The notes below the pieces were generated by a model. That model was not told the origin of the DNA. It did not search any database and was given only the letters and a program-made list of their open reading frames with translations. A program made the position numbers and the translations under genes. 64,000 nt of DNA from Sulfurimonas sp. HSL1-2. Its GTDB lineage: Bacteria; Campylobacterota; Campylobacteria; Campylobacterales; Sulfurimonadaceae. Position 1 is the stretch's first letter. The number at the start of each line of letters is the position of its first letter. Location: the NCBI RefSeq assembly GCF_039645565.1, contig NZ_CP147914.1, positions 2,291,573 to 2,355,572 on the forward strand, in the 5' to 3' direction. Below are positions 1 to 64,000 of this stretch, piece by piece.

Positions 1-225
1 GCGTGCCTGCTTTTTCGTACCGACGAACATGACAGTTTTGCCTTCGGCAGCAGCATCAACGACGATCTGATACGTGTTGCGGAAGTAGCGAAGCGTCTTC
101 TGCAGGTCGATGATGTAAATGTTCTTGCGGACACCGAAGATGTATTTTTTCATTTTCGGGTTCCAGCGGCGTGTCTGGTGACCGAAGTGGACACCGCACT
201 CGAGAAGGTCTTTCATAGTTACCAT
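1..225 (-). CDS. rpsB: 30S ribosomal protein S2, N-terminal part (cut by window edge)
   Basis: Reading leftward from an ATG at 225 the first 75 residues are visible; they contain the S2 signatures [15 protein letters not shown] and FVGTKKQA, so this is the start of ribosomal protein S2, a component of the 30S subunit that binds 16S rRNA with S1. The gene continues beyond base 1. The start is chosen because AAAGGA lies about 8 bases upstream; a second in-frame ATG at 216 gives the MKDLL start but has poorer spacing. The upstream leader is strongly structured, which fits autoregulation by S2 as known in enterobacteria. Confidence 0.96.
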
Positions 226-340
226 AATAATGGTCCTTTCAGCATCGTGCCCCGGAGGCACGATTAAATGTTAAAAATACCGGTTCGCTTCAATGCCCCC
301 GGCAGTCCTCTTCTATTTTTTCAGACGAGGCTGCACCGGT
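226..340 (-). promoter_or_regulatory. Structured 5' leader of rpsB (possible S2 autoregulatory element)
   Basis: On the minus strand the leader folds into nested helices. ACCGGT at 335-340 can pair with ACCGGT at 279-284, enclosing GCAGCCTC (327-334) paired with GAGGACTGC (302-310, one bulged base). A perfect 8-bp hairpin, ATCGTGCC with GGCACGAT (257-264 and 244-251, 5-base loop), stands just before the ribosome binding site. The folding is seen in the sequence; the role as a translational operator for S2 is inferred from the known S2-controlled rpsB leader of enterobacteria. Confidence 0.5.
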
Positions 341-601
341 TTTTGGGTTTGGCACCTGAGATCTTGTTCTCCGACGGTATAGTCAAAACGCATGGAGAAA
401 ATCGCGGAATTTTATCTTATAAAGACTTAAGTAATAGTTAAGCATATAGATTGCCATCTCCTGCCGTTTCGCCCCTGTTAATTTCAATTGCGCTTTATAT
501 TTATTCTGGTAGGCTGTGTAATACTATTGTGATTAATTCGTTTTTCTTATGTTAAGGATTAGATGTCCGGAAAAACGATACACATGTTCAAGGAGATAAT
601 A
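341..601. other. Intergenic region between rpsB and the DUF3373 gene
   Basis: This stretch is AT-rich compared with its surroundings and holds no credible reading frame. It must contain the divergent promoters of rpsB and of the outer-membrane protein gene. A minus-strand TAAAAT-like -10 lies near 402-407, and AT-rich -10-like sequences lie near 515-525 on the plus strand; neither has a convincing -35 partner. I see nothing else in it. Confidence 0.4.
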
Positions 602-2233
602 ATGAAAACACCGTTGATCCTTTCCGTTGCCGCTGCGGCGATACTGAGCGTCGGCCTCCAGGCCGATGAAACCACCGACCGTATGGAGGCGATGGAAGCC
701 CAGATCGAGGCGCTGCAGGCAGAGCTATCCGCCATGAAAGATGCCAAAACCGATAAAGCGGCAGTGGCTGAAGATGATGAAGCGGCAGAGGCTGAAGATG
801 ATGAAGAGGGCAGCGAAGAGGAAGGCGATGCGACCGATGAGCGTCTGACCGACCTTGAGGAGCAGGTCAGCGCGATCAACAAAAACACCTCGGGTAGCCA
901 CCTCAAATTCGGCGTTGACTTCCGTACGGCCGTCGACAACCTGAACTACAAAATGGCCGGAAAGGCCTACAACCCGGACACGATGTCCTTCGACGGCGAC
1001 GACACCCAGAGCAACGACGCCTTCCTGACCAACCGCCTCTGGCTCAACATGGAGTGGCTGGCAACGGAGAATATGAGCTTTACCGGTCAGCTCGCCTACA
1101 ACAAAGCCTACGGCTACCGTAGCGGTTTTGCCGGCGGCTACCCTGGTTTCGAGACCTTTGACTGGATCACGAACGAGAATGCCTATGACGATGTCGTTCG
1201 CGTCCGTTCCGCCTACTTCTTCTACCGCAACGACACCTTTCTCGGTGCGAGCATTCCCTGGACCTTCAGCATCGGTCGCCGCCCCTCCACGAACGGCCAC
1301 CTCATCAACCTGCGCGACGATGAGCGCCCTGCGTCACCGATGGGCCACAACATCAACGTCGAATTTGACGGCATGAGTTCCAAGTTCAGCTTTGAAGATC
1401 TCACCGGCATCGACGGGATGTACATCAAGTTCTGCGCCGGTCGCGGCGGCACGAATGCCAATGCGAAGTTCTTCACGGTGAGCATGGAGAACAACAATAC
1501 GCTCGGTACGGCGGCACCCTATGCCAAGAATGACGCCGACCTTCCGGATATCGACCTGGGCGGCCTGATCTTCGTCCCCTACGATGACGGTCAATACAGC
1601 CTCGGCACGCAGTACTACTATGCCACGCACCTCATCGACGCTTCCGTCACCCCGACTCCGGGCGGGTACGTCTTTAACGGGATGGAAGACGTCGGGAGCA
1701 TGCACGCCGTCACGGCGAACTTCATGATCAACGGTATCGGCAACGGCTGGAGCGACTTCCTCGACGATACGGTCTTCTTCGCCAGCGGTGCGATGAGCAT
1801 CACCGACCCCAAAGAGAACGGCCAGGGCATGCTGGGCTCCACCGACAGCAAAACCGGTTCTTCCTACTGGGTCGGTCTGCAGATCCCGACGCTGTTCACC
1901 GATATGGGACGCATCGGGTTCGAATACAACCACGGCGACAAGTACTGGCGCTCCATTACCTATGCCGAGGACACGAACATCGGTTCCAAAGTCGCCGCAC
2001 GCGGCAGTGCCTATGAGGCCTACTATACGGACTACCTCATCGAGGACGTCTTCAGCTTCCAGATCCGCTATACGTATATCGATTACGACTATACCGGTTC
2101 AAACGGCTTCTTCGGTACGGCGACGGGTGAGCCGCTCAAGATCGACGATCTCGCGACGACCAATCCGGGACTGGCCAGCGTCACTGTCGACAAAGCCCAG
2201 GACATCCGCTTCTACCTGCGCTACCGCTACTAA
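602..2233 (+). CDS. DUF3373 family outer-membrane beta-barrel protein
   Basis: The 543-residue product starts with a signal peptide (residues 1 to about 20, ending VGLQA), then a predicted coiled coil (about 20-45), a very acidic linker (about 50-75) and a long aromatic, Gly-rich beta-barrel region ending in YLRYRY, typical of outer-membrane proteins. The barrel matches the DUF3373 family that is common in Campylobacterota; the coiled coil plus barrel resembles trimeric porins anchored to peptidoglycan. The start at 602 is preferred over the ATG at 563 because AAGGAG lies just upstream and only this start gives a proper signal peptide. Substrate unknown. It stands alone, convergent with bcp. 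Confidence 0.85.
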   Translation: MKTPLILSVAAAAILSVGLQADETTDRMEAMEAQIEALQAELSAMKDAKTDKAAVAEDDEAAEAEDDEEGSEEEGDATDERLTDLEEQVSAINKNTSGSHLKFGVDFRTAVDNLNYKMAGKAYNPDTMSFDGDDTQSNDAFLTNRLWLNMEWLATENMSFTGQLAYNKAYGYRSGFAGGYPGFETFDWITNENAYDDVVRVRSAYFFYRNDTFLGASIPWTFSIGRRPSTNGHLINLRDDERPASPMGHNINVEFDGMSSKFSFEDLTGIDGMYIKFCAGRGGTNANAKFFTVSMENNNTLGTAAPYAKNDADLPDIDLGGLIFVPYDDGQYSLGTQYYYATHLIDASVTPTPGGYVFNGMEDVGSMHAVTANFMINGIGNGWSDFLDDTVFFASGAMSITDPKENGQGMLGSTDSKTGSSYWVGLQIPTLFTDMGRIGFEYNHGDKYWRSITYAEDTNIGSKVAARGSAYEAYYTDYLIEDVFSFQIRYTYIDYDYTGSNGFFGTATGEPLKIDDLATTNPGLASVTVDKAQDIRFYLRYRY

Positions 2234-2292
2234 GCGCCTCCCTTCCGGGCGGTGCCTCGTAACGTTTTACCTCACCAACGGAAAAAAATCCT

Positions 2293-2799
2293 TTAGCTGT
2301 TCTGCAGCTCCGCCAGCTTCTTCTTGACCTCTTCGACATGCACGATCTCGTACTTCTCACCGTTCTTTGAACGTTTCTGACGAACTTTGACGTTCCCCCA
2401 TGCCGCGGCAACCTTTCCTTGCGGATCGATAATGTATGTCGTGCGCACGATGCCCATGTACTCTTTGCCGTAGTTCTTTTTCAGCGCCCAGACGCCGTAA
2501 TCTTCCATCATGGTGTGCTCCGGGTCGCTGAGCAAGGTGATCTTCAGCGACTGTTTCTCGATAAAGCTGCGGTGGACCTTCGGCGAATCGGCGCTGACGC
2601 CGAAAATGGCCGCCTTCAGCCCCTGGAATTCCGGCAGCTGTTCGGTGAAGTCGCACGCTTCGGTCGTACAGCCGGGCGTATTGTCCTTGGGGTAGAAGTA
2701 GAGCACGATCCATTTCCCTTTGAGATCGCGCGAACAGATCTCCACCTCGTCCTGGTTCTCCAGGCAAAAATCCGGTGCAACGGTTCCGATTTCAAGCAT
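2293..2799 (-). CDS. bcp: Thioredoxin-dependent thiol peroxidase (Bcp/PrxQ)
   Basis: A 168-residue peroxiredoxin of the PrxQ/Bcp class, which reduces hydrogen and organic peroxides with electrons from thioredoxin in the cytoplasm. The active-site segment YPKDNTPGCTTEAC carries the peroxidatic Cys44 and a candidate resolving Cys49 five residues later, the usual Bcp arrangement. The length is normal for the family. The ribosome binding site AAAAGGA precedes the ATG at 2799. It is a single gene, convergent with the DUF3373 gene; a thioredoxin and its reductase are encoded at about 19-20.4 kb of the window. Confidence 0.95.
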   Translation of the reverse strand: MLEIGTVAPDFCLENQDEVEICSRDLKGKWIVLYFYPKDNTPGCTTEACDFTEQLPEFQGLKAAIFGVSADSPKVHRSFIEKQSLKITLLSDPEHTMMEDYGVWALKKNYGKEYMGIVRTTYIIDPQGKVAAAWGNVKVRQKRSKNGEKYEIVHVEEVKKKLAELQNS

Positions 2800-2940
2800 T
2801 ATTTTGTCCTTTTCATTTTTGGGGAATCATAGCATAGGTGCCAAGTGCAGCAACCGTTCCTTCCCTGCAAAACCAATCGAAAGAGCTTCGACACGTCGAA
2901 GCGCATTCAATCAAATAGGGCCTTGGCCTTGAGCGTTCCT

Positions 2941-3138
2941 TGAAAGCCATCCCGGAGGCCCAAAGCCGGGAGGGATGAGCGATTCGCGAAAGGCCGCTTT
3001 TGCGCTACTTTTTTTAAAAAAGTGGCAAAGAAATACTCCGCTCATTCTTTTCTTTTTCATAAGAAAAGAACCAAAAGAAAATCGTCGTCGCGCGAATCGC
3101 GCGCTGCTCCCGGCTTTGGGCCTCCGCAGCGGCTTTCA
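2941..3138. repeat. Large inverted-repeat intergenic element
   Basis: The 457-base gap between bcp and the DUF523 gene holds a composite palindromic element. A perfect 20-base inverted repeat has arms at 2953-2972 and 3107-3126, with further matches outward (TGAAAGCC at 2941 against GGCTTTCA at 3131) and inward (GCGATTCGCG). Inside are two smaller hairpins: one around 3006-3025 (CTACTTTTTTT / AAAAAAGTGG) and a perfect 10-bp stem TTCTTTTCTT / AAGAAAAGAA at 3045-3070 with a 6-base loop. No credible protein frame is present. It looks like a dispersed noncoding repeat of the REP/MITE kind. Confidence 0.7.
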
Positions 3139-3256
3139 TGGCACGCTTAACGACCGTTTTCCTATTGATTAATGCGCTTCGGTGAACCGAAGCTCTCTTA
3201 TTCCACTGTCTTTGGTTGCGTGTCTTTGTAAAAAGAAAGGAAAAGAAGAAGTAGCC

Positions 3257-3700
3257 CTAAAAAGTATTCTCGTCCGAAATATCAATGTCTGGAAACGCAT
3301 GCAGCAGCATGTCCGCCGCCACGCCGTTACCTTTGGCGATCTCGTTGCCCGCCTCGTCCAGAACAGGCGTCGTGCCGATGCCGCAGCTGGGGGATTTCGA
3401 TTTGAGGATAATCTTCGTCGCGTCCGGATGCGCCTTGATCAGCGCTTCGGTCTGTTCGACCAGCGCCTCGGTCACGTCCGTACCGTCCGCATCCTTTTTC
3501 ACGCGCAGGCCGTGATCCTCGGTCGCGACGACGCTGATCCGCCCGCGGGGTGTCCCAAGGACCGGGGCTTCGGGGCAGAAGGGGGTGACTTCTTTGTCTG
3601 CGAGAAAGGCGAGAACACCCTCATCTTTTTTGGAGCAGCCGTCATACCGGCATGCTTCCCCCACCAGACACGCGGAGACGATCACCTTCTCTTTTTGCAT
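3257..3700 (-). CDS. DUF523 family protein
   Basis: The 147-residue protein matches the DUF523 family: the N-terminal VSACLVGEACRYDG motif and the SKSPSCGIG motif with conserved cysteines are both present. The family is cytoplasmic and of unknown function; the conserved cysteines suggest metal or Fe-S binding, which is inference. The ATG at 3700 lies only 4 bases after the stop of the aldehyde dehydrogenase gene, so the two are very probably one transcript. Confidence 0.85.
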   Translation of the reverse strand: MQKEKVIVSACLVGEACRYDGCSKKDEGVLAFLADKEVTPFCPEAPVLGTPRGRISVVATEDHGLRVKKDADGTDVTEALVEQTEALIKAHPDATKIILKSKSPSCGIGTTPVLDEAGNEIAKGNGVAADMLLHAFPDIDISDENTF

Positions 3701-3704
3701 GACA

Positions 3705-5120
3705 CTACGCGATGACGACCGATTTGAGTTCCGTCATCTCCTCGATGGCGAACCGCGGCCCTTCGCGCCCGACGCCGCTGAGCTTGACCCCGCCGTAGGG
3801 CTGGATGTCGAAACGCAGGGTCGGCATGTCGTTGATGACGATCCCGCCCGCCTCCAGCTCGCTGATCGCACGCTGCGTCAGGGCCAGGTCGTTGGTAAAA
3901 AGGGAAAACTGGAGCCCGTAGGGTGAATTGTTCATCCGAGGCGCCGCGTCGTCGAACCCTTCGACCTTCACCAGGGAGACAATCGGTGCGAAAACCTCTT
4001 CGCAGACGATCGCCATATCGTCGGTGACGTCCGCCATGACCGTCGGGTAGAACATCGTCCCTTCGCACTTCACCTCCGTCATCGGCCGGGCCCCTTCGTC
4101 GATGGCGCTCTGCACCCAGGAGAGTGCCCGCTCCGCCGACTCCTCGTTGATGAGCGGTCCCATAAAGGTATCGTCTTCGTAGGGTGAACCGACCGTGAGC
4201 TTCTGCGTAGCTTCGGCCATTTTCTGCGCAAACACGTCGTAGACATCGGCATGGACATAGATGCGCTGCAGCGAGATGCAGACCTGCCCGGAGTTGACGA
4301 AGGCCCCGAGCGCACAGCGCTGCGCTGCCAGGTCAAGGTCGGCGCTCTTGTCGATGAAGGTCGCCGCGTTGCCCCCCAGCTCCAGGCTCACCTTTTTGAT
4401 CCCCGCGCTCTTGGTAATGATGTTGCCGACCGGCACGGAACCGGTAAAGCTGATCTTGCGCGGGATGTCGCTGCCCACCAGTGTACTGCCGACTTCGGCA
4501 TCACCGTAGACGACGCTGAGGGCGTCTTTGACCGCGTGAGGGCTCTCGATGAAGAGCTTGGCGAACTTGTAGGCCGTCAGCGGCGCTTCCGGTGTCGGCT
4601 TGAGCACGACCGTATTGCCCGCGACGAGGGCCGGGGCAAGCTTGTGCGCCACCAGGTTCAGCGGAAAGTTGAACGGGGTGATCGCCGCGATGACGCCGAC
4701 GGGTTCGCGGAGATAGAAGGCCGTCGTTTTGCGGCCGCTGGGCATCGCATCAGTATTGATCGTTTCGCCGTGCATGGTACGCATCGTCTCGGCGGCGAGG
4801 GTGACCGTCTCGATGCAGCGCTCCACTTCAACCCGGGCGAAAGTGATCGGTTTACCGACCTCGTCCGTGATTGTCCTGGCGATATCCTCTTTCTGTTCCC
4901 GAAGCTTTGCCGCCACGTCGTGTAACCAGTCACAGCGCTGCGACAGCGTCGACGCTTTGGCCGCTTTGGCAGCCGCTTTGGCGATCTTCAGTGCCTGCTG
5001 TGTCTCTTCCGCACCGCAGTGCGGCGCTTTCGAGACCACCCGGCCGTCAAAGGGGCTGCGGCGCTCCGTCCAGCTCCCCGTCACCGCTTCGCTTGAACCG
5101 AAAAAGACCTTTGCTTCCAT
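3705..5120 (-). CDS. NAD(P)-dependent aldehyde dehydrogenase
   Basis: The 471-residue product is a full-length aldehyde dehydrogenase that oxidises an aldehyde to the acid with NAD(P). From the ATG at 5120, the key residues are Asn151 (in PFNFPLN), the general base Glu247 (in LELGGN) and the nucleophile Cys281 (in NSGQVC). It belongs to the branch that includes non-phosphorylating GAPDH-like and lactaldehyde dehydrogenases; the actual substrate cannot be told. The start at 5120 is preferred to 5153 because GGGAG sits 6 bases before it. It is the first gene of a pair with the DUF523 gene. Confidence 0.92.
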   Translation of the reverse strand: MEAKVFFGSSEAVTGSWTERRSPFDGRVVSKAPHCGAEETQQALKIAKAAAKAAKASTLSQRCDWLHDVAAKLREQKEDIARTITDEVGKPITFARVEVERCIETVTLAAETMRTMHGETINTDAMPSGRKTTAFYLREPVGVIAAITPFNFPLNLVAHKLAPALVAGNTVVLKPTPEAPLTAYKFAKLFIESPHAVKDALSVVYGDAEVGSTLVGSDIPRKISFTGSVPVGNIITKSAGIKKVSLELGGNAATFIDKSADLDLAAQRCALGAFVNSGQVCISLQRIYVHADVYDVFAQKMAEATQKLTVGSPYEDDTFMGPLINEESAERALSWVQSAIDEGARPMTEVKCEGTMFYPTVMADVTDDMAIVCEEVFAPIVSLVKVEGFDDAAPRMNNSPYGLQFSLFTNDLALTQRAISELEAGGIVINDMPTLRFDIQPYGGVKLSGVGREGPRFAIEEMTELKSVVIA

Positions 5121-5232
5121 CGTACGCTCCCGTATTTTAAAGAGTGTTTCCATTATACAAAGCGCCCCGTTAAGCCATGGATTCTTCCCGGCCTTTACGC
5201 TGATTTTAGAAAAAACCTTTTACAATCGAAAC

Positions 5233-5260
5233 AAAAAATGCGGCATCTCCCGGATGCCGC
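5233..5260 (-). terminator. Perfect hairpin with T-tract (minus strand) in the globin leader
   Basis: GCGGCATC (5240-5247) and GATGCCGC (5253-5260) form an 8-bp stem with a 5-base loop. Read on the minus strand it is followed by A and six Ts, the exact shape of an intrinsic terminator, and would shield the aldehyde dehydrogenase gene from leftward read-through. On the plus strand the same hairpin would be in the 5' leader of the globin gene, 13 bases before its ATG. Confidence 0.5.
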
Positions 5261-5273
5261 CGATAGGAATACG

Positions 5274-5723
5274 ATGCTTAACCTTGAAATCATGCCCGGC
5301 CAGCTCGGCGTCCGTCCCCCGGTAACCAAACCCCATCCCGGCTTCTACCCGCAGGTCGGCGAAGCGCGCTTCCGCAAACTCGTCGACGACCACTACGAAC
5401 TGATCCGCGACAGCGATATCGCCTTTTTGTTCCCCGTCAACGACGAGGACGATTTCCAGCAGGCCAAGAACAATGCCGCGGATTTCTTTATCCAGATCTG
5501 CGGCGGTCCGGACTACTTCAACCAGCACCGCGGCGAACCGAGAATGGTCGGCCGCCACGCGCCGTTCCGCATCGACGAAGCGGCCCGCCGCCGCTGGCTG
5601 GAGTTTTACGCCCAGTTGCTGCCCCAGCTCGTCGAAGAGGGAATCGACGAAGCCTACGTCCAGTCCTTCTGGGACTACATCAACGTTTTCTCCGGCTGGA
5701 TGATCAACACCCCCTCCGCCTAA
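5274..5723 (+). CDS. Truncated haemoglobin, group II type
   Basis: A 149-residue globin. The segment ICGGPDYFNQHRGEPRM followed by GRHAPF (proximal His95, F8 position) and RRRWLEFY (Trp108, G8 position) is characteristic of group II truncated haemoglobins, which bind O2 or NO and are linked to nitrosative or oxidative stress defence. It is cytoplasmic with no signal peptide. The ATG at 5274 is chosen because AGGA precedes it by 6 bases; the longer frame from 5238 would have to run through the leader hairpin. A TACAAT -10-like box lies at 5221. Confidence 0.9.
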   Translation: MLNLEIMPGQLGVRPPVTKPHPGFYPQVGEARFRKLVDDHYELIRDSDIAFLFPVNDEDDFQQAKNNAADFFIQICGGPDYFNQHRGEPRMVGRHAPFRIDEAARRRWLEFYAQLLPQLVEEGIDEAYVQSFWDYINVFSGWMINTPSA

Positions 5724-5735
5724 GCGCTAAGAATA

Positions 5736-5879
5736 CCGCTTCTTTATCAAATCCGAAACGGTACTTAGCGTGTCAGCCGGACCACCGGGGAGTGGCATGT
5801 CCCGAAAGCGGCAGCCTTTTATCCTTTTTTCTTCCCGGTTCGGCTTCTTTTTTGGATAAGCAAAAAAGAAGGGGAACAA
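5736..5879 (+). repeat. Dispersed intergenic repeat, copy A
   Basis: This 144-base sequence aligns almost end to end with 15754-15898 in the same orientation, sharing blocks such as TCCGAAACGGTA, GGCATGTCCCGA and TTCCCGGTTCGGCTTCTT and the end GAAGGGGAACAA. It contains a perfect 10-bp hairpin, TTCTTTTTTG (5845-5854) with CAAAAAAGAA (5861-5870). The stem bases differ from copy B but pairing is kept on both sides. It fills the gap between the globin and adenine deaminase genes. Confidence 0.85.
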
Positions 5880-5970
5880 AACACCAATAAAAAAACGATA
5901 ACGCCCCAAGTAATCCCCCCTTTATCCCATCTATGCAAAAATGTATTCGATTGAAAAGAGGTGCAAAGCC

Positions 5971-7599
5971 ATGGTCATCGAATCCAACTACGTCGATATC
6001 CGCCGCCGCGAGATCTACCCCGCCAAAGTCATCATTGAAAACGGCGTTATCGATGCCGTTACCAAAATCGACACCCCCTGCTCCACCTACCTCCTCCCCG
6101 GCTTCATCGACGCGCATATCCACATTGAAAGCTCCATGCTCCCGCCGAGCGAATTCGCCCGCCTCGCCGTCCTTCACGGTACGGTGGCAACCGTCTCCGA
6201 CCCCCACGAGATCGCCAACGTTCTCGGCATCAAAGGGGTGGAATTCATGCTGGAAAATGCCGGGAAGGTTCCTTTCCACTTCGCCTTCGGGGCCTCCCCC
6301 TGCATCCCGGCGACCCCCTTTGAAACGAGCGGTGCGCTCCTCGGCGTCGAGGAGGTGAAAACACTGCTGGCAAACCCGAAGATCCGCTACCTCAGCGAGG
6401 TGATGAACTTCCCGGGGGTTGTCGCCGGCGACGCGGAGATGCTTGCAAAGATCGCGGCTGCAAAGACGCTGGGAAAACCCGTCGACGGCCACGCCCCCGG
6501 TCTGCGCGGCGACGACCTGAAACGCTACATCGCTGCCGGCATCACGACCGACCATGAAGCCTTCACCTACGAAGAGGGGCTGGAAAAGGTTCAGGCGGGG
6601 ATGAAGATCCTCATCCGTGAGGGCTCCGCCGCGAAAAACTTCGAAGCCCTTGCCCCGCTGATAAAAGCGTACCCCGACATGCTGATGTTCTGCAGCGACG
6701 ACCGCCACCCCGACGACCTCCGCCGAGAACATATTGACGCCCTCGTACGGCGCGCCGTCGCCAAGGGGTATGACCTCTTCGACGTGCTTCGCATCGCCTG
6801 CCTCAATCCCATTGATCACTACGGCCTCGGCGTCGGTACGCTGCAGCCGGGGGAGAGCGCCGACCTCATCGAAGTCAATAATCTGGAGGATTTCAGCGTC
6901 CTACGGACCGTTATCGGGGGCCGCATTGTTGCCGAAAAAGGCAGAAGCCTTATCCACTCCGTACCGCTGCCGGAGCTCAACAACTTCCATGCAGCGCCTA
7001 AGCGGCCGGAGGATTTTGCCTTTCCGCCCTGTGACACCGTGGAGGTGATCGAGGCCGTCGACGGCGAACTGGTCACCCACGAGATGATCGCCTCGCTGAA
7101 AAACGTCCCTGCCCGCCGCATCGGTGACCCCGAGCACGACATTCTCAAAATTGCCGTCGTCAACCGTTACGAAGAGGCCCCGCCCGCCGTCGCCTACGTG
7201 AACGGTTTCGGACTGAAAGAGGGGGCCATCGCCTCCAGCGTCGCCCACGATTCCCACAACATCATCGCCGTCGGCTGCAGCGACGAAGCGATCGCCGAGG
7301 CGGTCAACCTCATCATCGATTCCCGGGGCGGTATCTGCGCATTGAACGCCGCGGAACAGCATCTGCTGCCGCTGCGCATCGCCGGGATCATGAGCGGAGA
7401 AGACGGTTTCAAAGTCGCTGAACAGTACGAAATGCTGGACCGCTTCGCAAGATCGGCGCTGGGTTCAAAATTGCACGCACCGTTTATGACCCTCTCGTTT
7501 ATGGCGTTGCTCGTCATCCCCGAACTCAAACTCAGCGACAAGGGGCTATTCGACGGGCGGACCTTCCACTTCATCAAAGGGTGCAGAACAGAACCATGA
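5971..7599 (+). CDS. ade: Adenine deaminase
   Basis: The 542-residue product is a full-length adenine deaminase of the amidohydrolase superfamily, converting adenine to hypoxanthine and ammonia in the cytoplasm. Metal-binding and family motifs are clear: LPGFIDAHIHIESS, SDPHEIANVLG, DGHAPGL and FCSDDRHPDDL. The ATG at 5971 is chosen because AGAGGT lies 8 bases upstream; the ATG at 5941 has no ribosome binding site. The stop overlaps the ATG of the permease gene (ATGA), so uptake and deamination are translationally coupled. Hypoxanthine produced here could feed the xanthine-dehydrogenase-type enzyme encoded next door. Confidence 0.95.
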   Translation: MVIESNYVDIRRREIYPAKVIIENGVIDAVTKIDTPCSTYLLPGFIDAHIHIESSMLPPSEFARLAVLHGTVATVSDPHEIANVLGIKGVEFMLENAGKVPFHFAFGASPCIPATPFETSGALLGVEEVKTLLANPKIRYLSEVMNFPGVVAGDAEMLAKIAAAKTLGKPVDGHAPGLRGDDLKRYIAAGITTDHEAFTYEEGLEKVQAGMKILIREGSAAKNFEALAPLIKAYPDMLMFCSDDRHPDDLRREHIDALVRRAVAKGYDLFDVLRIACLNPIDHYGLGVGTLQPGESADLIEVNNLEDFSVLRTVIGGRIVAEKGRSLIHSVPLPELNNFHAAPKRPEDFAFPPCDTVEVIEAVDGELVTHEMIASLKNVPARRIGDPEHDILKIAVVNRYEEAPPAVAYVNGFGLKEGAIASSVAHDSHNIIAVGCSDEAIAEAVNLIIDSRGGICALNAAEQHLLPLRIAGIMSGEDGFKVAEQYEMLDRFARSALGSKLHAPFMTLSFMALLVIPELKLSDKGLFDGRTFHFIKGCRTEP

Positions 7600-8879
7600 A
7601 CCCTTTTCAACTCCGCGACCACGGCACGGACGTCCGCACCGAGATGACCGCCGGCTTTACGACCTTCCTCGCCATGCTCTACATCGTCCCCGTCAACGCC
7701 GCGATCCTCAGTGCAGCAGGCCTTCCTTTTGATGCCGTCATCACGGCGACGGCGGTCATGACCATCATTGCCTCCATCCTCAACGGCCTCTGGGCCAACA
7801 CCCCTATTGCCATGAGCGTCGGCATGGGGCTCAACGCCTACTTCAGCTTCGGGCTCGTCAAGGGGATGGGGCTGGCATGGCAGACGGCGCTGGGGATCGT
7901 CTTCCTCTCCGGCATCCTCTATATCCTCATCAGCATCACTCCGCTGCGGCGCTGGATGATCACAACGATCCCCGTCGATGTCAAACGCGCCGTCAGCGCA
8001 GGTATCGGGGCCTTCATCGCCTTTATCGGGATGGAGCAGCTTCACCTCATCACGGACAGCCCGGCGACCCTGGTCACCCTGGGCAACCTCAAAGACCCCC
8101 ACCTTCTCATCGGCCTCTTCGGCCTCGGCCTGGCGATCTTTTTTGTCATCAAAAAGGTCCGTGGAGCCTTTATCCTCTCCATCACGTTGACCGCCCTGCT
8201 CGCCTGGGCGACGGGGGTGGAGCCGATGCCCGAGAGCTTTTTCTCCCTGCCCGCCTCTATGGCACCGATCGCCTTCGAACTCGACATCACCTCGGCGCTC
8301 AGCCTCTCGATGGCGCCGCTCATCCTCATCTTCCTCATCACCGACCTCTTTGACACCCTCGGCACCCTGACGGGGGTCGGGATGCGCGCGAACCTCTTCC
8401 ACGGCAAGGACTCCGTCCCCCTGCAGCGCACCATCGAGGCCGACGCCGCGGCGACGATGCTCAGCGGCCTTGCCGGGGTCACCAGCACAACCGCATTCAT
8501 CGAGAGTGCTGCCGGGGTAGAAGCGGGCGGGCGGACGGGACTGACCGCCGTCGTTACCGGGCTGCTTTTCATATTGCCGCTCTTCTGGCTCCCCTTTTTC
8601 CAGGCCATCCCCTCCAACGCCGTCTATCCCGTTCTTATCGTTATCGGCGTCATGATGTTCGGGGAACTGCAGCACATCGACTATTCGGACGCGGCGGTCA
8701 AGTACAGCACCTTCTTGATCGTCCTGGGGATGCCGCTCACCTACTCCATCACCGACGGCCTGCTGCTGGGCTCACTCGCCTACGTCTTTATCCGCCTCAT
8801 CCAGGGGCGCTTCAGGCAGATCGATATCGCGATGGGCGTCCTCGCCGCCGTCGCCCTGCTCGTCTTCTTCGTTCTTTGA
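7596..8879 (+). CDS. Purine permease, NCS2 family, AzgA-like
   Basis: A 427-residue polytopic membrane protein of the AzgA branch of the NCS2 family, proton symporters for adenine, guanine and hypoxanthine. It shows about 12 hydrophobic segments, the N-terminal GFTTFLAMLYIVPVN motif, a SVGMGLNAYF motif and ITDLFDTLGTLTGVG, all hallmarks of AzgA/PbuG proteins. The start at 7596 overlaps the ade stop by four bases; the GTG at 7581 is a weaker alternative because AAAGG touches it directly. It ends two bases before the convergent MocA-like gene. Confidence 0.93.
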   Translation: MNPFQLRDHGTDVRTEMTAGFTTFLAMLYIVPVNAAILSAAGLPFDAVITATAVMTIIASILNGLWANTPIAMSVGMGLNAYFSFGLVKGMGLAWQTALGIVFLSGILYILISITPLRRWMITTIPVDVKRAVSAGIGAFIAFIGMEQLHLITDSPATLVTLGNLKDPHLLIGLFGLGLAIFFVIKKVRGAFILSITLTALLAWATGVEPMPESFFSLPASMAPIAFELDITSALSLSMAPLILIFLITDLFDTLGTLTGVGMRANLFHGKDSVPLQRTIEADAAATMLSGLAGVTSTTAFIESAAGVEAGGRTGLTAVVTGLLFILPLFWLPFFQAIPSNAVYPVLIVIGVMMFGELQHIDYSDAAVKYSTFLIVLGMPLTYSITDGLLLGSLAYVFIRLIQGRFRQIDIAMGVLAAVALLVFFVL

Positions 8880-8881
8880 GC

Positions 8882-9427
8882 TCAGCCGAAGATGCGTCTG
8901 AGCTCCTCATCCGTATTGGCGTTGAGCGCCACCTTCGGATCGTCGACGTCAACGGCCTCTGCGATGCCGGTCGCCTCGATCCATGCATCTAAACGCCCCG
9001 CGTCCGAGGCGAGCAGATCGCTTTTCATCACGGCGCTGATGCGCTGCGGCGGCCTGCGGTGTCCCTCGTAAAAAGCCGTCGCCACTGGGCTTTCGCTGCG
9101 GGATAGCGCTTCGAAGACGCGCTTGTCCGGCACGGGGCGGTCCACCTGGCAGAAGTAGAGCTCCGGGGCATCGAGCGTCTCGAACGCCCTCTTGACCGAG
9201 GAGAACATCCCCTCCCCATACGCTTCGTTGCGGATCACCTTCACCCCATCGGGAAGGACGGCGCTGATCCGCTCATAGGCATATCCCAGAACGACGGCGA
9301 CATCGTAGCCGTAGCTTTGCAGCTGCCGGATCTGCCGGTTGATCAGGTACTCCCCCTCCACCCTGTACAGTGATTTCAGATCAGAGGTGCGGGAGGATCT
9401 CCCGGCGGCGAGCAGGACGACCGTCAT
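8882..9427 (-). CDS. MocA/MobA-like molybdopterin nucleotidyltransferase
   Basis: A 181-residue nucleotidyltransferase with the signature LLAAGRSSRTSDLKSL and a later QVDRP motif matching the metal-binding region of MobA/MocA proteins. The family attaches CMP or GMP to molybdopterin; MocA makes the cytosine dinucleotide form used by xanthine-dehydrogenase-family enzymes. As the last gene of the xanthine-dehydrogenase-type operon, with its ATG overlapping the stop of the FAD-subunit gene, it very likely equips that enzyme with cofactor. GGAGGAGAG just before the ATG supports the start at 9427; the long upstream frame is a shadow of the FAD gene. Confidence 0.85.
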   Translation of the reverse strand: MTVVLLAAGRSSRTSDLKSLYRVEGEYLINRQIRQLQSYGYDVAVVLGYAYERISAVLPDGVKVIRNEAYGEGMFSSVKRAFETLDAPELYFCQVDRPVPDKRVFEALSRSESPVATAFYEGHRRPPQRISAVMKSDLLASDAGRLDAWIEATGIAEAVDVDDPKVALNANTDEELRRIFG

Positions 9428-10230
9428 CTCTCCTCCGGCTGCGAAAGGGCTTCCTTGATCATGTTGAACGCCACCCGGAGCCGGTACGCTTTCGTCGAAC
9501 GGTGCCCGCCGGAGGGGTCCGTATCGCTCTCGAGGGCTTCTTTGATCGCCGCGTCGTCGTACACACCCCCATCCAGCAAGGCTTCGAGGGTCCGAAAGCG
9601 GACGGGAGAAGGCCCCAGCGACGCCCCGCTGATACGGAAACCGCCGTGGCCCTGCGTCAGGGCGATACTCACTTTCGCGATGTTGAGCCGCTCTCTCATC
9701 CCCGCCTTTCGGTAGTACCACTCTCCCGTCTGCAGCGGAACGGTGACGGCGGTAATGAGCTCATGGTCGAGTTTCGTGCATTTGTAGCCGCAGTAGAACG
9801 CTTCAAGCGGCACGCTCCGCTCCCCCTCCTGCGACGCCAGCGTCACCGTGGCCTCCAGCGCCACGAGCGCAGCCGTCAGGTCCGCGGCGGGTGAGGCGTT
9901 GGCAATATTGCCGCCGACGGTGGCGAGGTTGCGGATCTGGTGCGAGCCGAAGGTTTCGGCACAGGCCGCCAGCAGCGGCAGGGAAGCCCGGACCACATCG
10001 CTGCGGAGCAGTTCGTTGAGCGTCACAAGCGCGCCGATCCGCATATGGCCGTCTTCCACGCTGACGCCTTTCAGCTCCTCCAGGGCGTGGATGTCGATGA
10101 GGGTGGCGGTGGCAGCGGCATGCCGCAGCTGCAGCGCCGCATCTGTGCTGCCGCAGAGCAGCAGTGCCTCCGGATACCGCGCCAACAGTGCCGTCGCCTC
10201 GCCGAGATTCGTCGCACGCAGATAGTTCAT
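9424..10230 (-). CDS. Xanthine dehydrogenase family FAD-binding subunit
   Basis: A 268-residue FAD subunit of a xanthine-dehydrogenase/CO-dehydrogenase-type molybdoenzyme. It carries the two FAD motifs of the family, LLCGSTDAALQLR near residue 25 and IRNLATVGGNIANASPAADL near residue 100. It takes electrons from the 2Fe-2S subunit and passes them to NAD or another acceptor. It overlaps its neighbours by four bases at both ends, showing a tightly coupled operon. Confidence 0.93.
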   Translation of the reverse strand: MNYLRATNLGEATALLARYPEALLLCGSTDAALQLRHAAATATLIDIHALEELKGVSVEDGHMRIGALVTLNELLRSDVVRASLPLLAACAETFGSHQIRNLATVGGNIANASPAADLTAALVALEATVTLASQEGERSVPLEAFYCGYKCTKLDHELITAVTVPLQTGEWYYRKAGMRERLNIAKVSIALTQGHGGFRISGASLGPSPVRFRTLEALLDGGVYDDAAIKEALESDTDPSGGHRSTKAYRLRVAFNMIKEALSQPEER

Positions 10231-10670
10231 GACTTCACCTTTACGATGGCCTCGACGATCTTCCGGTAGCCTGTACAGCGGCAGAGATTGCCGTCCAGGG
10301 CCGCCTTGATCGCCTCTTCACTGCGTTCACCGCCGTGACTGAGGTAGTCGTAGGCGCGCAGGACGAAGCCCGGCGTGCAGAAGCCGCACTGTACGGCACC
10401 GTGTTCGGCAAAGCTTTCGCGGATCGCTGCCGTCTCCTCCTGCAACCCCTCCAGCGTCACAACCTCCGCGTCCTGTATCTGCGGGGCAAGCAGCAGGCAG
10501 GCATTGACGAGTCTGCCGTTGACAAAGAGGCTGCAGGCGCCGCACTCCCCTTCACCGCAGCCCGCCTTGACCGACGTCATTCCCGCCTCGCGCACCAGGT
10601 CGAGCACCCGGCTCTCCGGGGCACAGTCAAACCGGTGAACTTTGCCGTTGATCGTACACGTTATCTGCAT
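10227..10670 (-). CDS. Xanthine dehydrogenase family 2Fe-2S subunit
   Basis: A 147-residue protein with the two [2Fe-2S] clusters of the family: a plant-type ferredoxin motif GCGEGECGACS (residues about 38-48) with a further Cys in VNACLL, and the alpha-helical domain motif QCGFCTPGF with CRCTGY. It relays electrons from molybdenum to FAD. The length is near the usual 150-160. Its start overlaps the end of the molybdenum-subunit gene by ten bases. Confidence 0.95.
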   Translation of the reverse strand: MQITCTINGKVHRFDCAPESRVLDLVREAGMTSVKAGCGEGECGACSLFVNGRLVNACLLLAPQIQDAEVVTLEGLQEETAAIRESFAEHGAVQCGFCTPGFVLRAYDYLSHGGERSEEAIKAALDGNLCRCTGYRKIVEAIVKVKS

Positions 10671-12796
10671 GCTTCCTCCACCGTTTCCGGGGTGATCGGC
10701 AAAGCGTCAAAAGCGTTTCCGAGGACATGCCCAAGCGCGTTTGCGACGGCGGCGGCCGGACCGTCCATCGGCAGCTCCCCAAGCCCCAGCGAGGGACCTT
10801 CCAAACCAAGGAAACGCACGGAAATTTTCAGCAGGTCGGGGGCCATCGGCAGCGTATAATCACTGAAACGGGGACTTCGTACGCGCCCCGTTTCATACAC
10901 CAGGCGCTCGAAAAGGGCATACCCGATCCCCTGGGCCACACCCCCTTCGACCTGCCCCTCCGCCATCATGGGATTGACAACCTGACCGACGTCGTTGTAG
11001 GCGTCAAAACGGACGACCCGGACGCGGTAGTCGACGGGGTCAACTTCCACTTCGGCGATGTAGCATCCCAGCCCGTACGCCTCATAGCCGTTGCCGTAAA
11101 AGAGGTCTTCGTCCCAGAGAATGTCGGCGGGTTGTTCATAGGAGGCTCCGAACTGCTGCGGAGCGCCACTTTGCCGGTAGCGCGTCACCGCCTCCCGGTA
11201 CCCGTCTGGACTGTCATAGTCCCCAAGCGCCGTTTTCAGCTTGCTCGCCGCCTGTGCGAGCAGGCGCCCGACGATCATCACCGTCCGGGAAGCGACCGTC
11301 GGGCCGCTGTCGGCGACCTCGGCGGTATTCGGAGTACGGCAGGTGACCATCTCCACGGGGAGTGCCAGCGCATCGGCGACGATCTGCGGCAGCGCCGTCA
11401 GCGTCCCCTGCCCCATCTCCACGCTCCCGACACGGATTTCGACGCTGCCGTCCGATTCCAGGGCGATCGAAACGCTGGAGGCCAGCATGCTCTCCCCTAC
11501 GCCGGTGTACCCGGCACCATGCATAAAGAGCGCCATTCCGACCCCTCGGTGCGGTGATGGGACGTCGTAAAGGGCATCAAAACCGCTCTCGCGCCGTGCG
11601 GTCTCGAACAGGGCACGCAGCCGGGCATGTTCGGTGATAGGCACCCCCGAAACGCCGACCGAGTCCGCACCGGGGAGGTTGCGTTCGCGCACCGCCGCCG
11701 GCGAAAGGCCGAGAGCGCGGGCGATATCGTCCATGTGGCGCTCGATCCCGAAAAGGACCTGCGGGGCACCGAACCCCCTGAAAGCCCCGTTGGGCGGGGT
11801 ATTCGTCGCCACGGCGCGGGCGTCGATCCTGAGGTAGCCGCAGTCGTAGAAGCCCGCCGCATGCAGGACGCAGCGCGCGAGGACGACGGGCGAGAGCGTC
11901 ACATATGCCCCGCCGTCGATGATGATCTCCACTTCCAGCGCATACAGTTTACCCATGGAATCAAAGCGGCTTTTGTAGCGCAGTTTTGAGGGGTGGCGCT
12001 TGGTCGTGTAGGCAATATCCTCTTCACGGTCATAGACGATTTTGACATCCTGCCCTGCCTTCTTGCAGAGCAGGTAGGCGTAACCCGCGATCAGGGAGGG
12101 GTAATCCTCCTTGCCGCCGAAGCCGCCCCCCGTCGGGGCCTGTTCCACCTCGATCTTCTCGCCGGCCAGCCCCTCCAGCGCCGCCTCGACGAAGAAAGGG
12201 CACTGCATCGAGCCGATGATCTTGACCCGCCCGCCGTTGTAGCGCGCCACCATGCTTTGCGGCTCCAGGTAGGCCTGCTCCTGATGCGGGGTCGTGTAGG
12301 TTTTGTCCAGGCTATGAAGCCCCTCCGCTTCCGGGACGCTGCCCTTGACCGTATGTATGGCTTTGAAGACGTTGTCCTCGCCGTAGAGCCGCTGCTTGCA
12401 CGCCAGGGACTCCTCCATGCTCAGTACCGGTTCCTGCGCGTCGTAGTCGATCGTGATATGGGCCGCCGCATCGCGCAGCCGCTGTTTCGAACGGTGCGCC
12501 AGCAGCAGGATCGGCTCCCCGATGTGCCGGACACGCGTTGCAGCGAGGAAGGGCTGGTCGTCGGTCAGGACGACGTTGGCATTGCGCCCCTCGATATCGC
12601 TGTGGTCAACGATGACAATGCCGGAAAAATCAAAGGCCGGGTCATAGGTGATCGACCGAATCTTTCCGTAGGCAATCTCGGAGCGCACGACCACACCGTA
12701 CAAGCCGTCAAAAGCGAGATCATCCGTATAGCGCAGCGTCCCGTCCGCTTTCGCCGCGGCATCGACACGGACAACGCTCTCTCCCACCACTCCCAT
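10661..12796 (-). CDS. Xanthine dehydrogenase family molybdenum-binding subunit
   Basis: A 711-residue molybdopterin subunit. Family motifs are TGGGFGGKED, PPNGAFRGFGAPQ, VEMGQGTLT, and GELPMDGPAAAVANAL with the catalytic Glu of the GE pair. By comparison from memory with bovine xanthine dehydrogenase, the substrate-binding Glu (in GGFGGKE) and Arg (in the LARCVLH segment) are both kept, favouring a purine hydroxylase over an aldehyde or CO oxidase. It heads the operon Mo subunit, 2Fe-2S, FAD, MocA and lies convergent to the adenine deaminase and permease genes, so hypoxanthine-to-urate oxidation is a coherent role. No uricase is in the window. Confidence 0.92.
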   Translation of the reverse strand: MGVVGESVVRVDAAAKADGTLRYTDDLAFDGLYGVVVRSEIAYGKIRSITYDPAFDFSGIVIVDHSDIEGRNANVVLTDDQPFLAATRVRHIGEPILLLAHRSKQRLRDAAAHITIDYDAQEPVLSMEESLACKQRLYGEDNVFKAIHTVKGSVPEAEGLHSLDKTYTTPHQEQAYLEPQSMVARYNGGRVKIIGSMQCPFFVEAALEGLAGEKIEVEQAPTGGGFGGKEDYPSLIAGYAYLLCKKAGQDVKIVYDREEDIAYTTKRHPSKLRYKSRFDSMGKLYALEVEIIIDGGAYVTLSPVVLARCVLHAAGFYDCGYLRIDARAVATNTPPNGAFRGFGAPQVLFGIERHMDDIARALGLSPAAVRERNLPGADSVGVSGVPITEHARLRALFETARRESGFDALYDVPSPHRGVGMALFMHGAGYTGVGESMLASSVSIALESDGSVEIRVGSVEMGQGTLTALPQIVADALALPVEMVTCRTPNTAEVADSGPTVASRTVMIVGRLLAQAASKLKTALGDYDSPDGYREAVTRYRQSGAPQQFGASYEQPADILWDEDLFYGNGYEAYGLGCYIAEVEVDPVDYRVRVVRFDAYNDVGQVVNPMMAEGQVEGGVAQGIGYALFERLVYETGRVRSPRFSDYTLPMAPDLLKISVRFLGLEGPSLGLGELPMDGPAAAVANALGHVLGNAFDALPITPETVEEACR

Positions 12797-12943
12797 CGCG
12801 GTCTCCTTCCCCGAATTGCTCCCTCCGGAGCCACCTTAAACCATTATGCCGAAACATTCGCGAAACCCCCATTAACACAGCCTTAAACACCTCTTGGATA
12901 AAATATCCGACTTTCGTAGAATTACCGATAATTTGGAGAACCA

Positions 12944-13861
12944 ATGAACGAAGCCAAGTACATTTGGATGAACGGCGAATTCCTTCCCTGGCACGAATCA
13001 AAAGTCCACGTACTGTCACACACGCTGCACTACGGCAACGGCGTTATCGAGGGGACCAAGGCGTACAAGACCGACAAAGGGTACGCCATCTTCCGCCTCA
13101 ACGACCATACCGAGCGTCTGATCCAGTCGGGCAAAATGGTCCTGCTGAACATCCCCTACAGTGCTGAAGAGCTCAACGCTGCGCAGATCGAGCTGATCCG
13201 CAAGAACGACTTTACGGGTGACAACGTCTACCTGCGCCCCTTTGCCTTCCTGGGTTACGGTGTCATGGGCCTCTATCACAAGGACGCCCCGGTCGAGACG
13301 GCCGTCGCTGCGTGGGAGTGGGGTGCCTACCTCGGCGAAGAGGGGATGCGCAGAGGCATCCGCCTCAAGATCTCCTCGTTCACCCGCCCGGCCAACACCT
13401 CCAACATGGGCAAGGCCAAGGCCGTCGCAAACTACCTGAACTCGCAGATGGCCAAGTATGAAGCCGTCGAGTGCGGGTATGACGAAGCCCTGCTCCTTGA
13501 CGACCAGGGTTACGTCGCCGAGGCAAGCGGTGCAGGCTTCTTCATGGTCCGTGACGGCAAGCTTATCTCGCCGCCTAATGACAACTCCCTCGAGTCGATC
13601 ACGCAGAAGACGATCATCGAGCTGGCCCAGGACATGGGCTACGAGGTGATCCGCCGCCGCGTCACCCGCGAAGAGGCCTACATCGCCGATGAAGCCTTCC
13701 TGACCGGCACCGCCGCAGAGATCACCCCGGTCCGCGAGATCGATGCCCGCATCCTCGGCAACGGTGCCCGCGGTCCGATCACGGAGAAACTACAAAGCGC
13801 CTACTTCGACGTCGTCTTCGGACGCAACCCGAAGTTCACCCATTACCTGACATACGTCTAA
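12944..13861 (+). CDS. ilvE: Branched-chain amino acid aminotransferase
   Basis: A 305-residue class IV PLP aminotransferase that makes Val, Leu and Ile from their keto acids. Characteristic segments include VLSHTLHYGNGVIEGTKAY, YLRPFAFLGYG, the PLP lysine in MGKAKAVANYLNS, and LTGTAAEITPV. Its length is normal. TTGGAGAA precedes the ATG. It is divergent from the molybdenum-subunit gene and followed after 12 bases by the SPFH gene. Confidence 0.96.
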   Translation: MNEAKYIWMNGEFLPWHESKVHVLSHTLHYGNGVIEGTKAYKTDKGYAIFRLNDHTERLIQSGKMVLLNIPYSAEELNAAQIELIRKNDFTGDNVYLRPFAFLGYGVMGLYHKDAPVETAVAAWEWGAYLGEEGMRRGIRLKISSFTRPANTSNMGKAKAVANYLNSQMAKYEAVECGYDEALLLDDQGYVAEASGAGFFMVRDGKLISPPNDNSLESITQKTIIELAQDMGYEVIRRRVTREEAYIADEAFLTGTAAEITPVREIDARILGNGARGPITEKLQSAYFDVVFGRNPKFTHYLTYV

Positions 13862-13873
13862 AGGAAAGCAAGC

Positions 13874-14941
13874 ATGGCAACAGACATGAACGACTACTTC
13901 AACAAGAAAAAAAGCAGCTCCGGCGGCAGCGGCGGCGGTTTCACCCCGCCCAAGCCCCCCAAGATGGAGTTCAACATGGGCAAAGGCAAATCGGCACTGC
14001 TCCTCCTCGGCGTTGTCATCGTCGTTTTTCTACTGATTGCCAAACCCTTCGTCATCATCACCGAAGGTGAACGCGGTATCCTCGCGACCAACGGGAAGTA
14101 TGAGCCCAATGCCCTCCTGCCGGGCCTGCACTTCATCATCCCGGTGATCCAGAAGGTCTACCTCGTCGACACGAAGGTCAGAATCATCAACTACGCCAGC
14201 CGTATCGAGCGCGCCGGGGCCGAAGGTGAAGGCCTTGAAGTCCGTCCGGCGATCACCGTCCTCGACAAGCGCGGTCTGCCCGTCTCCATCGAACTGACGG
14301 TACAGTACCGCCTCAACGCGCAGTACGCGGCCCAGACCATCTCCAACTGGGGCTTCAGCTGGGAAGAGAAGATCATCAACCCCGTCGTACGCGACATCGT
14401 GCGCAACGTCGTCGGCCAGTACGAGGCGGAATCCCTGCCGACGAACCGCAATACCATCGCAAACCAGATTGAACAGGGCATCCGCCAGAGTATCGAGGGG
14501 CAGGAGAACTCCCCGGCCAACTTCCAGTCGGTCCAGCTGCGCGAGATCGTCCTGCCGCAGAAGGTCAAGGACCAGATCGAAAGCGTCCAGATCGCCAAGC
14601 AGCAGGTCCAGAAAGCCGAGCAGGACGTCCAGCGCGCCAAACAGGAAGCCCTCAAACGGGCCGCCGAAGCCCAGGGTAAAGCCAACGCCGTCCGCATCGA
14701 AGCAGAGGGTAAAGCCAACGCGATCAAGATCGAAGCCGACGCAACCGCCCAGGCCAACAGGGCAATCAGCGCCTCGCTCACGGACAAGCTGCTCCAGATG
14801 GAACAGATCAAGGTACAGGGGCAGTTCAACGATGCCCTGCGCGAGAACAAGGATGCGAAGATCTTCCTGACCCCCGGAGGCTCCACGCCGAACATCTGGG
14901 TTGACATGAAGAACCCGCAGCGCCAAAGCGCCATCAAGTAA
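13874..14941 (+). CDS. SPFH/prohibitin-family membrane protein
   Basis: A 355-residue stomatin/prohibitin (SPFH) protein. It has a Gly-Ser-rich cytoplasmic N-terminus (1-30), one membrane segment (about 40-57), then the SPFH domain beginning ITEGERGILATNGKYE, and a long Ala/Lys/Glu-rich coiled coil with the near-repeats KANAVRIEAEG and KANAIKIEAD (about 275-300). The family forms membrane microdomain scaffolds and regulates proteases such as FtsH. AAAGGA precedes the ATG. A strong double hairpin follows the stop. Confidence 0.92.
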   Translation: MATDMNDYFNKKKSSSGGSGGGFTPPKPPKMEFNMGKGKSALLLLGVVIVVFLLIAKPFVIITEGERGILATNGKYEPNALLPGLHFIIPVIQKVYLVDTKVRIINYASRIERAGAEGEGLEVRPAITVLDKRGLPVSIELTVQYRLNAQYAAQTISNWGFSWEEKIINPVVRDIVRNVVGQYEAESLPTNRNTIANQIEQGIRQSIEGQENSPANFQSVQLREIVLPQKVKDQIESVQIAKQQVQKAEQDVQRAKQEALKRAAEAQGKANAVRIEAEGKANAIKIEADATAQANRAISASLTDKLLQMEQIKVQGQFNDALRENKDAKIFLTPGGSTPNIWVDMKNPQRQSAIK

Positions 14942-15005
14942 CCCTCCTCCCTTTCGGAGGGTTGAATCAAGCCGGACAAACCTCCGCTTTGATTCAATCC
15001 TTTTT
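14940..15005 (+). terminator. Double hairpin terminator after the SPFH gene
   Basis: Two stems follow each other: AACCCTCC (14940-14947) with GGAGGGTT (14956-14963), and TTGAATCAA (14962-14970) with TTGATTCAA (14989-14997), the second extended by CGGA/TCCG and followed by TCCTTTTT. The two hairpins share two bases and so could be alternatives. It probably ends the ilvE-SPFH transcript before hisIE. Confidence 0.65.
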
Positions 15006-15017
15006 CCTGGAAAAAAC

Positions 15018-15698
15018 ATGCAAGAAATTCTCAATCGGGTCGACTGGCAAAAACAGGAACTGCTTCCCGTTATCGTACAGGACGTCCATACGAACGAGGT
15101 CCTGATGATGGCCTATATGAACCGCGAAGCCCTGCAGCTCTCCCTGGAGACGAAGCTCGCCCACTACTACTCCCGCTCCAAGCAGCGGCTGTGGAAAAAG
15201 GGCGAGAGCAGCGGCCACCTGCAGCACATCAAGCAGTTCCTCATCGACTGCGACGACGACACCCTGCTGCTCAAAGTAGAGCAGGAAGGCGTCGCCTGCC
15301 ACACCGGCCGCAAGTCCTGTTTCTTCACCGAGCTCGACAGCGGCAGCGAGACGATGGCCGTCGAAGTTGACACGGCAGCCGCCTACGGCGTCATCGACAC
15401 CCTCTACCACACGATCCTCGAGCGCAAGAACGCCGACCCGGAGACCTCCTGGACAGCCAAGCTGCTGAGCAAAGGCGAAAACACGATCCTGAAAAAAGTC
15501 GTCGAAGAGGCCGGGGAGTTCAGTTTCGCCGTCAAGGACGACGACGAGGAGGAGATCGTCTACGAGGCCGCGGACCTCACCTACCACGTCCTCGTCGCCC
15601 TGGGCTACAAGAACATCTCCCCCGACCGCATAAAGCAGGAGCTTGCCCGCCGCTTCGGCATAAGCGGCATTGCCGAAAAAGCTTCCAGGCCTTCGTAG
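15018..15698 (+). CDS. hisI: Bifunctional phosphoribosyl-AMP cyclohydrolase / phosphoribosyl-ATP pyrophosphatase
   Basis: A 226-residue HisIE fusion covering steps 2 and 3 of histidine synthesis. The N-terminal cyclohydrolase part has MMAYMNREAL, YYSRSKQRLWKKGESSGH, the metal-ligand region DCDDDTLLLKV and ACHTGRKSCFF. The C-terminal pyrophosphatase part has KKVVEEAGEF and EAADLTYHVLV. The fusion is intact and of normal length. The ribosome binding site is weak. Confidence 0.96.
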   Translation: MQEILNRVDWQKQELLPVIVQDVHTNEVLMMAYMNREALQLSLETKLAHYYSRSKQRLWKKGESSGHLQHIKQFLIDCDDDTLLLKVEQEGVACHTGRKSCFFTELDSGSETMAVEVDTAAAYGVIDTLYHTILERKNADPETSWTAKLLSKGENTILKKVVEEAGEFSFAVKDDDEEEIVYEAADLTYHVLVALGYKNISPDRIKQELARRFGISGIAEKASRPS

Positions 15699-15753
15699 AT
15701 CAATGCGATTCTCGGGAGGAACATCTTCCGGGGTGAATATTAAGTTCTATAAT

Positions 15754-15898
15754 CCGCTTCTTTTATCAATTCCGAAACGGTAATTAGCGTGTCGAGCGGA
15801 CAACAAAAGAATGGCATGTCCCGAGAGCGGCAGCTTGTTGCCCTTTCTTCTTCCCGGTTCGGCTTCTTCTTTGGGCACACAAAGAAGAAGGGGAACAA
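15754..15898 (+). repeat. Dispersed intergenic repeat, copy B
   Basis: A 145-base sequence aligning with 5736-5879 (copy A), same orientation. Its hairpin is TTCTTCTTTG (15864-15873) with CAAAGAAGAA (15880-15889) around a 6-base loop; relative to copy A a T-A pair is replaced by a C-G pair on both strands of the stem. It lies between the convergent hisIE and YhcC-like genes. Confidence 0.85.
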
Positions 15899-15904
15899 TC
15901 TCCC

Positions 15905-16870
15905 CTAGTACTTCAACCCGATCTGCTTCAACGCCGCATTGATATGCCGCACCTGCGTATTCCGGTCCCGGCACCACGACGGTGCGATAAGCGTGTCATT
16001 GTCGATCCCCGCGGTTATACGCTGTACGGAGACATACTCAGGCTTCATCTCGATCGCCTTGAGCAGCGTATCGAGGTACTCCTCCTCCGTAATCGGCGTA
16101 AACTCGCCCCGGGCATACTCGTTGGCCAGGGCCGTGCGCGTCACGACGTAGAGGGGGTGGTACTTCACGGAGTCTATCCCCCACTCGTACGCCTTCGCCG
16201 CCGTCTCCAGCATCATTGCCTGTGTCTCTCCCGGCAGGCCGAAAATAAGGTGGCCGCAAACATGCAGGCCGGCAGCCTTGCTCTTCTTGATCCAGTATTC
16301 GACATTGGCGCTGTCATGGCCGCGGTTGATCCGCTCGAGGGTCTCGTCGTAGACGGACTGGATGCCGTATTCGACCCAGATCTCCTTCGTTTTGGCCAGC
16401 TTTGCAAGGTAATCGAGCGTCTCGTCGGTGATACTGTCCGAACGCGTCCCGATACTCAGCCCCACGACGTCATCAAACGAGAGTGCTTTGTCGTAGAGTG
16501 CCTTGAGCGTCTCGAAGGGGGCGTAGGTGTTCGTAAAGGACTGGAAATAGACGAGGAACTTCGTCGCCCCGTATTCGCGACGCAGGCGTTTTGAGAGAAC
16601 ATCGAACTGTTTTTCAAGCTGCTCGAGCTGTTTGGGAAGATAGGGGTTCTCTTCGCTCTGCAGGTTCAGGTGGAAGCCCTTGAGCGGCTGGACCTTGTCC
16701 AGGCTCGGGCTGAAGGAGTCGTTTTCGCAGAAGGTACACCCGCCCCGGGCGACGGTACCGTCGATATTGGGGCAGGTAAAGCCGGAGATGGAGATGGAGA
16801 CTTTGAAGACCTTCTCGCCGAATTTCTCCTGGAGGTAGGTCCCGAAAGTATAGATCTGCTTCGGCTGCAA
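15905..16870 (-). CDS. Radical SAM protein, TIGR01212/YhcC family
   Basis: A 321-residue radical SAM protein of the YhcC family. The cluster cysteines appear in FTCPNIDG ... GGCTFCEN, a family-typical spaced pattern, and later motifs are QSFTNTYAP, IGTRSD, EYGIQS and LIFGLPGET. The biochemical function is not established to my knowledge. The start is a TTG at 16870, with AGGGA just before it and the purF stop 8 bases upstream, so it is co-transcribed with purF. Confidence 0.87.
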   Translation of the reverse strand: MQPKQIYTFGTYLQEKFGEKVFKVSISISGFTCPNIDGTVARGGCTFCENDSFSPSLDKVQPLKGFHLNLQSEENPYLPKQLEQLEKQFDVLSKRLRREYGATKFLVYFQSFTNTYAPFETLKALYDKALSFDDVVGLSIGTRSDSITDETLDYLAKLAKTKEIWVEYGIQSVYDETLERINRGHDSANVEYWIKKSKAAGLHVCGHLIFGLPGETQAMMLETAAKAYEWGIDSVKYHPLYVVTRTALANEYARGEFTPITEEEYLDTLLKAIEMKPEYVSVQRITAGIDNDTLIAPSWCRDRNTQVRHINAALKQIGLKY

Positions 16871-16878
16871 ACGCGTCC

Positions 16879-18231
16879 CTAGACGATGTACTCGCCGGTA
16901 AAGCAGGCGGTACAGTATTCGCTGCCCTCGGCGCGTACCGAACGCATCAGCGCCTCGGTGCTGAGGAAGCCCAGGGAATCCGCCTCGATGTAGTGGCAGA
17001 TCTCTTCGATGCTCATATTTGCCGCGATAAGCTTCTCTTTGTTCGGCGTGTCAACGCCGTAGAAACAGGGATCCGTCGTCGGAGGGCTGGAGATACGCAT
17101 GTGCACCTCGGCCGCGCCCGCCTCTTTGAGCATCCGTACGATACGGCGGCTCGTCGTTCCCCGTACGATGGAGTCGTCGATGACGATGAGGCGTTTCCCC
17201 TCGATCAGTTCGCGGATCGGGGAGAGTTTCATCTTGACCTTGAGATCGCGCATCTCCTGCGTCGGTTCGATAAAGGTACGGCCGACGTAGTGGTTGCGCA
17301 TGATCCCCATTTCGTAGGGGATGCCGCTCTGCTGGGAGTAGCCGATGGCCGCCGGAACGCCCCCGTCTGGGACCGGTACGACCATGTCCGCTTCAATGGG
17401 CTGTTCTTTGGCAAGCTCCACGCCCATGTTCTTGCGCTTCTGGTAGACGTTTTTACCGAAGACTTCGGAGTCCGGACGCGCGAAGTAGACGTATTCGAAA
17501 ATACAGTGTTTCGGGGTGGCGTCGAAGATCTTGAGCGACTGCGGCGCTTTCCCCTTTTCGAAGATGAGCATTTCACCCGGCTCGACGTCACGGATATAGG
17601 TCGCGCCGATCAGATCAAAGGCGCAGGTCTCGGAAGCGACGACATAACCGTCACCGATACGCCCCAGCGCCAACGGTCTGAAACCGAAACGGTCGCGTAC
17701 GGCGAACATCTTGGTGCGGCTGAGGAACACGAGCGAAAAGGCACCTTCGATCTGCTTGACGGCATCGATGATGCGGTCTTTGAGCTTGCCCTGGTTGCTT
17801 TTTGCGATCAGGTGGATCAGGTTCTCCGTGTCCATGGAGCTCTGGAAGATCGCGCCTTCCTTGATGAGCTTGTTGCGGACCTCCTGGGCGTTGGTCAGGT
17901 TCCCGTTGTGGACGATGGAGATCTGCCCCAGGTCGTAATTGGCATGCACCGGCTGGGCATCAAGAATGGAGTCATCCCCGGCCGTCGAATAGCGGGTATG
18001 CCCGATGGCCATGTGCCCTTTGAGGGTGGCCAGCTTCTGTTCATCGAAGACCTGCGTGACAAGGCCGCGGTCCTTGATGGTATGCAGGCGTTCCCCGTCA
18101 CCGGAGCTGATCCCCGCCGCCTCCTGGCCGCGGTGCTGCAGCGAATGCAGGGAGAAATAGGCGAGCTTGGACGCTTCGACGTGGTTAAAGATACCGACGA
18201 CGGCACATTTTTCATTCAGAGATTGACGCAT
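16879..18231 (-). CDS. purF: Amidophosphoribosyltransferase
   Basis: The first enzyme of purine synthesis, transferring glutamine ammonia to PRPP. From the ATG at 18231 the product is 450 residues and begins with a short propeptide MRQSLNEK before Cys9, the nucleophile exposed by self-cleavage. The glutaminase motifs SLQHRGQEAAG and IGHTRYSTAG, the PRPP loop region VIDDSIVRGTT and conserved Cys residues near the C-terminus are seen. The start at 18231 has AGGAG upstream; the longer frame from 18303 would run back into dapB. Order: trxB, dapB, purF, YhcC-like, closely spaced. Confidence 0.96.
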   Translation of the reverse strand: MRQSLNEKCAVVGIFNHVEASKLAYFSLHSLQHRGQEAAGISSGDGERLHTIKDRGLVTQVFDEQKLATLKGHMAIGHTRYSTAGDDSILDAQPVHANYDLGQISIVHNGNLTNAQEVRNKLIKEGAIFQSSMDTENLIHLIAKSNQGKLKDRIIDAVKQIEGAFSLVFLSRTKMFAVRDRFGFRPLALGRIGDGYVVASETCAFDLIGATYIRDVEPGEMLIFEKGKAPQSLKIFDATPKHCIFEYVYFARPDSEVFGKNVYQKRKNMGVELAKEQPIEADMVVPVPDGGVPAAIGYSQQSGIPYEMGIMRNHYVGRTFIEPTQEMRDLKVKMKLSPIRELIEGKRLIVIDDSIVRGTTSRRIVRMLKEAGAAEVHMRISSPPTTDPCFYGVDTPNKEKLIAANMSIEEICHYIEADSLGFLSTEALMRSVRAEGSEYCTACFTGEYIV

Positions 18232-18245
18232 ATGACTCCTTTTAC

Positions 18246-19013
18246 TTACAGCCCGAGGCAGTCGGCGATGGAATAGAGGCCGCTGGGTTGGGTATGCAGC
18301 CACTTCGCCGCACGGATGGCACCTTTTGAGAAGGTGTTGCGGCTGGTGGCAGTATGGTTCAGTTCGATAAACTCCCCGTCGTTGTAGAAACCGACGGTGT
18401 GGCGTCCGACGATGTCGCCGCCGCGCAGCGCCATCACGGCGATCTCGTCACCGGTGCGTTCGCCGATATTGCCGTTACGGCCGCTGACGCGGACCTTGTC
18501 GAGGTCAAGTTCACGGCCCGCCGCCGCCGATTCGGCCAGGGTCAGCGCCGTACCGCTCGGGGCATCTTTCTTGTGGCGGTGGTGCATCTCGACAATCTCG
18601 ATGTCGAACCCTTCCAGGGTCTTGGAAGCGAGGTTCACGAGCTTGTTCAGCAGCGCCACGCCCAGGGACATGTTCGTCGCATAGAGGACCGGCGCCACGC
18701 CGCTGAGCTCTTTGAGCAGGTTGAGCTGGTGGACATTGAGCCCCGTCGTTCCGCTGACCAGCGGTTTGGGCGTTTTCAGCAGGGCTTCGAGCAGCGGCTG
18801 GGCCGCTTCGGGGAGGGAGAAGTCGATAATGATATCCGACGCCGCGACAAAGGCATCCACATCATTGGTCACCAGTGTCCCCTCCGGCAGGGAAGTCTCC
18901 AGAGTGTTGCGGACATAGACCGAAGAGAGCTTCAGCGTCTCCTCCGGCACCAGATCCTCGATCAGCAGTTTGCCTACACGGCCGGTCGCGCCGTAAATTC
19001 CGACATTCACCAT
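18246..19013 (-). CDS. dapB: 4-hydroxy-tetrahydrodipicolinate reductase
   Basis: A 255-residue reductase of the lysine/diaminopimelate pathway. It shows the nucleotide-binding motif YGATGRVG, SGTTGLN and the catalytic/substrate segment EMHHRHKKDAPSGTAL. AGAGG stands 6 bases before the ATG at 19013 but directly touches the ATG at 19019, so the shorter start is preferred. It lies between trxB and purF on one transcript. Confidence 0.94.
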   Translation of the reverse strand: MVNVGIYGATGRVGKLLIEDLVPEETLKLSSVYVRNTLETSLPEGTLVTNDVDAFVAASDIIIDFSLPEAAQPLLEALLKTPKPLVSGTTGLNVHQLNLLKELSGVAPVLYATNMSLGVALLNKLVNLASKTLEGFDIEIVEMHHRHKKDAPSGTALTLAESAAAGRELDLDKVRVSGRNGNIGERTGDEIAVMALRGGDIVGRHTVGFYNDGEFIELNHTATSRNTFSKGAIRAAKWLHTQPSGLYSIADCLGL

Positions 19014-19022
19014 TCTCATCCT

Positions 19023-19967
19023 CTATGCGTTTTGCTTTTCATCAACGTACGTGATCACCTGAAGTGCCGCCGTCGCTCCGTCGCCTGCGGCGCAGACCAC
19101 CTGTTTCGGCGCTTCGATGCGCAGGTCGCCCGCAGCAAATAGCCCCGGCGTACTGGTACGCATGCTGAGGTCCACGATCACCTGCCCCCATTCGTTGACA
19201 TCACAGAGCCAGCTGCCGTCTTCTTGTTTCAGCACGGCGTTGTTGACGTTGTGGCCGACGAAAACGAAGACCCCCGGGATTTCCAGGTCACGGCTGCCGC
19301 CGTCGCGGAAACTCACCCGCAGCCCGGTCACGCCCATCGCATCACCGTAGACCTCTTCGGGCACGGCATCAAGCAGCAGCTCGATATTTTCCGTGTTCAT
19401 GATCCGCTCGATCGTACTCGGGGCGGCACGGAAACGGTCGCGGCGGTGCACCAGATAGACCTTGGAACAGATCTTGGAGAGGTACAGCGCCTCTTCGAGT
19501 GCCGTGTCACCCCCGCCGATCACGGCGACTTCCTTGCCCTTGTAGAAGAAACCGTCACAGGTGGCACAGCTGCTCACCCCGCGGCCGAACAGCTCGTTCT
19601 CGCCGTTGAAGCCCGCACGCTTGGGCGTCGAACCGGTACAGACGATGACGCTGAGCGCTTCGTCGACCTTGCCGTCTTCGCGGGTGATGCGGAAAGTCCC
19701 CTCTTCCGTACGTGAAACATTGGTGACTGCGACCATCTCGTGTTTGAGTCCGAAACGCATACACTGCTCCGGCCACGGCATCATCAGGTCCATGCCGGAG
19801 ATCTCACCGGTCACACCGGGGTAGTTTTCGATTTCGCTGCTGCCCGTGATCTGGCCGCCGGGCATGCCCTGTTCGTACATGACGACATTTTTCAGGCCGC
19901 CGCGCGTGGTGTAGAGTCCGGCTGTCAACCCGGCAGGTCCGCCTCCGATAATGGCACAATCGAGCAT
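19023..19967 (-). CDS. trxB: Thioredoxin reductase
   Basis: A 314-residue flavoprotein that reduces thioredoxin with NADPH. Motifs are [10 protein letters not shown] (FAD), the redox-active SCATCDG, the NADPH-binding [12 protein letters not shown] and the C-terminal FAD motif [14 protein letters not shown] precedes the ATG. trxA lies just upstream on the same strand, 126 bases away, with a hairpin between. Confidence 0.96.
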
Positions 19968-20071
19968 GGAAAACCCTTTATTCCCTTACGGTAATTAATG
20001 GAGAAATAATATCGCTAACATACTAAAGATGGACTTTGACACAGAAGCAGTGAGAAGTTTAAAGTTGGGGT

Positions 20072-20087
20072 GCAGGCGAGCGCCTGC
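20072..20087 (-). terminator. Hairpin downstream of trxA
   Basis: GCAGGC (20072-20077) and GCCTGC (20082-20087) form a 6-bp stem with a 4-base loop 7 bases after the trxA stop. There is no T-tract, so it may be a transcript-stabilising hairpin or a weak terminator rather than a full one. Confidence 0.35.
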
Positions 20088-20093
20088 AAAGTA

Positions 20094-20411
20094 TTAGAGG
20101 TGCGCGTTGATTTTTTCTTCGAACGCCTGCTTGGAAGCGGCACCGATCATCTGATCAACGACTTCGCCGTTCTTGAAGATCATGACAGTCGGGATGGAGC
20201 GGATACCGAATTTAACAGCGATGTCCTGCTCTTCGTCCGTGTTCACTTTCGCGATAGTTGCTTTGCCTTCGAAATCTTCAGCAAGCTCTTCGATTACCGG
20301 AGCGATCATACGACAAGGTCCACACCACGGTGCCCAGAAGTCTACCAGTGTAACACCCTCTTTTACAGTTTCCTCAAATGTAGCCGCCGTCAGTTCAACA
20401 TATTTTCCCAT
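20094..20411 (-). CDS. trxA: Thioredoxin
   Basis: A 105-residue thioredoxin with the classical active site WAPWCGPCRM and the downstream RSIPTVMIF cis-Pro loop. It supplies electrons to peroxidases such as the Bcp encoded at 2.3 kb and to reductases. AAAGGA precedes the ATG at 20411. It has an AT-rich upstream region of about 150 bases suited to a strong promoter of its own. Confidence 0.97.
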   Translation of the reverse strand: MGKYVELTAATFEETVKEGVTLVDFWAPWCGPCRMIAPVIEELAEDFEGKATIAKVNTDEEQDIAVKFGIRSIPTVMIFKNGEVVDQMIGAASKQAFEEKINAHL

Positions 20412-20568
20412 TTTGAATTCCTTTCATGAATATCGTGTCTTCATTATACCTGCAAAATTTATAAAGTAAACTTCGCATGATAATTTTTATTATGAAGCTT
20501 TGTCTCCGATATGTTTTTAAATCGGAGAAATATTATCCTATTTAAAATAAGCGGATTCTGAAGGAAGT

Positions 20569-20898
20569 TTACAAAGTAATATTTTCAAGAAGTTCACATG
20601 CGTTTCCGCTGACGATGACGGCATCAAGCACGTAGTCAAGTTCCAGGCGGTGCTTCTTCATGTACGCCTCCGCCGTCATCAGGATTTTGCGTATTTTGGC
20701 CGGCGTGATGTTGTTGGCGGCCTGCTCGAATGTCGGCGCGCTTTTCACCTCGACGATATGCAGCACCCCCTCTTTCATCGCCAGGATGTCGATCTCGCCG
20801 AAGCGGCTGCTGACGTTCCTGTCGATGACCGTGAAGCCGCGCGCCCGCAGAAATTCGACGGCCAGCTGCTCGGCGGCGTCGCCAACGGCCCGGCTCAT
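20569..20898 (-). CDS. YraN family (UPF0102) endonuclease-like protein
   Basis: A 109-residue member of UPF0102, a restriction-endonuclease-like fold. The conserved core SSRFGEIDILAMKEGVLHIVEVKS holds the E-x-D and E-V-K metal-binding residues. The cellular role is not settled. Its ATG overlaps the stop of the formate-dehydrogenase-type gene by four bases. Confidence 0.88.
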   Translation of the reverse strand: MSRAVGDAAEQLAVEFLRARGFTVIDRNVSSRFGEIDILAMKEGVLHIVEVKSAPTFEQAANNITPAKIRKILMTAEAYMKKHRLELDYVLDAVIVSGNACELLENITL

Positions 20899-22967
20899 AC
20901 CGCTTCGGCCCGGACCTTGATCGATTTGAACGCCGCGGTGAGGATCAGCTCGTCGCGCTTGTCCCCGAAGAGGGCATTGATGCGCGAGCCCGCGTGGTGG
21001 AAGGTCGCAAAGAGCGTTCCCGGCTGCACCTTGTCGGTGATCTTGACCCGCAGCGGGGCCGAAGAGCCGTATTCGGTGTGCAGCACCGCCATCTCCGTCG
21101 GGAAAGCCGCCGCATCCGTTTCACTGACCAGCAGGATATCTTCGTCATAACGCTTGTTCAGGCGCTCGGAGGCTTTCGTCTGGGCGGCATTGTTGTAGTG
21201 CGCCAGCGTACGGCCAGTCGTCAGATAGAAACCGTCTTCCACCCGTTTTTTGGCGATCAGCTCGGGGACCATCCCGCGGGGCTGGTACTGGTGGTAGTGG
21301 AACTGCCCCAGACCATCGGGGGTGCGGAAGTCGAGCAGGTGAAGCACCGGAGTGTCTTCCGTGTAAACCGGCCACTGGAGACCGCGTTTGCGGTGGCGTT
21401 CGAGACGCATGTAGGAGGCGCCGCTGAAACGGCGGTGGGCGACTTCGCGCACCTCGTCCCACACCTCGGAGCTGTCTTTGTAGTCGTAGCTACCGCCCAT
21501 CTTGTTATCCAGCATCTGGATCACTTCCCAGTCGTCGGGGAGATCGGACTGTACCAGCGGCTGCGAGAGGTGCAGACGGCGCATCGCGTTGACGTAAACC
21601 CCCGTCTTTTCATAGGCGGACTTGACGCCGACGACGATGTCCGCGCGGTTGGCGACGTCGTTCATCATGATCTCCTGCACCATCAGCAGCTCGAGCTGTT
21701 CGAACGCTTTGTCGATCTTGTTGAGGTTGGGATGGATGTGGGTGATGTCCTCGCCCATGTTGAGCACCGCCTTGATCTTGCCCTCGAGCATCGCGTCGAC
21801 AAGCTGCGGCGTCATCAGCCCCTCTTCCTTGGGTTTCTGGTAATCGGGGTCGTAGTAGGGAAGGCACCCCATGTCGCAGGCGCCCTGGACGTTGTTCTGG
21901 CCGCGCAGCGGCATGAGACCCGCCCCGGTCTGCCCGATGTTCCCTGTCAGCAGCGCGAGGTGGGTGATCGCCATAACCGCGTAGGAACCGTCGAGGTGCT
22001 CGGTGATCCCCAGCCCCCAGAAGATCATCGACTTCTTCACCGCGTACTCGCGGGCGATGTTCGGGATCAGCTTCGAGAGGTGTTCGAAACCGCTGACCTG
22101 CTTGAAATAGTCCGGGTCCGTATAGGGGTCTGCGAGGATCTTCTCTTTGTATTCCTCGAACCACTTCGTGCGCACCGCGATGAACTCTTGATTGTACAGC
22201 TCCTCTTCGATGATGACGCGGGCCATCATATTGAGAATGAGCAGGTTCGCTTCGTGCGGGATGATCGCCTTGTGCTTGGCGAACTTCATCAGCTTGATGT
22301 CGCGCACATCAATGACGGCGAGGTTGTGGTGCTTCTGCGCCGCCTCGACGATGCGGTTGGCAACGATGGGGTGCGCCTCGGTCGTGTTCGAACCGATGAC
22401 GACCATGAACTCCGTCTCATAAATATCGTTGTAGGGGTTCGTCGCCGCCCCCTCGCCGATCGTCGTGCGCATCCCCTTGAGGCTGGGGCTGTGGCAGACG
22501 CGGGCACAGTTGTCGACGTGCGGGGAGTTCATCGTGTGTCGTGTGAACTTCTGGAAGAGGTAGGCGCTCTCGCAGCTCGTACGCGCCCCGCCGATCGCAC
22601 AGAAACTCTTCTCGCCGTGCTTGGACTGGATCTCGCGCAGCTTCATCGCCGCGGCGCTCACCGCCGTGTCGACGTCGCACTCGAACCAGGTCTCATCAAA
22701 ATCATGCAGTTTCCCGCCGAACGCCTCGGCGATGGCCGGGTTCTTCGCCAGGAAACTTTTGCGGATACGCGGTATACGGAGGCGGTTGGCGTCCGTAACG
22801 AAGTCATACCCGTATTTGCCCTTGATGCAGAGCTTGCCCTGCGAGACATAGCCGTCCGCCGATGCGCCGATCTTGACGATCTGGTTGTTCTCGACGTGTC
22901 CCTCGATATCGCAGCCGACGCCGCAGTAGGTACAGACGCTGTCGATCACTTTGACCGAATTGCCCAT
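20895..22967 (-). CDS. Formate dehydrogenase alpha-type molybdopterin oxidoreductase (Cys form)
   Basis: A 690-residue cytoplasmic molybdopterin/tungstopterin enzyme. It opens with the [4Fe-4S] motif CTYCGVGC ... GKLC. The metal ligand is in NCARVCHSPS, Cys replacing the selenocysteine of E. coli FdhH while the neighbouring His is kept, and LRGQNNVQGACDMG holds the conserved Arg. Together these match formate dehydrogenase catalytic subunits. There is no Tat signal, so it is cytoplasmic. No partner subunit is adjacent; yraN overlaps its end. AGGA is 6 bases before the ATG at 22967, better than the ATG at 22973. Confidence 0.87.
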   Translation of the reverse strand: MGNSVKVIDSVCTYCGVGCDIEGHVENNQIVKIGASADGYVSQGKLCIKGKYGYDFVTDANRLRIPRIRKSFLAKNPAIAEAFGGKLHDFDETWFECDVDTAVSAAAMKLREIQSKHGEKSFCAIGGARTSCESAYLFQKFTRHTMNSPHVDNCARVCHSPSLKGMRTTIGEGAATNPYNDIYETEFMVVIGSNTTEAHPIVANRIVEAAQKHHNLAVIDVRDIKLMKFAKHKAIIPHEANLLILNMMARVIIEEELYNQEFIAVRTKWFEEYKEKILADPYTDPDYFKQVSGFEHLSKLIPNIAREYAVKKSMIFWGLGITEHLDGSYAVMAITHLALLTGNIGQTGAGLMPLRGQNNVQGACDMGCLPYYDPDYQKPKEEGLMTPQLVDAMLEGKIKAVLNMGEDITHIHPNLNKIDKAFEQLELLMVQEIMMNDVANRADIVVGVKSAYEKTGVYVNAMRRLHLSQPLVQSDLPDDWEVIQMLDNKMGGSYDYKDSSEVWDEVREVAHRRFSGASYMRLERHRKRGLQWPVYTEDTPVLHLLDFRTPDGLGQFHYHQYQPRGMVPELIAKKRVEDGFYLTTGRTLAHYNNAAQTKASERLNKRYDEDILLVSETDAAAFPTEMAVLHTEYGSSAPLRVKITDKVQPGTLFATFHHAGSRINALFGDKRDELILTAAFKSIKVRAEAV

Positions 22968-23125
22968 GTTCATTCCTGGAAAGCAGACGCCGATTCTGAC
23001 AAACGGCGCATGCCTGAAATTTTTAAAAAAGTCTATCGGTTAGGCGCTTAATCTGCTGTAGCCTGACCTCTTATGGCATATTGTTTCAACATAGTATAAT
23101 AAATCAAAAAAAAGAGATACATTCG

Positions 23126-23839
23126 ATGAATAACAGCCTGCAGGAACGTCACAAACTTCTGGAGATGGGGGCCTTCGCCTATGCCGTCGGCATCGCCAGT
23201 CTTGCCGTCGTGCATCTTCCCCTCATACGCTACGGCGCGCTGCCGCTTCTCGCCGTTTCGCTGCTGGGGATCGGGTATGCCATGCTCTTTGTCGCACGGC
23301 AGGCAAGCCGGCAGGCAACGCTCTTCCAGGGCGTCGCCCTGGTCGCCCTCGTTGCCCTCAGCGGCGTCCTCTACGCCTTCGGTGCCGAATTCGACCAATA
23401 CAAGACACTGAAGCTGCATCACTCCCTGACCGAAGCGGACCGGGCCGCCCATATCAAAACCGTCTGGATGCTTTTGGCAGCGCACACCGCTGCTGCTCTG
23501 CTCTTCGTCGCGGCGCTCTGGGCGCGCACCCGTTCGTTCACGCGCACGCTCATCCCGCTCTTCGCCATCGCCTGGCTGAGCCTTCCCGTCGTCTACCTGC
23601 TGATCCAGCTCTTTGAACGGCTCCTCCCCCTGCTGGAACAGAGCAGTACCCTCTTTCTCTTCCTCGGCTGGCTCGCCGTCACGGCCGGTGTCGGCTACGG
23701 CAGCCACCTGATGACAGGCGGCAAAAAGCTCTATGTCGGCCTGCTGACGCTGCTGAGCTTCGTACTGCCGCCCGTCGGTGCGGTTGCCTTCGTGATTTTC
23801 CTGTTTGTACGCGGGCTGATGCTGCTCAAAGAGTCGTGA
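23126..23839 (+). CDS. Polytopic membrane protein, function unknown
   Basis: A 237-residue protein with about seven hydrophobic segments spread over residues 15-230 and short charged loops; no motif I recognise. After a charged N-terminus (MNNSLQERHK) two segments are separated by RQASRQ, and a soluble stretch KLHHSLTEADRAAHIKT lies mid-protein. The ATG at 23126 is preferred, with AAGAGA upstream. It stands alone, divergent from the formate dehydrogenase gene and convergent with hom. Confidence 0.7.
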   Translation: MNNSLQERHKLLEMGAFAYAVGIASLAVVHLPLIRYGALPLLAVSLLGIGYAMLFVARQASRQATLFQGVALVALVALSGVLYAFGAEFDQYKTLKLHHSLTEADRAAHIKTVWMLLAAHTAAALLFVAALWARTRSFTRTLIPLFAIAWLSLPVVYLLIQLFERLLPLLEQSSTLFLFLGWLAVTAGVGYGSHLMTGGKKLYVGLLTLLSFVLPPVGAVAFVIFLFVRGLMLLKES

Positions 23840-23905
23840 AGCATAAAGAGAGGTGGAGGAGAAGCCGCTTCGGTTCGAAGCGGAGGAGCGGATGCCGAAG
23901 GCGGA

Positions 23906-25168
23906 TCAGACGATCCGGATCATCACCGGTTTGGATGCGACGAAGGAGAGGGCTTCGATCTGTGAAAGCACCTCTTTCATATTCCCCTCTAGCGCATTGT
24001 GTGTCGAGAAGAGCAGGTTTGCAAATCCGCCCGAAGCAGGACGCTGCAGCATCGTCTCGATGGAGATCTCGTATTCGCCGAAGAGCTGGGTAATCTTCGC
24101 CAGTACCCCCGGACGGTCCTCGACCCGGATACGCAGGTAGTACTTGGTGACGATCTCATCGCTCGAACGCAGTTTCAGCCCGTGTTCCAGCGGCGTGTTG
24201 TAGCCGAGCATGGGCGAACGTTTTCCGCCGGCCCGGGCGATGTCGATGATATTCGCGACCACCGCGCTCGCCGTCGCACTGCCGCCGGCCCCCGGTCCGT
24301 AGTAGAGGGTTTCGCCGACACGGTCGCCGATGACGCTGACGCCGTTCATGACGCCGTCGATCTTCGCGATCATCTGCTCCTTGCTGATCAGGGCCGCATG
24401 CACCCGCAGTTCGACCGCGTCGCCGTCGCGCTTGGCGATGCCCAGCAGTTTGACCGCGTAGCCGAACTCTTTCGCAAACGCGATGTCATCCTGGGTAACG
24501 GACTCGATCCCTTCGATCAGGATATCTTCGGGTTTGACGTCGATCCCGTAGGCGATGGAGGCGAGGATCAGCAGCTTGTGCGCCGCGTCGAAGCCCCCGA
24601 TATCAAAGGTCGGGTCCGCCTCGGCGTAGCCGAGTTCCTGGGACTCTTTGAGGATCGCGTCGAAGGCGACACCCTCATCCGTCATTTTCGTGAGCATGTA
24701 GTTGCAGGTACCGTTCATGATCCCCTTGATACTCTCGATGTGGTTGGCGGAGAGGCCGTCGCGCAGCGCGTTGATGATGGGGATCCCCCCGGCGACGCTC
24801 GCTTCGTACTCGAAGGCGAGGTCCCCGGCGAGCTCCTGGAGCTCATAGCGGTGGTACGCCAGGAGGGCCTTGTTCGCCGTGACGACCGCCTTGCCGTTCT
24901 CGAGCGCCTTCTTGACGATGTCGAAAGGGCCTTCGACCCCGCCCATCAGTTCGACGACGATATCGATCTCCGGGTCGTTGACGACCTCGTACGGGTCGCT
25001 GGTGAGGGCGATGTCGATCCCCCGCTCTTTGTTCAGCGTCCGGACGACGCCGGTCTTGACGACGACTTCCGTCCCGGCCCGCGCCGTGATCATCTCCTTG
25101 TTGTCTTCAAGGATCTGCACCACCGCGGTACCGACGGTACCGACACCGATGACACCGACTTTAAGCAT
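23906..25168 (-). CDS. hom: Homoserine dehydrogenase
   Basis: A 420-residue enzyme reducing aspartate semialdehyde to homoserine for threonine and methionine synthesis. The Rossmann motif GVIGVGTVGTAV, the VTANKALLA segment, the GIMNGTCNYML catalytic segment and EADPTFDIGG are clear, and the C-terminal ~80 residues form an ACT domain (RVEDRPGVLAKI) for amino acid feedback. It overlaps the aminotransferase gene by eight bases. Confidence 0.96.
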   Translation of the reverse strand: MLKVGVIGVGTVGTAVVQILEDNKEMITARAGTEVVVKTGVVRTLNKERGIDIALTSDPYEVVNDPEIDIVVELMGGVEGPFDIVKKALENGKAVVTANKALLAYHRYELQELAGDLAFEYEASVAGGIPIINALRDGLSANHIESIKGIMNGTCNYMLTKMTDEGVAFDAILKESQELGYAEADPTFDIGGFDAAHKLLILASIAYGIDVKPEDILIEGIESVTQDDIAFAKEFGYAVKLLGIAKRDGDAVELRVHAALISKEQMIAKIDGVMNGVSVIGDRVGETLYYGPGAGGSATASAVVANIIDIARAGGKRSPMLGYNTPLEHGLKLRSSDEIVTKYYLRIRVEDRPGVLAKITQLFGEYEISIETMLQRPASGGFANLLFSTHNALEGNMKEVLSQIEALSFVASKPVMIRIV

Positions 25169-26384
25169 CGGCGTTTTCCTCGAACTGCTTCAGGAACTGC
25201 TTGATGTTCTTTGCCGCCTGGCGGATACGCTTGTCGTTTTCGATCAGGGCGATACGGACATACCCTTCGCCGTATTCGCCGAAACCGATACCCGGTGCGA
25301 CCGCGACCTGCGCTTCGACCAGGAGACGCTTGGCAAATTCAAGCGAGCCCAGGTGCGCCGCACAGTCAGGGATCTTCGCCCAGACGAACATGGAGGCGCG
25401 GTTGCGGCGGATCGGCCAGCCGGCACGCGTAAAGGCGTCGATCAGGACATCCTGGCGGACATCGTACTTGCGGACGATCTCGTCCACGCAGCTCTGATCA
25501 CCGTTGAGCGCCACGGTCGCGGCAACCTGGATCGGGGTGAACATCCCGTAATCCAGCCAGCTTTTGATCTTCTGCAGTGCGCCGATGAGCTTCTTGTTCC
25601 CGACAAAGAAACCGACACGCCATCCGGCCATGTTGTAGCTCTTCGAGAGCGTAAACGACTCGACGGCGACGTCCTTGGCCCCTTCGACGCTCATAATGGA
25701 GGGCGTCTGATAGCCGTCAAAAGTGATGTCACCGTAGGCGATGTCGGAGATGACGTAGAAACGTTCCCGCTTCGCCATCGCGACGATACGCTCGTAGAAC
25801 GCCGGCGTCACCGTTGCCGTAGAGGGGTTGTGCGGGAAGTTCACGACGACGTATTTCGGCTTCGGGAAAGCGTCCTTGAAGGCGGTCTCCAGGTGCTCGA
25901 AGAACGCGTCTTCGTCCACGTTGTAATCTTCATCGAAGATCAGCGGCATCTTCTGGACGCTGCCCCCGGCGAGGATGAAAGCGTAGGAGTGGATCGGATA
26001 GGTCGGGTCCGGGACGACGGCAACGTCGCCGGGATTGGTGATCGCATAGGCCAGGTGGGCGTACCCCTCTTTGGATCCCATCGTGGCAACGGCTTCGGTC
26101 TCGGGGTCGAGGTCGACATCGTAACGGCGCTTGTACCAGTCGCAGATGGCCAGGCGGAGCTTGTAGATCCCCTTGGACTGCGAATAGCCCTGGGTCTTCG
26201 TTTTCATCACCGACTCGATCATCTTGTCGCGGATATGTGCAGGAGTGTCACCGTCAGGATTGCCCATGCTGAAATCGATGACGTCCGCACCGGCACGGCG
26301 CTCCGCCATTTTCAGGTCGTTCACTTCTGCAAAAACATATTTAGGGAGACGGCGAATGCGGTCAAACTGGATTTCGTCAAACAT
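25161..26384 (-). CDS. Class I/II aminotransferase (LL-DAP aminotransferase / AlaC-like)
   Basis: A 407-residue PLP aminotransferase, fold type I. It has the substrate and cofactor segments DFSMGNPDGDTP, NFPHNPSTATV, and SKSYNMAGWRVGF with the PLP lysine. Campylobacterota enzymes like this are annotated as LL-diaminopimelate or alanine/glutamate-pyruvate aminotransferases; sequence alone does not decide. Coupling to hom supports a role in aspartate-family amino acid metabolism. Confidence 0.85.
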   Translation of the reverse strand: MFDEIQFDRIRRLPKYVFAEVNDLKMAERRAGADVIDFSMGNPDGDTPAHIRDKMIESVMKTKTQGYSQSKGIYKLRLAICDWYKRRYDVDLDPETEAVATMGSKEGYAHLAYAITNPGDVAVVPDPTYPIHSYAFILAGGSVQKMPLIFDEDYNVDEDAFFEHLETAFKDAFPKPKYVVVNFPHNPSTATVTPAFYERIVAMAKRERFYVISDIAYGDITFDGYQTPSIMSVEGAKDVAVESFTLSKSYNMAGWRVGFFVGNKKLIGALQKIKSWLDYGMFTPIQVAATVALNGDQSCVDEIVRKYDVRQDVLIDAFTRAGWPIRRNRASMFVWAKIPDCAAHLGSLEFAKRLLVEAQVAVAPGIGFGEYGEGYVRIALIENDKRIRQAAKNIKQFLKQFEENADA

Positions 26385-26405
26385 TGTTTTTTATCCTAGA
26401 TGCGA

Positions 26406-27218
26406 CTATTGCGCTTTCACACTCAGGCCCGCATTCATGTTTTTGCGGCTGTAGAGGTCCGCAATCTTCACATAGGCGCAGCCGCTGGGAAGATTGATGG
26501 TGATCTGCCGGGTTCGCTTGTCCCTTTTGTAGAGCTTGAGCAGGCGCAAATCGTCGTCGTAAAATGCGATGTAAGGATACCAGTTATTTCCTGACAGGCT
26601 CCAAAGGGTCAGACTGCCCGCTTTGGAAACATCCAGCCAGCGCGGATAGACGAGCCGTTTCATCCGGATCTTTTTTCCCACTTCCAGCGGGGTGAGCTCC
26701 AGATGCGCGCCGCTCATATCGACAAAGTAGCGCCACTGTGTATCGCTTTTGCGCTCGATATCGAGGATACCGCAGCCCCGGCGCGAAAGCGCCTGCTGCA
26801 GGGCGGTCGGGTCCGTCGCGTATTCGGACTGCATCTTGATCCGCCAGCTGTAGCCGGCGTTGGTCAGCATCGCCGAATCCGTCAGATAGTGGGTGTACCC
26901 CATCCCCCGCAGCGTTTCGCTCATCAGCATCATGAAAAACTGCGGACTCCCGTTGGTTTCGAAGGTGAGTTCCAGCGTTTTCGGATGCTTGTAGAAGAGC
27001 GACAGCAGGCCGTTTTCCTTGAGGGTCTCCACCACGCTGACCACGTCGATCCGTTCCCCTTTTATATAGCGGCTCCGGTCGGCGAAGATGATCTTGACAA
27101 AGGCCTCGTTGCGGCTGTAAGCCTGCTCCCCGATCAATGCGCGCACCTTGTCAAACAGCGGCGACTGCCCCCACGCCGACAGCGTGACAGCGAGCAGTAT
27201 AACGATCTTTTTTACCAC
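26406..27218 (-). CDS. Secreted protein of unknown function
   Basis: A 270-residue protein with a signal peptide (MVKKIVILLAVTLSAWG) and no further membrane segment, hence probably periplasmic. It shows no motif I know; two Cys residues (in RRGCGIL and PSGCAYV) could form a disulfide. The start is a GTG at 27218, preceded by AGGGA and overlapping the stop of the upstream gene, so the two are coupled. The gene pair probably acts at the cell envelope. Confidence 0.7.
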   Translation of the reverse strand: MVKKIVILLAVTLSAWGQSPLFDKVRALIGEQAYSRNEAFVKIIFADRSRYIKGERIDVVSVVETLKENGLLSLFYKHPKTLELTFETNGSPQFFMMLMSETLRGMGYTHYLTDSAMLTNAGYSWRIKMQSEYATDPTALQQALSRRGCGILDIERKSDTQWRYFVDMSGAHLELTPLEVGKKIRMKRLVYPRWLDVSKAGSLTLWSLSGNNWYPYIAFYDDDLRLLKLYKRDKRTRQITINLPSGCAYVKIADLYSRKNMNAGLSVKAQ

Positions 27219-28093
27219 ACCCGTCCCTTGTTGCGCGCTCTGAATTCCGTCTCGTCAAGCTGACTGCACACCCCGCCTTCGTACGCCAGCAGGACCCGTT
27301 CGCTCTGTTCGAACTTCTGCTCTTTTCCGCCGCAGTCGAGGGAGAAATAGCCGTGCCCCGTAACGATCAGCCACGCTTTCGTTCCGTCGAGGCGGACCGG
27401 CTCCTCGGTCGTATAGACGCTGCGTTTATGCGTCTTGGCATCGATGACGCCGACCCAGATTGAGGTCGATGTCGGCCGCAGGATGACATCCTCGAACGCA
27501 CTGTTTTCAACCGGAACGGCGGCGGCCACAGCGGCATCCGTACCGTTGGCTTCCGCCACGGTTGCGTTCGGTTCCGCCGCGAGTTGCACCCCGGTCTCGG
27601 CCTGGTGCGCCTCCTGGATGGCATCGGCCTCGTCGCGGGTGCTCGGAGACGCCGTCGTATTCATGGCGGCCATGGTGGCCCGGGCCTGGTCAATCGCCGT
27701 ATTGTTCACTTCGAACTTTTCCGTTTTCCCGCCGGTACCGAGGACAATGTAGGTCACGACGATCACGACCAGCAGCGCTGCCACGAGCGCCGCCACCGTC
27801 AGCCGCTGACGGCGCTTGGACTTTGCCGCGTTGGCGAAAGGGTCCTCATCGGATGCGGCCAGCGGCTCCTGCGGTGCAGGACCGGAGGCGGCAAACTGCT
27901 GCCGCCACTCGGTCAGATCGACATCAAATTCCCGTTCGATGATCGTCACGAAACCGTTGAACTGGATGGCCGAAAAGGCATCAAATTCCCCCTCCAGCAG
28001 TTTGTGCATATTGTCTGGCGAAATGTGGGTCCGCATACTGAGATCGGGGACACCGATCCGTTTCAGCGTTTCAATCACCGATACCGTGCTCAT
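27212..28093 (-). CDS. RodZ-like single-span membrane protein
   Basis: A 293-residue protein with a cytoplasmic helical N-terminus (1-67), basic stop KSKRRQR, one membrane segment (about 98-119), an Ala/Glu/Asn-rich periplasmic linker and a C-terminal beta-rich domain (about 205-290). This layout resembles RodZ (helix-turn-helix, membrane span, DUF4115-like domain), a shape-determining partner of MreB, but similarity is architectural only. It overlaps the rlmB-type gene by four bases. Confidence 0.6.
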   Translation of the reverse strand: MSTVSVIETLKRIGVPDLSMRTHISPDNMHKLLEGEFDAFSAIQFNGFVTIIEREFDVDLTEWRQQFAASGPAPQEPLAASDEDPFANAAKSKRRQRLTVAALVAALLVVIVVTYIVLGTGGKTEKFEVNNTAIDQARATMAAMNTTASPSTRDEADAIQEAHQAETGVQLAAEPNATVAEANGTDAAVAAAVPVENSAFEDVILRPTSTSIWVGVIDAKTHKRSVYTTEEPVRLDGTKAWLIVTGHGYFSLDCGGKEQKFEQSERVLLAYEGGVCSQLDETEFRARNKGRVW

Positions 28094-28773
28094 ACCGTGC
28101 GCATCCTCTCCATTAAAATTGCGCCCGCCGCGCTGACGTTGAGTGAATCAAACCCGTGCGCCATCGCGATACGGACCCCCTGATCCAGCCGGCGGACGGC
28201 CCGTGCCGGGATCCCTTCCCCCTCATTGCCGAGCAGCAGCGCCCGTTTGCCCTCGAATGCGAGTGTGCGGACATCTTCGCCCTCCATGACGGCGCCATAG
28301 AGACGATGCCCCCTGTTTTTAAGCTCGGTGAGCACATCATAGAGATTCGTCGTCACATTGAAAGGGAGGTCATAAAGCGCCCCCGTCGAGCTCCGGACGA
28401 CCGGTTCGAGAGCGAGGGATTTGATCCCGGTCGCGATGATGCCGTCCGCGCCCAGTGCATAGGCACTGCGGACAATGGCACCGATATTGCCGACATCGGT
28501 TATGCCGCACAATACGACGACAAAATCTTTCTCGGCAAGGGTGTGCAGCGGTGTCGGCTCAAGTACGGCCGTTTCTGCCAGAAAACCCTGATGATTGCCG
28601 CTGCGGCTCATCTTCTGCGCCGCCTCCGGAGGAATGCGTTTCACCTCAAACCCCATGCGCATCAGCCGACTATACTCTTTCGCCTCCAGCTCCTTGGCGA
28701 GGTACAGCGTCTCGATCTTTTCGGGATGCCGGGAGATCAGATAATAGACCGGTTGTTTTCCATATATCAACAT
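28090..28773 (-). CDS. rlmB: TrmH/SpoU family 23S rRNA 2'-O-ribose methyltransferase
   Basis: A 227-residue SPOUT methyltransferase. After an N-terminal substrate-binding part (MLIYGKQPVYYLI), the three SPOUT motifs are DVGNIGAIVRSAYALGADG, LLLGNEGEGIP and SLNVSAAGAI. RlmB methylates G2251 of 23S rRNA in E. coli; the same target is likely but another RNA is possible. It is the first gene of a three-gene minus-strand run with the RodZ-like and secreted-protein genes. Confidence 0.85.
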   Translation of the reverse strand: MLIYGKQPVYYLISRHPEKIETLYLAKELEAKEYSRLMRMGFEVKRIPPEAAQKMSRSGNHQGFLAETAVLEPTPLHTLAEKDFVVVLCGITDVGNIGAIVRSAYALGADGIIATGIKSLALEPVVRSSTGALYDLPFNVTTNLYDVLTELKNRGHRLYGAVMEGEDVRTLAFEGKRALLLGNEGEGIPARAVRRLDQGVRIAMAHGFDSLNVSAAGAILMERMRTV

Positions 28774-28847
28774 GCTCTGATTGTAACCAATTTTCTGTTA
28801 GATAACGATTGAAATGTACGCAGGAAACCGCTTCGAGAGGCTCTGTG

Positions 28848-29666
28848 TTATTTGTCGGTTTCCAATAACCGTTGATAACAGCTTTTCGGCGTTTCTCCCG
28901 TCAATTTTGCGATCAGCTTCGCCGCTGCCTTCTTCGGAAGGTCAAGGGCGAGGATCTCCTTTTCGGAGAAGGTCGCATCGCGTACCTCCCCCGCCTCGAT
29001 GACAACGACCCACTCGCCTTTGTAATTGCCTCCGAGCGTTTCGAGCACTTCGGCGGCCGTACCGTGCAGGTAGCGCTGATGCATTTTCGTCAGCTCTTTG
29101 GCGGCGAAGAGACGGCGCGATGGTTCCGCGTCGGCGATTTCACCCAGGAGCTTCTCCAGGCGGTGCGGGGATTCATACAGTACGGTCGTATAGCCGCTGT
29201 AAAGCGCGCGGCCGAGTGCCCCGGAACGGTCACTGCCCTTGTGGGGGAGAAAGCCGAAAAAGAGCACCTGCGTCTCGACGAATCCGCTGGCGGCAAAGGC
29301 CGTCAGAACGGCATTCGCCCCCGGAAGCACGTCGTAGTCGATACCGCGGTCGATGCAGTAGCGCACAAGCATCTGCCCAGGGTCGCTTACCCCCGGCATC
29401 CCCGCGTCGCTGGCGTAGACAACGTTCTGTTCAAAAAACGACGGATCGGTCTTCTCAAGAAAACGGTGTTCGCTGTGGGAGTGGACGGATATGAACGACT
29501 GTTCTTTGTCCGCCTCTTTGCCGTAGCGCTCTTTGAGCAGGTGCAGCAGTTTCTTCGTCACGCGGGTATCTTCGCACAACAGCACGTCCGCATTGACCAG
29601 TGCATCCATGGCACGCAGCGAAATGTCGGCAATATTTCCGATCGGGGTGGGTACAAGCGTCAGCAT
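28848..29666 (-). CDS. rsmI: 16S rRNA (cytidine1402-2'-O)-methyltransferase
   Basis: A 272-residue tetrapyrrole-methylase-fold enzyme that modifies C1402 in the decoding centre. Motifs are LVPTPIGNIADISLRA, LCEDTRVTKKLL, SDAGMPGVSDPG and YESPHRL. The start at 29666 is chosen since LTLVPTPIGN is the normal N-terminus and AAGG lies upstream; the frame from 29711 adds a non-homologous extension. It follows rpmE on the same strand. Confidence 0.94.
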   Translation of the reverse strand: MLTLVPTPIGNIADISLRAMDALVNADVLLCEDTRVTKKLLHLLKERYGKEADKEQSFISVHSHSEHRFLEKTDPSFFEQNVVYASDAGMPGVSDPGQMLVRYCIDRGIDYDVLPGANAVLTAFAASGFVETQVLFFGFLPHKGSDRSGALGRALYSGYTTVLYESPHRLEKLLGEIADAEPSRRLFAAKELTKMHQRYLHGTAAEVLETLGGNYKGEWVVVIEAGEVRDATFSEKEILALDLPKKAAAKLIAKLTGETPKSCYQRLLETDK

Positions 29667-29741
29667 ATTCAGGACCTTTATCAGGTGAGCAAAAAGAGGG
29701 AAAAGCGCCAAAGGCGCGCCCGAAGGAAGTCTCCTCGGGGT

Positions 29742-29770
29742 ACCGGGTCCACCGCTGCGGTGATCCCGGT
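29742..29770 (-). other. Stable hairpin between rpmE and rsmI
   Basis: ACCGGG pairs with CCCGGT and CACCG with CGGTG around a 3-base loop, with a 2x2 internal mismatch. It lies within the 141-base gap after rpmE, without a T-tract. It could protect the rpmE message or be part of a dispersed repeat; no reading frame there is credible. Confidence 0.4.
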
Positions 29771-29807
29771 GTTAACGTCGCTGCAGAGCGTAGGCTCCTG
29801 CAACGGC

Positions 29808-30008
29808 TTATTTCATATTGTAGCGCTGCTTGAACTTCTCGATACGTCCGGCAGTGTCTACCTGGCGCTCGGAACCGGTGAAGAACGGGTGGCACTCGTT
29901 GCAGATGTCGATACGCATCGCATCTTTCGTGCTCTTTGTCTCAAAAGTGTTGCCGCAGGCGCAAGTGACTGTACAAGCCATGTATTCCGGGTGAATACCT
30001 TTTTTCAT
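29808..30008 (-). CDS. rpmE: 50S ribosomal protein L31, zinc-binding type
   Basis: A 66-residue L31. It begins MKKGIHPEY and has the CACG and CNEC pairs, so it is the C+ zinc-binding form rather than the zinc-free paralogue, with the conserved HPFFTG end of the core. It stands between rsmE and rsmI on the minus strand. Confidence 0.97.
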
Positions 30009-30129
30009 CGTTAAGCCTTTTGATACACGCTCTGTACGTATATCGGTATATTTTTTAAATCCGTACGGGTGCGGATTTTAAGACCGCAATTATAGCGGAA
30101 TCTCGGTCGTCGATCAAGTTTTCAACGGT

Positions 30130-30801
30130 TTAGAGCAGGATCTTGGCCGCTGCGGCGACGGCGGCGCTCTCCGAACGGAGGATCAGCGGCGTATCGAAAC
30201 GGAGCGTCCGGCATGATGCCAGCAGGGTGCGCTCCGCCTCGCTGAAGCCCCCTTCGCAGCCGATCAGCACCGTCCCTATTCCGGTGGTATCGCGCAGTGT
30301 CTCTTCGGTGAAATCGAGCACCACCGTCTGCGGGTTCGCCGCCAGGAATGCTTCAAGTGAATCCGCGATCTCCAGCCCCATCCATTCGCTGCGGCCGCAC
30401 TGCTGCATTGAGGCTTCGAGAATGCGTCTGTAGCGCTCGAAATCGGGTTTGAACTGGCGCTGGCTCCGGTCGCAGGCGATGAAAGTGATCCCGGCGATCC
30501 CCATTTCGTTGAGCTGGGGCAGGACTTTTTCAACGGATTTCGGATCGACAAGGCACCAGCCGATGTGCAGCGGCCGCACTGCCCCGATACGGAGGGACTC
30601 CTCCGACATCAGCATCAGCTCCGCGCGCCGTCCGTCGCTCTGCGCAAGGCGATAGGTGTAAAGCGTGCCGCTCGCCTCCGGATGGCGAAGGGCCACGCTG
30701 TCGCCGACACCGTGGCGCCTTACTTTCACGATATATTTGTACGCCTCCCCTTTGAGGGTGACCTCCGGCGCACCCGCTTCGTCGTGAAAGAGAAATCTCA
30801 C
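30130..30801 (-). CDS. rsmE: 16S rRNA (uracil1498-N3)-methyltransferase
   Basis: A 223-residue SPOUT-class methyltransferase with an N-terminal PUA-like domain (KYIVKVRRHGVGD) and the C-terminal motifs RSQRQF, QQCGRSEW, LIGCEGGFSEAE and LRSESAAVAA. It modifies U1498 of 16S rRNA. Its ATG overlaps the stop of the upstream membrane-protein gene by four bases. Confidence 0.93.
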   Translation of the reverse strand: MRFLFHDEAGAPEVTLKGEAYKYIVKVRRHGVGDSVALRHPEASGTLYTYRLAQSDGRRAELMLMSEESLRIGAVRPLHIGWCLVDPKSVEKVLPQLNEMGIAGITFIACDRSQRQFKPDFERYRRILEASMQQCGRSEWMGLEIADSLEAFLAANPQTVVLDFTEETLRDTTGIGTVLIGCEGGFSEAERTLLASCRTLRFDTPLILRSESAAVAAAAKILL

Positions 30802-31208
30802 AGCAAAGACATCCAGACCGTCATCAGCATCGTCAGAACCAACTCCGCGCCCAGAAGCTTCAGTGCGTAGGGGCGGTAGAGCCCGAGAGCCTCGGGCAGT
30901 TTTGTCCGCAGGCGGCGTACCGTCTTGTAGCGACGCGACTCTAGGACGATCAGCACGACGGTGAGAAGGATCATCGCGATGTTCTCAAGGGTAAACTCGA
31001 GGTGCTTCGCCGCCATCATCACGGTCCCGGTAAAAGCCATCGCCGCGATCGCCATCACCGAAAAAGGCATGGCGACACGCGCACGCCGCACATAATCGGG
31101 TGCCTGAACCGCGAACTGGAGCATCGCGCCGTTGAAGACGATAATACCGAGCCACACCAGGACAAAACCGAAATGTAGCTGCAGGCTCATACTGTACATA
31201 GTATCCAT
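30798..31208 (-). CDS. Small four-helix membrane protein
   Basis: A 136-residue protein with four hydrophobic segments (about 10-30, 48-66, 75-90 and 113-133), separated by basic loops such as YVRRARVAM and ESRRYKTVRRLRTK. It resembles the small CopD-like or DUF-type membrane proteins in general layout, but no diagnostic motif is present. It is translationally coupled to rsmE and divergent from moeA. Confidence 0.7.
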   Translation of the reverse strand: MDTMYSMSLQLHFGFVLVWLGIIVFNGAMLQFAVQAPDYVRRARVAMPFSVMAIAAMAFTGTVMMAAKHLEFTLENIAMILLTVVLIVLESRRYKTVRRLRTKLPEALGLYRPYALKLLGAELVLTMLMTVWMSLL

Positions 31209-31261
31209 AATCCGGATTTTACCCCACTTTATCTATAATCGAACCAAAAAAGAGTCTCTCT

Positions 31262-32488
31262 ATGCCCGTTTCCGTCGAAGAAGCCCTCGCGCGCATCCAC
31301 GCCCACCGTCCGAAGCTGCGCCGCGAATTTGTCCCCATTGAACATGCCATCGGCCGGGTACTGGCGCAGGACGTCACCGCCCGCCACAACCTTCCCCCCT
31401 TCGACAACTCCGCGATGGACGGGTACGCCGTCATCTGCGCCGACGCCGGCAAACGCGTTCCCGCCGAGCATACGATCTTTGCGGGGGACCGCGAACAGAT
31501 CCGTATCGTCCAGGGCCAGGCCGCCCGGATCATGACTGGGGCGCGGATCCCCGAAGGCACGGAGTGCATCGTCCCCATCGAGGAGGTCACCGTCGACGGC
31601 GCGCATGTCACCCTGCCTGCGATCCTCAAGGCGGGCCAGCACATCCGGCTCTGCGGCGAGGATATCCAGACTGACGATACGCTGCTGACCCTGGGGGAGA
31701 CCCTTTCGGCCTACCATATCACCCTGCTCGCTTCCCAGGGGATCACCCATGTCTGTGTCTACCACCGCCCGAGGGTCGCCATTTTCGCCTCGGGAAGCGA
31801 ACTGAAGATGCATCACGAGCAGGTGGCGCCCTACCAGCTCTACAACACCAACTCCCCGACCTTCGCGGCCCGCGCGACAGAGCTTGACTGCGACGTCCAT
31901 TTCGTCGGGACGGCGGCCGACACGCTCGACGCCCTGCTGGAGCATATCGACAGCGCCCTGCAGAGCGACCTCATCATCACCAGCGGCGGGGTCAGTGTCG
32001 GCGATGCGGACTATACGAAAGAGGCCTTCGCCCACTTCAGCTTTGCCCCGCTGTTTGAAAAGGTCGACCTCAAGCCGGGGAAACCGACGACGGTCGGCAC
32101 CATCGGCGACACGCTCGTGCTCAACCTCCCCGGGAACCCGATGGCCGCAGCCCTCTGTTTCGAACTCTTCGGGCAGGCCCTCATCGCCTGCCTGAGCGGA
32201 ACCAATACCCCGTACCACAACAGTATCGGGGCGAAGATGAAGCATGCCTGCAGCGTCCGTCCCGGCCGGCGGACACTGCTGCCGGGCTATTACGACGGTA
32301 CCCATTTCAGCGTCTGCGAGAAATTCGCCCCTGGCATGATCACGCCGCTGGCCCTCTCCAACGGTTTCATCATGCTCGATGAAGCCTGCCATACGCTCGG
32401 TGAAAATGACGAGGTACGCTTCATCCCGACCCGTTTTGTCTGGCGCAGCGGCACCCCCGTCTCCCTCATCAGCACGACTGAGGGGTAA
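31262..32488 (+). CDS. moeA: Molybdopterin molybdenumtransferase
   Basis: A 408-residue MoeA that inserts molybdenum into adenylylated molybdopterin. Recognisable segments are LPPFDNSAMDGYAV, RIMTGARIPEGTECIVP, SGSEL, TSGGVSVGDADYTKE, VDLKPGKPTTVG and LNLPGNPMAA. It serves the two molybdoenzymes of this window (the formate dehydrogenase and the xanthine-dehydrogenase-type enzyme). It is a single gene ending four bases from the convergent nhaA. Confidence 0.95.
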   Translation: MPVSVEEALARIHAHRPKLRREFVPIEHAIGRVLAQDVTARHNLPPFDNSAMDGYAVICADAGKRVPAEHTIFAGDREQIRIVQGQAARIMTGARIPEGTECIVPIEEVTVDGAHVTLPAILKAGQHIRLCGEDIQTDDTLLTLGETLSAYHITLLASQGITHVCVYHRPRVAIFASGSELKMHHEQVAPYQLYNTNSPTFAARATELDCDVHFVGTAADTLDALLEHIDSALQSDLIITSGGVSVGDADYTKEAFAHFSFAPLFEKVDLKPGKPTTVGTIGDTLVLNLPGNPMAAALCFELFGQALIACLSGTNTPYHNSIGAKMKHACSVRPGRRTLLPGYYDGTHFSVCEKFAPGMITPLALSNGFIMLDEACHTLGENDEVRFIPTRFVWRSGTPVSLISTTEG

Positions 32489-32492
32489 TGCT

Positions 32493-33683
32493 TCAGCTTT
32501 CCGGAGTCGCCTCCGGCTTCGTCCGCTTCAGCACCGCCGAAAGGTAGAGGGCGCCCACGATCCCCGATACCAGCGAGCCCATCAAAATCCCGATCCGCTC
32601 ATCCACCAGCGAGAAACAGACCCCTTCACTGCATTCAAAGGCCAGAGAGCCGATAAAGAGACTCATCGTAAACCCGATCCCGCCGAGGATGGCGACCCCG
32701 AACAGCTGCGCGTTCGTCACCCCTTCAGGCAGTTTTCCCAGCCGCAGCATCACGGCAAGACGGCTGAAGAGAAAGATCCCGATGCTTTTGCCGATGAAGA
32801 GCCCGGCCGCGATCCCCATCGTCACGGAGTGCGCAAAGTCGCTCGCCGAAACGCTGCCGAAGCTGACCCCCGTGTTGACGAAGGCAAAGAGCGGAAGAAT
32901 GATGTAATTGACCGGCGCGTGCAGGGAGTGTTCAAGGTTATGGAAACTCTCCCGGTTGCCCTGCAGGGGGATCAGCAGTCCCAGCACAACCCCGGCAATC
33001 GTTGCATGAACCCCCGATTTCAGTACGGCGGCCCACATGATCAGCCCGATCAGGATATAAAACGTATTGTTCGTGACGCCCCGCAGATTCATAAAGAGCA
33101 GGATCAGCGCCATCGTCATCGCCGTCCCGAGTGCGGCGAAAGAGAGTCCGTGCCCGTAAAAGAGTGCGATGACAATGATGGCGCCAAGGTCATCAATGAT
33201 TGCCAGCGCCAGCAAAAAGACTTTCAGCGCGGGCGGGACACGGTTGCCGAGCAGCGAGAGGATCCCTAGCGCGAAGGCGATATCCGTCGCCATCGGGATC
33301 GCCCACCCTTTCATCGCTGCGTCGTCACCGGCATTGAGCCCCCAGTAGATCAGGGCCGGCACCAGCATCCCCCCGAGGGCGGCAAAAGCCGGCAGGGCGA
33401 CCTTGGAGCGCTCCTGGAGGCTGCCCTCCAGCACTTCGCGCTTGATCTCAAGCCCCACCATGAAGAAGAAGACGGCCATCAGGCCGTCGTTGATCCAGAG
33501 CAGCAGCGGTTTGGCGATGGCAAATTCATCGAAACTGATGACCACGGGAATGTTGAGAAAATAGCTGTAAAAACTGTGCAGCGGTGAGTTGGCCATCGCG
33601 ATGGCCATCACGGTCGAAACGATCAGCAAAACGCCGATCGCGGATTCGCGCTTTAAAAATTGCAGCAGGGTCTCATGTCGCAT
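32493..33683 (-). CDS. nhaA: Na+/H+ antiporter NhaA
   Basis: A 396-residue inner-membrane antiporter with about 12 hydrophobic segments. The adjacent ion-binding aspartates are in LAIIDDLGAI, and the MVGLEIKREVLEGSL and IPMATDIAFALGIL signatures are present. AAAGGA precedes the ATG at 33683; the frame from 33722 only extends into the upstream kinase gene. Its start overlaps the kinase stop by 11 bases, so they are co-translated, an unusual pairing that hints at ion or pH sensing by the kinase. Confidence 0.95.
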   Translation of the reverse strand: MRHETLLQFLKRESAIGVLLIVSTVMAIAMANSPLHSFYSYFLNIPVVISFDEFAIAKPLLLWINDGLMAVFFFMVGLEIKREVLEGSLQERSKVALPAFAALGGMLVPALIYWGLNAGDDAAMKGWAIPMATDIAFALGILSLLGNRVPPALKVFLLALAIIDDLGAIIVIALFYGHGLSFAALGTAMTMALILLFMNLRGVTNNTFYILIGLIMWAAVLKSGVHATIAGVVLGLLIPLQGNRESFHNLEHSLHAPVNYIILPLFAFVNTGVSFGSVSASDFAHSVTMGIAAGLFIGKSIGIFLFSRLAVMLRLGKLPEGVTNAQLFGVAILGGIGFTMSLFIGSLAFECSEGVCFSLVDERIGILMGSLVSGIVGALYLSAVLKRTKPEATPES

Positions 33684-35625
33684 CACTGTCCTTTCGCGGC
33701 AGATCCAGCATGAAACAGGCACCCGCCCCGCGGTTGTGGACGCTGACGCTGCCGTTCATACTCTTCTCCATAATCGTTTTGACCATATAGAGTCCTATCC
33801 CCGTTCCCTGGGACTTGAACTTTGTCGTGAAATAGGGGTCGAATACCCGGTCGATGATGTCATCGGCGACGCCACCCCCGTTGTCGCACACCGCCACCAT
33901 GATCATCTCCCTGGCCGTCTGCACGCGGATAGTGACCTGCGGCTTTTTGGTCCCGTGGTCGAGCATCGCATCCTTGGCGTTGTTCAGAAGGTTGAGCATC
34001 ACCTGGGAAAACTCGTTCTCATGCCCCAGTGTCACCGGCCGTCCCTCGCATTTGAGATCGATCCCGATATTGTACCGGTTCAGGGTCGGCCGGAAGAGCT
34101 CCAGCACCTTTTCGATGGCGCCGCAGATACAGAACTCCTCGCGCTCACGGTCCGGCATGAAAAAGGTCCGGAAATCGTCAATGGTGTGTGTCATATACTC
34201 CATCAACGTCTCGGACTGCTCCTGGTAGGTCTGCATCTTCGCCTCACTGAGGTTTCCGAGCTGGTATTCAAAGAAGATGTTACTCTGGATCAGGGAGAGC
34301 TGGTTCAGGGGCTGCCGCCACTGGTGGGCGATATTCTCGATCATCTCCCCCATTGCCGCCTGGCGCGACTGCAGGATCATAATGCGGTCCTTCTCGCGCA
34401 GCTCGTCGACCTTGAGGGCGATCTTTACCTGGAGTTCGTCGTTGAACTCCCGCAGTTTCGCCATATGTTCATGTTTCATCATGTTGATCCGGTCTGCGAG
34501 GGCAAAGGAGAGCAGGATCATCTGGATCAGCGAACCGGCCTGCTGGGTATAGAGCATCACCGGATGCGTCGGTACCACCCCGAGCTGGTTCAGCGCCACG
34601 AGGATCGTCGCCAACAGGAAAACAATCCACCCGGCCAGGTAGTAGCGGGCCGCATGGTAGTTGGGCAGCACCTTGATCCCGGCGTAGATCAATACCCACG
34701 GGATGATCGCACTCCAGACGGCCGCCGCCGTGATCGCCGTATGGTAATCGAGCAGCAGCACCGCAAGGACCCCGAGAAAGGAGATGAACTCCGCAAAGGC
34801 GATGACACGTTCCGCCTGCGGGGCATGACGCTTGAGCATCAGGAAGTAGCGCGCAAAGCGGAACCCGAACATGGCCGAGAAGAAGATGAAAAAGGCCAGA
34901 CCGCTGTTGGCCATCCATACATTCCCCGGCCAGAGCCACTCCGGCCCCAGTCCGTCGAAATTGAGCTGGAAAAGCATGTAACTCGCCAGGAAGGCCAGAT
35001 AGTTGAAGTAGTGGATCTCCCGGACGAAGATGTAAAGCACCATGTTATAGACGAGCAGCAGCAGCATCACCCCGTAGAACAGCCCCAGGAGCAGGTTGGA
35101 AAAAGACTCCTCACGATAGGCGCCCGAGAGCCGTTCGACGGTCAAAGGGATCTGCAGCGCCCCCTGCGTCTTGACCTGGAGCAGGTAGGTGGTTGTTCCC
35201 TCCGTGGGCGGCAGCTTCTCCCAGAACATGCGGCTTGCATAGGCACGCGGGGCGTTCACGGTATCGCCGTCGCGGCTCAGCAACCTCAATCCCTCTCCCT
35301 CCAGACGGTAGAGGCTGTATTCATCGATGTGCGAATTCCCGATGCTCAGAATCCACTCCGTCTTGTCGCCCGCGGGACGGGTAAGCTCAAAGCGTATCCA
35401 GATGGGTTTATCGACGAACCCGAAATTATAGATGGTCGATTCCGCCGCCCTGAAACGTGGCATCCACTCCGGGATCATCTCCGGGGACACGGGCGTTTTG
35501 TCTTCAATCAGATAGGCACTGTCCGGGACGATGTTGATCTCGCCGCTTTCCGAGGGCTCCAGCGTGACCGTGCCGGCAGCCGCATACAGTGACAGAAGCA
35601 ATACGATGATAATTGTACGAATCAT
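33673..35625 (-). CDS. 7TM-DISM sensor histidine kinase
   Basis: A 650-residue kinase: signal peptide (1-18), extracellular DISM sensor domain (about 30-165), seven membrane segments (about 175-380), coiled coil (385-420), HisKA with His434 in ENIAHQWRQPLNQLS, and an ATPase domain with NLLNNAKDA, DNGGGV and GTGIGLYMVK. The DISM extracellular domain is thought to bind carbohydrates or other small ligands. No response regulator is adjacent; nhaA is coupled downstream. Confidence 0.92.
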   Translation of the reverse strand: MIRTIIIVLLLSLYAAAGTVTLEPSESGEINIVPDSAYLIEDKTPVSPEMIPEWMPRFRAAESTIYNFGFVDKPIWIRFELTRPAGDKTEWILSIGNSHIDEYSLYRLEGEGLRLLSRDGDTVNAPRAYASRMFWEKLPPTEGTTTYLLQVKTQGALQIPLTVERLSGAYREESFSNLLLGLFYGVMLLLLVYNMVLYIFVREIHYFNYLAFLASYMLFQLNFDGLGPEWLWPGNVWMANSGLAFFIFFSAMFGFRFARYFLMLKRHAPQAERVIAFAEFISFLGVLAVLLLDYHTAITAAAVWSAIIPWVLIYAGIKVLPNYHAARYYLAGWIVFLLATILVALNQLGVVPTHPVMLYTQQAGSLIQMILLSFALADRINMMKHEHMAKLREFNDELQVKIALKVDELREKDRIMILQSRQAAMGEMIENIAHQWRQPLNQLSLIQSNIFFEYQLGNLSEAKMQTYQEQSETLMEYMTHTIDDFRTFFMPDREREEFCICGAIEKVLELFRPTLNRYNIGIDLKCEGRPVTLGHENEFSQVMLNLLNNAKDAMLDHGTKKPQVTIRVQTAREMIMVAVCDNGGGVADDIIDRVFDPYFTTKFKSQGTGIGLYMVKTIMEKSMNGSVSVHNRGAGACFMLDLPRKDSDAT

Positions 35626-35708
35626 GCGTCCCTTCCCGCGTTACATTGGGGACTATTATAGGGTGAAATGTTGAAAAGGGGGGTAAAGGCGCCCGGAGGC
35701 ACCGGAGA

Positions 35709-37631
35709 TCAGGAGAGCTGTGCGGCGATCGCGTCGGCCGTGAAGCCGAATTTTGTGAAAAGTTCGCCGGCCGGTGCGCTGGCACCGAAGGTGTCCATGC
35801 CGATGACCGTTTCGGCAAAGCGGTACCACTCCATCCCGCGGGCCGCTTCAATGGCGACGGCCTTCGTGCCCGGCTTGACGATTTCGGCGATGTAGGAGGC
35901 ATCCTGCTCGAGAAAGAGGTCGAAACACGGGACACTGACGACGTTCGCCTTGATCCCTTTGTCTGCAAGCTTCGTCTTGACCTCAACGGCCAGGCCGACT
36001 TCCGAACCCGAAGCCATCAGCGTCATTGCCGCATCCGCTTCTTCGCTCAGCAGGTAACCGCCCTGCGCTGCGCTTCCCTTGGCCGGGGCATCGAGCAGCG
36101 GAAGGTTCTGGCGTGAACAGACGAAGGCCGACGGGGCGTCGGTTTTGGCCAGGGCCCACTTCCAGGCTTCGATGTTCTCGTTGCCGTCCGCCGGACGCCA
36201 GACGTAGAAGTTCGGCAGGGCGCGGAACTGCCCCAGGTGTTCGATCGGCTGGTGGGTCGGGCCGTCTTCGCCGACGCCGATGCTGTCGTGCGTCCAGATG
36301 AAGAAGTGCTGGATACCGCTCAGCGCCGCGATACGCGCCGCCGGTTTGAGGTAGTCGCTGAAGACGAAGAAGGTCGCACTGAACGGCATCAGCGGGCCGT
36401 AGAGAGCCATGGCGTTCGTAATGGCCCCCATCGCGTGTTCGCGGATACCGAAGTGGATGTTCTTGCCGCGCGGGAACTCGCCGAGGTCTTTGAGCTCCGT
36501 TTTGTTGGACGGTCCGAGGTCCGCCGAACCGCCGAGGAAGCCCGGGATCGCCTTGGCGACGGCATTGAGGATCTTCCCGTTCGTGTTACGCGTCGCGTCG
36601 GCCTTGTCGAATACCGGCCACTGGATGCGGGAGAAGTCCGGGGCAGTCAGGGCGCCCAGCGCTTCGTTCTGCTCGACCAGCGGGAGGGTGGCCAGGCGGT
36701 GTTTCCATTCACGCTCGGCCAGGTCGCCCGCTTCGACGGCGCAGCGGAAACGGGCCAGGACGTCTTCGTCGACCTGGAACGCCTCGTTCGGGTTGAACCC
36801 GCAGTTCGTCTTCGCTTCGCAGATGATCTCCTCGCCCAGCGGCGCACCGTGGGAGTGGTGAGAGCCTTCCATCTCGCACGCGCCCTTGGCGATCGTCGTA
36901 TCGGCGATGATGAGTACCGGTTTCATGCGTGTTTTGGCTTCGGTGATGACGGCGTCGATCGCGTCGTAGTCATGCCCGTCCACTTCAAGAACGTCCCACC
37001 CCTGCGATTCGAAGCGCTGCGCGACGTTTTCGCTGATGCTCAGGTCCGTCGAACCCTCGATCGTGATGCGGTTGGAGTCGTAGATGAGGATCAGGTTGTC
37101 CAGCCGGTTGTGGCCGGCGATGGAACACGCCTCGTAGCTGATCCCCTCTTCCAGATCGCCGTCGCCGCAGAGGCAGTAGACGTGGTGGTCGATCACTTTG
37201 GCGGTCTCGGAGTTCACCTGTGCGCCGACGTACTTTGAGGCCATCGCAAAACCGACGGCGTTGGCGACGCCCTGGCCCAGCGGGCCGGTCGTGATCTCGA
37301 TCCCTTCCGTGTGGCCGTACTCCGGGTGGCCCGGCGTCTTGGAGTCGAGCTGTCGGAACTGCTTGAGGTCCTCGATCTCGAGGCCGTAGCCCCAGAGGTA
37401 GTAGAGCGAATAGATCAGGCCGGTCGCATGGCCGCCGGAGAAGACGAGGCGGTCGCGGTTGAGCCACTTGGGGTTTTTGGGGTTGTGGCTGAGGTGCTCG
37501 GAGAGCACGACGGCGATATCCGCCAGGCCCATCGGGGCACCCGGGTGGCCGGAGTTCGCCTTCTGGACCATGTCGGCCGCAAGGAAGCGGATCGTATTCG
37601 CCATTTTGGCGCGCATCGTATTGTCGCTCAT
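35709..37631 (-). CDS. tkt: Transketolase
   Basis: A 640-residue thiamine diphosphate enzyme of the pentose phosphate pathway. Motifs include NSGHPGAPMGLADI, GPLGQGVANAVG, the ThDP motif CGDGDLEEGISYEA and FSDYLKPAARIAAL. AAGG is 6 bases before the ATG at 37631, preferred over the ATG at 37652. It follows ispA on the minus strand after a 192-base gap. Confidence 0.96.
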   Translation of the reverse strand: MSDNTMRAKMANTIRFLAADMVQKANSGHPGAPMGLADIAVVLSEHLSHNPKNPKWLNRDRLVFSGGHATGLIYSLYYLWGYGLEIEDLKQFRQLDSKTPGHPEYGHTEGIEITTGPLGQGVANAVGFAMASKYVGAQVNSETAKVIDHHVYCLCGDGDLEEGISYEACSIAGHNRLDNLILIYDSNRITIEGSTDLSISENVAQRFESQGWDVLEVDGHDYDAIDAVITEAKTRMKPVLIIADTTIAKGACEMEGSHHSHGAPLGEEIICEAKTNCGFNPNEAFQVDEDVLARFRCAVEAGDLAEREWKHRLATLPLVEQNEALGALTAPDFSRIQWPVFDKADATRNTNGKILNAVAKAIPGFLGGSADLGPSNKTELKDLGEFPRGKNIHFGIREHAMGAITNAMALYGPLMPFSATFFVFSDYLKPAARIAALSGIQHFFIWTHDSIGVGEDGPTHQPIEHLGQFRALPNFYVWRPADGNENIEAWKWALAKTDAPSAFVCSRQNLPLLDAPAKGSAAQGGYLLSEEADAAMTLMASGSEVGLAVEVKTKLADKGIKANVVSVPCFDLFLEQDASYIAEIVKPGTKAVAIEAARGMEWYRFAETVIGMDTFGASAPAGELFTKFGFTADAIAAQLS

Positions 37632-37823
37632 TATCATCCTTGTTGAATTCATTTGTGTCGATTGATATAGCTCAATGTTTATCTACTTTACACGTCACCG
37701 GAGCAAAACAAGGGTACCGCTCGCAAAGCGATGTTTCCTTGAAAGCCCCGGCGACTACGCTGACGCTGTGTCCGCTTCGGCAGCGGGCCCTCGCGCAGAT
37801 AATCCGCGCTAACTTTGCATATG

Positions 37824-38669
37824 TCACTTATGCCGATTGATGTAATGCAAAAGCATCGGTGAGAGTTCGTCGTACAAACGCTCATCGAAACTTTCAAGCT
37901 GCGTTTCGAGTTCCGCGGCCAGTTTGTCGGCCTCCGCCACGGCACCGTCGAGTCCCAGGAGGGTGACGAAGCTGTTCTTCGCCTCGTCGTTGTTCGTCGT
38001 CTTGCCCGCCTCTTCGCTCGTCTGCGTGACGTCGAGGATGTCGTCCTGGATCTGGAAGAGCAGCCCCAGGTCGATCCCGAAGTCGTAGAGCGGCTGCTCC
38101 AGGGTTTTCTGGCCGGCGATGACCGCCCCCATCTGCAGCGCACACGCGATCAGCTTCGCCGTCTTGTTCGTGTGCAGGAACTTCACCTCGTCCAGGGCGA
38201 GTTTCGTCTGCTCGAACGTGCAGTCGATCGCCTGTCCCAGTACCATCCCGTCGCTGCCCCCGTTCTTGGCGAGCAGGTTGATGAGCCGTACCCGTGTCCG
38301 GTCCGAAAACGGTGCCTCGGAGAGGACTTCGAAGGCATGGGTGTTGAGCGCATCGCCGACGAGGATCGCGGTTACCTCGTCATAGCGGGTGTGCAGGGTT
38401 GGGAAACCGCGGCGCAGGTCCGCGTCATCCATTGCCGGCAGGTCGTCGTGGATCAGCGAATAGGTGTGCAGCATCTCGATGGCCAGCGCCGCGTGGTTGG
38501 CCGCATCGATGAGCAGCGGGTTGAACGCGCGTACTACCCCCAGCAGCAGGGCCGGACGGAAACGTTTCCCGCCGGCGGTCAGCATCAGCGAGAGGGCCGT
38601 GTCGTAGTGGGGGTGAAAACTCTCCGCACGGGGCAGATTGTCCTGTAAAAAGCGTTCAAACTCTTCCAT
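37824..38669 (-). CDS. ispA: Polyprenyl (farnesyl) diphosphate synthase
   Basis: A 281-residue short-chain prenyltransferase making farnesyl diphosphate. It has the first aspartate-rich motif HDDLPAMDDADLRRG, the GGKRFRP segment and the second motif FQIQDDILD. The first motif, with extra residues between the aspartates, marks the bacterial IspA type. GGAAG precedes the ATG. The gene lies just after ybaB. Confidence 0.93.
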   Translation of the reverse strand: MEEFERFLQDNLPRAESFHPHYDTALSLMLTAGGKRFRPALLLGVVRAFNPLLIDAANHAALAIEMLHTYSLIHDDLPAMDDADLRRGFPTLHTRYDEVTAILVGDALNTHAFEVLSEAPFSDRTRVRLINLLAKNGGSDGMVLGQAIDCTFEQTKLALDEVKFLHTNKTAKLIACALQMGAVIAGQKTLEQPLYDFGIDLGLLFQIQDDILDVTQTSEEAGKTTNNDEAKNSFVTLLGLDGAVAEADKLAAELETQLESFDERLYDELSPMLLHYINRHK

Positions 38670-38735
38670 GCTTCTTCCGTGCGGTTTAATCGTGAAATGG
38701 TAACATGAATTTGTACAAAGGGAGGTTATGCCGGG

Positions 38736-39050
38736 TCAGTTGCCGGCGAAGGGGTTCATGCCGCCGAGCATCCCCATTGCGGAGTGTTTTTTGTTGTCTT
38801 CGACCATCTTGACCGCATCGTTGATAGCCGCGATCAGCAGGATCTGGAGCGATGCTTTGTCTTCGAGCAGCGAATCGTCGATCTCGAGGTCAACGGCCTC
38901 GCCTCTGCCGTTCATTTCGAGCCGTACCATGCCCCCGCCCGTTTTGACGGTAAAGGTACGCTCGGCGAGTTCCGCATCGAACTTGGCAGCCTGCTCCTGC
39001 ATCTGCTCGAGCATTTTGCCCATGTCGCCCAGATTCATTTTGTCAAACAT
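38736..39050 (-). CDS. YbaB/EbfC family nucleoid-associated protein
   Basis: A 104-residue DNA-binding protein of the YbaB/EbfC family. The N-terminal helix has MGKMLEQMQEQAAKFDAEL, followed by the beta strand segment TFTVKTGGGMVRLEMNGRGE. The family forms dimers that bind DNA and organise the nucleoid. Its ATG overlaps the panD stop (TGATG). Confidence 0.9.
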   Translation of the reverse strand: MFDKMNLGDMGKMLEQMQEQAAKFDAELAERTFTVKTGGGMVRLEMNGRGEAVDLEIDDSLLEDKASLQILLIAAINDAVKMVEDNKKHSAMGMLGGMNPFAGN

Positions 39051-39415
39051 CAGATCTCGTGCAGTACATCCGTGATGCCGTTATCGTCGTCAACAAGGAC
39101 GACGGTCGGCTTGTAGGTTTCCAACTCACTCTCGTCAAAGGTCGCATAAGCGACGATGATCACCTTGTCCCCTTTGTGCACCTTGCGCGCCGCCGCCCCG
39201 TTGAGGCAGATGTCGCGTTTGCCGCGTTCACCAAGGATGATGTAGGTTGAGAAGCGCTCGCCGTTGTTGATATTGAGGATCTCCACTTTCTGGCCTACCC
39301 GCATGCGGGAGGCTTCGAGCAGCTCCTCGTCAATCGTGATGGAACCGACGTAGTTGAGGTTCGCATCCGTGACGGTGGCACGGTGAATTTTGCTGTAAAG
39401 CATTTCGATCGTCAT
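39050..39415 (-). CDS. panD: Aspartate 1-decarboxylase
   Basis: A 121-residue pyruvoyl enzyme that makes beta-alanine for pantothenate and CoA. The precursor cleaves itself between Gly24 and Ser25 (YVGSITID), generating the pyruvoyl group; NGERFSTY and [13 protein letters not shown] match the family. The start at 39415 gives [20 protein letters not shown] is a possible shorter start. It is coupled to ybaB and 7 bases after the ferredoxin gene. Confidence 0.95.
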
Positions 39416-39422
39416 GTATGTT

Positions 39423-39797
39423 TTATCTTCCCATCTGCTGCTGCATTGTTTCCGGCGAGATCGGTGCATCCCACAGTTCGCCCGGAATGATGTACTCTTC
39501 GACCGGCGTCCCGCCGATGATGTGTTCATCGATAATGCGCGTGATTTTGTCTTTGTTCAGACCGGCGTACATAAAATGTCCCGGTTCGACCAACATCACC
39601 GGGCCGACGTTACAGCGGTTAAGACACGCCGTACGGACCGGTTGTACTGTCGCAATTATACCCTTTTGCATCAAAGTCTGTGCTAAATGCTGGAAAAGAT
39701 CCTGTGTCTGCGGGTTTACGCAGGACGGTTTGGGCATTCCCGGAGGGGAAGATTGCTCGCATTTGAAAATATAGAAAGCCGGCTGTGGTACACCCAT
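39423..39797 (-). CDS. Thioredoxin-like [2Fe-2S] ferredoxin
   Basis: A 124-residue thioredoxin-fold ferredoxin of the type found in NuoE C-termini and Clostridium 2Fe-2S ferredoxin. Four cluster cysteines are visible: Cys13 (IFKCEQ), Cys26 (KPSCVN), and the pair in [18 protein letters not shown]. It acts as a cytoplasmic electron carrier with unknown partners. CGGAG is 6 bases before the ATG at 39797. Confidence 0.87.
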
Positions 39798-39915
39798 GGT
39801 ATTCTCCGTGTTGAATAGAATTTGAAAAAACTCGCGTATTATAGCCAACGGTCAAGCCGGCCGAATTTAGCGAAAAAGTTAGTGGGAAGGCTTAAGACAA
39901 CGCCGAAGGCGCTGC

Positions 39916-40527
39916 TTACGGCGTGACAGTGACCGTCAGCGAGGCATTGACGTCGTAACGCGTCACGTTGATATCGAGGGTGCCATTGGCATCCCCCGTA
40001 TAGAGGGTACCGTTCTGCTCCAGGGTCGCGTTGCTCTCCCCGGCATTGCCCAGTATCCACGTCATGCTCTCGGTCACGTCCAGCGTCGTATTGTCGTCAA
40101 AGGTTCCCAGCGCCTGGAGTTGCAACGTCTGTTCCTGCGAAAGGTTCGTCTCGTTGTTCTCGATGGAGAGCGTGACCGAGGTGAGGGCATGGACGTGGAT
40201 GACGGCCGTGTCGAAGAACTGGTTGTAGCTGCCGGTGATCTCGACATCACCGCCGTCGCTGCCCCCCTCGACAAGCCCGTTGATGTCAACCGTCGCGATC
40301 GAACTGTTGGATTCGCTCCAGTCAATAAACTCTGTGACGTTGCTGTCGGGAACGCCGTTCGTGTAGGAAGCGACGGCGTTCATCTGCACCTTCCGGGTCG
40401 CGTAGAACGTCGTGGCGTTCGCCTCGACGGCGATCGACGCGATATCACCGGCCAGCGGCGTGTTGCTGTTCTCGCCACAGCCGACGAGCAGCCATGTGGC
40501 GGCAATAAGTATCCCTCTGCTGTACAT
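39916..40527 (-). CDS. Lipoprotein with Ig-like (BIG2-type) domains
   Basis: A 203-residue lipoprotein: signal peptide with lipobox LLVGC (Cys17), then two beta-rich repeats of about 85 residues. Each resembles a bacterial Ig-like BIG2 domain (SIAVEANATTFYATRKVQMNAVA ... and SVTLSIENNETNLSQEQ ..., the second with the WILGN-type tryptophan). It is probably surface or periplasm exposed. It follows the small barrel gene by 8 bases, so the pair likely forms one envelope module. Confidence 0.75.
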   Translation of the reverse strand: MYSRGILIAATWLLVGCGENSNTPLAGDIASIAVEANATTFYATRKVQMNAVASYTNGVPDSNVTEFIDWSESNSSIATVDINGLVEGGSDGGDVEITGSYNQFFDTAVIHVHALTSVTLSIENNETNLSQEQTLQLQALGTFDDNTTLDVTESMTWILGNAGESNATLEQNGTLYTGDANGTLDINVTRYDVNASLTVTVTP

Positions 40528-40535
40528 GCCCTCTC

Positions 40536-41099
40536 CTAAAAACGGTAGTTGATGCCGATGTACGGCTCGAAGATGGACGAGGCCGTCTCCGTCTGGTTGC
40601 TGATCATATCAGCATCTTCCCAGCTTTTGGCCCGGTAGATGACGGAGGCCTCCAGGTCAAACCCGAGTCCCAAGGGCAGATAGGAGCCGAGACCGGCGAA
40701 AAAGCTGCCCGAGCTGACCGATTTCGTCAGCGTGCGGCGCACCTCAAGCTCGCCGGCACCGAACCCGAGTTTGAAAAAGGGGTAGAAGCCCATATCAAAA
40801 TCGAAGGCCTTGATGAGGCTGATGTCGAAATAGATGTAGTCGGTATCGCGTTCCGAGAAGATATTCTTATCGTAGCGGCCGTACCCCAGGTCGACTTCGA
40901 CCGCGTACCCGCGGATGTCGCCGTAGCCCGCCTTGAGCTGTACGCCCTGCAGCGTTGCCGACGTTGTACGGTCGGACGTTCCGGGGTTCTCGACACGGAA
41001 ATCCTCGCTCCCCGCAATGCCCCCGAGACCGACATGCAACGTCGCGTCGGCATGCAGTACCCCGAGGCACAGCGCCGTAATAACCAAAAAACGTTTCAC
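40536..41099 (-). CDS. Small outer-membrane beta-barrel protein
   Basis: A 187-residue protein with signal peptide (MKRFLVITALCLGVLHADA) and alternating beta strands ending in YIGINYRF, the C-terminal aromatic signal of outer-membrane barrels; the size suggests eight strands. No specific family is recognised. The GTG at 41099 is chosen since it gives a typical signal peptide and has AAGGCGG upstream; a TTG at 41132 overlapping the murE stop is possible. Confidence 0.7.
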   Translation of the reverse strand: MKRFLVITALCLGVLHADATLHVGLGGIAGSEDFRVENPGTSDRTTSATLQGVQLKAGYGDIRGYAVEVDLGYGRYDKNIFSERDTDYIYFDISLIKAFDFDMGFYPFFKLGFGAGELEVRRTLTKSVSSGSFFAGLGSYLPLGLGFDLEASVIYRAKSWEDADMISNQTETASSIFEPYIGINYRF

Positions 41100-41128
41100 C
41101 CTACCGCCTTTTTTAACCGTAATGATAG

Positions 41129-42424
41129 TCAAACCTCACTTAACAGTGAACGAATGACCTCACGGTCGTCGAAAGGAAACTGCTTGTCGTAGATGATCTG
41201 GTACTGCTCGTCCCCTTTTCCGAGGACGACGACGACTTCGTCCCCGCTGCGCGTTTCGAGCGCCTTGGCGATTGCCGCTTTGCGGTTGGGTTCGACCACG
41301 GCCTTCTCCGGGTGGGTCATCCCGCCGAGGATATCCGCGATGATCGCATCGGGGTCTTCGCTGCGCGGGTTGTCGCTGGTGATAAAGACCTTCTTGGCAA
41401 GGTTCTCCGCCACCCGGCCCATCAGGGGGCGTTTGGAGCGGTCGCGGTCGCCCCCCGCCCCGAAGACGACCAGCATCTCCTTCTCTTTGAGGGCATTGAG
41501 CACCTGCGCCATCCCGTCAGGGGTGTGGGCGAAATCGACGATGACCAGCGGGGATTCGCTGACCACCTCCATCCGGCCGCTCACGCCGGCGAATCCGCTG
41601 ACGGCGTCGCAGACCGCTTCGAGGTCCTCGCCGGTCACGAGGTGGACCGCTGCGACGGCTGCGGTCAAATTATAGACGTTGAAAAAACCGTGCATCGGGC
41701 TGTGGAAGGTGTGGACCTTCCCGAAGTGCTGCACGACGGCGCTGATACCGTCGTTGAGCGAATAGGCCACCACCTTGTAGGTCGCCGGGTTCTCCGCCCC
41801 GTAGGTAAAGGCGTTTTTGATGTTGAAATCCGCTTTCGCTTCATCCTTATTGATCAGTTTCTTCCCTTCGTCGGTGAAGAAGCTGTTTTTGACGCGTATG
41901 TACTCCTCGAGCGTTTCATGGTAATCGAGGTGGTCCTGGGTGATGTTGGTCAGGATCTTCAGCGCGAAATCGATCCCCTCAGCCCGCGCCTGGACGATGG
42001 CGTGGGAACTCACCTCCATGACGAAGTATTCACATCCCGCGGCGACCGCCTGGTAGATATGGCGGTAGGTCTCCAGCAGCGTCGGTGTCGTGAGGCTTTT
42101 CCCCTCCACGACGGCATCGTTCATGAAAAAGCCGCGGGTCCCCTGCATTGCCGCTTTGTGACCGAGGTCCAGCAGGATGGAGTAGACGGCGCTCGCCGTC
42201 GTCGTCTTGCCGTTGGTACCGGTGATCCCGATCACCTTGATGCGGTCAAGACCGAAGAGGGAGGCAACGTCGGCGGGGGAGATGATGGAGTGGGCGCCGC
42301 GTGCCTTCGCATCGTCCAGGTAGCGGCGGTTAAGTCCGGTGAGAACGAACGCCGTCTCAGCGTCGCACTCCGCGGAGTTTTCCGTTACAAAACGGAACGG
42401 CTGATCAGGAAGCGCTATCTTCAA
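41129..42424 (-). CDS. murE: UDP-N-acetylmuramoyl-tripeptide synthetase (mDAP-adding)
   Basis: A 431-residue Mur ligase adding meso-diaminopimelate to UDP-MurNAc-Ala-Glu. The P-loop GITGTNGKTTTASAV, MEVSSHAIVQAR, NITQDHLDYH and the DNPRSEDP motif specific for diaminopimelate recognition are present. Compared with typical MurE of about 490 residues its N-terminal domain is short, as in other Campylobacterota. Its start overlaps the TPR-like gene by 20 bases. Confidence 0.95.
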   Translation of the reverse strand: MKIALPDQPFRFVTENSAECDAETAFVLTGLNRRYLDDAKARGAHSIISPADVASLFGLDRIKVIGITGTNGKTTTASAVYSILLDLGHKAAMQGTRGFFMNDAVVEGKSLTTPTLLETYRHIYQAVAAGCEYFVMEVSSHAIVQARAEGIDFALKILTNITQDHLDYHETLEEYIRVKNSFFTDEGKKLINKDEAKADFNIKNAFTYGAENPATYKVVAYSLNDGISAVVQHFGKVHTFHSPMHGFFNVYNLTAAVAAVHLVTGEDLEAVCDAVSGFAGVSGRMEVVSESPLVIVDFAHTPDGMAQVLNALKEKEMLVVFGAGGDRDRSKRPLMGRVAENLAKKVFITSDNPRSEDPDAIIADILGGMTHPEKAVVEPNRKAAIAKALETRSGDEVVVVLGKGDEQYQIIYDKQFPFDDREVIRSLLSEV

Positions 42425-43007
42425 CCGGGCGGCTCTTCAGAATGTCGCGCAGCAGGGCGCGCAGTTGGTCGTCGTTAGGGTACATGGAGAGGGCCGTCTC
42501 GATGTAATTCATGGCCATCTTGTGGTACCCGTGGCTGTTCAGCTGGCTGAGGAAGTCGATGAACTCCTCTTTTTCGGTGATCAGCACCCGTGTGGAGAAC
42601 ATGATATTCTCGAAAATCATTTTGAAATCCCCCTGCTCTTTGACGAGCTGGCGGAAATCGTCGTAGAGAATCCCGTCTTCGTAATCCAGGCGCTGGCGCA
42701 TCGGTTCGGTAAAGAGTGAGGTGAGCTGGTCGACCGTCCCGTCCATTGTCTGCAGGATCTCGGCGATGACCGTATCGGCCTGTTCCGCATCCTCTTCACG
42801 CAGGACTTCGTAGTAGTCGAACAGCGCCTCGGCCGCCTCTTCGCCGCTCATCGCCATCTCGGCGAGAATCGCGCCGTTAAAGGCCTCTTTGGATTCGGGG
42901 TAATCCTGGAGTACCTGCGCGTATTGACGCAATGCCTCTTCATAATTTTCCTGGTTGAAACTTTCGTTAGCAAGGGCAAGCGTTTTATATTTGTTGACTG
43001 GTTTCAT
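42405..43007 (-). CDS. TPR-like cytoplasmic protein
   Basis: A 200-residue, highly acidic helical protein. The N-terminus has a tetratricopeptide-like unit (ANESFNQENYEEALRQYAQ ... YPESKEAFNGA) and a second one lies near the C-terminus (KMAMNYIETALSMYPNDD). No signal peptide; probably a protein-interaction module. GGAAG precedes the ATG at 43007. It is cotranscribed with the NifU-type gene and murE. Confidence 0.75.
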   Translation of the reverse strand: MKPVNKYKTLALANESFNQENYEEALRQYAQVLQDYPESKEAFNGAILAEMAMSGEEAAEALFDYYEVLREEDAEQADTVIAEILQTMDGTVDQLTSLFTEPMRQRLDYEDGILYDDFRQLVKEQGDFKMIFENIMFSTRVLITEKEEFIDFLSQLNSHGYHKMAMNYIETALSMYPNDDQLRALLRDILKSRPVEDSAS

Positions 43008-43094
43008 GCTCTTCCTTCTTTCAAAAATCGTATGCATTTCTCTCTCTAGAGATAATCTATTATAACGTATTTTTTGTTATCTCTCGACGGGCGC

Positions 43095-43370
43095 CTACAC
43101 GGCGTCCATCTGGTTTTCCATGCCCATGGGCAGGTTAACGACACTCAGCTCGGGGTGGATATCCATGCGCAGCTGGCGCTCGACCCCGTATTTAAGGGTA
43201 TTGCCCGAGCTCCCGCACCCGACACACGCTCCGCCGAGCTGCACGTAGACAACACCGTTCTTGACGCCCAGCAGTTTGATGTCACCGCCGTCGAGCGCCA
43301 GAGAGGGGCGTACCTTTTCGATGACGTTTTTCACCGGATCATACAGTTCTTCATCTGTAAACGGAATCAT
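43095..43370 (-). CDS. NifU C-terminal-domain Fe-S scaffold protein
   Basis: A 91-residue protein that is essentially a NifU C-terminal (Nfu) domain, with the cluster-binding motif GGACVGCGSS. It carries and transfers Fe-S clusters in the cytoplasm. The ATG at 43370 has AAAGGA upstream; a GTG at 43394 is unlikely because it would include this ribosome binding site. First gene of the run leading into murE. Confidence 0.92.
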   Translation of the reverse strand: MIPFTDEELYDPVKNVIEKVRPSLALDGGDIKLLGVKNGVVYVQLGGACVGCGSSGNTLKYGVERQLRMDIHPELSVVNLPMGMENQMDAV

Positions 43371-43472
43371 ATATGATTGTCCTTTTTTCGACACCTGTCG
43401 ACAATTTTATGATCATAAAATAGGAAAAATGCGCTTAACAAGTCATAAATTTAACGAGGAGACGCCGATCCC

Positions 43473-44699
43473 TCAGTCAACGGGAAAGGCTTCGAGTATT
43501 GTGGCTACATAACGCGGTTTGCGCATGCCCAGCAGGACGACGTCAATTTCCGGCCGTTGCAGCAAAAAAGCCAGCGCGCACTCCTGCAGGGGACGCTCAC
43601 ACGTTTCGAGCTGCGGCCCTATGGCATCGCGTACTTTCAGGCTGCACTCATGGGCTACGGCGGCGCCGTAGGCCTCCAGGAAGAGTACCAGCTGCTGTGC
43701 GAGTGCACCGCGTTCGGCCTCGCCGAGCTTTTCGAGCACCTGGCGGATGTGCGGCATCACCTGGCCGTAGAGGAACGACTCGTATTCGCCGACCCAGCCG
43801 AAACGGTGTTTGACTTCGTCGAGCTGCTGAATCAGGTTCCCAAGCGATGCCAGGGCTTCGTGATCGCACAGCTGCAGCAGTTCGTTGAGGTGCGCATCGT
43901 ACGACGGCGAAGGGGGATAGTCCGCCAGCCGGTACATCTGCGTGCCGTGCTGGGCGTTCAGGGGACGGTTGGAAAGCACCCGCAGTCCGTGTTCCTTCGC
44001 CCATGCCGCACATTTGAGCCCCTCCGTTTCCAACAGGTTGAGCGGCAGCTGCACCGTCGTAAAGTGGTTGTGCTCGTTACCCGCACTTTCCGCGGCGTGG
44101 ATCGCCAGGGCGACCAGATCCTCGTAGGGGAGGAATTCCGGGTCAGACGCTGCTTTGGCGAAGCTGTTCGAACTGACGCCGTAGCCGTCGATCTTCCCGG
44201 CAGCCGCCGCTTTTTCCAGGGCAACAAAGGCGCGGTAGAGGCGGTCGTTCATCACATCGAGCACCTCGCTGCGCTCCTGCCCTTTGTTCAGGGCATCCAG
44301 CAGGAAGTACTCCGGGTTGTGGATCAGGTAGCACTCCAGCGACGATGCCTGCAGCCGTTCCAGCGAACGTTCCAGCTGGTCCCACATGAAATCGGGGTGG
44401 ATGCAGTGGAAAACGTGCGGGGCGTATTCGACGACCTCTTCGAACTGCTCCCCCGCTTCCAGGCGCGCCATCGTGCTGCCCTGGATATAGCCGAATTTGC
44501 TGACGATCTGCACACGCTCCCGGGCGTCGTCCTCCATGAAACGCAGCGCCTTGGCGATGGCGCGCTCCGCCCCGCCGTCCATGTAGTTGGTCGAGGTATC
44601 GATAAGTCTGACCCCTGCGCTCACGGCCATACGCAGCGCCTCGATATGTTCGGGGTTCTCATCGCTGACACGGTAGGTGCCGAAACCGATCTCTGCCAT
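43473..44699 (-). CDS. Large aldo/keto reductase
   Basis: A 408-residue member of the aldo/keto reductase superfamily, longer than the usual 280-350. The N-terminal barrel shows IGFGTYRVSDENPEH, GVRLIDTSTNYMDGGAE with the catalytic Tyr, and SKFGY; GYGVSSNSF is also typical. An insertion at about 255-340 is rich in charged helices. The end has VLLGMRKPRYV. Substrate unknown. GGGAGAA precedes the ATG at 44699. Confidence 0.85.
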   Translation of the reverse strand: MAEIGFGTYRVSDENPEHIEALRMAVSAGVRLIDTSTNYMDGGAERAIAKALRFMEDDARERVQIVSKFGYIQGSTMARLEAGEQFEEVVEYAPHVFHCIHPDFMWDQLERSLERLQASSLECYLIHNPEYFLLDALNKGQERSEVLDVMNDRLYRAFVALEKAAAAGKIDGYGVSSNSFAKAASDPEFLPYEDLVALAIHAAESAGNEHNHFTTVQLPLNLLETEGLKCAAWAKEHGLRVLSNRPLNAQHGTQMYRLADYPPSPSYDAHLNELLQLCDHEALASLGNLIQQLDEVKHRFGWVGEYESFLYGQVMPHIRQVLEKLGEAERGALAQQLVLFLEAYGAAVAHECSLKVRDAIGPQLETCERPLQECALAFLLQRPEIDVVLLGMRKPRYVATILEAFPVD

Positions 44700-44801
44700 T
44701 GCTTCTCCCTTTGAAACGGTGCCGCGCATATCCTCTGGATGCCGGGCAGCCCCTGCTTTTGATTACCGAAGGATGCCATAGCCCCCTTTAGCCTTTCCTG
44801 C

Positions 44802-46550
44802 CTAGCCCGCGACCGCCGCTTCGAAATAGGCGCCGACGTCGCGAATCCGCCCGCCGCTGCCGTCCCGGACATCCAGACGCGTATGATCCAGCTCCCCAAG
44901 CGAATGCACCCCCATAACCGCCATCAGTCCCCGTATCCCCTCCTGCAGATGCCGGTGGTAGTTTGCGACCCTGTGCGCCTTTTGTGCAATGAGGAAAGAG
45001 GCGCGTTTTTTACGGTCCTGCGTGGCAAGCCCGACGGGGCAGTGACGCCCGTTGGCCCCCGAGCACTCCCGGGCACGGATACAGCCTGCCGACATCATGA
45101 AGGCGCGGGCGATCGCAACATAGTCCGCCCCGAGGGCCAGCAGGAGCGTCGCATCGTCCGGCGTCAACACTTTCTCGCTGGCGATGACTTTCACCTTCTC
45201 CCGGGCCCCGATACGTTTGAGGTCGCGGTCGACGACATAGAGGGCTTTTTGCAGCGTCATACCGACACTCATCATCATTTCCAGCGGCGCCGCGCCGCTG
45301 CCGCCGTCGGCACCGTCGACGGTGATGAAGTCAGGGAAGGCCTCCGATCCTTCCGCCAGACGGGTCTCGATCAGTGCTGCGTACGGTTCAAACGACACTG
45401 CGGAGGCGAGCACGATCTTGATCCCGACCGGTTTCTCCGAGAGCCGTTTAAGCTCCCCGATGAAATCGAAGAGCTCCTCCAGGGTCCTGGCGTAAGGGAA
45501 ACGGTTTGGACTGTTGATATCCCTGAAGGGTTCGATACCCCGGTAGTAGGCGACGGCATCGGTGACTTTCTCCGCCAAAAGCTTCCCGCCCGTCTGTTTT
45601 GCCCCCTGGGCAAGTTTAATCTCCGTCATCCGGCAGAAACGCATCACCTTTCGGTAGCGTTCCGCATCAAATTTCCCCTCGTTGTCACGGACGCCGTAAA
45701 GCCCGCTGCCCATCTGGAAGATGATGTCGGGCAGGTCCCCCGGGACGGTTTCCGGAAACGCCTCGAGCGGTGCATTCCAGTCGATTCGGTAGCAGTTCAG
45801 CGATACGGGATCGAACAGATAGGTCTCCTCCTCTTTGGGCTGCAGCACCATGTGGCGGTAGACCCGTTCGGCGATCGCCGGATTGACAAGCAGCCGCATC
45901 AGCCGGTAGACGCCCCTCGCGAAAAGGGTTCCCCGCTTCGCCTGCATGTAGCGGCAGTTTTTGGGGTCGTAACGGTGTGTCATGAGAAAATTGGACGTCA
46001 GACCGCCCTCCCCCGTGTTAATGGGAAAATTGCCCAGGAACGCGCCCCAGGCAAACGCCTTGGTCCCTTCGGGCGATATGGCGCCGTCACTCATCGCCGA
46101 GCGCCCCACGACCGATGCGGCCGTGAAGGGAAACCGCACACCGCTGCCGAAAGTGACACTGAAATGCTCGGAGACTTCCTCCCTGTTCAGGACGATATTC
46201 GCGTTTTTCAGTACCAGGCGCGTGCCATGAAGAGGCTGGCCGGGCGAGAAAGAGGAGACAAGCCCCTTGTTCTCCGCCGCATTGTAGACCCATCTGACCT
46301 TGTCGAAGGAGTCAAAAAACTCCTCGTCACCGAAATACTGCCGCATCGGGTCGCGCAAGGCGTAGAAGACGTAGCGCATCCGTCCGATCAGCGGGTAGTT
46401 GATGAGCAGCTGGTTTTCACGCTGGATATAACGGTCGTAGATCAGGACGACTACGGCCAGCAGCAGCAGGACCGTCCCCGTACCTTGAAGCAGGAAAGTC
46501 AGGATGGGAAACGAGTGCTCACCCTGGATAAAGTCGAGAAGCTGGTCCAT
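44802..46550 (-). CDS. FMN-binding glutamate-synthase-like protein, membrane anchored
   Basis: A 582-residue protein with one N-terminal membrane segment (about 18-38) and the FMN/Fe-S domain of glutamate synthase: GGLTSNF, the TVDGADGGSGAAPL FMN motif, and a candidate 3Fe-4S triad GCIRARECSGANGRHCPVG. It lacks the glutaminase domain, so it is not a complete GOGAT; the physiological reaction of such stand-alone proteins is uncertain. One base separates it from the doxX gene. Confidence 0.87.
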   Translation of the reverse strand: MDQLLDFIQGEHSFPILTFLLQGTGTVLLLLAVVVLIYDRYIQRENQLLINYPLIGRMRYVFYALRDPMRQYFGDEEFFDSFDKVRWVYNAAENKGLVSSFSPGQPLHGTRLVLKNANIVLNREEVSEHFSVTFGSGVRFPFTAASVVGRSAMSDGAISPEGTKAFAWGAFLGNFPINTGEGGLTSNFLMTHRYDPKNCRYMQAKRGTLFARGVYRLMRLLVNPAIAERVYRHMVLQPKEEETYLFDPVSLNCYRIDWNAPLEAFPETVPGDLPDIIFQMGSGLYGVRDNEGKFDAERYRKVMRFCRMTEIKLAQGAKQTGGKLLAEKVTDAVAYYRGIEPFRDINSPNRFPYARTLEELFDFIGELKRLSEKPVGIKIVLASAVSFEPYAALIETRLAEGSEAFPDFITVDGADGGSGAAPLEMMMSVGMTLQKALYVVDRDLKRIGAREKVKVIASEKVLTPDDATLLLALGADYVAIARAFMMSAGCIRARECSGANGRHCPVGLATQDRKKRASFLIAQKAHRVANYHRHLQEGIRGLMAVMGVHSLGELDHTRLDVRDGSGGRIRDVGAYFEAAVAG

Positions 46551-46551
46551 T

Positions 46552-46989
46552 TCAATTGCCTTTGAAAAGCAGGTGATCCAGACTGTACCTTCCCGGGCCG
46601 TGGCTGAGGAAAAGACCGAGGAAGATGAAATAGTAGAGCGGGATTTCGAAACCGCTTTTGCTGCACTCGAACCCGTTGGGGAGGTGGACCGTAATAATCG
46701 CCGTCACCATAATAATCATCAACGGTACCGAAATCAGGCGTGTCAAAAACCCCAGCGCCAGCAGTACCACCCCGATAACCTCGACCGACGAGACAAGATA
46801 GGCGGTAAAAAGCGGAAGCGGGTAGCCCAGCACACCGAACCACTCTGCCGTTGCATCGATCGCTTCCCATTTGAGGTGGGCGGCTTCCGTAAAGCCTGTG
46901 GCCACCGCCAGCCGCGCCGCCAACAGGAACAGGCTGGAACCGTATTCGCCCAGCCGCGAGAACTCCCCGTAGAACTTTCCGAACTGCAT
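46552..46989 (-). CDS. DoxX family membrane protein
   Basis: A 145-residue protein with four hydrophobic segments. The features RLAVATGFTEAAHLKWE, SSVEVIGVVLLALGFLTRLISVPL and FLSHGPGRYSLDHLL match DoxX-family proteins, some of which act as quinone-linked oxidoreductase subunits or redox-stress membrane proteins. It is coupled to the glutamate-synthase-like flavoprotein, suggesting a joint membrane redox function. Confidence 0.88.
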   Translation of the reverse strand: MQFGKFYGEFSRLGEYGSSLFLLAARLAVATGFTEAAHLKWEAIDATAEWFGVLGYPLPLFTAYLVSSVEVIGVVLLALGFLTRLISVPLMIIMVTAIITVHLPNGFECSKSGFEIPLYYFIFLGLFLSHGPGRYSLDHLLFKGN

Positions 46990-47115
46990 GAGCGCTCCTT
47001 TGAAGCCTTCTGCTCCATTGTAGCAAAAAGGCTCCCAAATGCTAAGACGTTCGGATCATTTGGCATAAATGCCCCGATACCGTAAGGGGAATGGCGGCGG
47101 GGACGGGGAGCGGCC

Positions 47116-48807
47116 TCAGTACCCTTCAGGGCCGTCGTGACAGTCGTAACAGCTGACCATGTGACCGGCTTTGAACTCCGTTGTTCCCCATGACGTCGTG
47201 TAGCTGCGTTCAGAGGATGTCCTGGAAAGTATGCTCCCCCGGTAATCATCCCCGTGACACGCTTTACACGATGCGCGGTCGTGGTTTGCCACGGTGCTGT
47301 GCGGGTAAACCTCCGATTGAAATACCGTGTGCATGCCATGCGGGCCTGCATCGTGGGTATACGGTACGGTGTCATGGCAGGCCGTACACTCGGCCACCGT
47401 CCCTCTATGTCCCTGAACCGTCATGCTCTGGATATTGTCCTCATCATGCGAACTCGGGTAGATCGCGTGGGTCGAACCGTGGCAGGCTGAACACTGCATG
47501 CTGCCGTGGCCCGTGCTGTAGCGGTAGAGGCTGACCCCCGCCGCCGGCGTATCCGGGTTCGTCGCAAAGCGCGTATCGAGCGCCTCGCGCAGCGTGCCTG
47601 TGCTCATGTCCGTCACCGCCGTCTCATACCGCATGCCCTCCTGGTGGCATGCCTGGCAGTTCGGCTCCTCCAGCCATCCGCTGCGCGCATGGGCCCCGAC
47701 CGCATTCATCGTGCCGTGGCAGCTCTGGCACTGGATGTTGCTCTGTTTGCCCATGGCACCGCGCAGACACTTCGTCGTCGCGCCCGGATGGCAGCGGTAG
47801 CAGGCGTCGCGGTTGGTCGAGCTGTTCAGCGTCAATCCGTTGTCCGGGTCTTTCACCTCCGAATGCAACGCATGGATCGCCTCCGTCAACGGCTTGATGC
47901 CGGCAATGCCCGTACCCGGAAGCGCATTGCTGCCGTGGCAGGTCGCGCAGAGCACCGGGTTGGCGTTTTTTGCCGTCGGGTAAAGCCCTGCATCGTCATA
48001 GCCGTTATAGCCGGCCGTCTTCAGCTCCGGTTGATGGTCCGATACCGCTGTCGGGAACTTTTCGTCGTGCAGCCGTAGGATATTCCATTTGAAATCCTTC
48101 TCGGCATCGGTGTCTTGTTCCCATCCCCCCGCCGGCCGTGCCGCAACGTATCCGCTCGACGACCCGTGGCAGGCCCGGCAGTCCATCTCGTCGCTGACCG
48201 GCAGCACCACCATCGTCGTCGCCAGGAGCGTGCCCGAAGTATCTTTGGCCGCGACACGGACCATCGGGTAATAGTTCTTGCTGCCGTCGTCATTATAGGG
48301 CGTCATCGGCAGCCCCGTCGCTTCCCACCAGTTTGTTGACGCATTGAAAGAGAGGTTGTACTCACCCAGGTCCGGTGTATGGTTGCCCGTCAAACCCGTA
48401 TCGGGAAGGGGGGAGGCGTGGAACAGAAGCTCCACAAAATCCCAGAAGTTTGTCTTGAGGCTGTTACGATCGTTATAGACGCTTGTCGTATTGTATTTGC
48501 CGTCAAGCGATGCCACCGCGCTGTAGGTGATCGTCACCCCCGATGTCACATGCTTATCGGACGTATCCGCCTTCCGGATCAGTTGGGCGTTCAGATTGTT
48601 GTAGGGTGGCAGGATGGAGAAGACGGAGAAGTCGCTGCCGTCCATGCAGTGCATCCCCAGGTCGTTCCAGGCCAGTAGCGTATAAGCGCCGCTGTTCCCG
48701 AATTCCGCAGCAGCGACTGCCTCCGCTCTGTTGTCGTTCGACGTGCTGCCGCAGGCAGACAGCATAAAGACGAGTCCCGCCGCAATGATCTCTTTCACAT
48801 ATCGCAT
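47116..48807 (-). CDS. Nonahaem c-type cytochrome, lipoprotein (paralogue 1)
   Basis: A 563-residue exported cytochrome. The signal peptide ends in lipobox MLSAC (Cys19), so it is a lipoprotein. Residues about 40-200 form a haem-free domain with AWNDLGMHCMDG and FSVFSILPPYN. Nine CxxCH motifs follow: CRACH, CATCH, CYRCH, CQSCH, CQACH, CSACH, CTACH, CKACH, CYDCH, plus a lone Cys in TTKCLRGAMG. It is paralogous to the two cytochromes at 53.6-57.1 kb and presumably moves electrons at the outer membrane or beyond; donor and acceptor are unknown. GGAG precedes the ATG at 48807. The promoter carries the shared direct-repeat operator. Confidence 0.9.
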   Translation of the reverse strand: MRYVKEIIAAGLVFMLSACGSTSNDNRAEAVAAAEFGNSGAYTLLAWNDLGMHCMDGSDFSVFSILPPYNNLNAQLIRKADTSDKHVTSGVTITYSAVASLDGKYNTTSVYNDRNSLKTNFWDFVELLFHASPLPDTGLTGNHTPDLGEYNLSFNASTNWWEATGLPMTPYNDDGSKNYYPMVRVAAKDTSGTLLATTMVVLPVSDEMDCRACHGSSSGYVAARPAGGWEQDTDAEKDFKWNILRLHDEKFPTAVSDHQPELKTAGYNGYDDAGLYPTAKNANPVLCATCHGSNALPGTGIAGIKPLTEAIHALHSEVKDPDNGLTLNSSTNRDACYRCHPGATTKCLRGAMGKQSNIQCQSCHGTMNAVGAHARSGWLEEPNCQACHQEGMRYETAVTDMSTGTLREALDTRFATNPDTPAAGVSLYRYSTGHGSMQCSACHGSTHAIYPSSHDEDNIQSMTVQGHRGTVAECTACHDTVPYTHDAGPHGMHTVFQSEVYPHSTVANHDRASCKACHGDDYRGSILSRTSSERSYTTSWGTTEFKAGHMVSCYDCHDGPEGY

Positions 48808-48834
48808 CATTTCTCCTCACGCGGAAATGAGTGG

Positions 48835-48872
48835 ATTATGTCAATGCACTATGAAGATTTGATAAACATCGT
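48835..48872 (-). promoter_or_regulatory. Promoter and direct-repeat operator of cytochrome 1
   Basis: On the plus strand ATGAAGATTTG (48851-48861) is followed at once by the weaker copy ATAAACATCGT (48862-48872). Exactly 10 bases separate it from ATTATG (48835-48840), which on the transcribed strand reads CATAAT, a good -10 box. Transcription would start near 48828, leaving a ~20-base leader with GAGGAG. The same arrangement is seen at the other two cytochrome genes. Confidence 0.75.
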
Positions 48873-48973
48873 AGCTGAATTCTGAAACCGTATTGTTACC
48901 GATCTACTGTATAGGAGAATAACGCTGGCTCTGTGTCGGTGGGAATAAAAATGATTGTGATTTAGGGAAAGGG

Positions 48974-48994
48974 ATCTTCCCGGGAGGGGAAGAT
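48974..48994 (-). terminator. Hairpin at the end of the ribosomal operon
   Basis: ATCTTCCC (48974-48981) and GGGAAGAT (48987-48994) form a perfect 8-bp stem with a 5-base loop that begins in the rplQ stop codon. The run after it (CCCTTTCCC on the minus strand) is pyrimidine-rich but not a pure T-tract. It probably ends or stabilises the rpmJ-rplQ transcript before cytochrome 1. Confidence 0.55.
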
Positions 48995-49344
48995 TATACC
49001 AGTTCGATGAAAGCCATCGGCGCTGCGTCACCGCGGCGTGTTCTGGTTTTGATGATGCGGGTATAACCGCCGTTGCGCTCTTTGTATTCCGGTGCAACTT
49101 CGTTCATCAGTTTTTTGACCGCTTCTTTGCTCTGCAGGGAAGCGAAGACGGCGCGGTGCGCGTTGGAGTCACCTTTGCGTGCCGTCGTGATCAGCTTTTC
49201 GACGTAAGAGCGGAGCTCTTTCGCTTTCGGCAGCGTCGTTTCGATTTTTCCGTTTTCGATCAACGCAATGCTCATGTTTTTCAGCAGGGCGGCGCGGTGC
49301 GCGCTTGTGCGTCCGAGCTTGCGGTATCCGTGACGATGTCTCAT
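48994..49344 (-). CDS. rplQ: 50S ribosomal protein L17
   Basis: A 116-residue L17 beginning [17 protein letters not shown] and containing [23 protein letters not shown] and [22 protein letters not shown]. It is the last gene of the S13-S11-S4-alpha-L17 operon, in the usual order, 9 bases after rpoA. Confidence 0.98.
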
Positions 49345-49353
49345 GACAGTTCC

Positions 49354-50346
49354 TTATTCAGATTCAATTTTCTTTTTCAGTACGCTGATCGTCTCGTCGC
49401 TCATCTCCTGACCGACCTGGAAGCCGGCTTCTTCGAGCTTTTCAACGATCTCGTCATACGATTTTTTGCCAAGATTCTTAACGTTTTTAAGGTCATTCTG
49501 GCTCATCAGGACGATCTCACCGATGTATTTCAGGTCGGCACGGTCAAGGCAGTTGAAGCTGCGTGCTGAAAGGCCGAGCTCTTCGATCGGTGCCGTCAGC
49601 TTGCCGATCTCTTCGGAAGCTTCCGCACGCTCGATCGTTGCCGGGGACTGGATGCTGATTTCGCTGCTGAAAACCGCCATCTGCGCATGCATGACGTTCA
49701 GGGCATTGCGGAAAGCGTCCAGCGGGCTGATCTGGCCATCGGTGACGATGTTGAGGACAACCTTCTCAAAGTTCGGGTTGTCTTCGACGAGGACGTTCTG
49801 GATCGCATAGGTCGCTTTGCGGACCGGCGTAAAGAACGCGTCGAGAGCGATGTAGCCCTCTTCGACTTCGTCGCGGATATCTTCGCTCGGGACGTAACCG
49901 ATCCCCTGGAAGATCTTCAGTGAGAAGTTCAGCGTCGCATCTTCGTTCAGTGTCGCGAGGAAAGCGTCCGGTGTGACGACGTCAACGTTGTCATTGATCA
50001 GATCGCTTCCTTTGATCTCGCACGGTCCGACGAAGCTGTAATCGATCGTCGCCTCTTTGGCATCGTTTTTCAGTTTGAAACGGATGCTTTTGAGGTTGAT
50101 GATAAAGTCAGAAATATCTTCGAGCATACCGCGCACGGAGTCGAACTCGTGCTTGGCTCCCTCGATCTTGATCGCGATCGGCGCATAGCCTACCGAGCTG
50201 CTCAGCAGGAACCGGCGCAGCGGGTGCGCCAGTGAAACCGCATAACCTGTCTCGAACGGATAGGCAATGATATTCGCTTCGGTATCGCTGATCTGCTCGA
50301 CGACGAACTCTTCGGGCAGAAGCGGAGCTGTTTTGATCTTTTTCAT
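49354..50346 (-). CDS. rpoA: DNA-directed RNA polymerase subunit alpha
   Basis: A 330-residue alpha subunit. The N-terminal dimerisation domain has [29 protein letters not shown]; the C-terminal domain that contacts UP elements and activators has [21 protein letters not shown] and [15 protein letters not shown]. Full length. Its C-terminal domain would be the partner of class I activators in this genome. Confidence 0.98.
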
Positions 50347-50367
50347 AAAGCGCCTTTCGTTTAAAGA

Positions 50368-50994
50368 TTATTTCGAGTAAAGCTCGACGATGAAACGTTC
50401 TTCCACTGGAATAACAACTTCTTCACGCTCCGGAAGGCGGGTAAAGATCCCGAACTTCTTCTCGCCGTCAACGTCAACCCACGGAGCCATACCTGTCTGG
50501 TTGGTCAGTTCGATTGCGCGGACAACCTGAACGTTGTTCTTGCTCTTTTCGCGGATTTCGACCTTCTGGCCCGGTTTGACACGGTAAGAAGGGATGTCGA
50601 CACGCTTGCCGTCAACCAGGATGTGACCATGGGTAACGAACTGGCGTGCGAAACGGCGTGTAGACGCGAATCCCATGCGGTATACGACGTTGTCCAGGCG
50701 CTGCTCGAGCAGGAGAACAAGGTTCGTACCGGTGTTGCCTTCGCGGCGTTTTGCTTCAGCAAAGATCGCACGCATCTGCTTTTCGGAGATACCGTACATG
50801 AACTTCGCTTTTTGCTTCTCGTTCAGCTGTGTGCCGTATTCAGACACTTTCTTGCGGCGCTGGCCGTGCTGACCCGGAGCATAAGGACGTTTGTCGAGTG
50901 CAGATTTGCCTGCCAGACGACGCTCACCCTTCAGGTTAAGGCTGACGCCGAATCTTCTTTCGATTTTCTCTACTGGACCTCTGTATCTTGCCAT
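50368..50994 (-). CDS. rpsD: 30S ribosomal protein S4
   Basis: A 208-residue S4 with the N-terminal [19 protein letters not shown] and the S4 RNA-binding domain [31 protein letters not shown]. It lacks the cysteine-rich zinc motif at the N-terminus, so it is the zinc-independent form. In E. coli, S4 represses the alpha operon through its leader RNA. Confidence 0.98.
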
Positions 50995-51005
50995 CTATAG
51001 CCCCC

Positions 51006-51398
51006 TTACACTCTACGACGTTTCGGTGCGCGGCAACCGTTATGCGGCAGCGGAGTAACGTCTTTCATGAACGTCACGCGGACACCTTCGATTGCACCCA
51101 CAGATTTAACTGCTGTTTCACGGCCTGAACCCGGCCCCTGAACCTTGATACCGACCTCTTTGATGCCGTGTACCATTGCTTTTTCCAAAGCGGCTTCAAC
51201 CGCCTGCTGTGCCGCGAACGGAGTAGACTTCTTGGAACCCTTGAAACCAAGGCTACCAGCAGAACTCCAAGCGATCATATTACCCATTTCATCGGTAACG
51301 GTAACGAGCGTGTTGTTGAAAGACGCAGAAATATGCACGATACCGCGTGCAATGTTCTTCTTGACAACTTTTTTACGAGTTACTTTACGTTTTGCCAT
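51006..51398 (-). CDS. rpsK: 30S ribosomal protein S11
   Basis: A 130-residue S11 with [36 protein letters not shown] and the C-terminal [18 protein letters not shown]. It forms part of the platform of the 30S subunit. It is 11 bases from both neighbours in the operon. Confidence 0.98.
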
Positions 51399-51409
51399 TC
51401 AATCGCTCC

Positions 51410-51772
51410 TTACGCTGCGCCGACAGTACGACGCTTCCCTTTACGGGTACGTGCGTTTGTCTTCGTTTTCTGACCGCGGCAAGGCAGTCCCTTACGGTGG
51501 CGGAGACCGCGGTAGTTACCGAGGTCCATCAGGCCTTTGATGTCCATTGCGACTTGTTTGCGCAGGTCACCTTCGACCATGTATTTTTCGCGGATCTCTT
51601 TCGTGATATTCGCGACATCGTCTTCGGAGAGCTCATAGACACGCTTGTTGTAATCGATACCCGTAGCATCGAGGATCAGGCGTGACGTGTGAAGGCCGAC
51701 ACCATAGATGTAGGTCAGGCCGTACTCAACGCGTTTTTTCTTAGGAAGGTCTACACCAGCAATACGTGCCAT
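51410..51772 (-). CDS. rpsM: 30S ribosomal protein S13
   Basis: A 120-residue S13 with [24 protein letters not shown] and the C-terminal [24 protein letters not shown]. It lies in the 30S head and contacts the P-site tRNA. It follows rpmJ by two bases. Confidence 0.98.
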
Positions 51773-51774
51773 GC

Positions 51775-51888
51775 TTATCCTTGTCTCTGTTTATGTTTAG
51801 GGTTCTTACAGATAACTCTGACGATCCCTTTGCGCTTGATGACTTTACAGTCATCACACATCTTCTTGACGGAAGAACGTACTTTCAT
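51775..51888 (-). CDS. rpmJ: 50S ribosomal protein L36
   Basis: A 37-residue protein, [16 protein letters not shown] ... [13 protein letters not shown], with the Cys-Cys-Cys-His zinc site of the classical L36. The ATG at 51888 is followed without a break to a TAA at 51775-51777, two bases before rpsM. It is the first gene of this operon; infA and secY, often found just upstream in other bacteria, are not here. Confidence 0.96.
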
Positions 51889-52194
51889 TGTATGCCCTTG
51901 GTTGGTTTAATTGAAACACTCTCCCCACCCGGGGAAAATGGGTTCAGCCGCATTCCGCCGTGCGGAAACGGCCCACGATAACCAGCGATACGCTTTACGC
52001 GTTTCAGGCGGGACTCAAACCCTGCCAATACTTGCAGCTGTCTTGTCAAAAAACAGATGTAAATACTCAACGCATTGTGTTTAAAACGGTAAAGTGGAGG
52101 CGTATATTACTTAAAAATATCTGAATGTATTATTAAATTGCAGTATTATCCTCCCTGCCCCGGCCAAAGTGGTACCGGAGGGAGAGAGTGACGG
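51889..52194 (-). promoter_or_regulatory. Structured leader region upstream of rpmJ
   Basis: No credible gene lies in these 306 bases. Read on the minus strand several hairpins occur in a row before rpmJ: 52007-52026 (GGCAGGG / CCCGCC with loop TTTGAGT), 51990-52002 (ACGC / GCGT), 51948-51965 (CCGCA / TGCGG) and 51923-51934 (CCCC / GGGG). A TTGACA at about 52043-52048 could be a -35 element. The row suggests a regulated leader for the ribosomal operon, perhaps bound by S4 as in E. coli; this is inference. Confidence 0.45.
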
Positions 52195-53403
52195 CTACGG
52201 CCATATCGGTTCAGTATTTCCACTACCCCAGTTGGCACTAAACAAGTAATGGTCTGTGACGTTTGCCACGTTCCATACGCTCAGGTCATGATTTGTAAAA
52301 CTTCCTGCATTGGCGAACATGTAATTCATGTTAGTGACACTGCCTGTGTTCCAATTTTCAATATAGCCGTTGAAGGCAGAGGCAGACCTGAACATCTGGC
52401 TCATATTTGTCACACTGCCGACCTTCCAAAAACCAAGATAGCGGTTGAACGAACTTGCACCGTAAAACATGTTTTGCATATCCGTGACACTGCTGACGTC
52501 CCAGAAACCGATATCTTTGTCAAACGCAGTCGCCAGATAGAACATGCCGGCCATACTCGTCACACTGCCGACGTTCCAGCCACCGATAGGCTGGTTAAAG
52601 GAATCTGCCTGACTAAACATGCCGATCATACTCGTTACACTGCCGACATCCCAGGCCCCGATGGCCTGGTTAAAGGAGTCTGCATTGAGGAACATACCCG
52701 CCATCGTCGTCACACTGCCGACATCCCAGGCGCCGATAGGCTGGTTGAACGTGCCGGCATAATTAAACATATTGCTCATATCCGTCACGCTGCCGACATC
52801 CCATCCGCTTATGTCCCGGTTGAACGCGCCGGCATACCAGAACATGCCGTTCATGTTCGTCACGCTGCTGACGTTCCAATCCCCGATATCCGAATTGAAA
52901 GCAGTCGCCCTCATAAACATGCGGCTCATATCCTGCACCTGCGAAAGGTCCGGCTGATCCACCGCTTCGAATTGCAGATTGGAGCACCCCTGAAACGCGT
53001 TTGCCATCGAACGCCATTGGCCCGTGCCCCACTGCTTCACACTGAGCAGTTTGTCGCTGTCGAAATCCTCGTTGAAATAGATCTGCGGGAACGCACCGGT
53101 GACGGAAACGGTGTAATTCCCCTCCTCCGGGTAGGTACAGATATAGTCCCCCGTGACATTGACATCTTCAACCACGCCGTCGCTGTCGCAGTCGACGCTG
53201 TAGTCGTATCCCGCTCCCGTCGTCGGGATCCGGAACTCCGTGCTGCTTGTCGTACCGGGGTTATCCGTTTTAACGGTCATCATAAATGCATCAGCATTGT
53301 CGCCCGTACCGCCCCCCGACGATCCCCCGCCGCATCCGGCCAGCAACGTTATCACCACAGCCGTCGTCAAAATGACATTTCTTTTATGGTTAATATATTT
53401 CAT
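52195..53403 (-). CDS. BspA/DUF285 repeat lipoprotein
   Basis: A 402-residue lipoprotein: signal peptide with lipobox LLAGC (Cys24), a Gly/Ser-rich linker, an N-terminal domain (about 40-130) and then about nine tandem 25-residue repeats of the pattern SFNQPIGxWDVGSVTSMxGMF, the DUF285/BspA-type surface repeat. Such proteins are usually displayed on the cell surface and mediate adhesion or ligand binding. The 75-base DNA repeat is visible in the gene. It lies between the ribosomal operon and cytochrome 2, on the same strand. Confidence 0.88.
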   Translation of the reverse strand: MKYINHKRNVILTTAVVITLLAGCGGGSSGGGTGDNADAFMMTVKTDNPGTTSSTEFRIPTTGAGYDYSVDCDSDGVVEDVNVTGDYICTYPEEGNYTVSVTGAFPQIYFNEDFDSDKLLSVKQWGTGQWRSMANAFQGCSNLQFEAVDQPDLSQVQDMSRMFMRATAFNSDIGDWNVSSVTNMNGMFWYAGAFNRDISGWDVGSVTDMSNMFNYAGTFNQPIGAWDVGSVTTMAGMFLNADSFNQAIGAWDVGSVTSMIGMFSQADSFNQPIGGWNVGSVTSMAGMFYLATAFDKDIGFWDVSSVTDMQNMFYGASSFNRYLGFWKVGSVTNMSQMFRSASAFNGYIENWNTGSVTNMNYMFANAGSFTNHDLSVWNVANVTDHYLFSANWGSGNTEPIWP

Positions 53404-53535
53404 AACAGTCTCCTTCTTTTTAAAGGGTACTTATAAATGTCATAAGGAATGGTTAAATACTCCAATAACGGTGAGAACAGACGTTAAGCGTTGTGAAAAC
53501 AGGGATAGTAGGGTGAATTGGATTGCAGGAAAGTA

Positions 53536-53554
53536 GCGTGCCGGAGTGGCACGC
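53536..53554 (-). terminator. Hairpin after cytochrome 2
   Basis: GCGTGCC (53536-53542) and GGCACGC (53548-53554) form a perfect 7-bp stem with a 5-base loop, about 10 bases after the stop of the second cytochrome gene. It is followed on the minus strand by TACTTTCC, only weakly T-rich. Likely a terminator or 3' stabiliser. Confidence 0.55.
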
Positions 53555-53564
53555 AAGCGGGAGA

Positions 53565-55271
53565 TCAATCCCCTCCGGGACCGTTATGGCAGTCGTAGCA
53601 GCTGACCGCGTGGCCGGCGGCGAAGCTCTTCGTCCCGGACTCGGTACTGAAACTCCGTGCCGAGAAGGTCTTGGAGAGGAAGGTTCCGCGGTAATCACTG
53701 CCGTGGCAGGCAGCACATTGGGCAAGGTTGCCACTGGCGGCGTTCTCGTGTGCCCCTACCCAAGTCTGTCCGACGCTGTGCATGCCGTGCGGCCCGCCGC
53801 TGGTCGTTGCCGGCACCGTCTCATGGCAGGCCGTACATTCGGCAATCGTCCCCGCATGCCCCTGTACGGCAATACTCTGGAGATTGTCCTCCGTATGCGA
53901 ACTCGGGTAGATGGCATGGGTCGAGCCGTGGCAGGCCGAACACTGCATATCGCCGTGACCCGTGCTGAAGCGGTAGAGGCTGATACCCGCCGCCGGCGTA
54001 TTCGGGTTCGTTGCAAAACGGCTGTCAAGCGCCGCGCGCAGCGTCCCCGTCTGCATATCCGTCACCGCCGTGTCGTAGCGCATGCCGTTCTGGTGGCACG
54101 CCTGGCAGTTGGGCTCTTCCAGCCAGCCGACCCGGCCGTGCTGTCCGACGGCATTCATGCTGCCGTGACAGCTCTGGCACTGGATGCTGCTGATCTTGCC
54201 CATCGCCCCGCGCAGACACTTCGTCGTCGCGCCCGGGTGGCATCGGTAACAGGCGTCACGGTTCGTCGAGCTGTTCAGGGGCTGGCCGTTCACCGGATCT
54301 TCGACCTCGGCATGCAGAGAGTGCAGCGCCTCCGTCAGCGGTTTCGTCCCGCTCACTCCCGCCGTGCCCAGTGCATTGGTGCTGTGACAGGTCGCACAGA
54401 GCACCGGGTTGCCGTTCTTGGCAGTCGTATAGAGCCCGGCGTCATCGTAGCCGTTGTAGCCCGCTGCCTGCAGCTCCGTCTGATGAGCGCTTACCGCAGA
54501 CGGATGCTCCTCGTCGTGCAGGCGAAGAATATTCCATTTGAAATCCTTTTCCGGATCGGCGTCATTTTCCCATCCGGATGAAGGCATCGCCTCGCTATAG
54601 CCGCTGGCCGAACCGTGGCAGGCGCGGCAGTCCATCTCGTCGCTGACCGGCAGCACGACCCTTGTCGTCGCCAGGACGTTCCCCGATCCGTCCTTGGCAA
54701 CTACATCCACCATAGGATAGTAGTTCTTACTGCCGTCATCGTTGTACGGCGTGATCGGCAGCCCCGTCGCCTCCCACCAGTTTTCCCCGGCATTGTAGTG
54801 CAGCATATGCTCGGTCATCTCCGGCGTATGGTTGCCCGTCAGGCCGACATCGGGTGCAGGGTTCGCAAGAAAGAGCGTGCCCACATAGTCCCAGAAGTTC
54901 GTCTTGAGGTTGTTTTGGTTGTCGTAGATGCTCGTCGTATTGAATTTCCCGTCCAGTGACGCTGCCGCCGTATACGTAACGGTAACCCCCGAAGTCACAT
55001 GTTTCTCGCCGCCGTCAGTTTTCATGATCAACTGCGCATTGAGCGTATTGTAGGGCGGCAGAATCGAAAAGACCGAAAAGTCCTTCCCGTCCATGCAGTG
55101 CATCCCCAGGTCGTTCCAGGCCAGGAGCGTATAAGAGGCCGCAGTCGTACCGCCGCTTCCGCCCCTGCCTTTTTTACCTCTGCTGCCATCGCTTTTCGCA
55201 TTGGCCCCCATTGCCACAGCGCAGGCCAAAGCCACGCACACGACACCGGCAAGTACTCTTTTGCCTTTCAT
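53565..55271 (-). CDS. Nonahaem c-type cytochrome, soluble type (paralogue 2)
   Basis: A 568-residue exported cytochrome. Its signal peptide (MKGKRVLAGVVCVALACAVA ...) ends near MGANA-KS, a type I cleavage site, with no convincing lipobox; a basic Gly-rich stretch GSRGKKGRGGSGG follows. The haem-free domain (AWNDLGMHCMDG, FSVFSILPPYN) and nine CxxCH motifs (CRACH, CATCH, CYRCH, CQSCH, CQACH, CSACH, CTACH, CAACH, CYDCH) are as in paralogues 1 and 3, plus the lone Cys in KCLRGAMG. AAGGAG lies 6 bases before the ATG. It has its own operator-promoter and terminator. Confidence 0.9.
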   Translation of the reverse strand: MKGKRVLAGVVCVALACAVAMGANAKSDGSRGKKGRGGSGGTTAASYTLLAWNDLGMHCMDGKDFSVFSILPPYNTLNAQLIMKTDGGEKHVTSGVTVTYTAAASLDGKFNTTSIYDNQNNLKTNFWDYVGTLFLANPAPDVGLTGNHTPEMTEHMLHYNAGENWWEATGLPITPYNDDGSKNYYPMVDVVAKDGSGNVLATTRVVLPVSDEMDCRACHGSASGYSEAMPSSGWENDADPEKDFKWNILRLHDEEHPSAVSAHQTELQAAGYNGYDDAGLYTTAKNGNPVLCATCHSTNALGTAGVSGTKPLTEALHSLHAEVEDPVNGQPLNSSTNRDACYRCHPGATTKCLRGAMGKISSIQCQSCHGSMNAVGQHGRVGWLEEPNCQACHQNGMRYDTAVTDMQTGTLRAALDSRFATNPNTPAAGISLYRFSTGHGDMQCSACHGSTHAIYPSSHTEDNLQSIAVQGHAGTIAECTACHETVPATTSGGPHGMHSVGQTWVGAHENAASGNLAQCAACHGSDYRGTFLSKTFSARSFSTESGTKSFAAGHAVSCYDCHNGPGGD

Positions 55272-55300
55272 ACCGTACTCCTTATATAAAAGTGGGGAAT

Positions 55301-55338
55301 ATTATGAAAAAAAGTTATGAAGATTAGATGAAGATTTT
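55301..55338 (-). promoter_or_regulatory. Promoter and direct-repeat operator of cytochrome 2
   Basis: On the plus strand ATGAAGATTAG (55317-55327) is followed by ATGAAGATTTT (55328-55338), the best-matching pair of the set. ATTATG at 55301-55306, read as CATAAT on the transcribed strand, is the -10 box, exactly 10 bases from the first half-site. The operator covers the place where a -35 hexamer would be, the position typical of OmpR-family class II activation. Confidence 0.8.
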
Positions 55339-55371
55339 CTCAGAAAGGAGTGCCCGAACGATGAGGTATGT

Positions 55372-55401
55372 GAGAGGAGACCGGCGCAGGCGGCGCCTCT
55401 C
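55372..55401 (-). terminator. Hairpin after cytochrome 3
   Basis: GAGAGG (55372-55377) pairs with CCTCTC (55396-55401), with further G-C pairing inside, 12 bases after the stop of the third cytochrome gene and upstream of the cytochrome 2 operator. It separates the two transcription units. Confidence 0.45.
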
Positions 55402-55412
55402 TGACTGAAAGA

Positions 55413-57131
55413 TCAATCCCCGCCGGGACCGTTGTGACAGTCGTAGCAGCTGACCGCGTGGCCGGCGGCGAAGCTCTTCGTCCCCCAATCGGTGCTGAAA
55501 CTGCGCGCCGAGAAGGTCTTGGAAAGGAACGTACCGCGGTAATCACTGCCGTGGCATGCCGTACAGCCGATCCGGCTGCTTTCGGCGACATCACCATGTG
55601 CACCGACCCAGTACTGTCCGACACTGTGCATGCCGTGCGGCCCTTCAGCCGTTGTCCTCGGTATCGTGTCATGGCAGGCCGTACATTCGGCGATGGTACC
55701 CTCGTGCCCCTGTACCGCGATGCTCTGGAGGTTGTCCTCCGTATGCGAACTCGGGTAGATGGCATGGGTCGAACCGTGGCAGGCCGAACACTGCATGTCG
55801 CCGTGGCCCGTGCTGAAGCGGTAGAGGCTTACCCCCGATGCCGGTGTATTCGGGTTCGTTGCGAAGCGGGTATCGAGCGCCGCACGCAGCGTCCCCGTCT
55901 GCATATCCGTCACCGCCGTCTCATACCGCTTCCCATCCTGGTGACAGGCCTGGCAGTTGGGCTCTTCCAGCCAGCCGACCCGGCCGTGCTGTCCGACGGC
56001 ATTCATGCTGCCGTGGCAGCTCTGGCACTGGATGGTACCGACCTTGCCCATCGCCCCGCGCAGACACTTCGTTGCCGCCCCCGGGTGGCAGCGGTAACAT
56101 GCATCGCGGTTCGTCGAACTGTTCAGTGTCTCCCCGTTCGTCGGGTCCGTTACCTCGGCATGCAGTGAGTGCAGCGCCTCTGTCAGCGGTTTCGTCCCGC
56201 TCACTCCCGCCGTGCCCAGTGCATTGGTGCTGTGACAGGTCGCACAGAGTACCGGGTTGTTGTTCTGCGCCGTCGCTTCCAGGCCGGCACTGTCATACCC
56301 GTTGTAGCCGGCTGCCTGCAGCTCTGTCTGGTGGGCACTGACCGCCGTCGGATGTTCCTGGTCATGCAACCGCAGGATGTTCCATTTATAATCTTTCTCC
56401 GGGTCGGCGTCGTTGGCCCAGCCCGCATTCGGCATCGCGTCCGTATATCCACTGGTGGAACCATGGCAGGCGCGGCAGTCCATCTCGTCGCTGACCGGCA
56501 GCACGACCTTCGTCGTTGCCAGCACATTCCCCGATCCGTCTTTTGCCGTGACGTTCACCATCGGGTAATAGTTCTTGCTGCCGTCGTCGTTATACGGGGT
56601 AATAGGAAGGCCCGTCGCCTCCCACCACTGCTCCGCCGCGTTGTAGCTCAGCGTATGGCCGCTCAGCTCCGGCGTATGGTTACCCGTCAGGCCCGTGTCC
56701 GCTGCGGGAGTCGCGTTGAAAAGTGCCCCCACATAGTCCCAGAAATTGGTCTTCAGGTCATTGCTGTCGGTATAGACGCTCGTGGTGTTGTACTTCCCGT
56801 CCAGTGATGCCGCCGCGGTGTACGTAATCGTCACCCCGCCGGTCACATGCTTATCGGAAGTCCCCGCCCGTTTGATCAACTGGGCGTTGAGGTTGTTATA
56901 GGGCGGCAGGATCGAAAAGACCGAAAAGTCCTTCCCGTCCATACAGTGCATCCCCAGATCGTTCCAGGCCAGGAGCGTGTAATCGGCCGTCGTGCCTTCC
57001 CAGACCGTTCCCCCGCTGCTGACGGTGTCTTCACTCTCACTTTCGCCCGATGTCGTCGCCATCTGGCATCCTCCCAGCCACAAGGCTGTAAGTCCTGCCA
57101 TCAACAGCTTTTGCCAAAGTACCGTTCGCAT
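55413..57131 (-). CDS. Nonahaem c-type cytochrome, lipoprotein (paralogue 3)
   Basis: A 572-residue exported cytochrome with signal peptide and lipobox LGGC (Cys22), a Ser/Glu-rich linker, the haem-free domain (AWNDLGMHCMDG, FSVFSILPPYN) and nine CxxCH motifs: CRACH, CATCH, CYRCH, CQSCH, CQACH, CSACH, CTACH, CTACH, CYDCH; the extra Cys in TKCLRGAMG is kept. The second half is almost identical to paralogue 2. GAGGAG is 6 bases before the ATG at 57131; the frame from 57167 is less likely. It is divergent from the response regulator gene and shares an operator with it. Confidence 0.9.
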   Translation of the reverse strand: MRTVLWQKLLMAGLTALWLGGCQMATTSGESESEDTVSSGGTVWEGTTADYTLLAWNDLGMHCMDGKDFSVFSILPPYNNLNAQLIKRAGTSDKHVTGGVTITYTAAASLDGKYNTTSVYTDSNDLKTNFWDYVGALFNATPAADTGLTGNHTPELSGHTLSYNAAEQWWEATGLPITPYNDDGSKNYYPMVNVTAKDGSGNVLATTKVVLPVSDEMDCRACHGSTSGYTDAMPNAGWANDADPEKDYKWNILRLHDQEHPTAVSAHQTELQAAGYNGYDSAGLEATAQNNNPVLCATCHSTNALGTAGVSGTKPLTEALHSLHAEVTDPTNGETLNSSTNRDACYRCHPGAATKCLRGAMGKVGTIQCQSCHGSMNAVGQHGRVGWLEEPNCQACHQDGKRYETAVTDMQTGTLRAALDTRFATNPNTPASGVSLYRFSTGHGDMQCSACHGSTHAIYPSSHTEDNLQSIAVQGHEGTIAECTACHDTIPRTTAEGPHGMHSVGQYWVGAHGDVAESSRIGCTACHGSDYRGTFLSKTFSARSFSTDWGTKSFAAGHAVSCYDCHNGPGGD

Positions 57132-57185
57132 CTTCATCTCCTCTTGCGGCACCTGGGCAGACCCCAAACGCCATTATCATACCGC

Positions 57186-57240
57186 AGTATGGAACAACAC
57201 TATGAAGATTTGATGAAGGGTTGCCAACCCCTTGTATAAT
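57186..57240. promoter_or_regulatory. Shared operator and divergent promoters of cytochrome 3 and the response regulator
   Basis: Half-sites ATGAAGATTTG (57202-57212) and ATGAAGGGTTG (57213-57223) are arranged head to tail with 11-bp period. Leftward, AGTATG at 57186-57191 (CATACT on the minus strand) is the cytochrome -10, 10 bases away. Rightward, TATAAT at 57235-57240 is the regulator -10, 11 bases away, giving a start near 57247. One operator thus sits over both -35 positions, so the regulator would control itself and cytochrome 3 together. Confidence 0.8.
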
Positions 57241-57266
57241 ACGGATAGATTCCCAAAGGAGGCGAA

Positions 57267-57929
57267 GTGGACATCCTGATCGTCGAAGACGAAACCGTCG
57301 TGGCCCGGCAGCTTGAAGAGACCCTGCACCAGGAGGCCTACAAGACTGTGGCGGCGGGGAGTGTCGCTGCAGCAAAACACGCCATGCAGGAGCAGAACTT
57401 CGACCTTATCCTGCTGGACTGGAACCTCCCCGACGGCGACGGGATCACCCTGTTGCACCTGTGGCGGGAGCAGAAAATCCGTATTCCCGTCCTCGTCCTT
57501 TCGGCCAACATCACCGTCGACGACCGGGTACACGCGCTTAACGCCGGTGCCGACGACTACCTCTGCAAACCCCACTCCAGTATCGAACTCCTTGCACGCG
57601 TCCGCGCCCTGCTGCGACGGGACGCACCGCTTAAAAGCTCAAAGCTCAGTGCCGAGGATGTCGTCGTCGATATCATCGCCCGGGAGGTCAGCGTCAGCCA
57701 CATCCCCGTCAAGCTCAGCCTGGCCGAATTCGACCTGCTGACGCTCCTGATGCAGCACCAGGGCATCGTCCTGACCCGTTTCCAGCTCAACGAACACATC
57801 AGCAAGGATTTCGACCGGATCTCGGTCAGTAACCTCATCGATGTCCATATCCGCAATATCCGCAAGAAACTTGACCGCCCGGAGCTGATCCAGACCGTCC
57901 GCGGCGTCGGCTATACCATTAAAACATAA
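57267..57929 (+). CDS. OmpR-family response regulator
   Basis: A 220-residue two-component regulator. The receiver domain has acidic residues Glu7/Asp8, the phosphorylation site Asp51 (LILLDWNLPDGDG), the LVLSAN switch Ser and the Lys in YLCKPH. The winged-helix DNA-binding domain (about 125-220) ends in IRKKLDRPELIQTVRGVGYTIK. The start is a GTG with a perfect AAAGGAGG. It is convergent with the histidine kinase gene, its likely partner, and divergent from cytochrome 3. The 11-bp direct repeat near the cytochrome genes has the spacing such regulators bind. Confidence 0.95.
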   Translation: MDILIVEDETVVARQLEETLHQEAYKTVAAGSVAAAKHAMQEQNFDLILLDWNLPDGDGITLLHLWREQKIRIPVLVLSANITVDDRVHALNAGADDYLCKPHSSIELLARVRALLRRDAPLKSSKLSAEDVVVDIIAREVSVSHIPVKLSLAEFDLLTLLMQHQGIVLTRFQLNEHISKDFDRISVSNLIDVHIRNIRKKLDRPELIQTVRGVGYTIKT

Positions 57930-57975
57930 CGGCAACCGCGCCTAACCCTGCACCCACCCGTATGCATCAAACGCC

Positions 57976-60012
57976 TTACAGCGTCGTCAAACAGAGACGC
58001 GCCGTGCTCCCCCGGCCCACGCCCTCGCTGGCGAGCGTCAGTTCCGCACCGATATGCTGGGCATACCGCCGGCTCAGGGCCAGGCCCAGGCCGCTACCGC
58101 CGCGTGCCCGGTCCCTTTTCTCCGACTGCACGAAGGGCTCGAAGACATGTTTCAGCGTCTCGGCCGTCATCCCCCGCCCCGTGTCGTGCACCCGGAGACA
58201 GAGTATAGACTCGGTCGTATCAAACCCGCACGAAACGTTGCCGCTGTCGGTAAACTTCACGGCGTTGGAAAGCAAATTGAGGAGGATCTGTCGCAGGAAA
58301 CGGCGGTCGGCGACCACCGTCGCGTTCGGCACGGACTCCGGCAGAAGGAGTGCCACCCCTTTTTGCTCCGCCAGGGGGGCAAGCAGCGCCCCGACCTCAT
58401 CAAACATCTCAGCGATCTCCGCCGTCTGGAGGGTTTCGAGTTCCGGCTCGTATTTACCGGCATCCAGCCGTGCCAGATCCAACAGGTCGTTCACCATCCC
58501 CAGCAGTTGCTGCGCGGCATGTTCGATCCCCCCGATGCGTTCAAGTGCACCGGCTTCCAGACGGCCGTACCCGACCAGAAACTGGGTCTGAGACAAAATG
58601 GCGTGCAGCGGGGTGCGCAGGTCGTGGGAGAGGTGGGAGATAAACGCCGTTTTGGCCGCCGAATCGCGGCGCAGCCGGTTATAGGCGCGGATCTGGCCGA
58701 TGCGCGCCGCAATCATCGAGGCAACCGCACGGAAAAACGCCTGTTCCTCCTCCGCCAGCCCTTCAGGCAGCATAAGCGAGCCGTAGTATTTGAGCGTTTC
58801 ATGCTCGAAGTCGTACACGAACAGTGTCGGCATCGATTTGGCCGCACCGGCACGGGCAAAACGGACATTATATTCGGGGGCGAGTGTCTTCAGTTCGGTC
58901 AGGGCCGTTTTCAGACAGGCGCTCTCCTCCTCCGTCTCCATCAAGTGGTGGAAAAGGGCGATCATCTGCGTCAAACGCTGCAGGCGGAAGACATTTTCCC
59001 GCTCCAGAGCTTCGAAGGCCTGGCGGATGTCGCCCGCCATCGCATTGAACGCCTGTGCCAGCTGCCCGATCTCATCCGTACGGCCGCTGGCGACAGGGAG
59101 GCTGTACTGGCCGGTCCGCACCATATCCGACGCCTGGCGCTGCAGGGCTCCGAGCGGTGCGACGATACGACGGGAAAACCAGAAGGCGGCCGCAGCAATC
59201 ATACCGACGCCAAAGAGCAGCAACAGCGTCAGCAGCCGGTTAAGGTCATCGATCAGTGAACGCTGCAATGCACGGTCCATATGGTACCCTACGTACCATC
59301 CCGACAGCTGCGGTGCCAGCGCCCGGTAAAACCAGACCGACCGCTTCGACTCTACCGTCCCCGTCTGTCCCTCCACCGCGAACGGCGGCAGTGGCCCCCC
59401 GATACTGTGCCGCGTCTCGGGGTTGAACAACAGGGTTGACGCCGAGGGGCCCTCCAGGTTGAAACGCTGCAGATTCGCTGTACGGTACTCCATCACCAGG
59501 TAACCGATAATCCGGTCCGATCCCAGCGCGGCGCGAACCGGTACTTCCAGCAGGAGCGTATTCTCATCAGCCTGGTAAGGAGAGGTATGCCCCACCGCCG
59601 ATTCGAAAGCCCGGTAGCGTGCATAGGGTTTCCCCGTCTGCATCACTTCCGTGGAGGCGATCACACGGCCGTCAAGCCCGAGTGCCAGCAGTGAAAAATC
59701 AAGATCATACACTGCTTTGTAGCGCTCCAGCAGCGATGCCACCCGCCGGTCAAGGTCATTGATCAGCAGGTCGTCCATCACGACCGAACCGGCCAGGAAG
59801 TGCAACTCACGGTAAAGCTGCGCAATATGATTTCCGACATCCGCAGCCACCTGCCCCATCCGCCCCTGCTGCTCGTCGTAAAAATGCTCCGTATAGAGCT
59901 TTTCTTCGCTCACGAGCGTATAGGCAAGAATCGCCGCATACGGCACCACGCCGACCAGGAAAATCAGCAGGAGCAGTTTGACGGCCATGTGCCGCCTGAC
60001 CCAGGCGATCAC
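57976..60012 (-). CDS. Sensor histidine kinase (HAMP-GAF-HisKA)
   Basis: A 678-residue kinase: membrane segment (about 11-33), large periplasmic domain of Cache-like layout (about 35-255), second membrane segment (260-279), HAMP (280-335), a GAF-like region (about 345-440), HisKA with His463 in ISHLSHDLRTPLHAIL, and ATPase motifs NLLSNAVKF, DTGRGM and GSGLGLALSRR. The GTG start at 60012 overlaps the stop of the periplasmic-protein gene (GTGA); an ATG at 59988 is an alternative. It is the likely kinase of the convergent response regulator. Confidence 0.92.
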   Translation of the reverse strand: MIAWVRRHMAVKLLLLIFLVGVVPYAAILAYTLVSEEKLYTEHFYDEQQGRMGQVAADVGNHIAQLYRELHFLAGSVVMDDLLINDLDRRVASLLERYKAVYDLDFSLLALGLDGRVIASTEVMQTGKPYARYRAFESAVGHTSPYQADENTLLLEVPVRAALGSDRIIGYLVMEYRTANLQRFNLEGPSASTLLFNPETRHSIGGPLPPFAVEGQTGTVESKRSVWFYRALAPQLSGWYVGYHMDRALQRSLIDDLNRLLTLLLLFGVGMIAAAAFWFSRRIVAPLGALQRQASDMVRTGQYSLPVASGRTDEIGQLAQAFNAMAGDIRQAFEALERENVFRLQRLTQMIALFHHLMETEEESACLKTALTELKTLAPEYNVRFARAGAAKSMPTLFVYDFEHETLKYYGSLMLPEGLAEEEQAFFRAVASMIAARIGQIRAYNRLRRDSAAKTAFISHLSHDLRTPLHAILSQTQFLVGYGRLEAGALERIGGIEHAAQQLLGMVNDLLDLARLDAGKYEPELETLQTAEIAEMFDEVGALLAPLAEQKGVALLLPESVPNATVVADRRFLRQILLNLLSNAVKFTDSGNVSCGFDTTESILCLRVHDTGRGMTAETLKHVFEPFVQSEKRDRARGGSGLGLALSRRYAQHIGAELTLASEGVGRGSTARLCLTTL

Positions 60013-60428
60013 CGTGCGCCCCCGGCATCATAATGCAGCACGGTCACATTCGCATCCAAAGCCATATAATAGGGGACATACCCCACCGCGCCTTCAACCT
60101 GCTGTACATAAGCGAGGACCGCTTCGGCGGAGCCCACGACCTTCGGGGGGCGCTGGCCGAGGTAGTGGCGCCTTATCCACCACTCCCGCAATGCCGCACG
60201 GGAGAGCTTCAGCGTCTCCCTTTCAAACTGCTGCCGCAGCGGATCATCCGCCCCCAGTTGCAGCGGAAAGAGCCTGAAGTCCCCTGCATAGCGTGTTTTA
60301 CCGAGGTAGATATCGCGTATCTGGGCCGTATTCAATGTCTTAAGGGGGGCATCAGATCGGATGACCAGCACCCACTCCTGCGCACCCAGAACTATTGCGA
60401 AGAGGAGCAGGAGCAACTGTTTCATCAT
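60009..60428 (-). CDS. Short PstS-like periplasmic substrate-binding protein
   Basis: A 139-residue exported protein with signal peptide (MMKQLLLLLFAIVLGA). The segment LNTAQIRDIYLGKTRYAGDF and the later GSAEAVLAYVQQVEGAVGYVPY are hallmarks of PstS-like phosphate/anion-binding proteins, but the length is only half a normal binding protein. No transporter genes are adjacent. Coupling to the kinase gene by a 4-base overlap suggests it is a sensing accessory of that kinase rather than a transport component. The start at 60428 has GGA about 8 bases upstream. Confidence 0.8.
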   Translation of the reverse strand: MMKQLLLLLFAIVLGAQEWVLVIRSDAPLKTLNTAQIRDIYLGKTRYAGDFRLFPLQLGADDPLRQQFERETLKLSRAALREWWIRRHYLGQRPPKVVGSAEAVLAYVQQVEGAVGYVPYYMALDANVTVLHYDAGGAR

Positions 60429-60438
60429 AACCCGCATC

Positions 60439-61449
60439 CTAGAAAAGCATCGAGAACGATACGATCATCATGTCCTCGTTCTCCCGGGTATGGAACTGGT
60501 ATTCTCCCTTCAGGGCCACGGGGAAGAGCGGCCGGTACGTGTAGCCGACAACGGCGATACTGTCGTCGGAGTTGGCGATATAGTCCGTGGTGTACTCCAG
60601 GCGCAACACCGCGTAGTGCTTCATAAAGAACTGCTGTGACCCCTGGATGTATCCGCCTGCGTTGCTGCGCGTATTGTCATCGTTCTGCCGGTAACCGGCT
60701 TCGGCCATGATCCTGGTCTGCGCCGTACGGTACTGGCCCGACGCATAGAGGTAGTTCCACGACTCTTCCTCGACCCGTTCCTCGTAACGCCCGGCATTGA
60801 CACCGCACGACCAAACGCCCTGCTCCAGGGTCATCCCGATCCCGCTTTGGCGTTCGATATCAAAATTGTTGTAGAGGTTCTCGCCGTTGAACGCCGCATC
60901 CAGATCGGGGGTCATCTGTATCAGGACATTGACGCTGACGATTCCCGTCGTGATCTTTGCATCGATCCCCGTGGTAAAGCGGGGGAAAATTTCCTCGGTG
61001 ATGTTGGGGCTCGAGGTCGTGTCCCGCAGGACATTGACCGGCATCCGGTTCCAGTACCCCACCGGGGTATTGAACTTTCCGACCGTCACCTGCAGGCGTT
61101 CGGAAGGTTCGTACTGGGCGAAGACGCGCTCCGCGTGGGGGGTGCCGTCGATATCGGTCTGGGCGCCGTACCCGTAGCGTTTCCGGTAGAGATCGCCCCA
61201 CTCCACCTCCGCCAGGCCGCTCCACGCCCCCTTGGTGCCGTAGAGCATGACGGCCAGGTCATCCAGAACTACCTCACTCGTCCCTTTGAAGTTGTTCCAG
61301 TAATTGAGCGAGAAATACCCGCCGAGATAGAGCGGCGTTTTGCCGACCTGCACTCCTTCGCCCAGACGGTATTCGTCCGCGTCCGCCCCCGTCAGTGTCA
61401 ATAGTGCCAGGAGCCCCGCGGTCCAAACCCGCCCCGTCATCTTCATCAT
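60439..61449 (-). CDS. Porin-like outer-membrane protein
   Basis: A 336-residue protein with signal peptide (ending GADADEY) and a beta-barrel pattern that ends in VSFSMLF, the C-terminal Phe signal of outer-membrane proteins. The start GYFSLNYWNNF and FNTPVGYWNRMPV resemble phosphate-selective or general porins (OprO/P style) in layout. First gene of the operon porin, PstS-like protein, kinase. The ATG at 61449 is only five bases after a TATAAT, so the message may be leaderless. Confidence 0.78.
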   Translation of the reverse strand: MMKMTGRVWTAGLLALLTLTGADADEYRLGEGVQVGKTPLYLGGYFSLNYWNNFKGTSEVVLDDLAVMLYGTKGAWSGLAEVEWGDLYRKRYGYGAQTDIDGTPHAERVFAQYEPSERLQVTVGKFNTPVGYWNRMPVNVLRDTTSSPNITEEIFPRFTTGIDAKITTGIVSVNVLIQMTPDLDAAFNGENLYNNFDIERQSGIGMTLEQGVWSCGVNAGRYEERVEEESWNYLYASGQYRTAQTRIMAEAGYRQNDDNTRSNAGGYIQGSQQFFMKHYAVLRLEYTTDYIANSDDSIAVVGYTYRPLFPVALKGEYQFHTRENEDMMIVSFSMLF

Positions 61450-61454
61450 GCCCC

Positions 61455-61499
61455 ATTATACAATGACTCCTCCCAACGGCGGAGGCTTTGGGCTATAAT
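61455..61499. promoter_or_regulatory. Divergent promoters abutting the start codons of the porin and cvfB-like genes
   Basis: The gap between the porin ATG (61449, minus) and the cvfB-like ATG (61506, plus) is 56 bases. On the minus strand a TATAAT (61460-61455) lies five bases before the porin ATG; on the plus strand a TATAAT (61494-61499) lies six bases before the other ATG. Neither start has a Shine-Dalgarno at normal spacing, so both transcripts may begin at or next to the start codon. Neither has a clear -35. Confidence 0.55.
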
Positions 61500-61505
61500 G
61501 TCGGT

Positions 61506-62360
61506 ATGAATAGTACCCTTACCCCTACCCTTGACTTCGGCCGTATCAATACGCTCCGGATCGACCGCTTCGCCGTGCCGGGCGCCTACCTGATGGCGGA
61601 AGACGGCAGCGATGTCCTGCTGCCCAACCAGTACGTCACCGACGCCATGGAAATCGACGACCTCCTCGAGGTCTTTGTCTATACCGACTCCGAGGACCGC
61701 CCCGTCGCGACCACCGACCGCCCGGCGGCGATGCGCGACGAATTCGGCTTTTTCACCGTCGTCGACGTCGCCAAATTCGGCGCCTTCGTCGACTGGGGAC
61801 TGCCCAAGGACCTGCTGGTACCGAAGAACCGCCAGAAGACCCCCTTCAAAGTCGGTGAAAAGCGTTTTTTGCGGGTCGTCAAAGATGAAGAGTCCGACCG
61901 TCTCGTCGGGGTGGAGCGCATCAGCAAGTACCTCTCGCATTCCCCGCGGGGCTACCACCCGAACAAAGAGGTGAAACTGCTCTTTATCGCCAAAACGCCC
62001 CTGGGCTTCAAAGTGATCGTCGACGATGCCTACGAGGGGCTCGCCTTCGATAACGAGATCTTCGAACCAATCGCGGTCGGCGACAGCCGGACAGGCTATG
62101 TGAAACAGGTCCGTGCCGACGGCAACTTTGACGTCAGCCTTCAGCCCGTCGGCAAAACGGCCCGCGCCGGCAGCGACCAGGCGAAGGTCCTCGGCCCCCT
62201 CGACGCGGCGGGCGGCATGCTGCCGTACAACTCCAAAAGCGACCCGGATCTCATCACCAGAACCTTCGGCCTGAGCAAGAAAGCCTTCAAAAGAGCCCTT
62301 GTCCAGCTGCAGGAGAGCGGCGATATCGAGGTCAAGGAGACCGGGATCTACCGCAAATAA
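61506..62360 (+). CDS. CvfB/YitL-like S1 RNA-binding protein
   Basis: A 284-residue protein with three S1-type OB domains (the second with FFTVVDVAKFGAFVDWGLPKDLLVP) and a C-terminal winged helix (ITRTFGLSKKAFKRALVQLQESGDIEV), the layout of CvfB/YitL. In Gram-positives the family binds RNA and affects virulence gene expression. The ATG at 61506 has no ribosome binding site and sits six bases after TATAAT. The small gene at 62365 follows by four bases. Confidence 0.88.
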   Translation: MNSTLTPTLDFGRINTLRIDRFAVPGAYLMAEDGSDVLLPNQYVTDAMEIDDLLEVFVYTDSEDRPVATTDRPAAMRDEFGFFTVVDVAKFGAFVDWGLPKDLLVPKNRQKTPFKVGEKRFLRVVKDEESDRLVGVERISKYLSHSPRGYHPNKEVKLLFIAKTPLGFKVIVDDAYEGLAFDNEIFEPIAVGDSRTGYVKQVRADGNFDVSLQPVGKTARAGSDQAKVLGPLDAAGGMLPYNSKSDPDLITRTFGLSKKAFKRALVQLQESGDIEVKETGIYRK

Positions 62361-62364
62361 CGCG

Positions 62365-62562
62365 ATGGCAAAAAAAAGACCGGCCGAATCCTATGCCGAT
62401 TTGAATATCGTTTTCGAATATGAACAGGAGCTCTGGCAGCTGCTGCGCCTCGATCCGAACAGCATGAACGTCGTCCTGCGCGCGACGGAGAGCGGCAAAG
62501 AGCGCACCCTCCCCTTCGCCCACCTGCCCAAAAGCGTCAAAAAAATGATCCGCCCGCTGTAA
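62365..62562 (+). CDS. Small conserved-type protein of unknown function
   Basis: A 65-residue basic/acidic protein beginning MAKKRPAESYADLN and ending HLPKSVKKMIRPL. No known domain is recognised. It starts four bases after the cvfB-like stop and has the same codon usage as its neighbours, which argues that it is real; the ribosome binding site is weak, so it may depend on translation of the upstream gene. No other family can be proposed. Confidence 0.65.
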   Translation: MAKKRPAESYADLNIVFEYEQELWQLLRLDPNSMNVVLRATESGKERTLPFAHLPKSVKKMIRPL

Positions 62563-62666
62563 CGCCCCCTTTTTTCTGCAGTGTCACGAATAGTGTATAA
62601 TGGAATATAAGTAGTTTCTATTCAGGCGACCCGTTTTCTCACCCGACACCGTTGAAAGGAGAGCAC

Positions 62667-63692
62667 ATGTCAGCCCCTGCATGGTTATCAAAAAAACTCG
62701 ATGACGGCCGCATCCTCTGCGAGGCATGCCACCAGCACTGCAAACTTTCAGAAGGCGAGTATGGCGTCTGCGGTATCCGGAAAGTCGAAGGGGGGCAGCT
62801 GCAGCTGCTGACCTACGGCCTGGCCGCAGCCGTGAACGTCGACCCGGTCGAAAAAAAACCGATGTTCCACTTCCTGCCGGCGAGCAGGGCCTTCTCGTTC
62901 GGAACGGTCGGCTGCAATTTTTCGTGCAAATTCTGCCAGAACGCGGACATCTCCCAGTATCCCAAGGAGCATCACCACGAGATTACGGGGCAGCCGCTCA
63001 GCCCCGAACAGATCGTCGCCCTGGCCCAAAAATACGGCTGCGATTCGATCGCCTATACCTATAACGAACCGGTCGTATTTTTCGAATATACCTACGATAC
63101 GGCCAAACTCGCCCACGAAGCGGGCCTCAAGAACATCTACGTCACCAGCGGCTTCGAGACCCATAAGGCCATCGACACCCTGCTACCCTACCTCGACGGG
63201 ATGAACATCGATATCAAGGGGTACACGGAGGATTTTTACGAGGATATCTGCGGCGCCAAACTCAAACCCGTACTCGATACGGTCAAATATGCCCACGACA
63301 AAGGGATCTGGATCGAAGTGACGACCCTGCTGATTCCCGGAAAGAATGACAGTGACGAGGAGATAAGAAAGATCGCGCGCTTCGTGGCCGATCTCGATGT
63401 AAACATCCCCTGGCACGTCAGCGGCTTCTACCCGATGTACAAGATGCTCGACGTCCCGCCGACACCGCCCACCACCCTGATCCGCGCCTACGAGATCGGC
63501 AAGGAGGAGGGGCTGAACTTCGTCTACATCGGCAACTACGACGACGAGGACCGCGAATCGACCTACTGCCCCAACTGCGGTTTCAAGGTGATCAACCGCA
63601 GCGGCCACATCGGCCAGTTTGTACAGAACCACCTTACCGAGGAGGGGAACTGCCCGCAGTGCGGGACTCACATCCCGGGGGTGTGGTCGTAA
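62667..63692 (+). CDS. amrS: AmmeMemoRadiSam system radical SAM enzyme
   Basis: A 341-residue radical SAM protein. The cluster motif is CNFSCKFCQN, preceded by CEACHQHCKLSEGEYGVCGIRK and the segment KKPMFHFLPASRAFSFGTVG, hallmarks of AmrS, related to pyruvate-formate-lyase-activating enzymes. The C-terminus adds two CxxC pairs (CPNCG, CPQCG) that probably bind zinc. The partner Memo and AMMECR1 genes are not adjacent. AAAGGAG lies 5 bases before the ATG at 62667. Confidence 0.9.
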   Translation: MSAPAWLSKKLDDGRILCEACHQHCKLSEGEYGVCGIRKVEGGQLQLLTYGLAAAVNVDPVEKKPMFHFLPASRAFSFGTVGCNFSCKFCQNADISQYPKEHHHEITGQPLSPEQIVALAQKYGCDSIAYTYNEPVVFFEYTYDTAKLAHEAGLKNIYVTSGFETHKAIDTLLPYLDGMNIDIKGYTEDFYEDICGAKLKPVLDTVKYAHDKGIWIEVTTLLIPGKNDSDEEIRKIARFVADLDVNIPWHVSGFYPMYKMLDVPPTPPTTLIRAYEIGKEEGLNFVYIGNYDDEDRESTYCPNCGFKVINRSGHIGQFVQNHLTEEGNCPQCGTHIPGVWS

Positions 63693-63704
63693 CAGAGTGT
63701 TGCG

Positions 63705-64000
63705 TTACATCACCGTCCGGTTGCGACCGAGCTGTTTGGCACGGTAGAGGTTCATATCCGCTTCGAAGACGAGGTGGCGGGGGTTGTCGCGCAGCCGTTC
63801 GCTGTATTCGGCGATGCCGATACTCACCGTGACCGGCGTCGTAATGACACACCCCTCCCATGTATGGGCTTCAAACGCTGACCGTATTTTTTCACAGATC
63901 GCAAACGCCTCTTTTGCCGTCGTCCCCGGCAGGATCGCCAGGAACTCTTCGCCGCCGTACCGGAAGATGTGATCCGTCTTGCGCAGATGGGTCAAAAGCG
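63705..64000 (-). CDS. GGDEF-domain diguanylate cyclase, C-terminal part
   Basis: The frame is open to the right window edge, so only the last 98 residues are seen. They contain the active-site motif RYGGEEFLAIL and, five residues before it, RKTD, an RxxD inhibitory site, so the enzyme should make cyclic di-GMP and be product-inhibited. The end MNLYRAKQLGRNRTV is typical for GGDEF domains. The sensory part lies outside the window. Confidence 0.93.
   Translation of the reverse strand, partial: LLTHLRKTDHIFRYGGEEFLAILPGTTAKEAFAICEKIRSAFEAHTWEGCVITTPVTVSIGIAEYSERLRDNPRHLVFEADMNLYRAKQLGRNRTVM

Follow-up and report, generated by a model that had tools for sequence, protein, structure and literature searches.

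Six genes lie at positions 5971-12796 of the window (the whole 64,000-nucleotide stretch of DNA analysed here), which belongs to a 2.52-Mb single-contig genome with one molybdenum (Mo) enzyme of this sort. Plus-strand genes for an adenine deaminase and a permease are faced by a minus-strand hydroxylase operon, in which the genes for the Mo, 2Fe-2S and FAD subunits and for an NTP transferase overlap one another (Table 1). An earlier note on this DNA had described an adenine deaminase and an AzgA-type permease facing a xanthine dehydrogenase (XDH)-family operon with a MocA-like gene, and all of these were found where it had placed them.

Table 1. Genes and pocket codons of the module, in window coordinates
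Feature	Position	Strand	Basis
Adenine deaminase (ade), 542 aa	5971..7599	+	TIGR01178, PF13382, PF01979
AdeQ/AzgA-type purine permease (NCS2 family)	about 7596..8879	+	PF00860 126.6 bits
MocA/MobA-like NTP transferase, 181 aa	8882..9427	-	PF12804 74.5 bits
FAD subunit (cutM/XdhB-like), 268 aa	9424..10230	-	PF00941 163.1 bits
2x[2Fe-2S] subunit (cutS/XdhC-like small subunit), 147 aa	10227..10670	-	PF00111 + PF01799
Mo-pterin subunit, xanthine-dehydrogenase-type hydroxylase (cutL), 711 aa	10661..12796	-	PF02738 224 bits, PF20256, PF01315, trees, structure matches
Glu674 codon; aligns with Glu730, the catalytic base (Glu1261 in the bovine enzyme)	10775..10777	-	
Arg308 codon; aligns with Arg310 of R. 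capsulatus XdhB (Arg880 in the bovine enzyme)	11873..11875	-	
Glu230 codon; aligns with Glu232 of R. capsulatus XdhB (Glu802 in the bovine enzyme)	12107..12109	-	

The deaminase scores 611.5 bits against TIGR01178, above the curated cut-off of 472.5, and is 39% identical to Escherichia coli AdeD. A longer reading from ATG 5941 is possible. The start at ATG 5971, also the choice of the earlier note, is better because a ribosome-binding-like AGAGGTG precedes it and the homologue in a relative (G031) begins at the same methionine. The permease start, ATG 7596, was placed by its overlap with the ade stop, in a frame open from GTG 7581. The permease is 36% identical to E. coli AdeQ, an adenine transporter, and 32% to GhxQ. 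Both of these, which we take to be AzgA-like, match the window in tblastn searches, and XanQ and UacT give no match there at E 1e-4. These comparisons assign the permease to the AzgA/AdeQ type (COG2252) and not to the xanthine/uracil permeases.

The operon carries the domain set of the xanthine oxidase superfamily (MoCoBD_1, MoCoBD_2, two 2Fe-2S domains and FAD_binding_5), and the cysteine motifs of the 2x[2Fe-2S] subunit are CGEGECGAC...C and CGFC...CRC. No hydroxylase subunit reaches an NCBIfam equivalog cut-off. The Mo subunit gives 289.0 bits against TIGR02965 (cut-off 849.5), 347.5 against TIGR03196 (783.65) and 335.0 against NF043082 (780); its top-scoring model is pucD, yet this too is under cut-off. 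The top match of the FAD subunit, XdhB_XDHase, stands at 170.2 bits, under 310. The MocA-like protein falls far under the cut-off for MocA (TIGR03310, 51.6 against 186.45 bits) and under that of the DVU_1551 model (79.9 against 315). Its function is proposed from an NTP_transf_3 domain and its place in the operon, which it also closes in two other genomes (G558 and G560); it is probably a molybdenum cofactor nucleotidyltransferase.

The six genes are not chance reading frames, since dN/dS ranges from 0 to 0.27 (six pairs, four species) and premature stops are absent. They are under purifying selection. The greater part of the module has passed between two species in a single tract. Across the whole window there is no Rfam match at gathering scores, so a known purine riboswitch is absent at that threshold. 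A tRNA search of the window found none, and promoter and terminator scans did no better than shuffled sequence (2 against a mean of 1.5 and 3 against a mean of 6.1, respectively). The GC content of the four operon genes is 62.8-65.3% against 59.9-61.6% in four flanking genes. However, third-position GC is no different (0.77-0.81 in the operon, 0.80-0.83 in the flanks), so the higher operon GC is no evidence of transfer, and recent import from a GC-rich donor was rejected.

What might the Mo subunit hydroxylate? The earlier note had taken the Glu of GGFGGKE and the Arg of LARCVLH for purine-binding residues. Both GGFGGKE and ARCVLH occur in the Mo subunit, and their Glu and Arg do align with Glu232 and Arg310 of the Rhodobacter capsulatus enzyme. 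The mutation data in PMC9966888 make Glu232, Arg310 and Glu730 important for xanthine. Seven of eight pocket residues compared, Glu230, Arg308 and the catalytic Glu674 among them, are the same as in R. capsulatus XdhB and rat XDH, the eighth being a change from Phe to Tyr. Among 52 sequences picked by hand, to which set the count applies, 14 score 7 or 8, namely the Mo-subunit clade (10) and canonical XDHs (4); the next best score is 6. The set comprises nine of 16 homologous loci and 17 of the 19 plasmid-record stretches fetched (many more matches were reported), together with two proteins from E. coli, five PDB chains and another 19 proteins, which come from the window and from part of 41 other genomes. 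In E. coli XdhA, whose annotation is putative xanthine dehydrogenase, Gln stands in place of the Glu and Ala in place of the Arg; thus a positive pocket test supports purines, whereas a negative one cannot exclude them. A Nonomuraea sequence, no more than a stand-in for PucD and the selenium-dependent XDHs, is without the Arg.

Two trees bear on the same question, with neither PucD of B. subtilis nor a selenium-dependent XDH among their sequences. Both place the clade with Acidithiobacillus caldus and Peribacillus (support 100/100), and the fork with canonical XDH and a Salmonella plasmid enzyme has support of 87/94 and 88/90. The clade would thus be sister to canonical XDH with moderate support, and a strict union of the two is not rejected (p = 0.331). 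Grouping with aldehyde or nicotinate hydroxylases, which the earlier note had named as counter-evidence, was not seen: the clade does not join the nicotinate-cluster enzymes in either tree, and forcing it together with nicotinate-type enzymes is rejected by a narrow margin (AU p = 0.038). The trees also contain relatives of the Mo subunit from other phyla. Predicted structure is less telling. The AlphaFold model, built from a 13-sequence alignment (the window and 12 of 16 homologous loci), has a mean pLDDT of 73.7, with pocket segments 223-230, 338-343, 428-437 and 668-674 under 50. In VIA-align, xanthine oxidase/dehydrogenase heads the matches (Z 37.5), tied with aldehyde oxidase (36.8), so the fold does not decide between the two. 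Nicotinate dehydrogenase is absent among the best 50 structure matches, which is uninformative either way. Residues, and the tree with moderate support, both point to the purine specificity that had been suggested.

The module is rare, again as the earlier note had it. An adenine deaminase domain occurs in 15 of 397 genomes of a phylum sample and the Mo-subunit clade in 11 of 228 family genomes, two of these being short fragments. The two are linked: adenine deaminase occurs in every one of the seven genomes of the family whose Mo gene is intact, and in all nine with a Mo match of at least 400 residues, counting two broken genes (split between frames in G510, truncated by an early stop in G452). 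Decay is also seen in G031, where the MocA-like gene is truncated and mostly lost, and in G003, where the locus is reduced to fragments. The predicted purine capacity is not unique in the phylum, as G290 has XDH-type xdhA, xdhB and xdhC and, at a separate locus, homologues of ade and azgA.

One component is conspicuously missing. Published accounts describe XdhC-family chaperones as usually needed for bacterial enzymes of the xanthine oxidase family, with XdhC shielding and sulfurating the cofactor ahead of insertion. The XdhC-family profiles (PF02625 and PF13478, E 0.001) have no match in the window's genome and three sister genomes (G000, G004, G006 and G007; near-complete, one genus). They do match in G031, in G290 and in four and five, respectively, of 14 control genomes. 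Given the role of XdhC and an enzyme held under purifying selection without it, the genus would need another route. Direct delivery by a cysteine desulfurase is one example; a carrier like FdhD, or the MocA-like protein itself, divergent as it is, would be others. It is a tentative idea, rather less likely than not, that the clade represents a purine hydroxylase matured without an XdhC-family chaperone whose module moves between species as a unit. A search of six genomes found no uricase, and on this basis urate is apparently a dead end. The word "complete" in the claimed adenine-to-urate capacity is therefore not supported, given the XdhC result, the low MocA score and the apparent end at urate.

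Taken together, a purine-catabolic module is the probable function. The AdeQ/AzgA permease would bring in adenine (or hypoxanthine), and the deaminase would convert adenine to hypoxanthine and ammonia. The Mo, 2x[2Fe-2S] and FAD subunits would together form a heterotrimeric molybdenum hydroxylase, which would then oxidize hypoxanthine to xanthine and xanthine to urate; the urate is probably excreted. Four electrons in all would pass through the iron-sulfur clusters to FAD and on to an acceptor; this acceptor we infer, as we do the type of cofactor, which the MocA-like protein probably modifies. The chief benefit would be ammonia from adenine and reducing equivalents. In favor are the deaminase above its equivalog cut-off, a permease nearest to AdeQ, and the A. 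caldus Mo copy, which adjoins genes for ureidoglycolate lyase, hpxZ and other amide/ureide catabolism. The pocket residues, the tree position, the co-occurrence with adenine deaminase, the purifying selection and the exchanged tract speak for it too. Against it count the hydroxylase scores, the missing XdhC, the moderate tree support, the decay in G031, G452 and G003, the low-pLDDT pocket and the tied fold.

Some of these points invite other explanations. Perhaps the Mo enzyme hydroxylates another nitrogen heterocycle (pyrimidine, pterin, nicotinate-like or a modified purine) and the adenine genes serve a separate function. This would suit a subunit that scores under every XDH cut-off and whose A. 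caldus homologue adjoins a ring-opening amidohydrolase and AtzE-type genes, and three nicotinate-cluster-type enzymes do share six of the eight pocket residues. However, those three carry Leu in place of Glu232 and Asn in place of Phe459, whereas the corresponding residues in the window are Glu and Tyr; with the rejected nicotinate union, marginal as it is, and the constant company of adenine deaminase in the nine family genomes, this makes another heterocycle unlikely. Or does only the adenine part matter, for ammonia or for salvage via hypoxanthine, with the Mo enzyme inactive or immature for want of XdhC? Besides the XdhC result in four genomes, 10 of the 15 genomes with adenine deaminase in the sample of the phylum lack a MoCoBD_1 protein, phosphoribosyltransferase-fold genes are present (seven matches in G000), and decay has reached both the G003 locus and the Mo gene of G452. 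Nevertheless, the Mo subunit itself has dN/dS of 0.115-0.144 over six pairs without premature stops, and the operon is intact in G558 and G560 as well, so an idle enzyme seems quite improbable. The purine reading of the earlier note is supported in substance, as a predicted activity of ordinary chemistry in an unusual host.

Parts of the module are familiar from elsewhere. R. capsulatus XdhAB (PDB 1jro) shares the domain make-up and pocket residues of the Mo subunit; when the structures are aligned, identity is about 26%. It works with XdhC, whereas the window has no xdhC, keeps FAD and Fe-S on separate subunits and has a MocA-like gene in the operon. The Bacillus subtilis puc operon (pucABCDE), as described in PMC2997495, combines XDH-like pucCDE with a MocA homologue, as in the window, but its XdhC homologue pucA has no counterpart in the module. 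The closest relative of the Mo subunit among the plasmid matches fetched is in an A. caldus cluster (WP_014003649.1; L089; 41% identity over 99%) with the same Mo/Fe-S/FAD order. Unlike the window, that cluster has XdhC, ureidoglycolate lyase, hpxZ and a ring-opening amidohydrolase; no adenine deaminase is annotated in its 26-kb stretch, for which the gene table is incomplete. The amidohydrolase beside the Mo gene could mean a pyrimidine-like substrate. In E. coli K-12, adeD adjoins adeQ as their counterparts do here (39 and 36% identity), but that pair is divergent, not co-directional and overlapping, and no xanthine dehydrogenase gene lies within the 14 kb shown. In Ca. Izemoplasmatales and clostridia, too, purine loci set purine deaminases beside xanthine dehydrogenases, but in other phyla, with two purine-specific deaminases and accessory proteins (PMC8289736).

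The kind of pathway is thus already known; what sets this case apart is probably its unusual host and the absence of one expected assembly helper. Campylobacterota are usually described by their hydrogen, sulfur and organic-acid metabolism. If true, the reading would bring purine use into this picture of the phylum, with adenine as a source of ammonia and electrons, and it would mean that an XDH clade far from the characterized ones keeps the same pocket. The absent chaperone raises a testable question, namely whether this enzyme family can receive a sulfurated molybdenum cofactor without XdhC.

All six genes that the earlier note had called in this module are present (table). They form two strand blocks lying tail to tail, with 2 bases separating the permease stop from the end of the transferase gene. 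The proposed deaminase start also holds, with AGAGGTG preceding it and the homologue in G031, from the same family, beginning at the same point. The window (C1:2291573-2355572) belongs to genome G000, a single contig of 2,521,190 bases with completeness 100, in which MoCoBD_1 matches just once. In each of six genomes the only strong NCS2 permease is the one encoded next to the adenine deaminase gene; a single further, weak NCS2 match (26-27 bits) occurs in each of the four that belong to the window's genus. Elsewhere in the window are a DUF285-repeat protein and three proteins that are possibly multihaem outer-membrane cytochromes, judging from their domain matches.

Positions of features in the window and in related loci
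Feature	Position	Strand	Remark
Adenine deaminase (ade)	start 5971	+	TIGR01178, 611.5 vs cut-off 472.5
NCS2 permease (azgA)	within 5971-12796	+	PF00860; 36% identity to E. coli AdeQ
Mo, 2Fe-2S, FAD and NTP-transferase genes	within 5971-12796	-	consecutive genes overlap, end on start
Three proteins	47116-48810, 53565-55271, 55413-57167		MtrC/MtrF-like and cytochrome c7 matches
DUF285 protein	52195-53403		mostly repeats; family named from Mycoplasma
Second short patch	2700-3100		97.5% to G004; other two congeners 75-79%
G003 locus pieces	L034:160-1000		ade 33 bases, azgA 290, cutL start and upstream
G452 Mo homologue	L151:71-1351		426 codons; ends 70 bases from contig end
G031 MocA-like gene	L032:8362-8481		ends after 40 codons
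G290 xdhA, xdhB, xdhC	L083:3791-8291		XDH-type; 8/8 pocket residues kept

One clue to the substrate is the pocket of the Mo subunit. We aligned 52 hand-picked Mo-subunit rows and compared eight positions of R. capsulatus XdhB, of which we take Gln197, Phe341, Phe344, Phe459 and Thr460 to be pocket positions. The other three, Glu232, Arg310 and Glu730, are reported to affect xanthine activity in that enzyme (PMC9966888). The window's subunit has Gln198, Glu230, Arg308, Phe339, Phe342, Tyr430, Thr431 and Glu674, so that seven of eight are identical to XdhB and one Phe is Tyr. This bears out the earlier claim that the purine-binding Glu and Arg are kept, since Glu230 and Arg308 align with Glu232 and Arg310. 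All eight residues are identical in G031, L013 (from G510), A. caldus and Peribacillus. G558 and G560 keep seven, with Ile replacing Thr, and the early-stopping frame of G452 matches at all five positions that it covers. Scores of 7 or 8 occur in 14 of the 52 rows, namely ten of the clade (window-type subunits with their A. caldus and Peribacillus kin) and four canonical XDHs. Three nicotinate-cluster-type enzymes and one from G258 score 6, a Nonomuraea row scores 5, and a partial nicotinate dehydrogenase chain matches at four of five covered positions. The remaining 31 rows, including CO dehydrogenase, PaoC and 4-hydroxybenzoyl-CoA reductase, have 2 or 3 matches. The G258 enzyme (L087), a Campylobacterota Mo hydroxylase, keeps the purine-pocket Glu, Arg and both Phe, has Val-Gly at the next two positions and groups near an actinobacterial pucD-like protein.

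Descent was assessed with two 43-row trees. Support for the clade, A. caldus and Peribacillus included, is 100/100 in one and 100/99 in the other; its grouping with canonical XDH plus a Salmonella plasmid enzyme is supported at 87/94 and 88/90, respectively. Of two constraints, the one uniting the clade with only canonical XDH is not rejected (p = 0.331) and the one uniting it with the nicotinate-type rows is marginally rejected (p = 0.038). The hydroxylase reaches none of the NCBIfam equivalog cut-offs and is thus a separate branch by sequence. Identity to R. capsulatus XdhB is about 26% in a structure alignment; the branch is distant and so far uncharacterised. Its closest relative among 72,556 plasmid records is from A. 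caldus (41% identity over 99% of length), in a cluster that also encodes XdhC, a ureidoglycolate lyase, HpxZ, AtzE-type proteins and a ring-opening amidohydrolase. The Peribacillus copy has the order nucleotidyltransferase-Mo-FeS-FAD-XdhC.

The module is rare, as the earlier note had supposed. MoCoBD_1 proteins occur in 41 of 397 phylum genomes and the deaminase C-terminal domain in 15 of 397 (a second draw, apparently of the same genomes). Both occur in five, four of the window's genus plus G290, and ten of the 15 deaminase genomes are without MoCoBD_1. Within the family, 18 of 228 genomes have Mo-subunit matches, 11 of them at at least 52% identity. The gene is intact in seven (G000, G004, G006, G007, G031, G558 and G560), split across two frames in G510, cut short in G452 and reduced to short fragments in G003 and G018 (the latter at a contig end). 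Adenine deaminase is present in all seven intact genomes and both broken ones, although these counts are not independent because the genomes are related. It was not found in G003, G018, G001, G002 or G005, several deaminase-negative assemblies being incomplete (completeness 65 to 99).

Four congeneric species give six pairs for comparison, and in none of these does a module gene carry a premature stop. The dN/dS ranges are 0.115-0.144 (Mo subunit), 0-0.19 (FAD and Fe-S subunits), 0.02-0.21 (deaminase and permease) and 0.15-0.27 (MocA-like gene). Comparison of the window with its congener G007 gives a dS of 0.02-0.11 for ade, azgA, mocA, cutM and cutS; cutL (0.40) and four flanking genes (0.30-0.51) are more diverged. 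Identity in 400-base steps is 0.978-0.998 across about 6300-11100, except 0.922 at 8700, and 0.75-0.95 outside. Such a pattern would be expected had most of the module been exchanged recently by homologous recombination. A second patch resembles G004 (table). G003 has three pieces of the locus joined in their normal order, with identities to the window of 94% (ade), 98% (azgA) and 87% (cutL), which is what two internal deletions, or possibly an assembly error, would produce. For the azgA piece, identity is 97.6% with both the window and G007 but 89% with G004. A decay relic of the module is the likely reading of these pieces.

A different enzyme is found in G290, of the same family. Its xdhA (413.7 vs 467 bits) and xdhB (803.8 vs 849.5) fall a little under their cut-offs and its xdhC (170.9 vs 161.6) exceeds its own. 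The Mo subunit groups with rat and R. capsulatus XDH (100/100), and ade and azgA homologues adjoin each other on a different contig. The deaminase-plus-XDH capacity is thereby predicted to have arisen in the family with two different enzymes.

XdhC-family chaperones are described as usually required for maturation of the XO family, and the B. subtilis puc operon as pairing an XdhC with a MocA homologue (PMC2997495). Searches for the two XdhC domains (PF02625, PF13478) gave no match in G000, G004, G006 or G007 but found both in G031 and G290 and in some of the controls. Therefore the window's genus would have either another sulfur-delivery route, a very divergent XdhC that was missed or a poorly matured enzyme. 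The purine hydroxylase operon of G031 is intact, but the MocA-like gene next to it is cut short and followed by Cache-domain genes; a second Mo hydroxylase, with XdhC and NTP transferase adjoining, lies about 42 kb away.

The most likely path is that the permease would bring adenine in, the deaminase would yield ammonia and hypoxanthine, and hypoxanthine would pass through xanthine to urate, which would be released. All steps after the deaminase are deduced from sequence. Uricase was not found in any of six genomes, and urate appears to be where the pathway ends; with the usual chaperone also not found in four genomes of the genus, the earlier word "complete" is too strong. Deaminase-plus-XDH loci are described in Izemoplasmatales and clostridia (PMC8289736). 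Titles and abstract openings in the literature searched, which covers few subscription journals, hold no description of this pathway in Campylobacterota. This would be ordinary chemistry in an unusual host, and maturation without the usual chaperone is the biochemical question that it raises.
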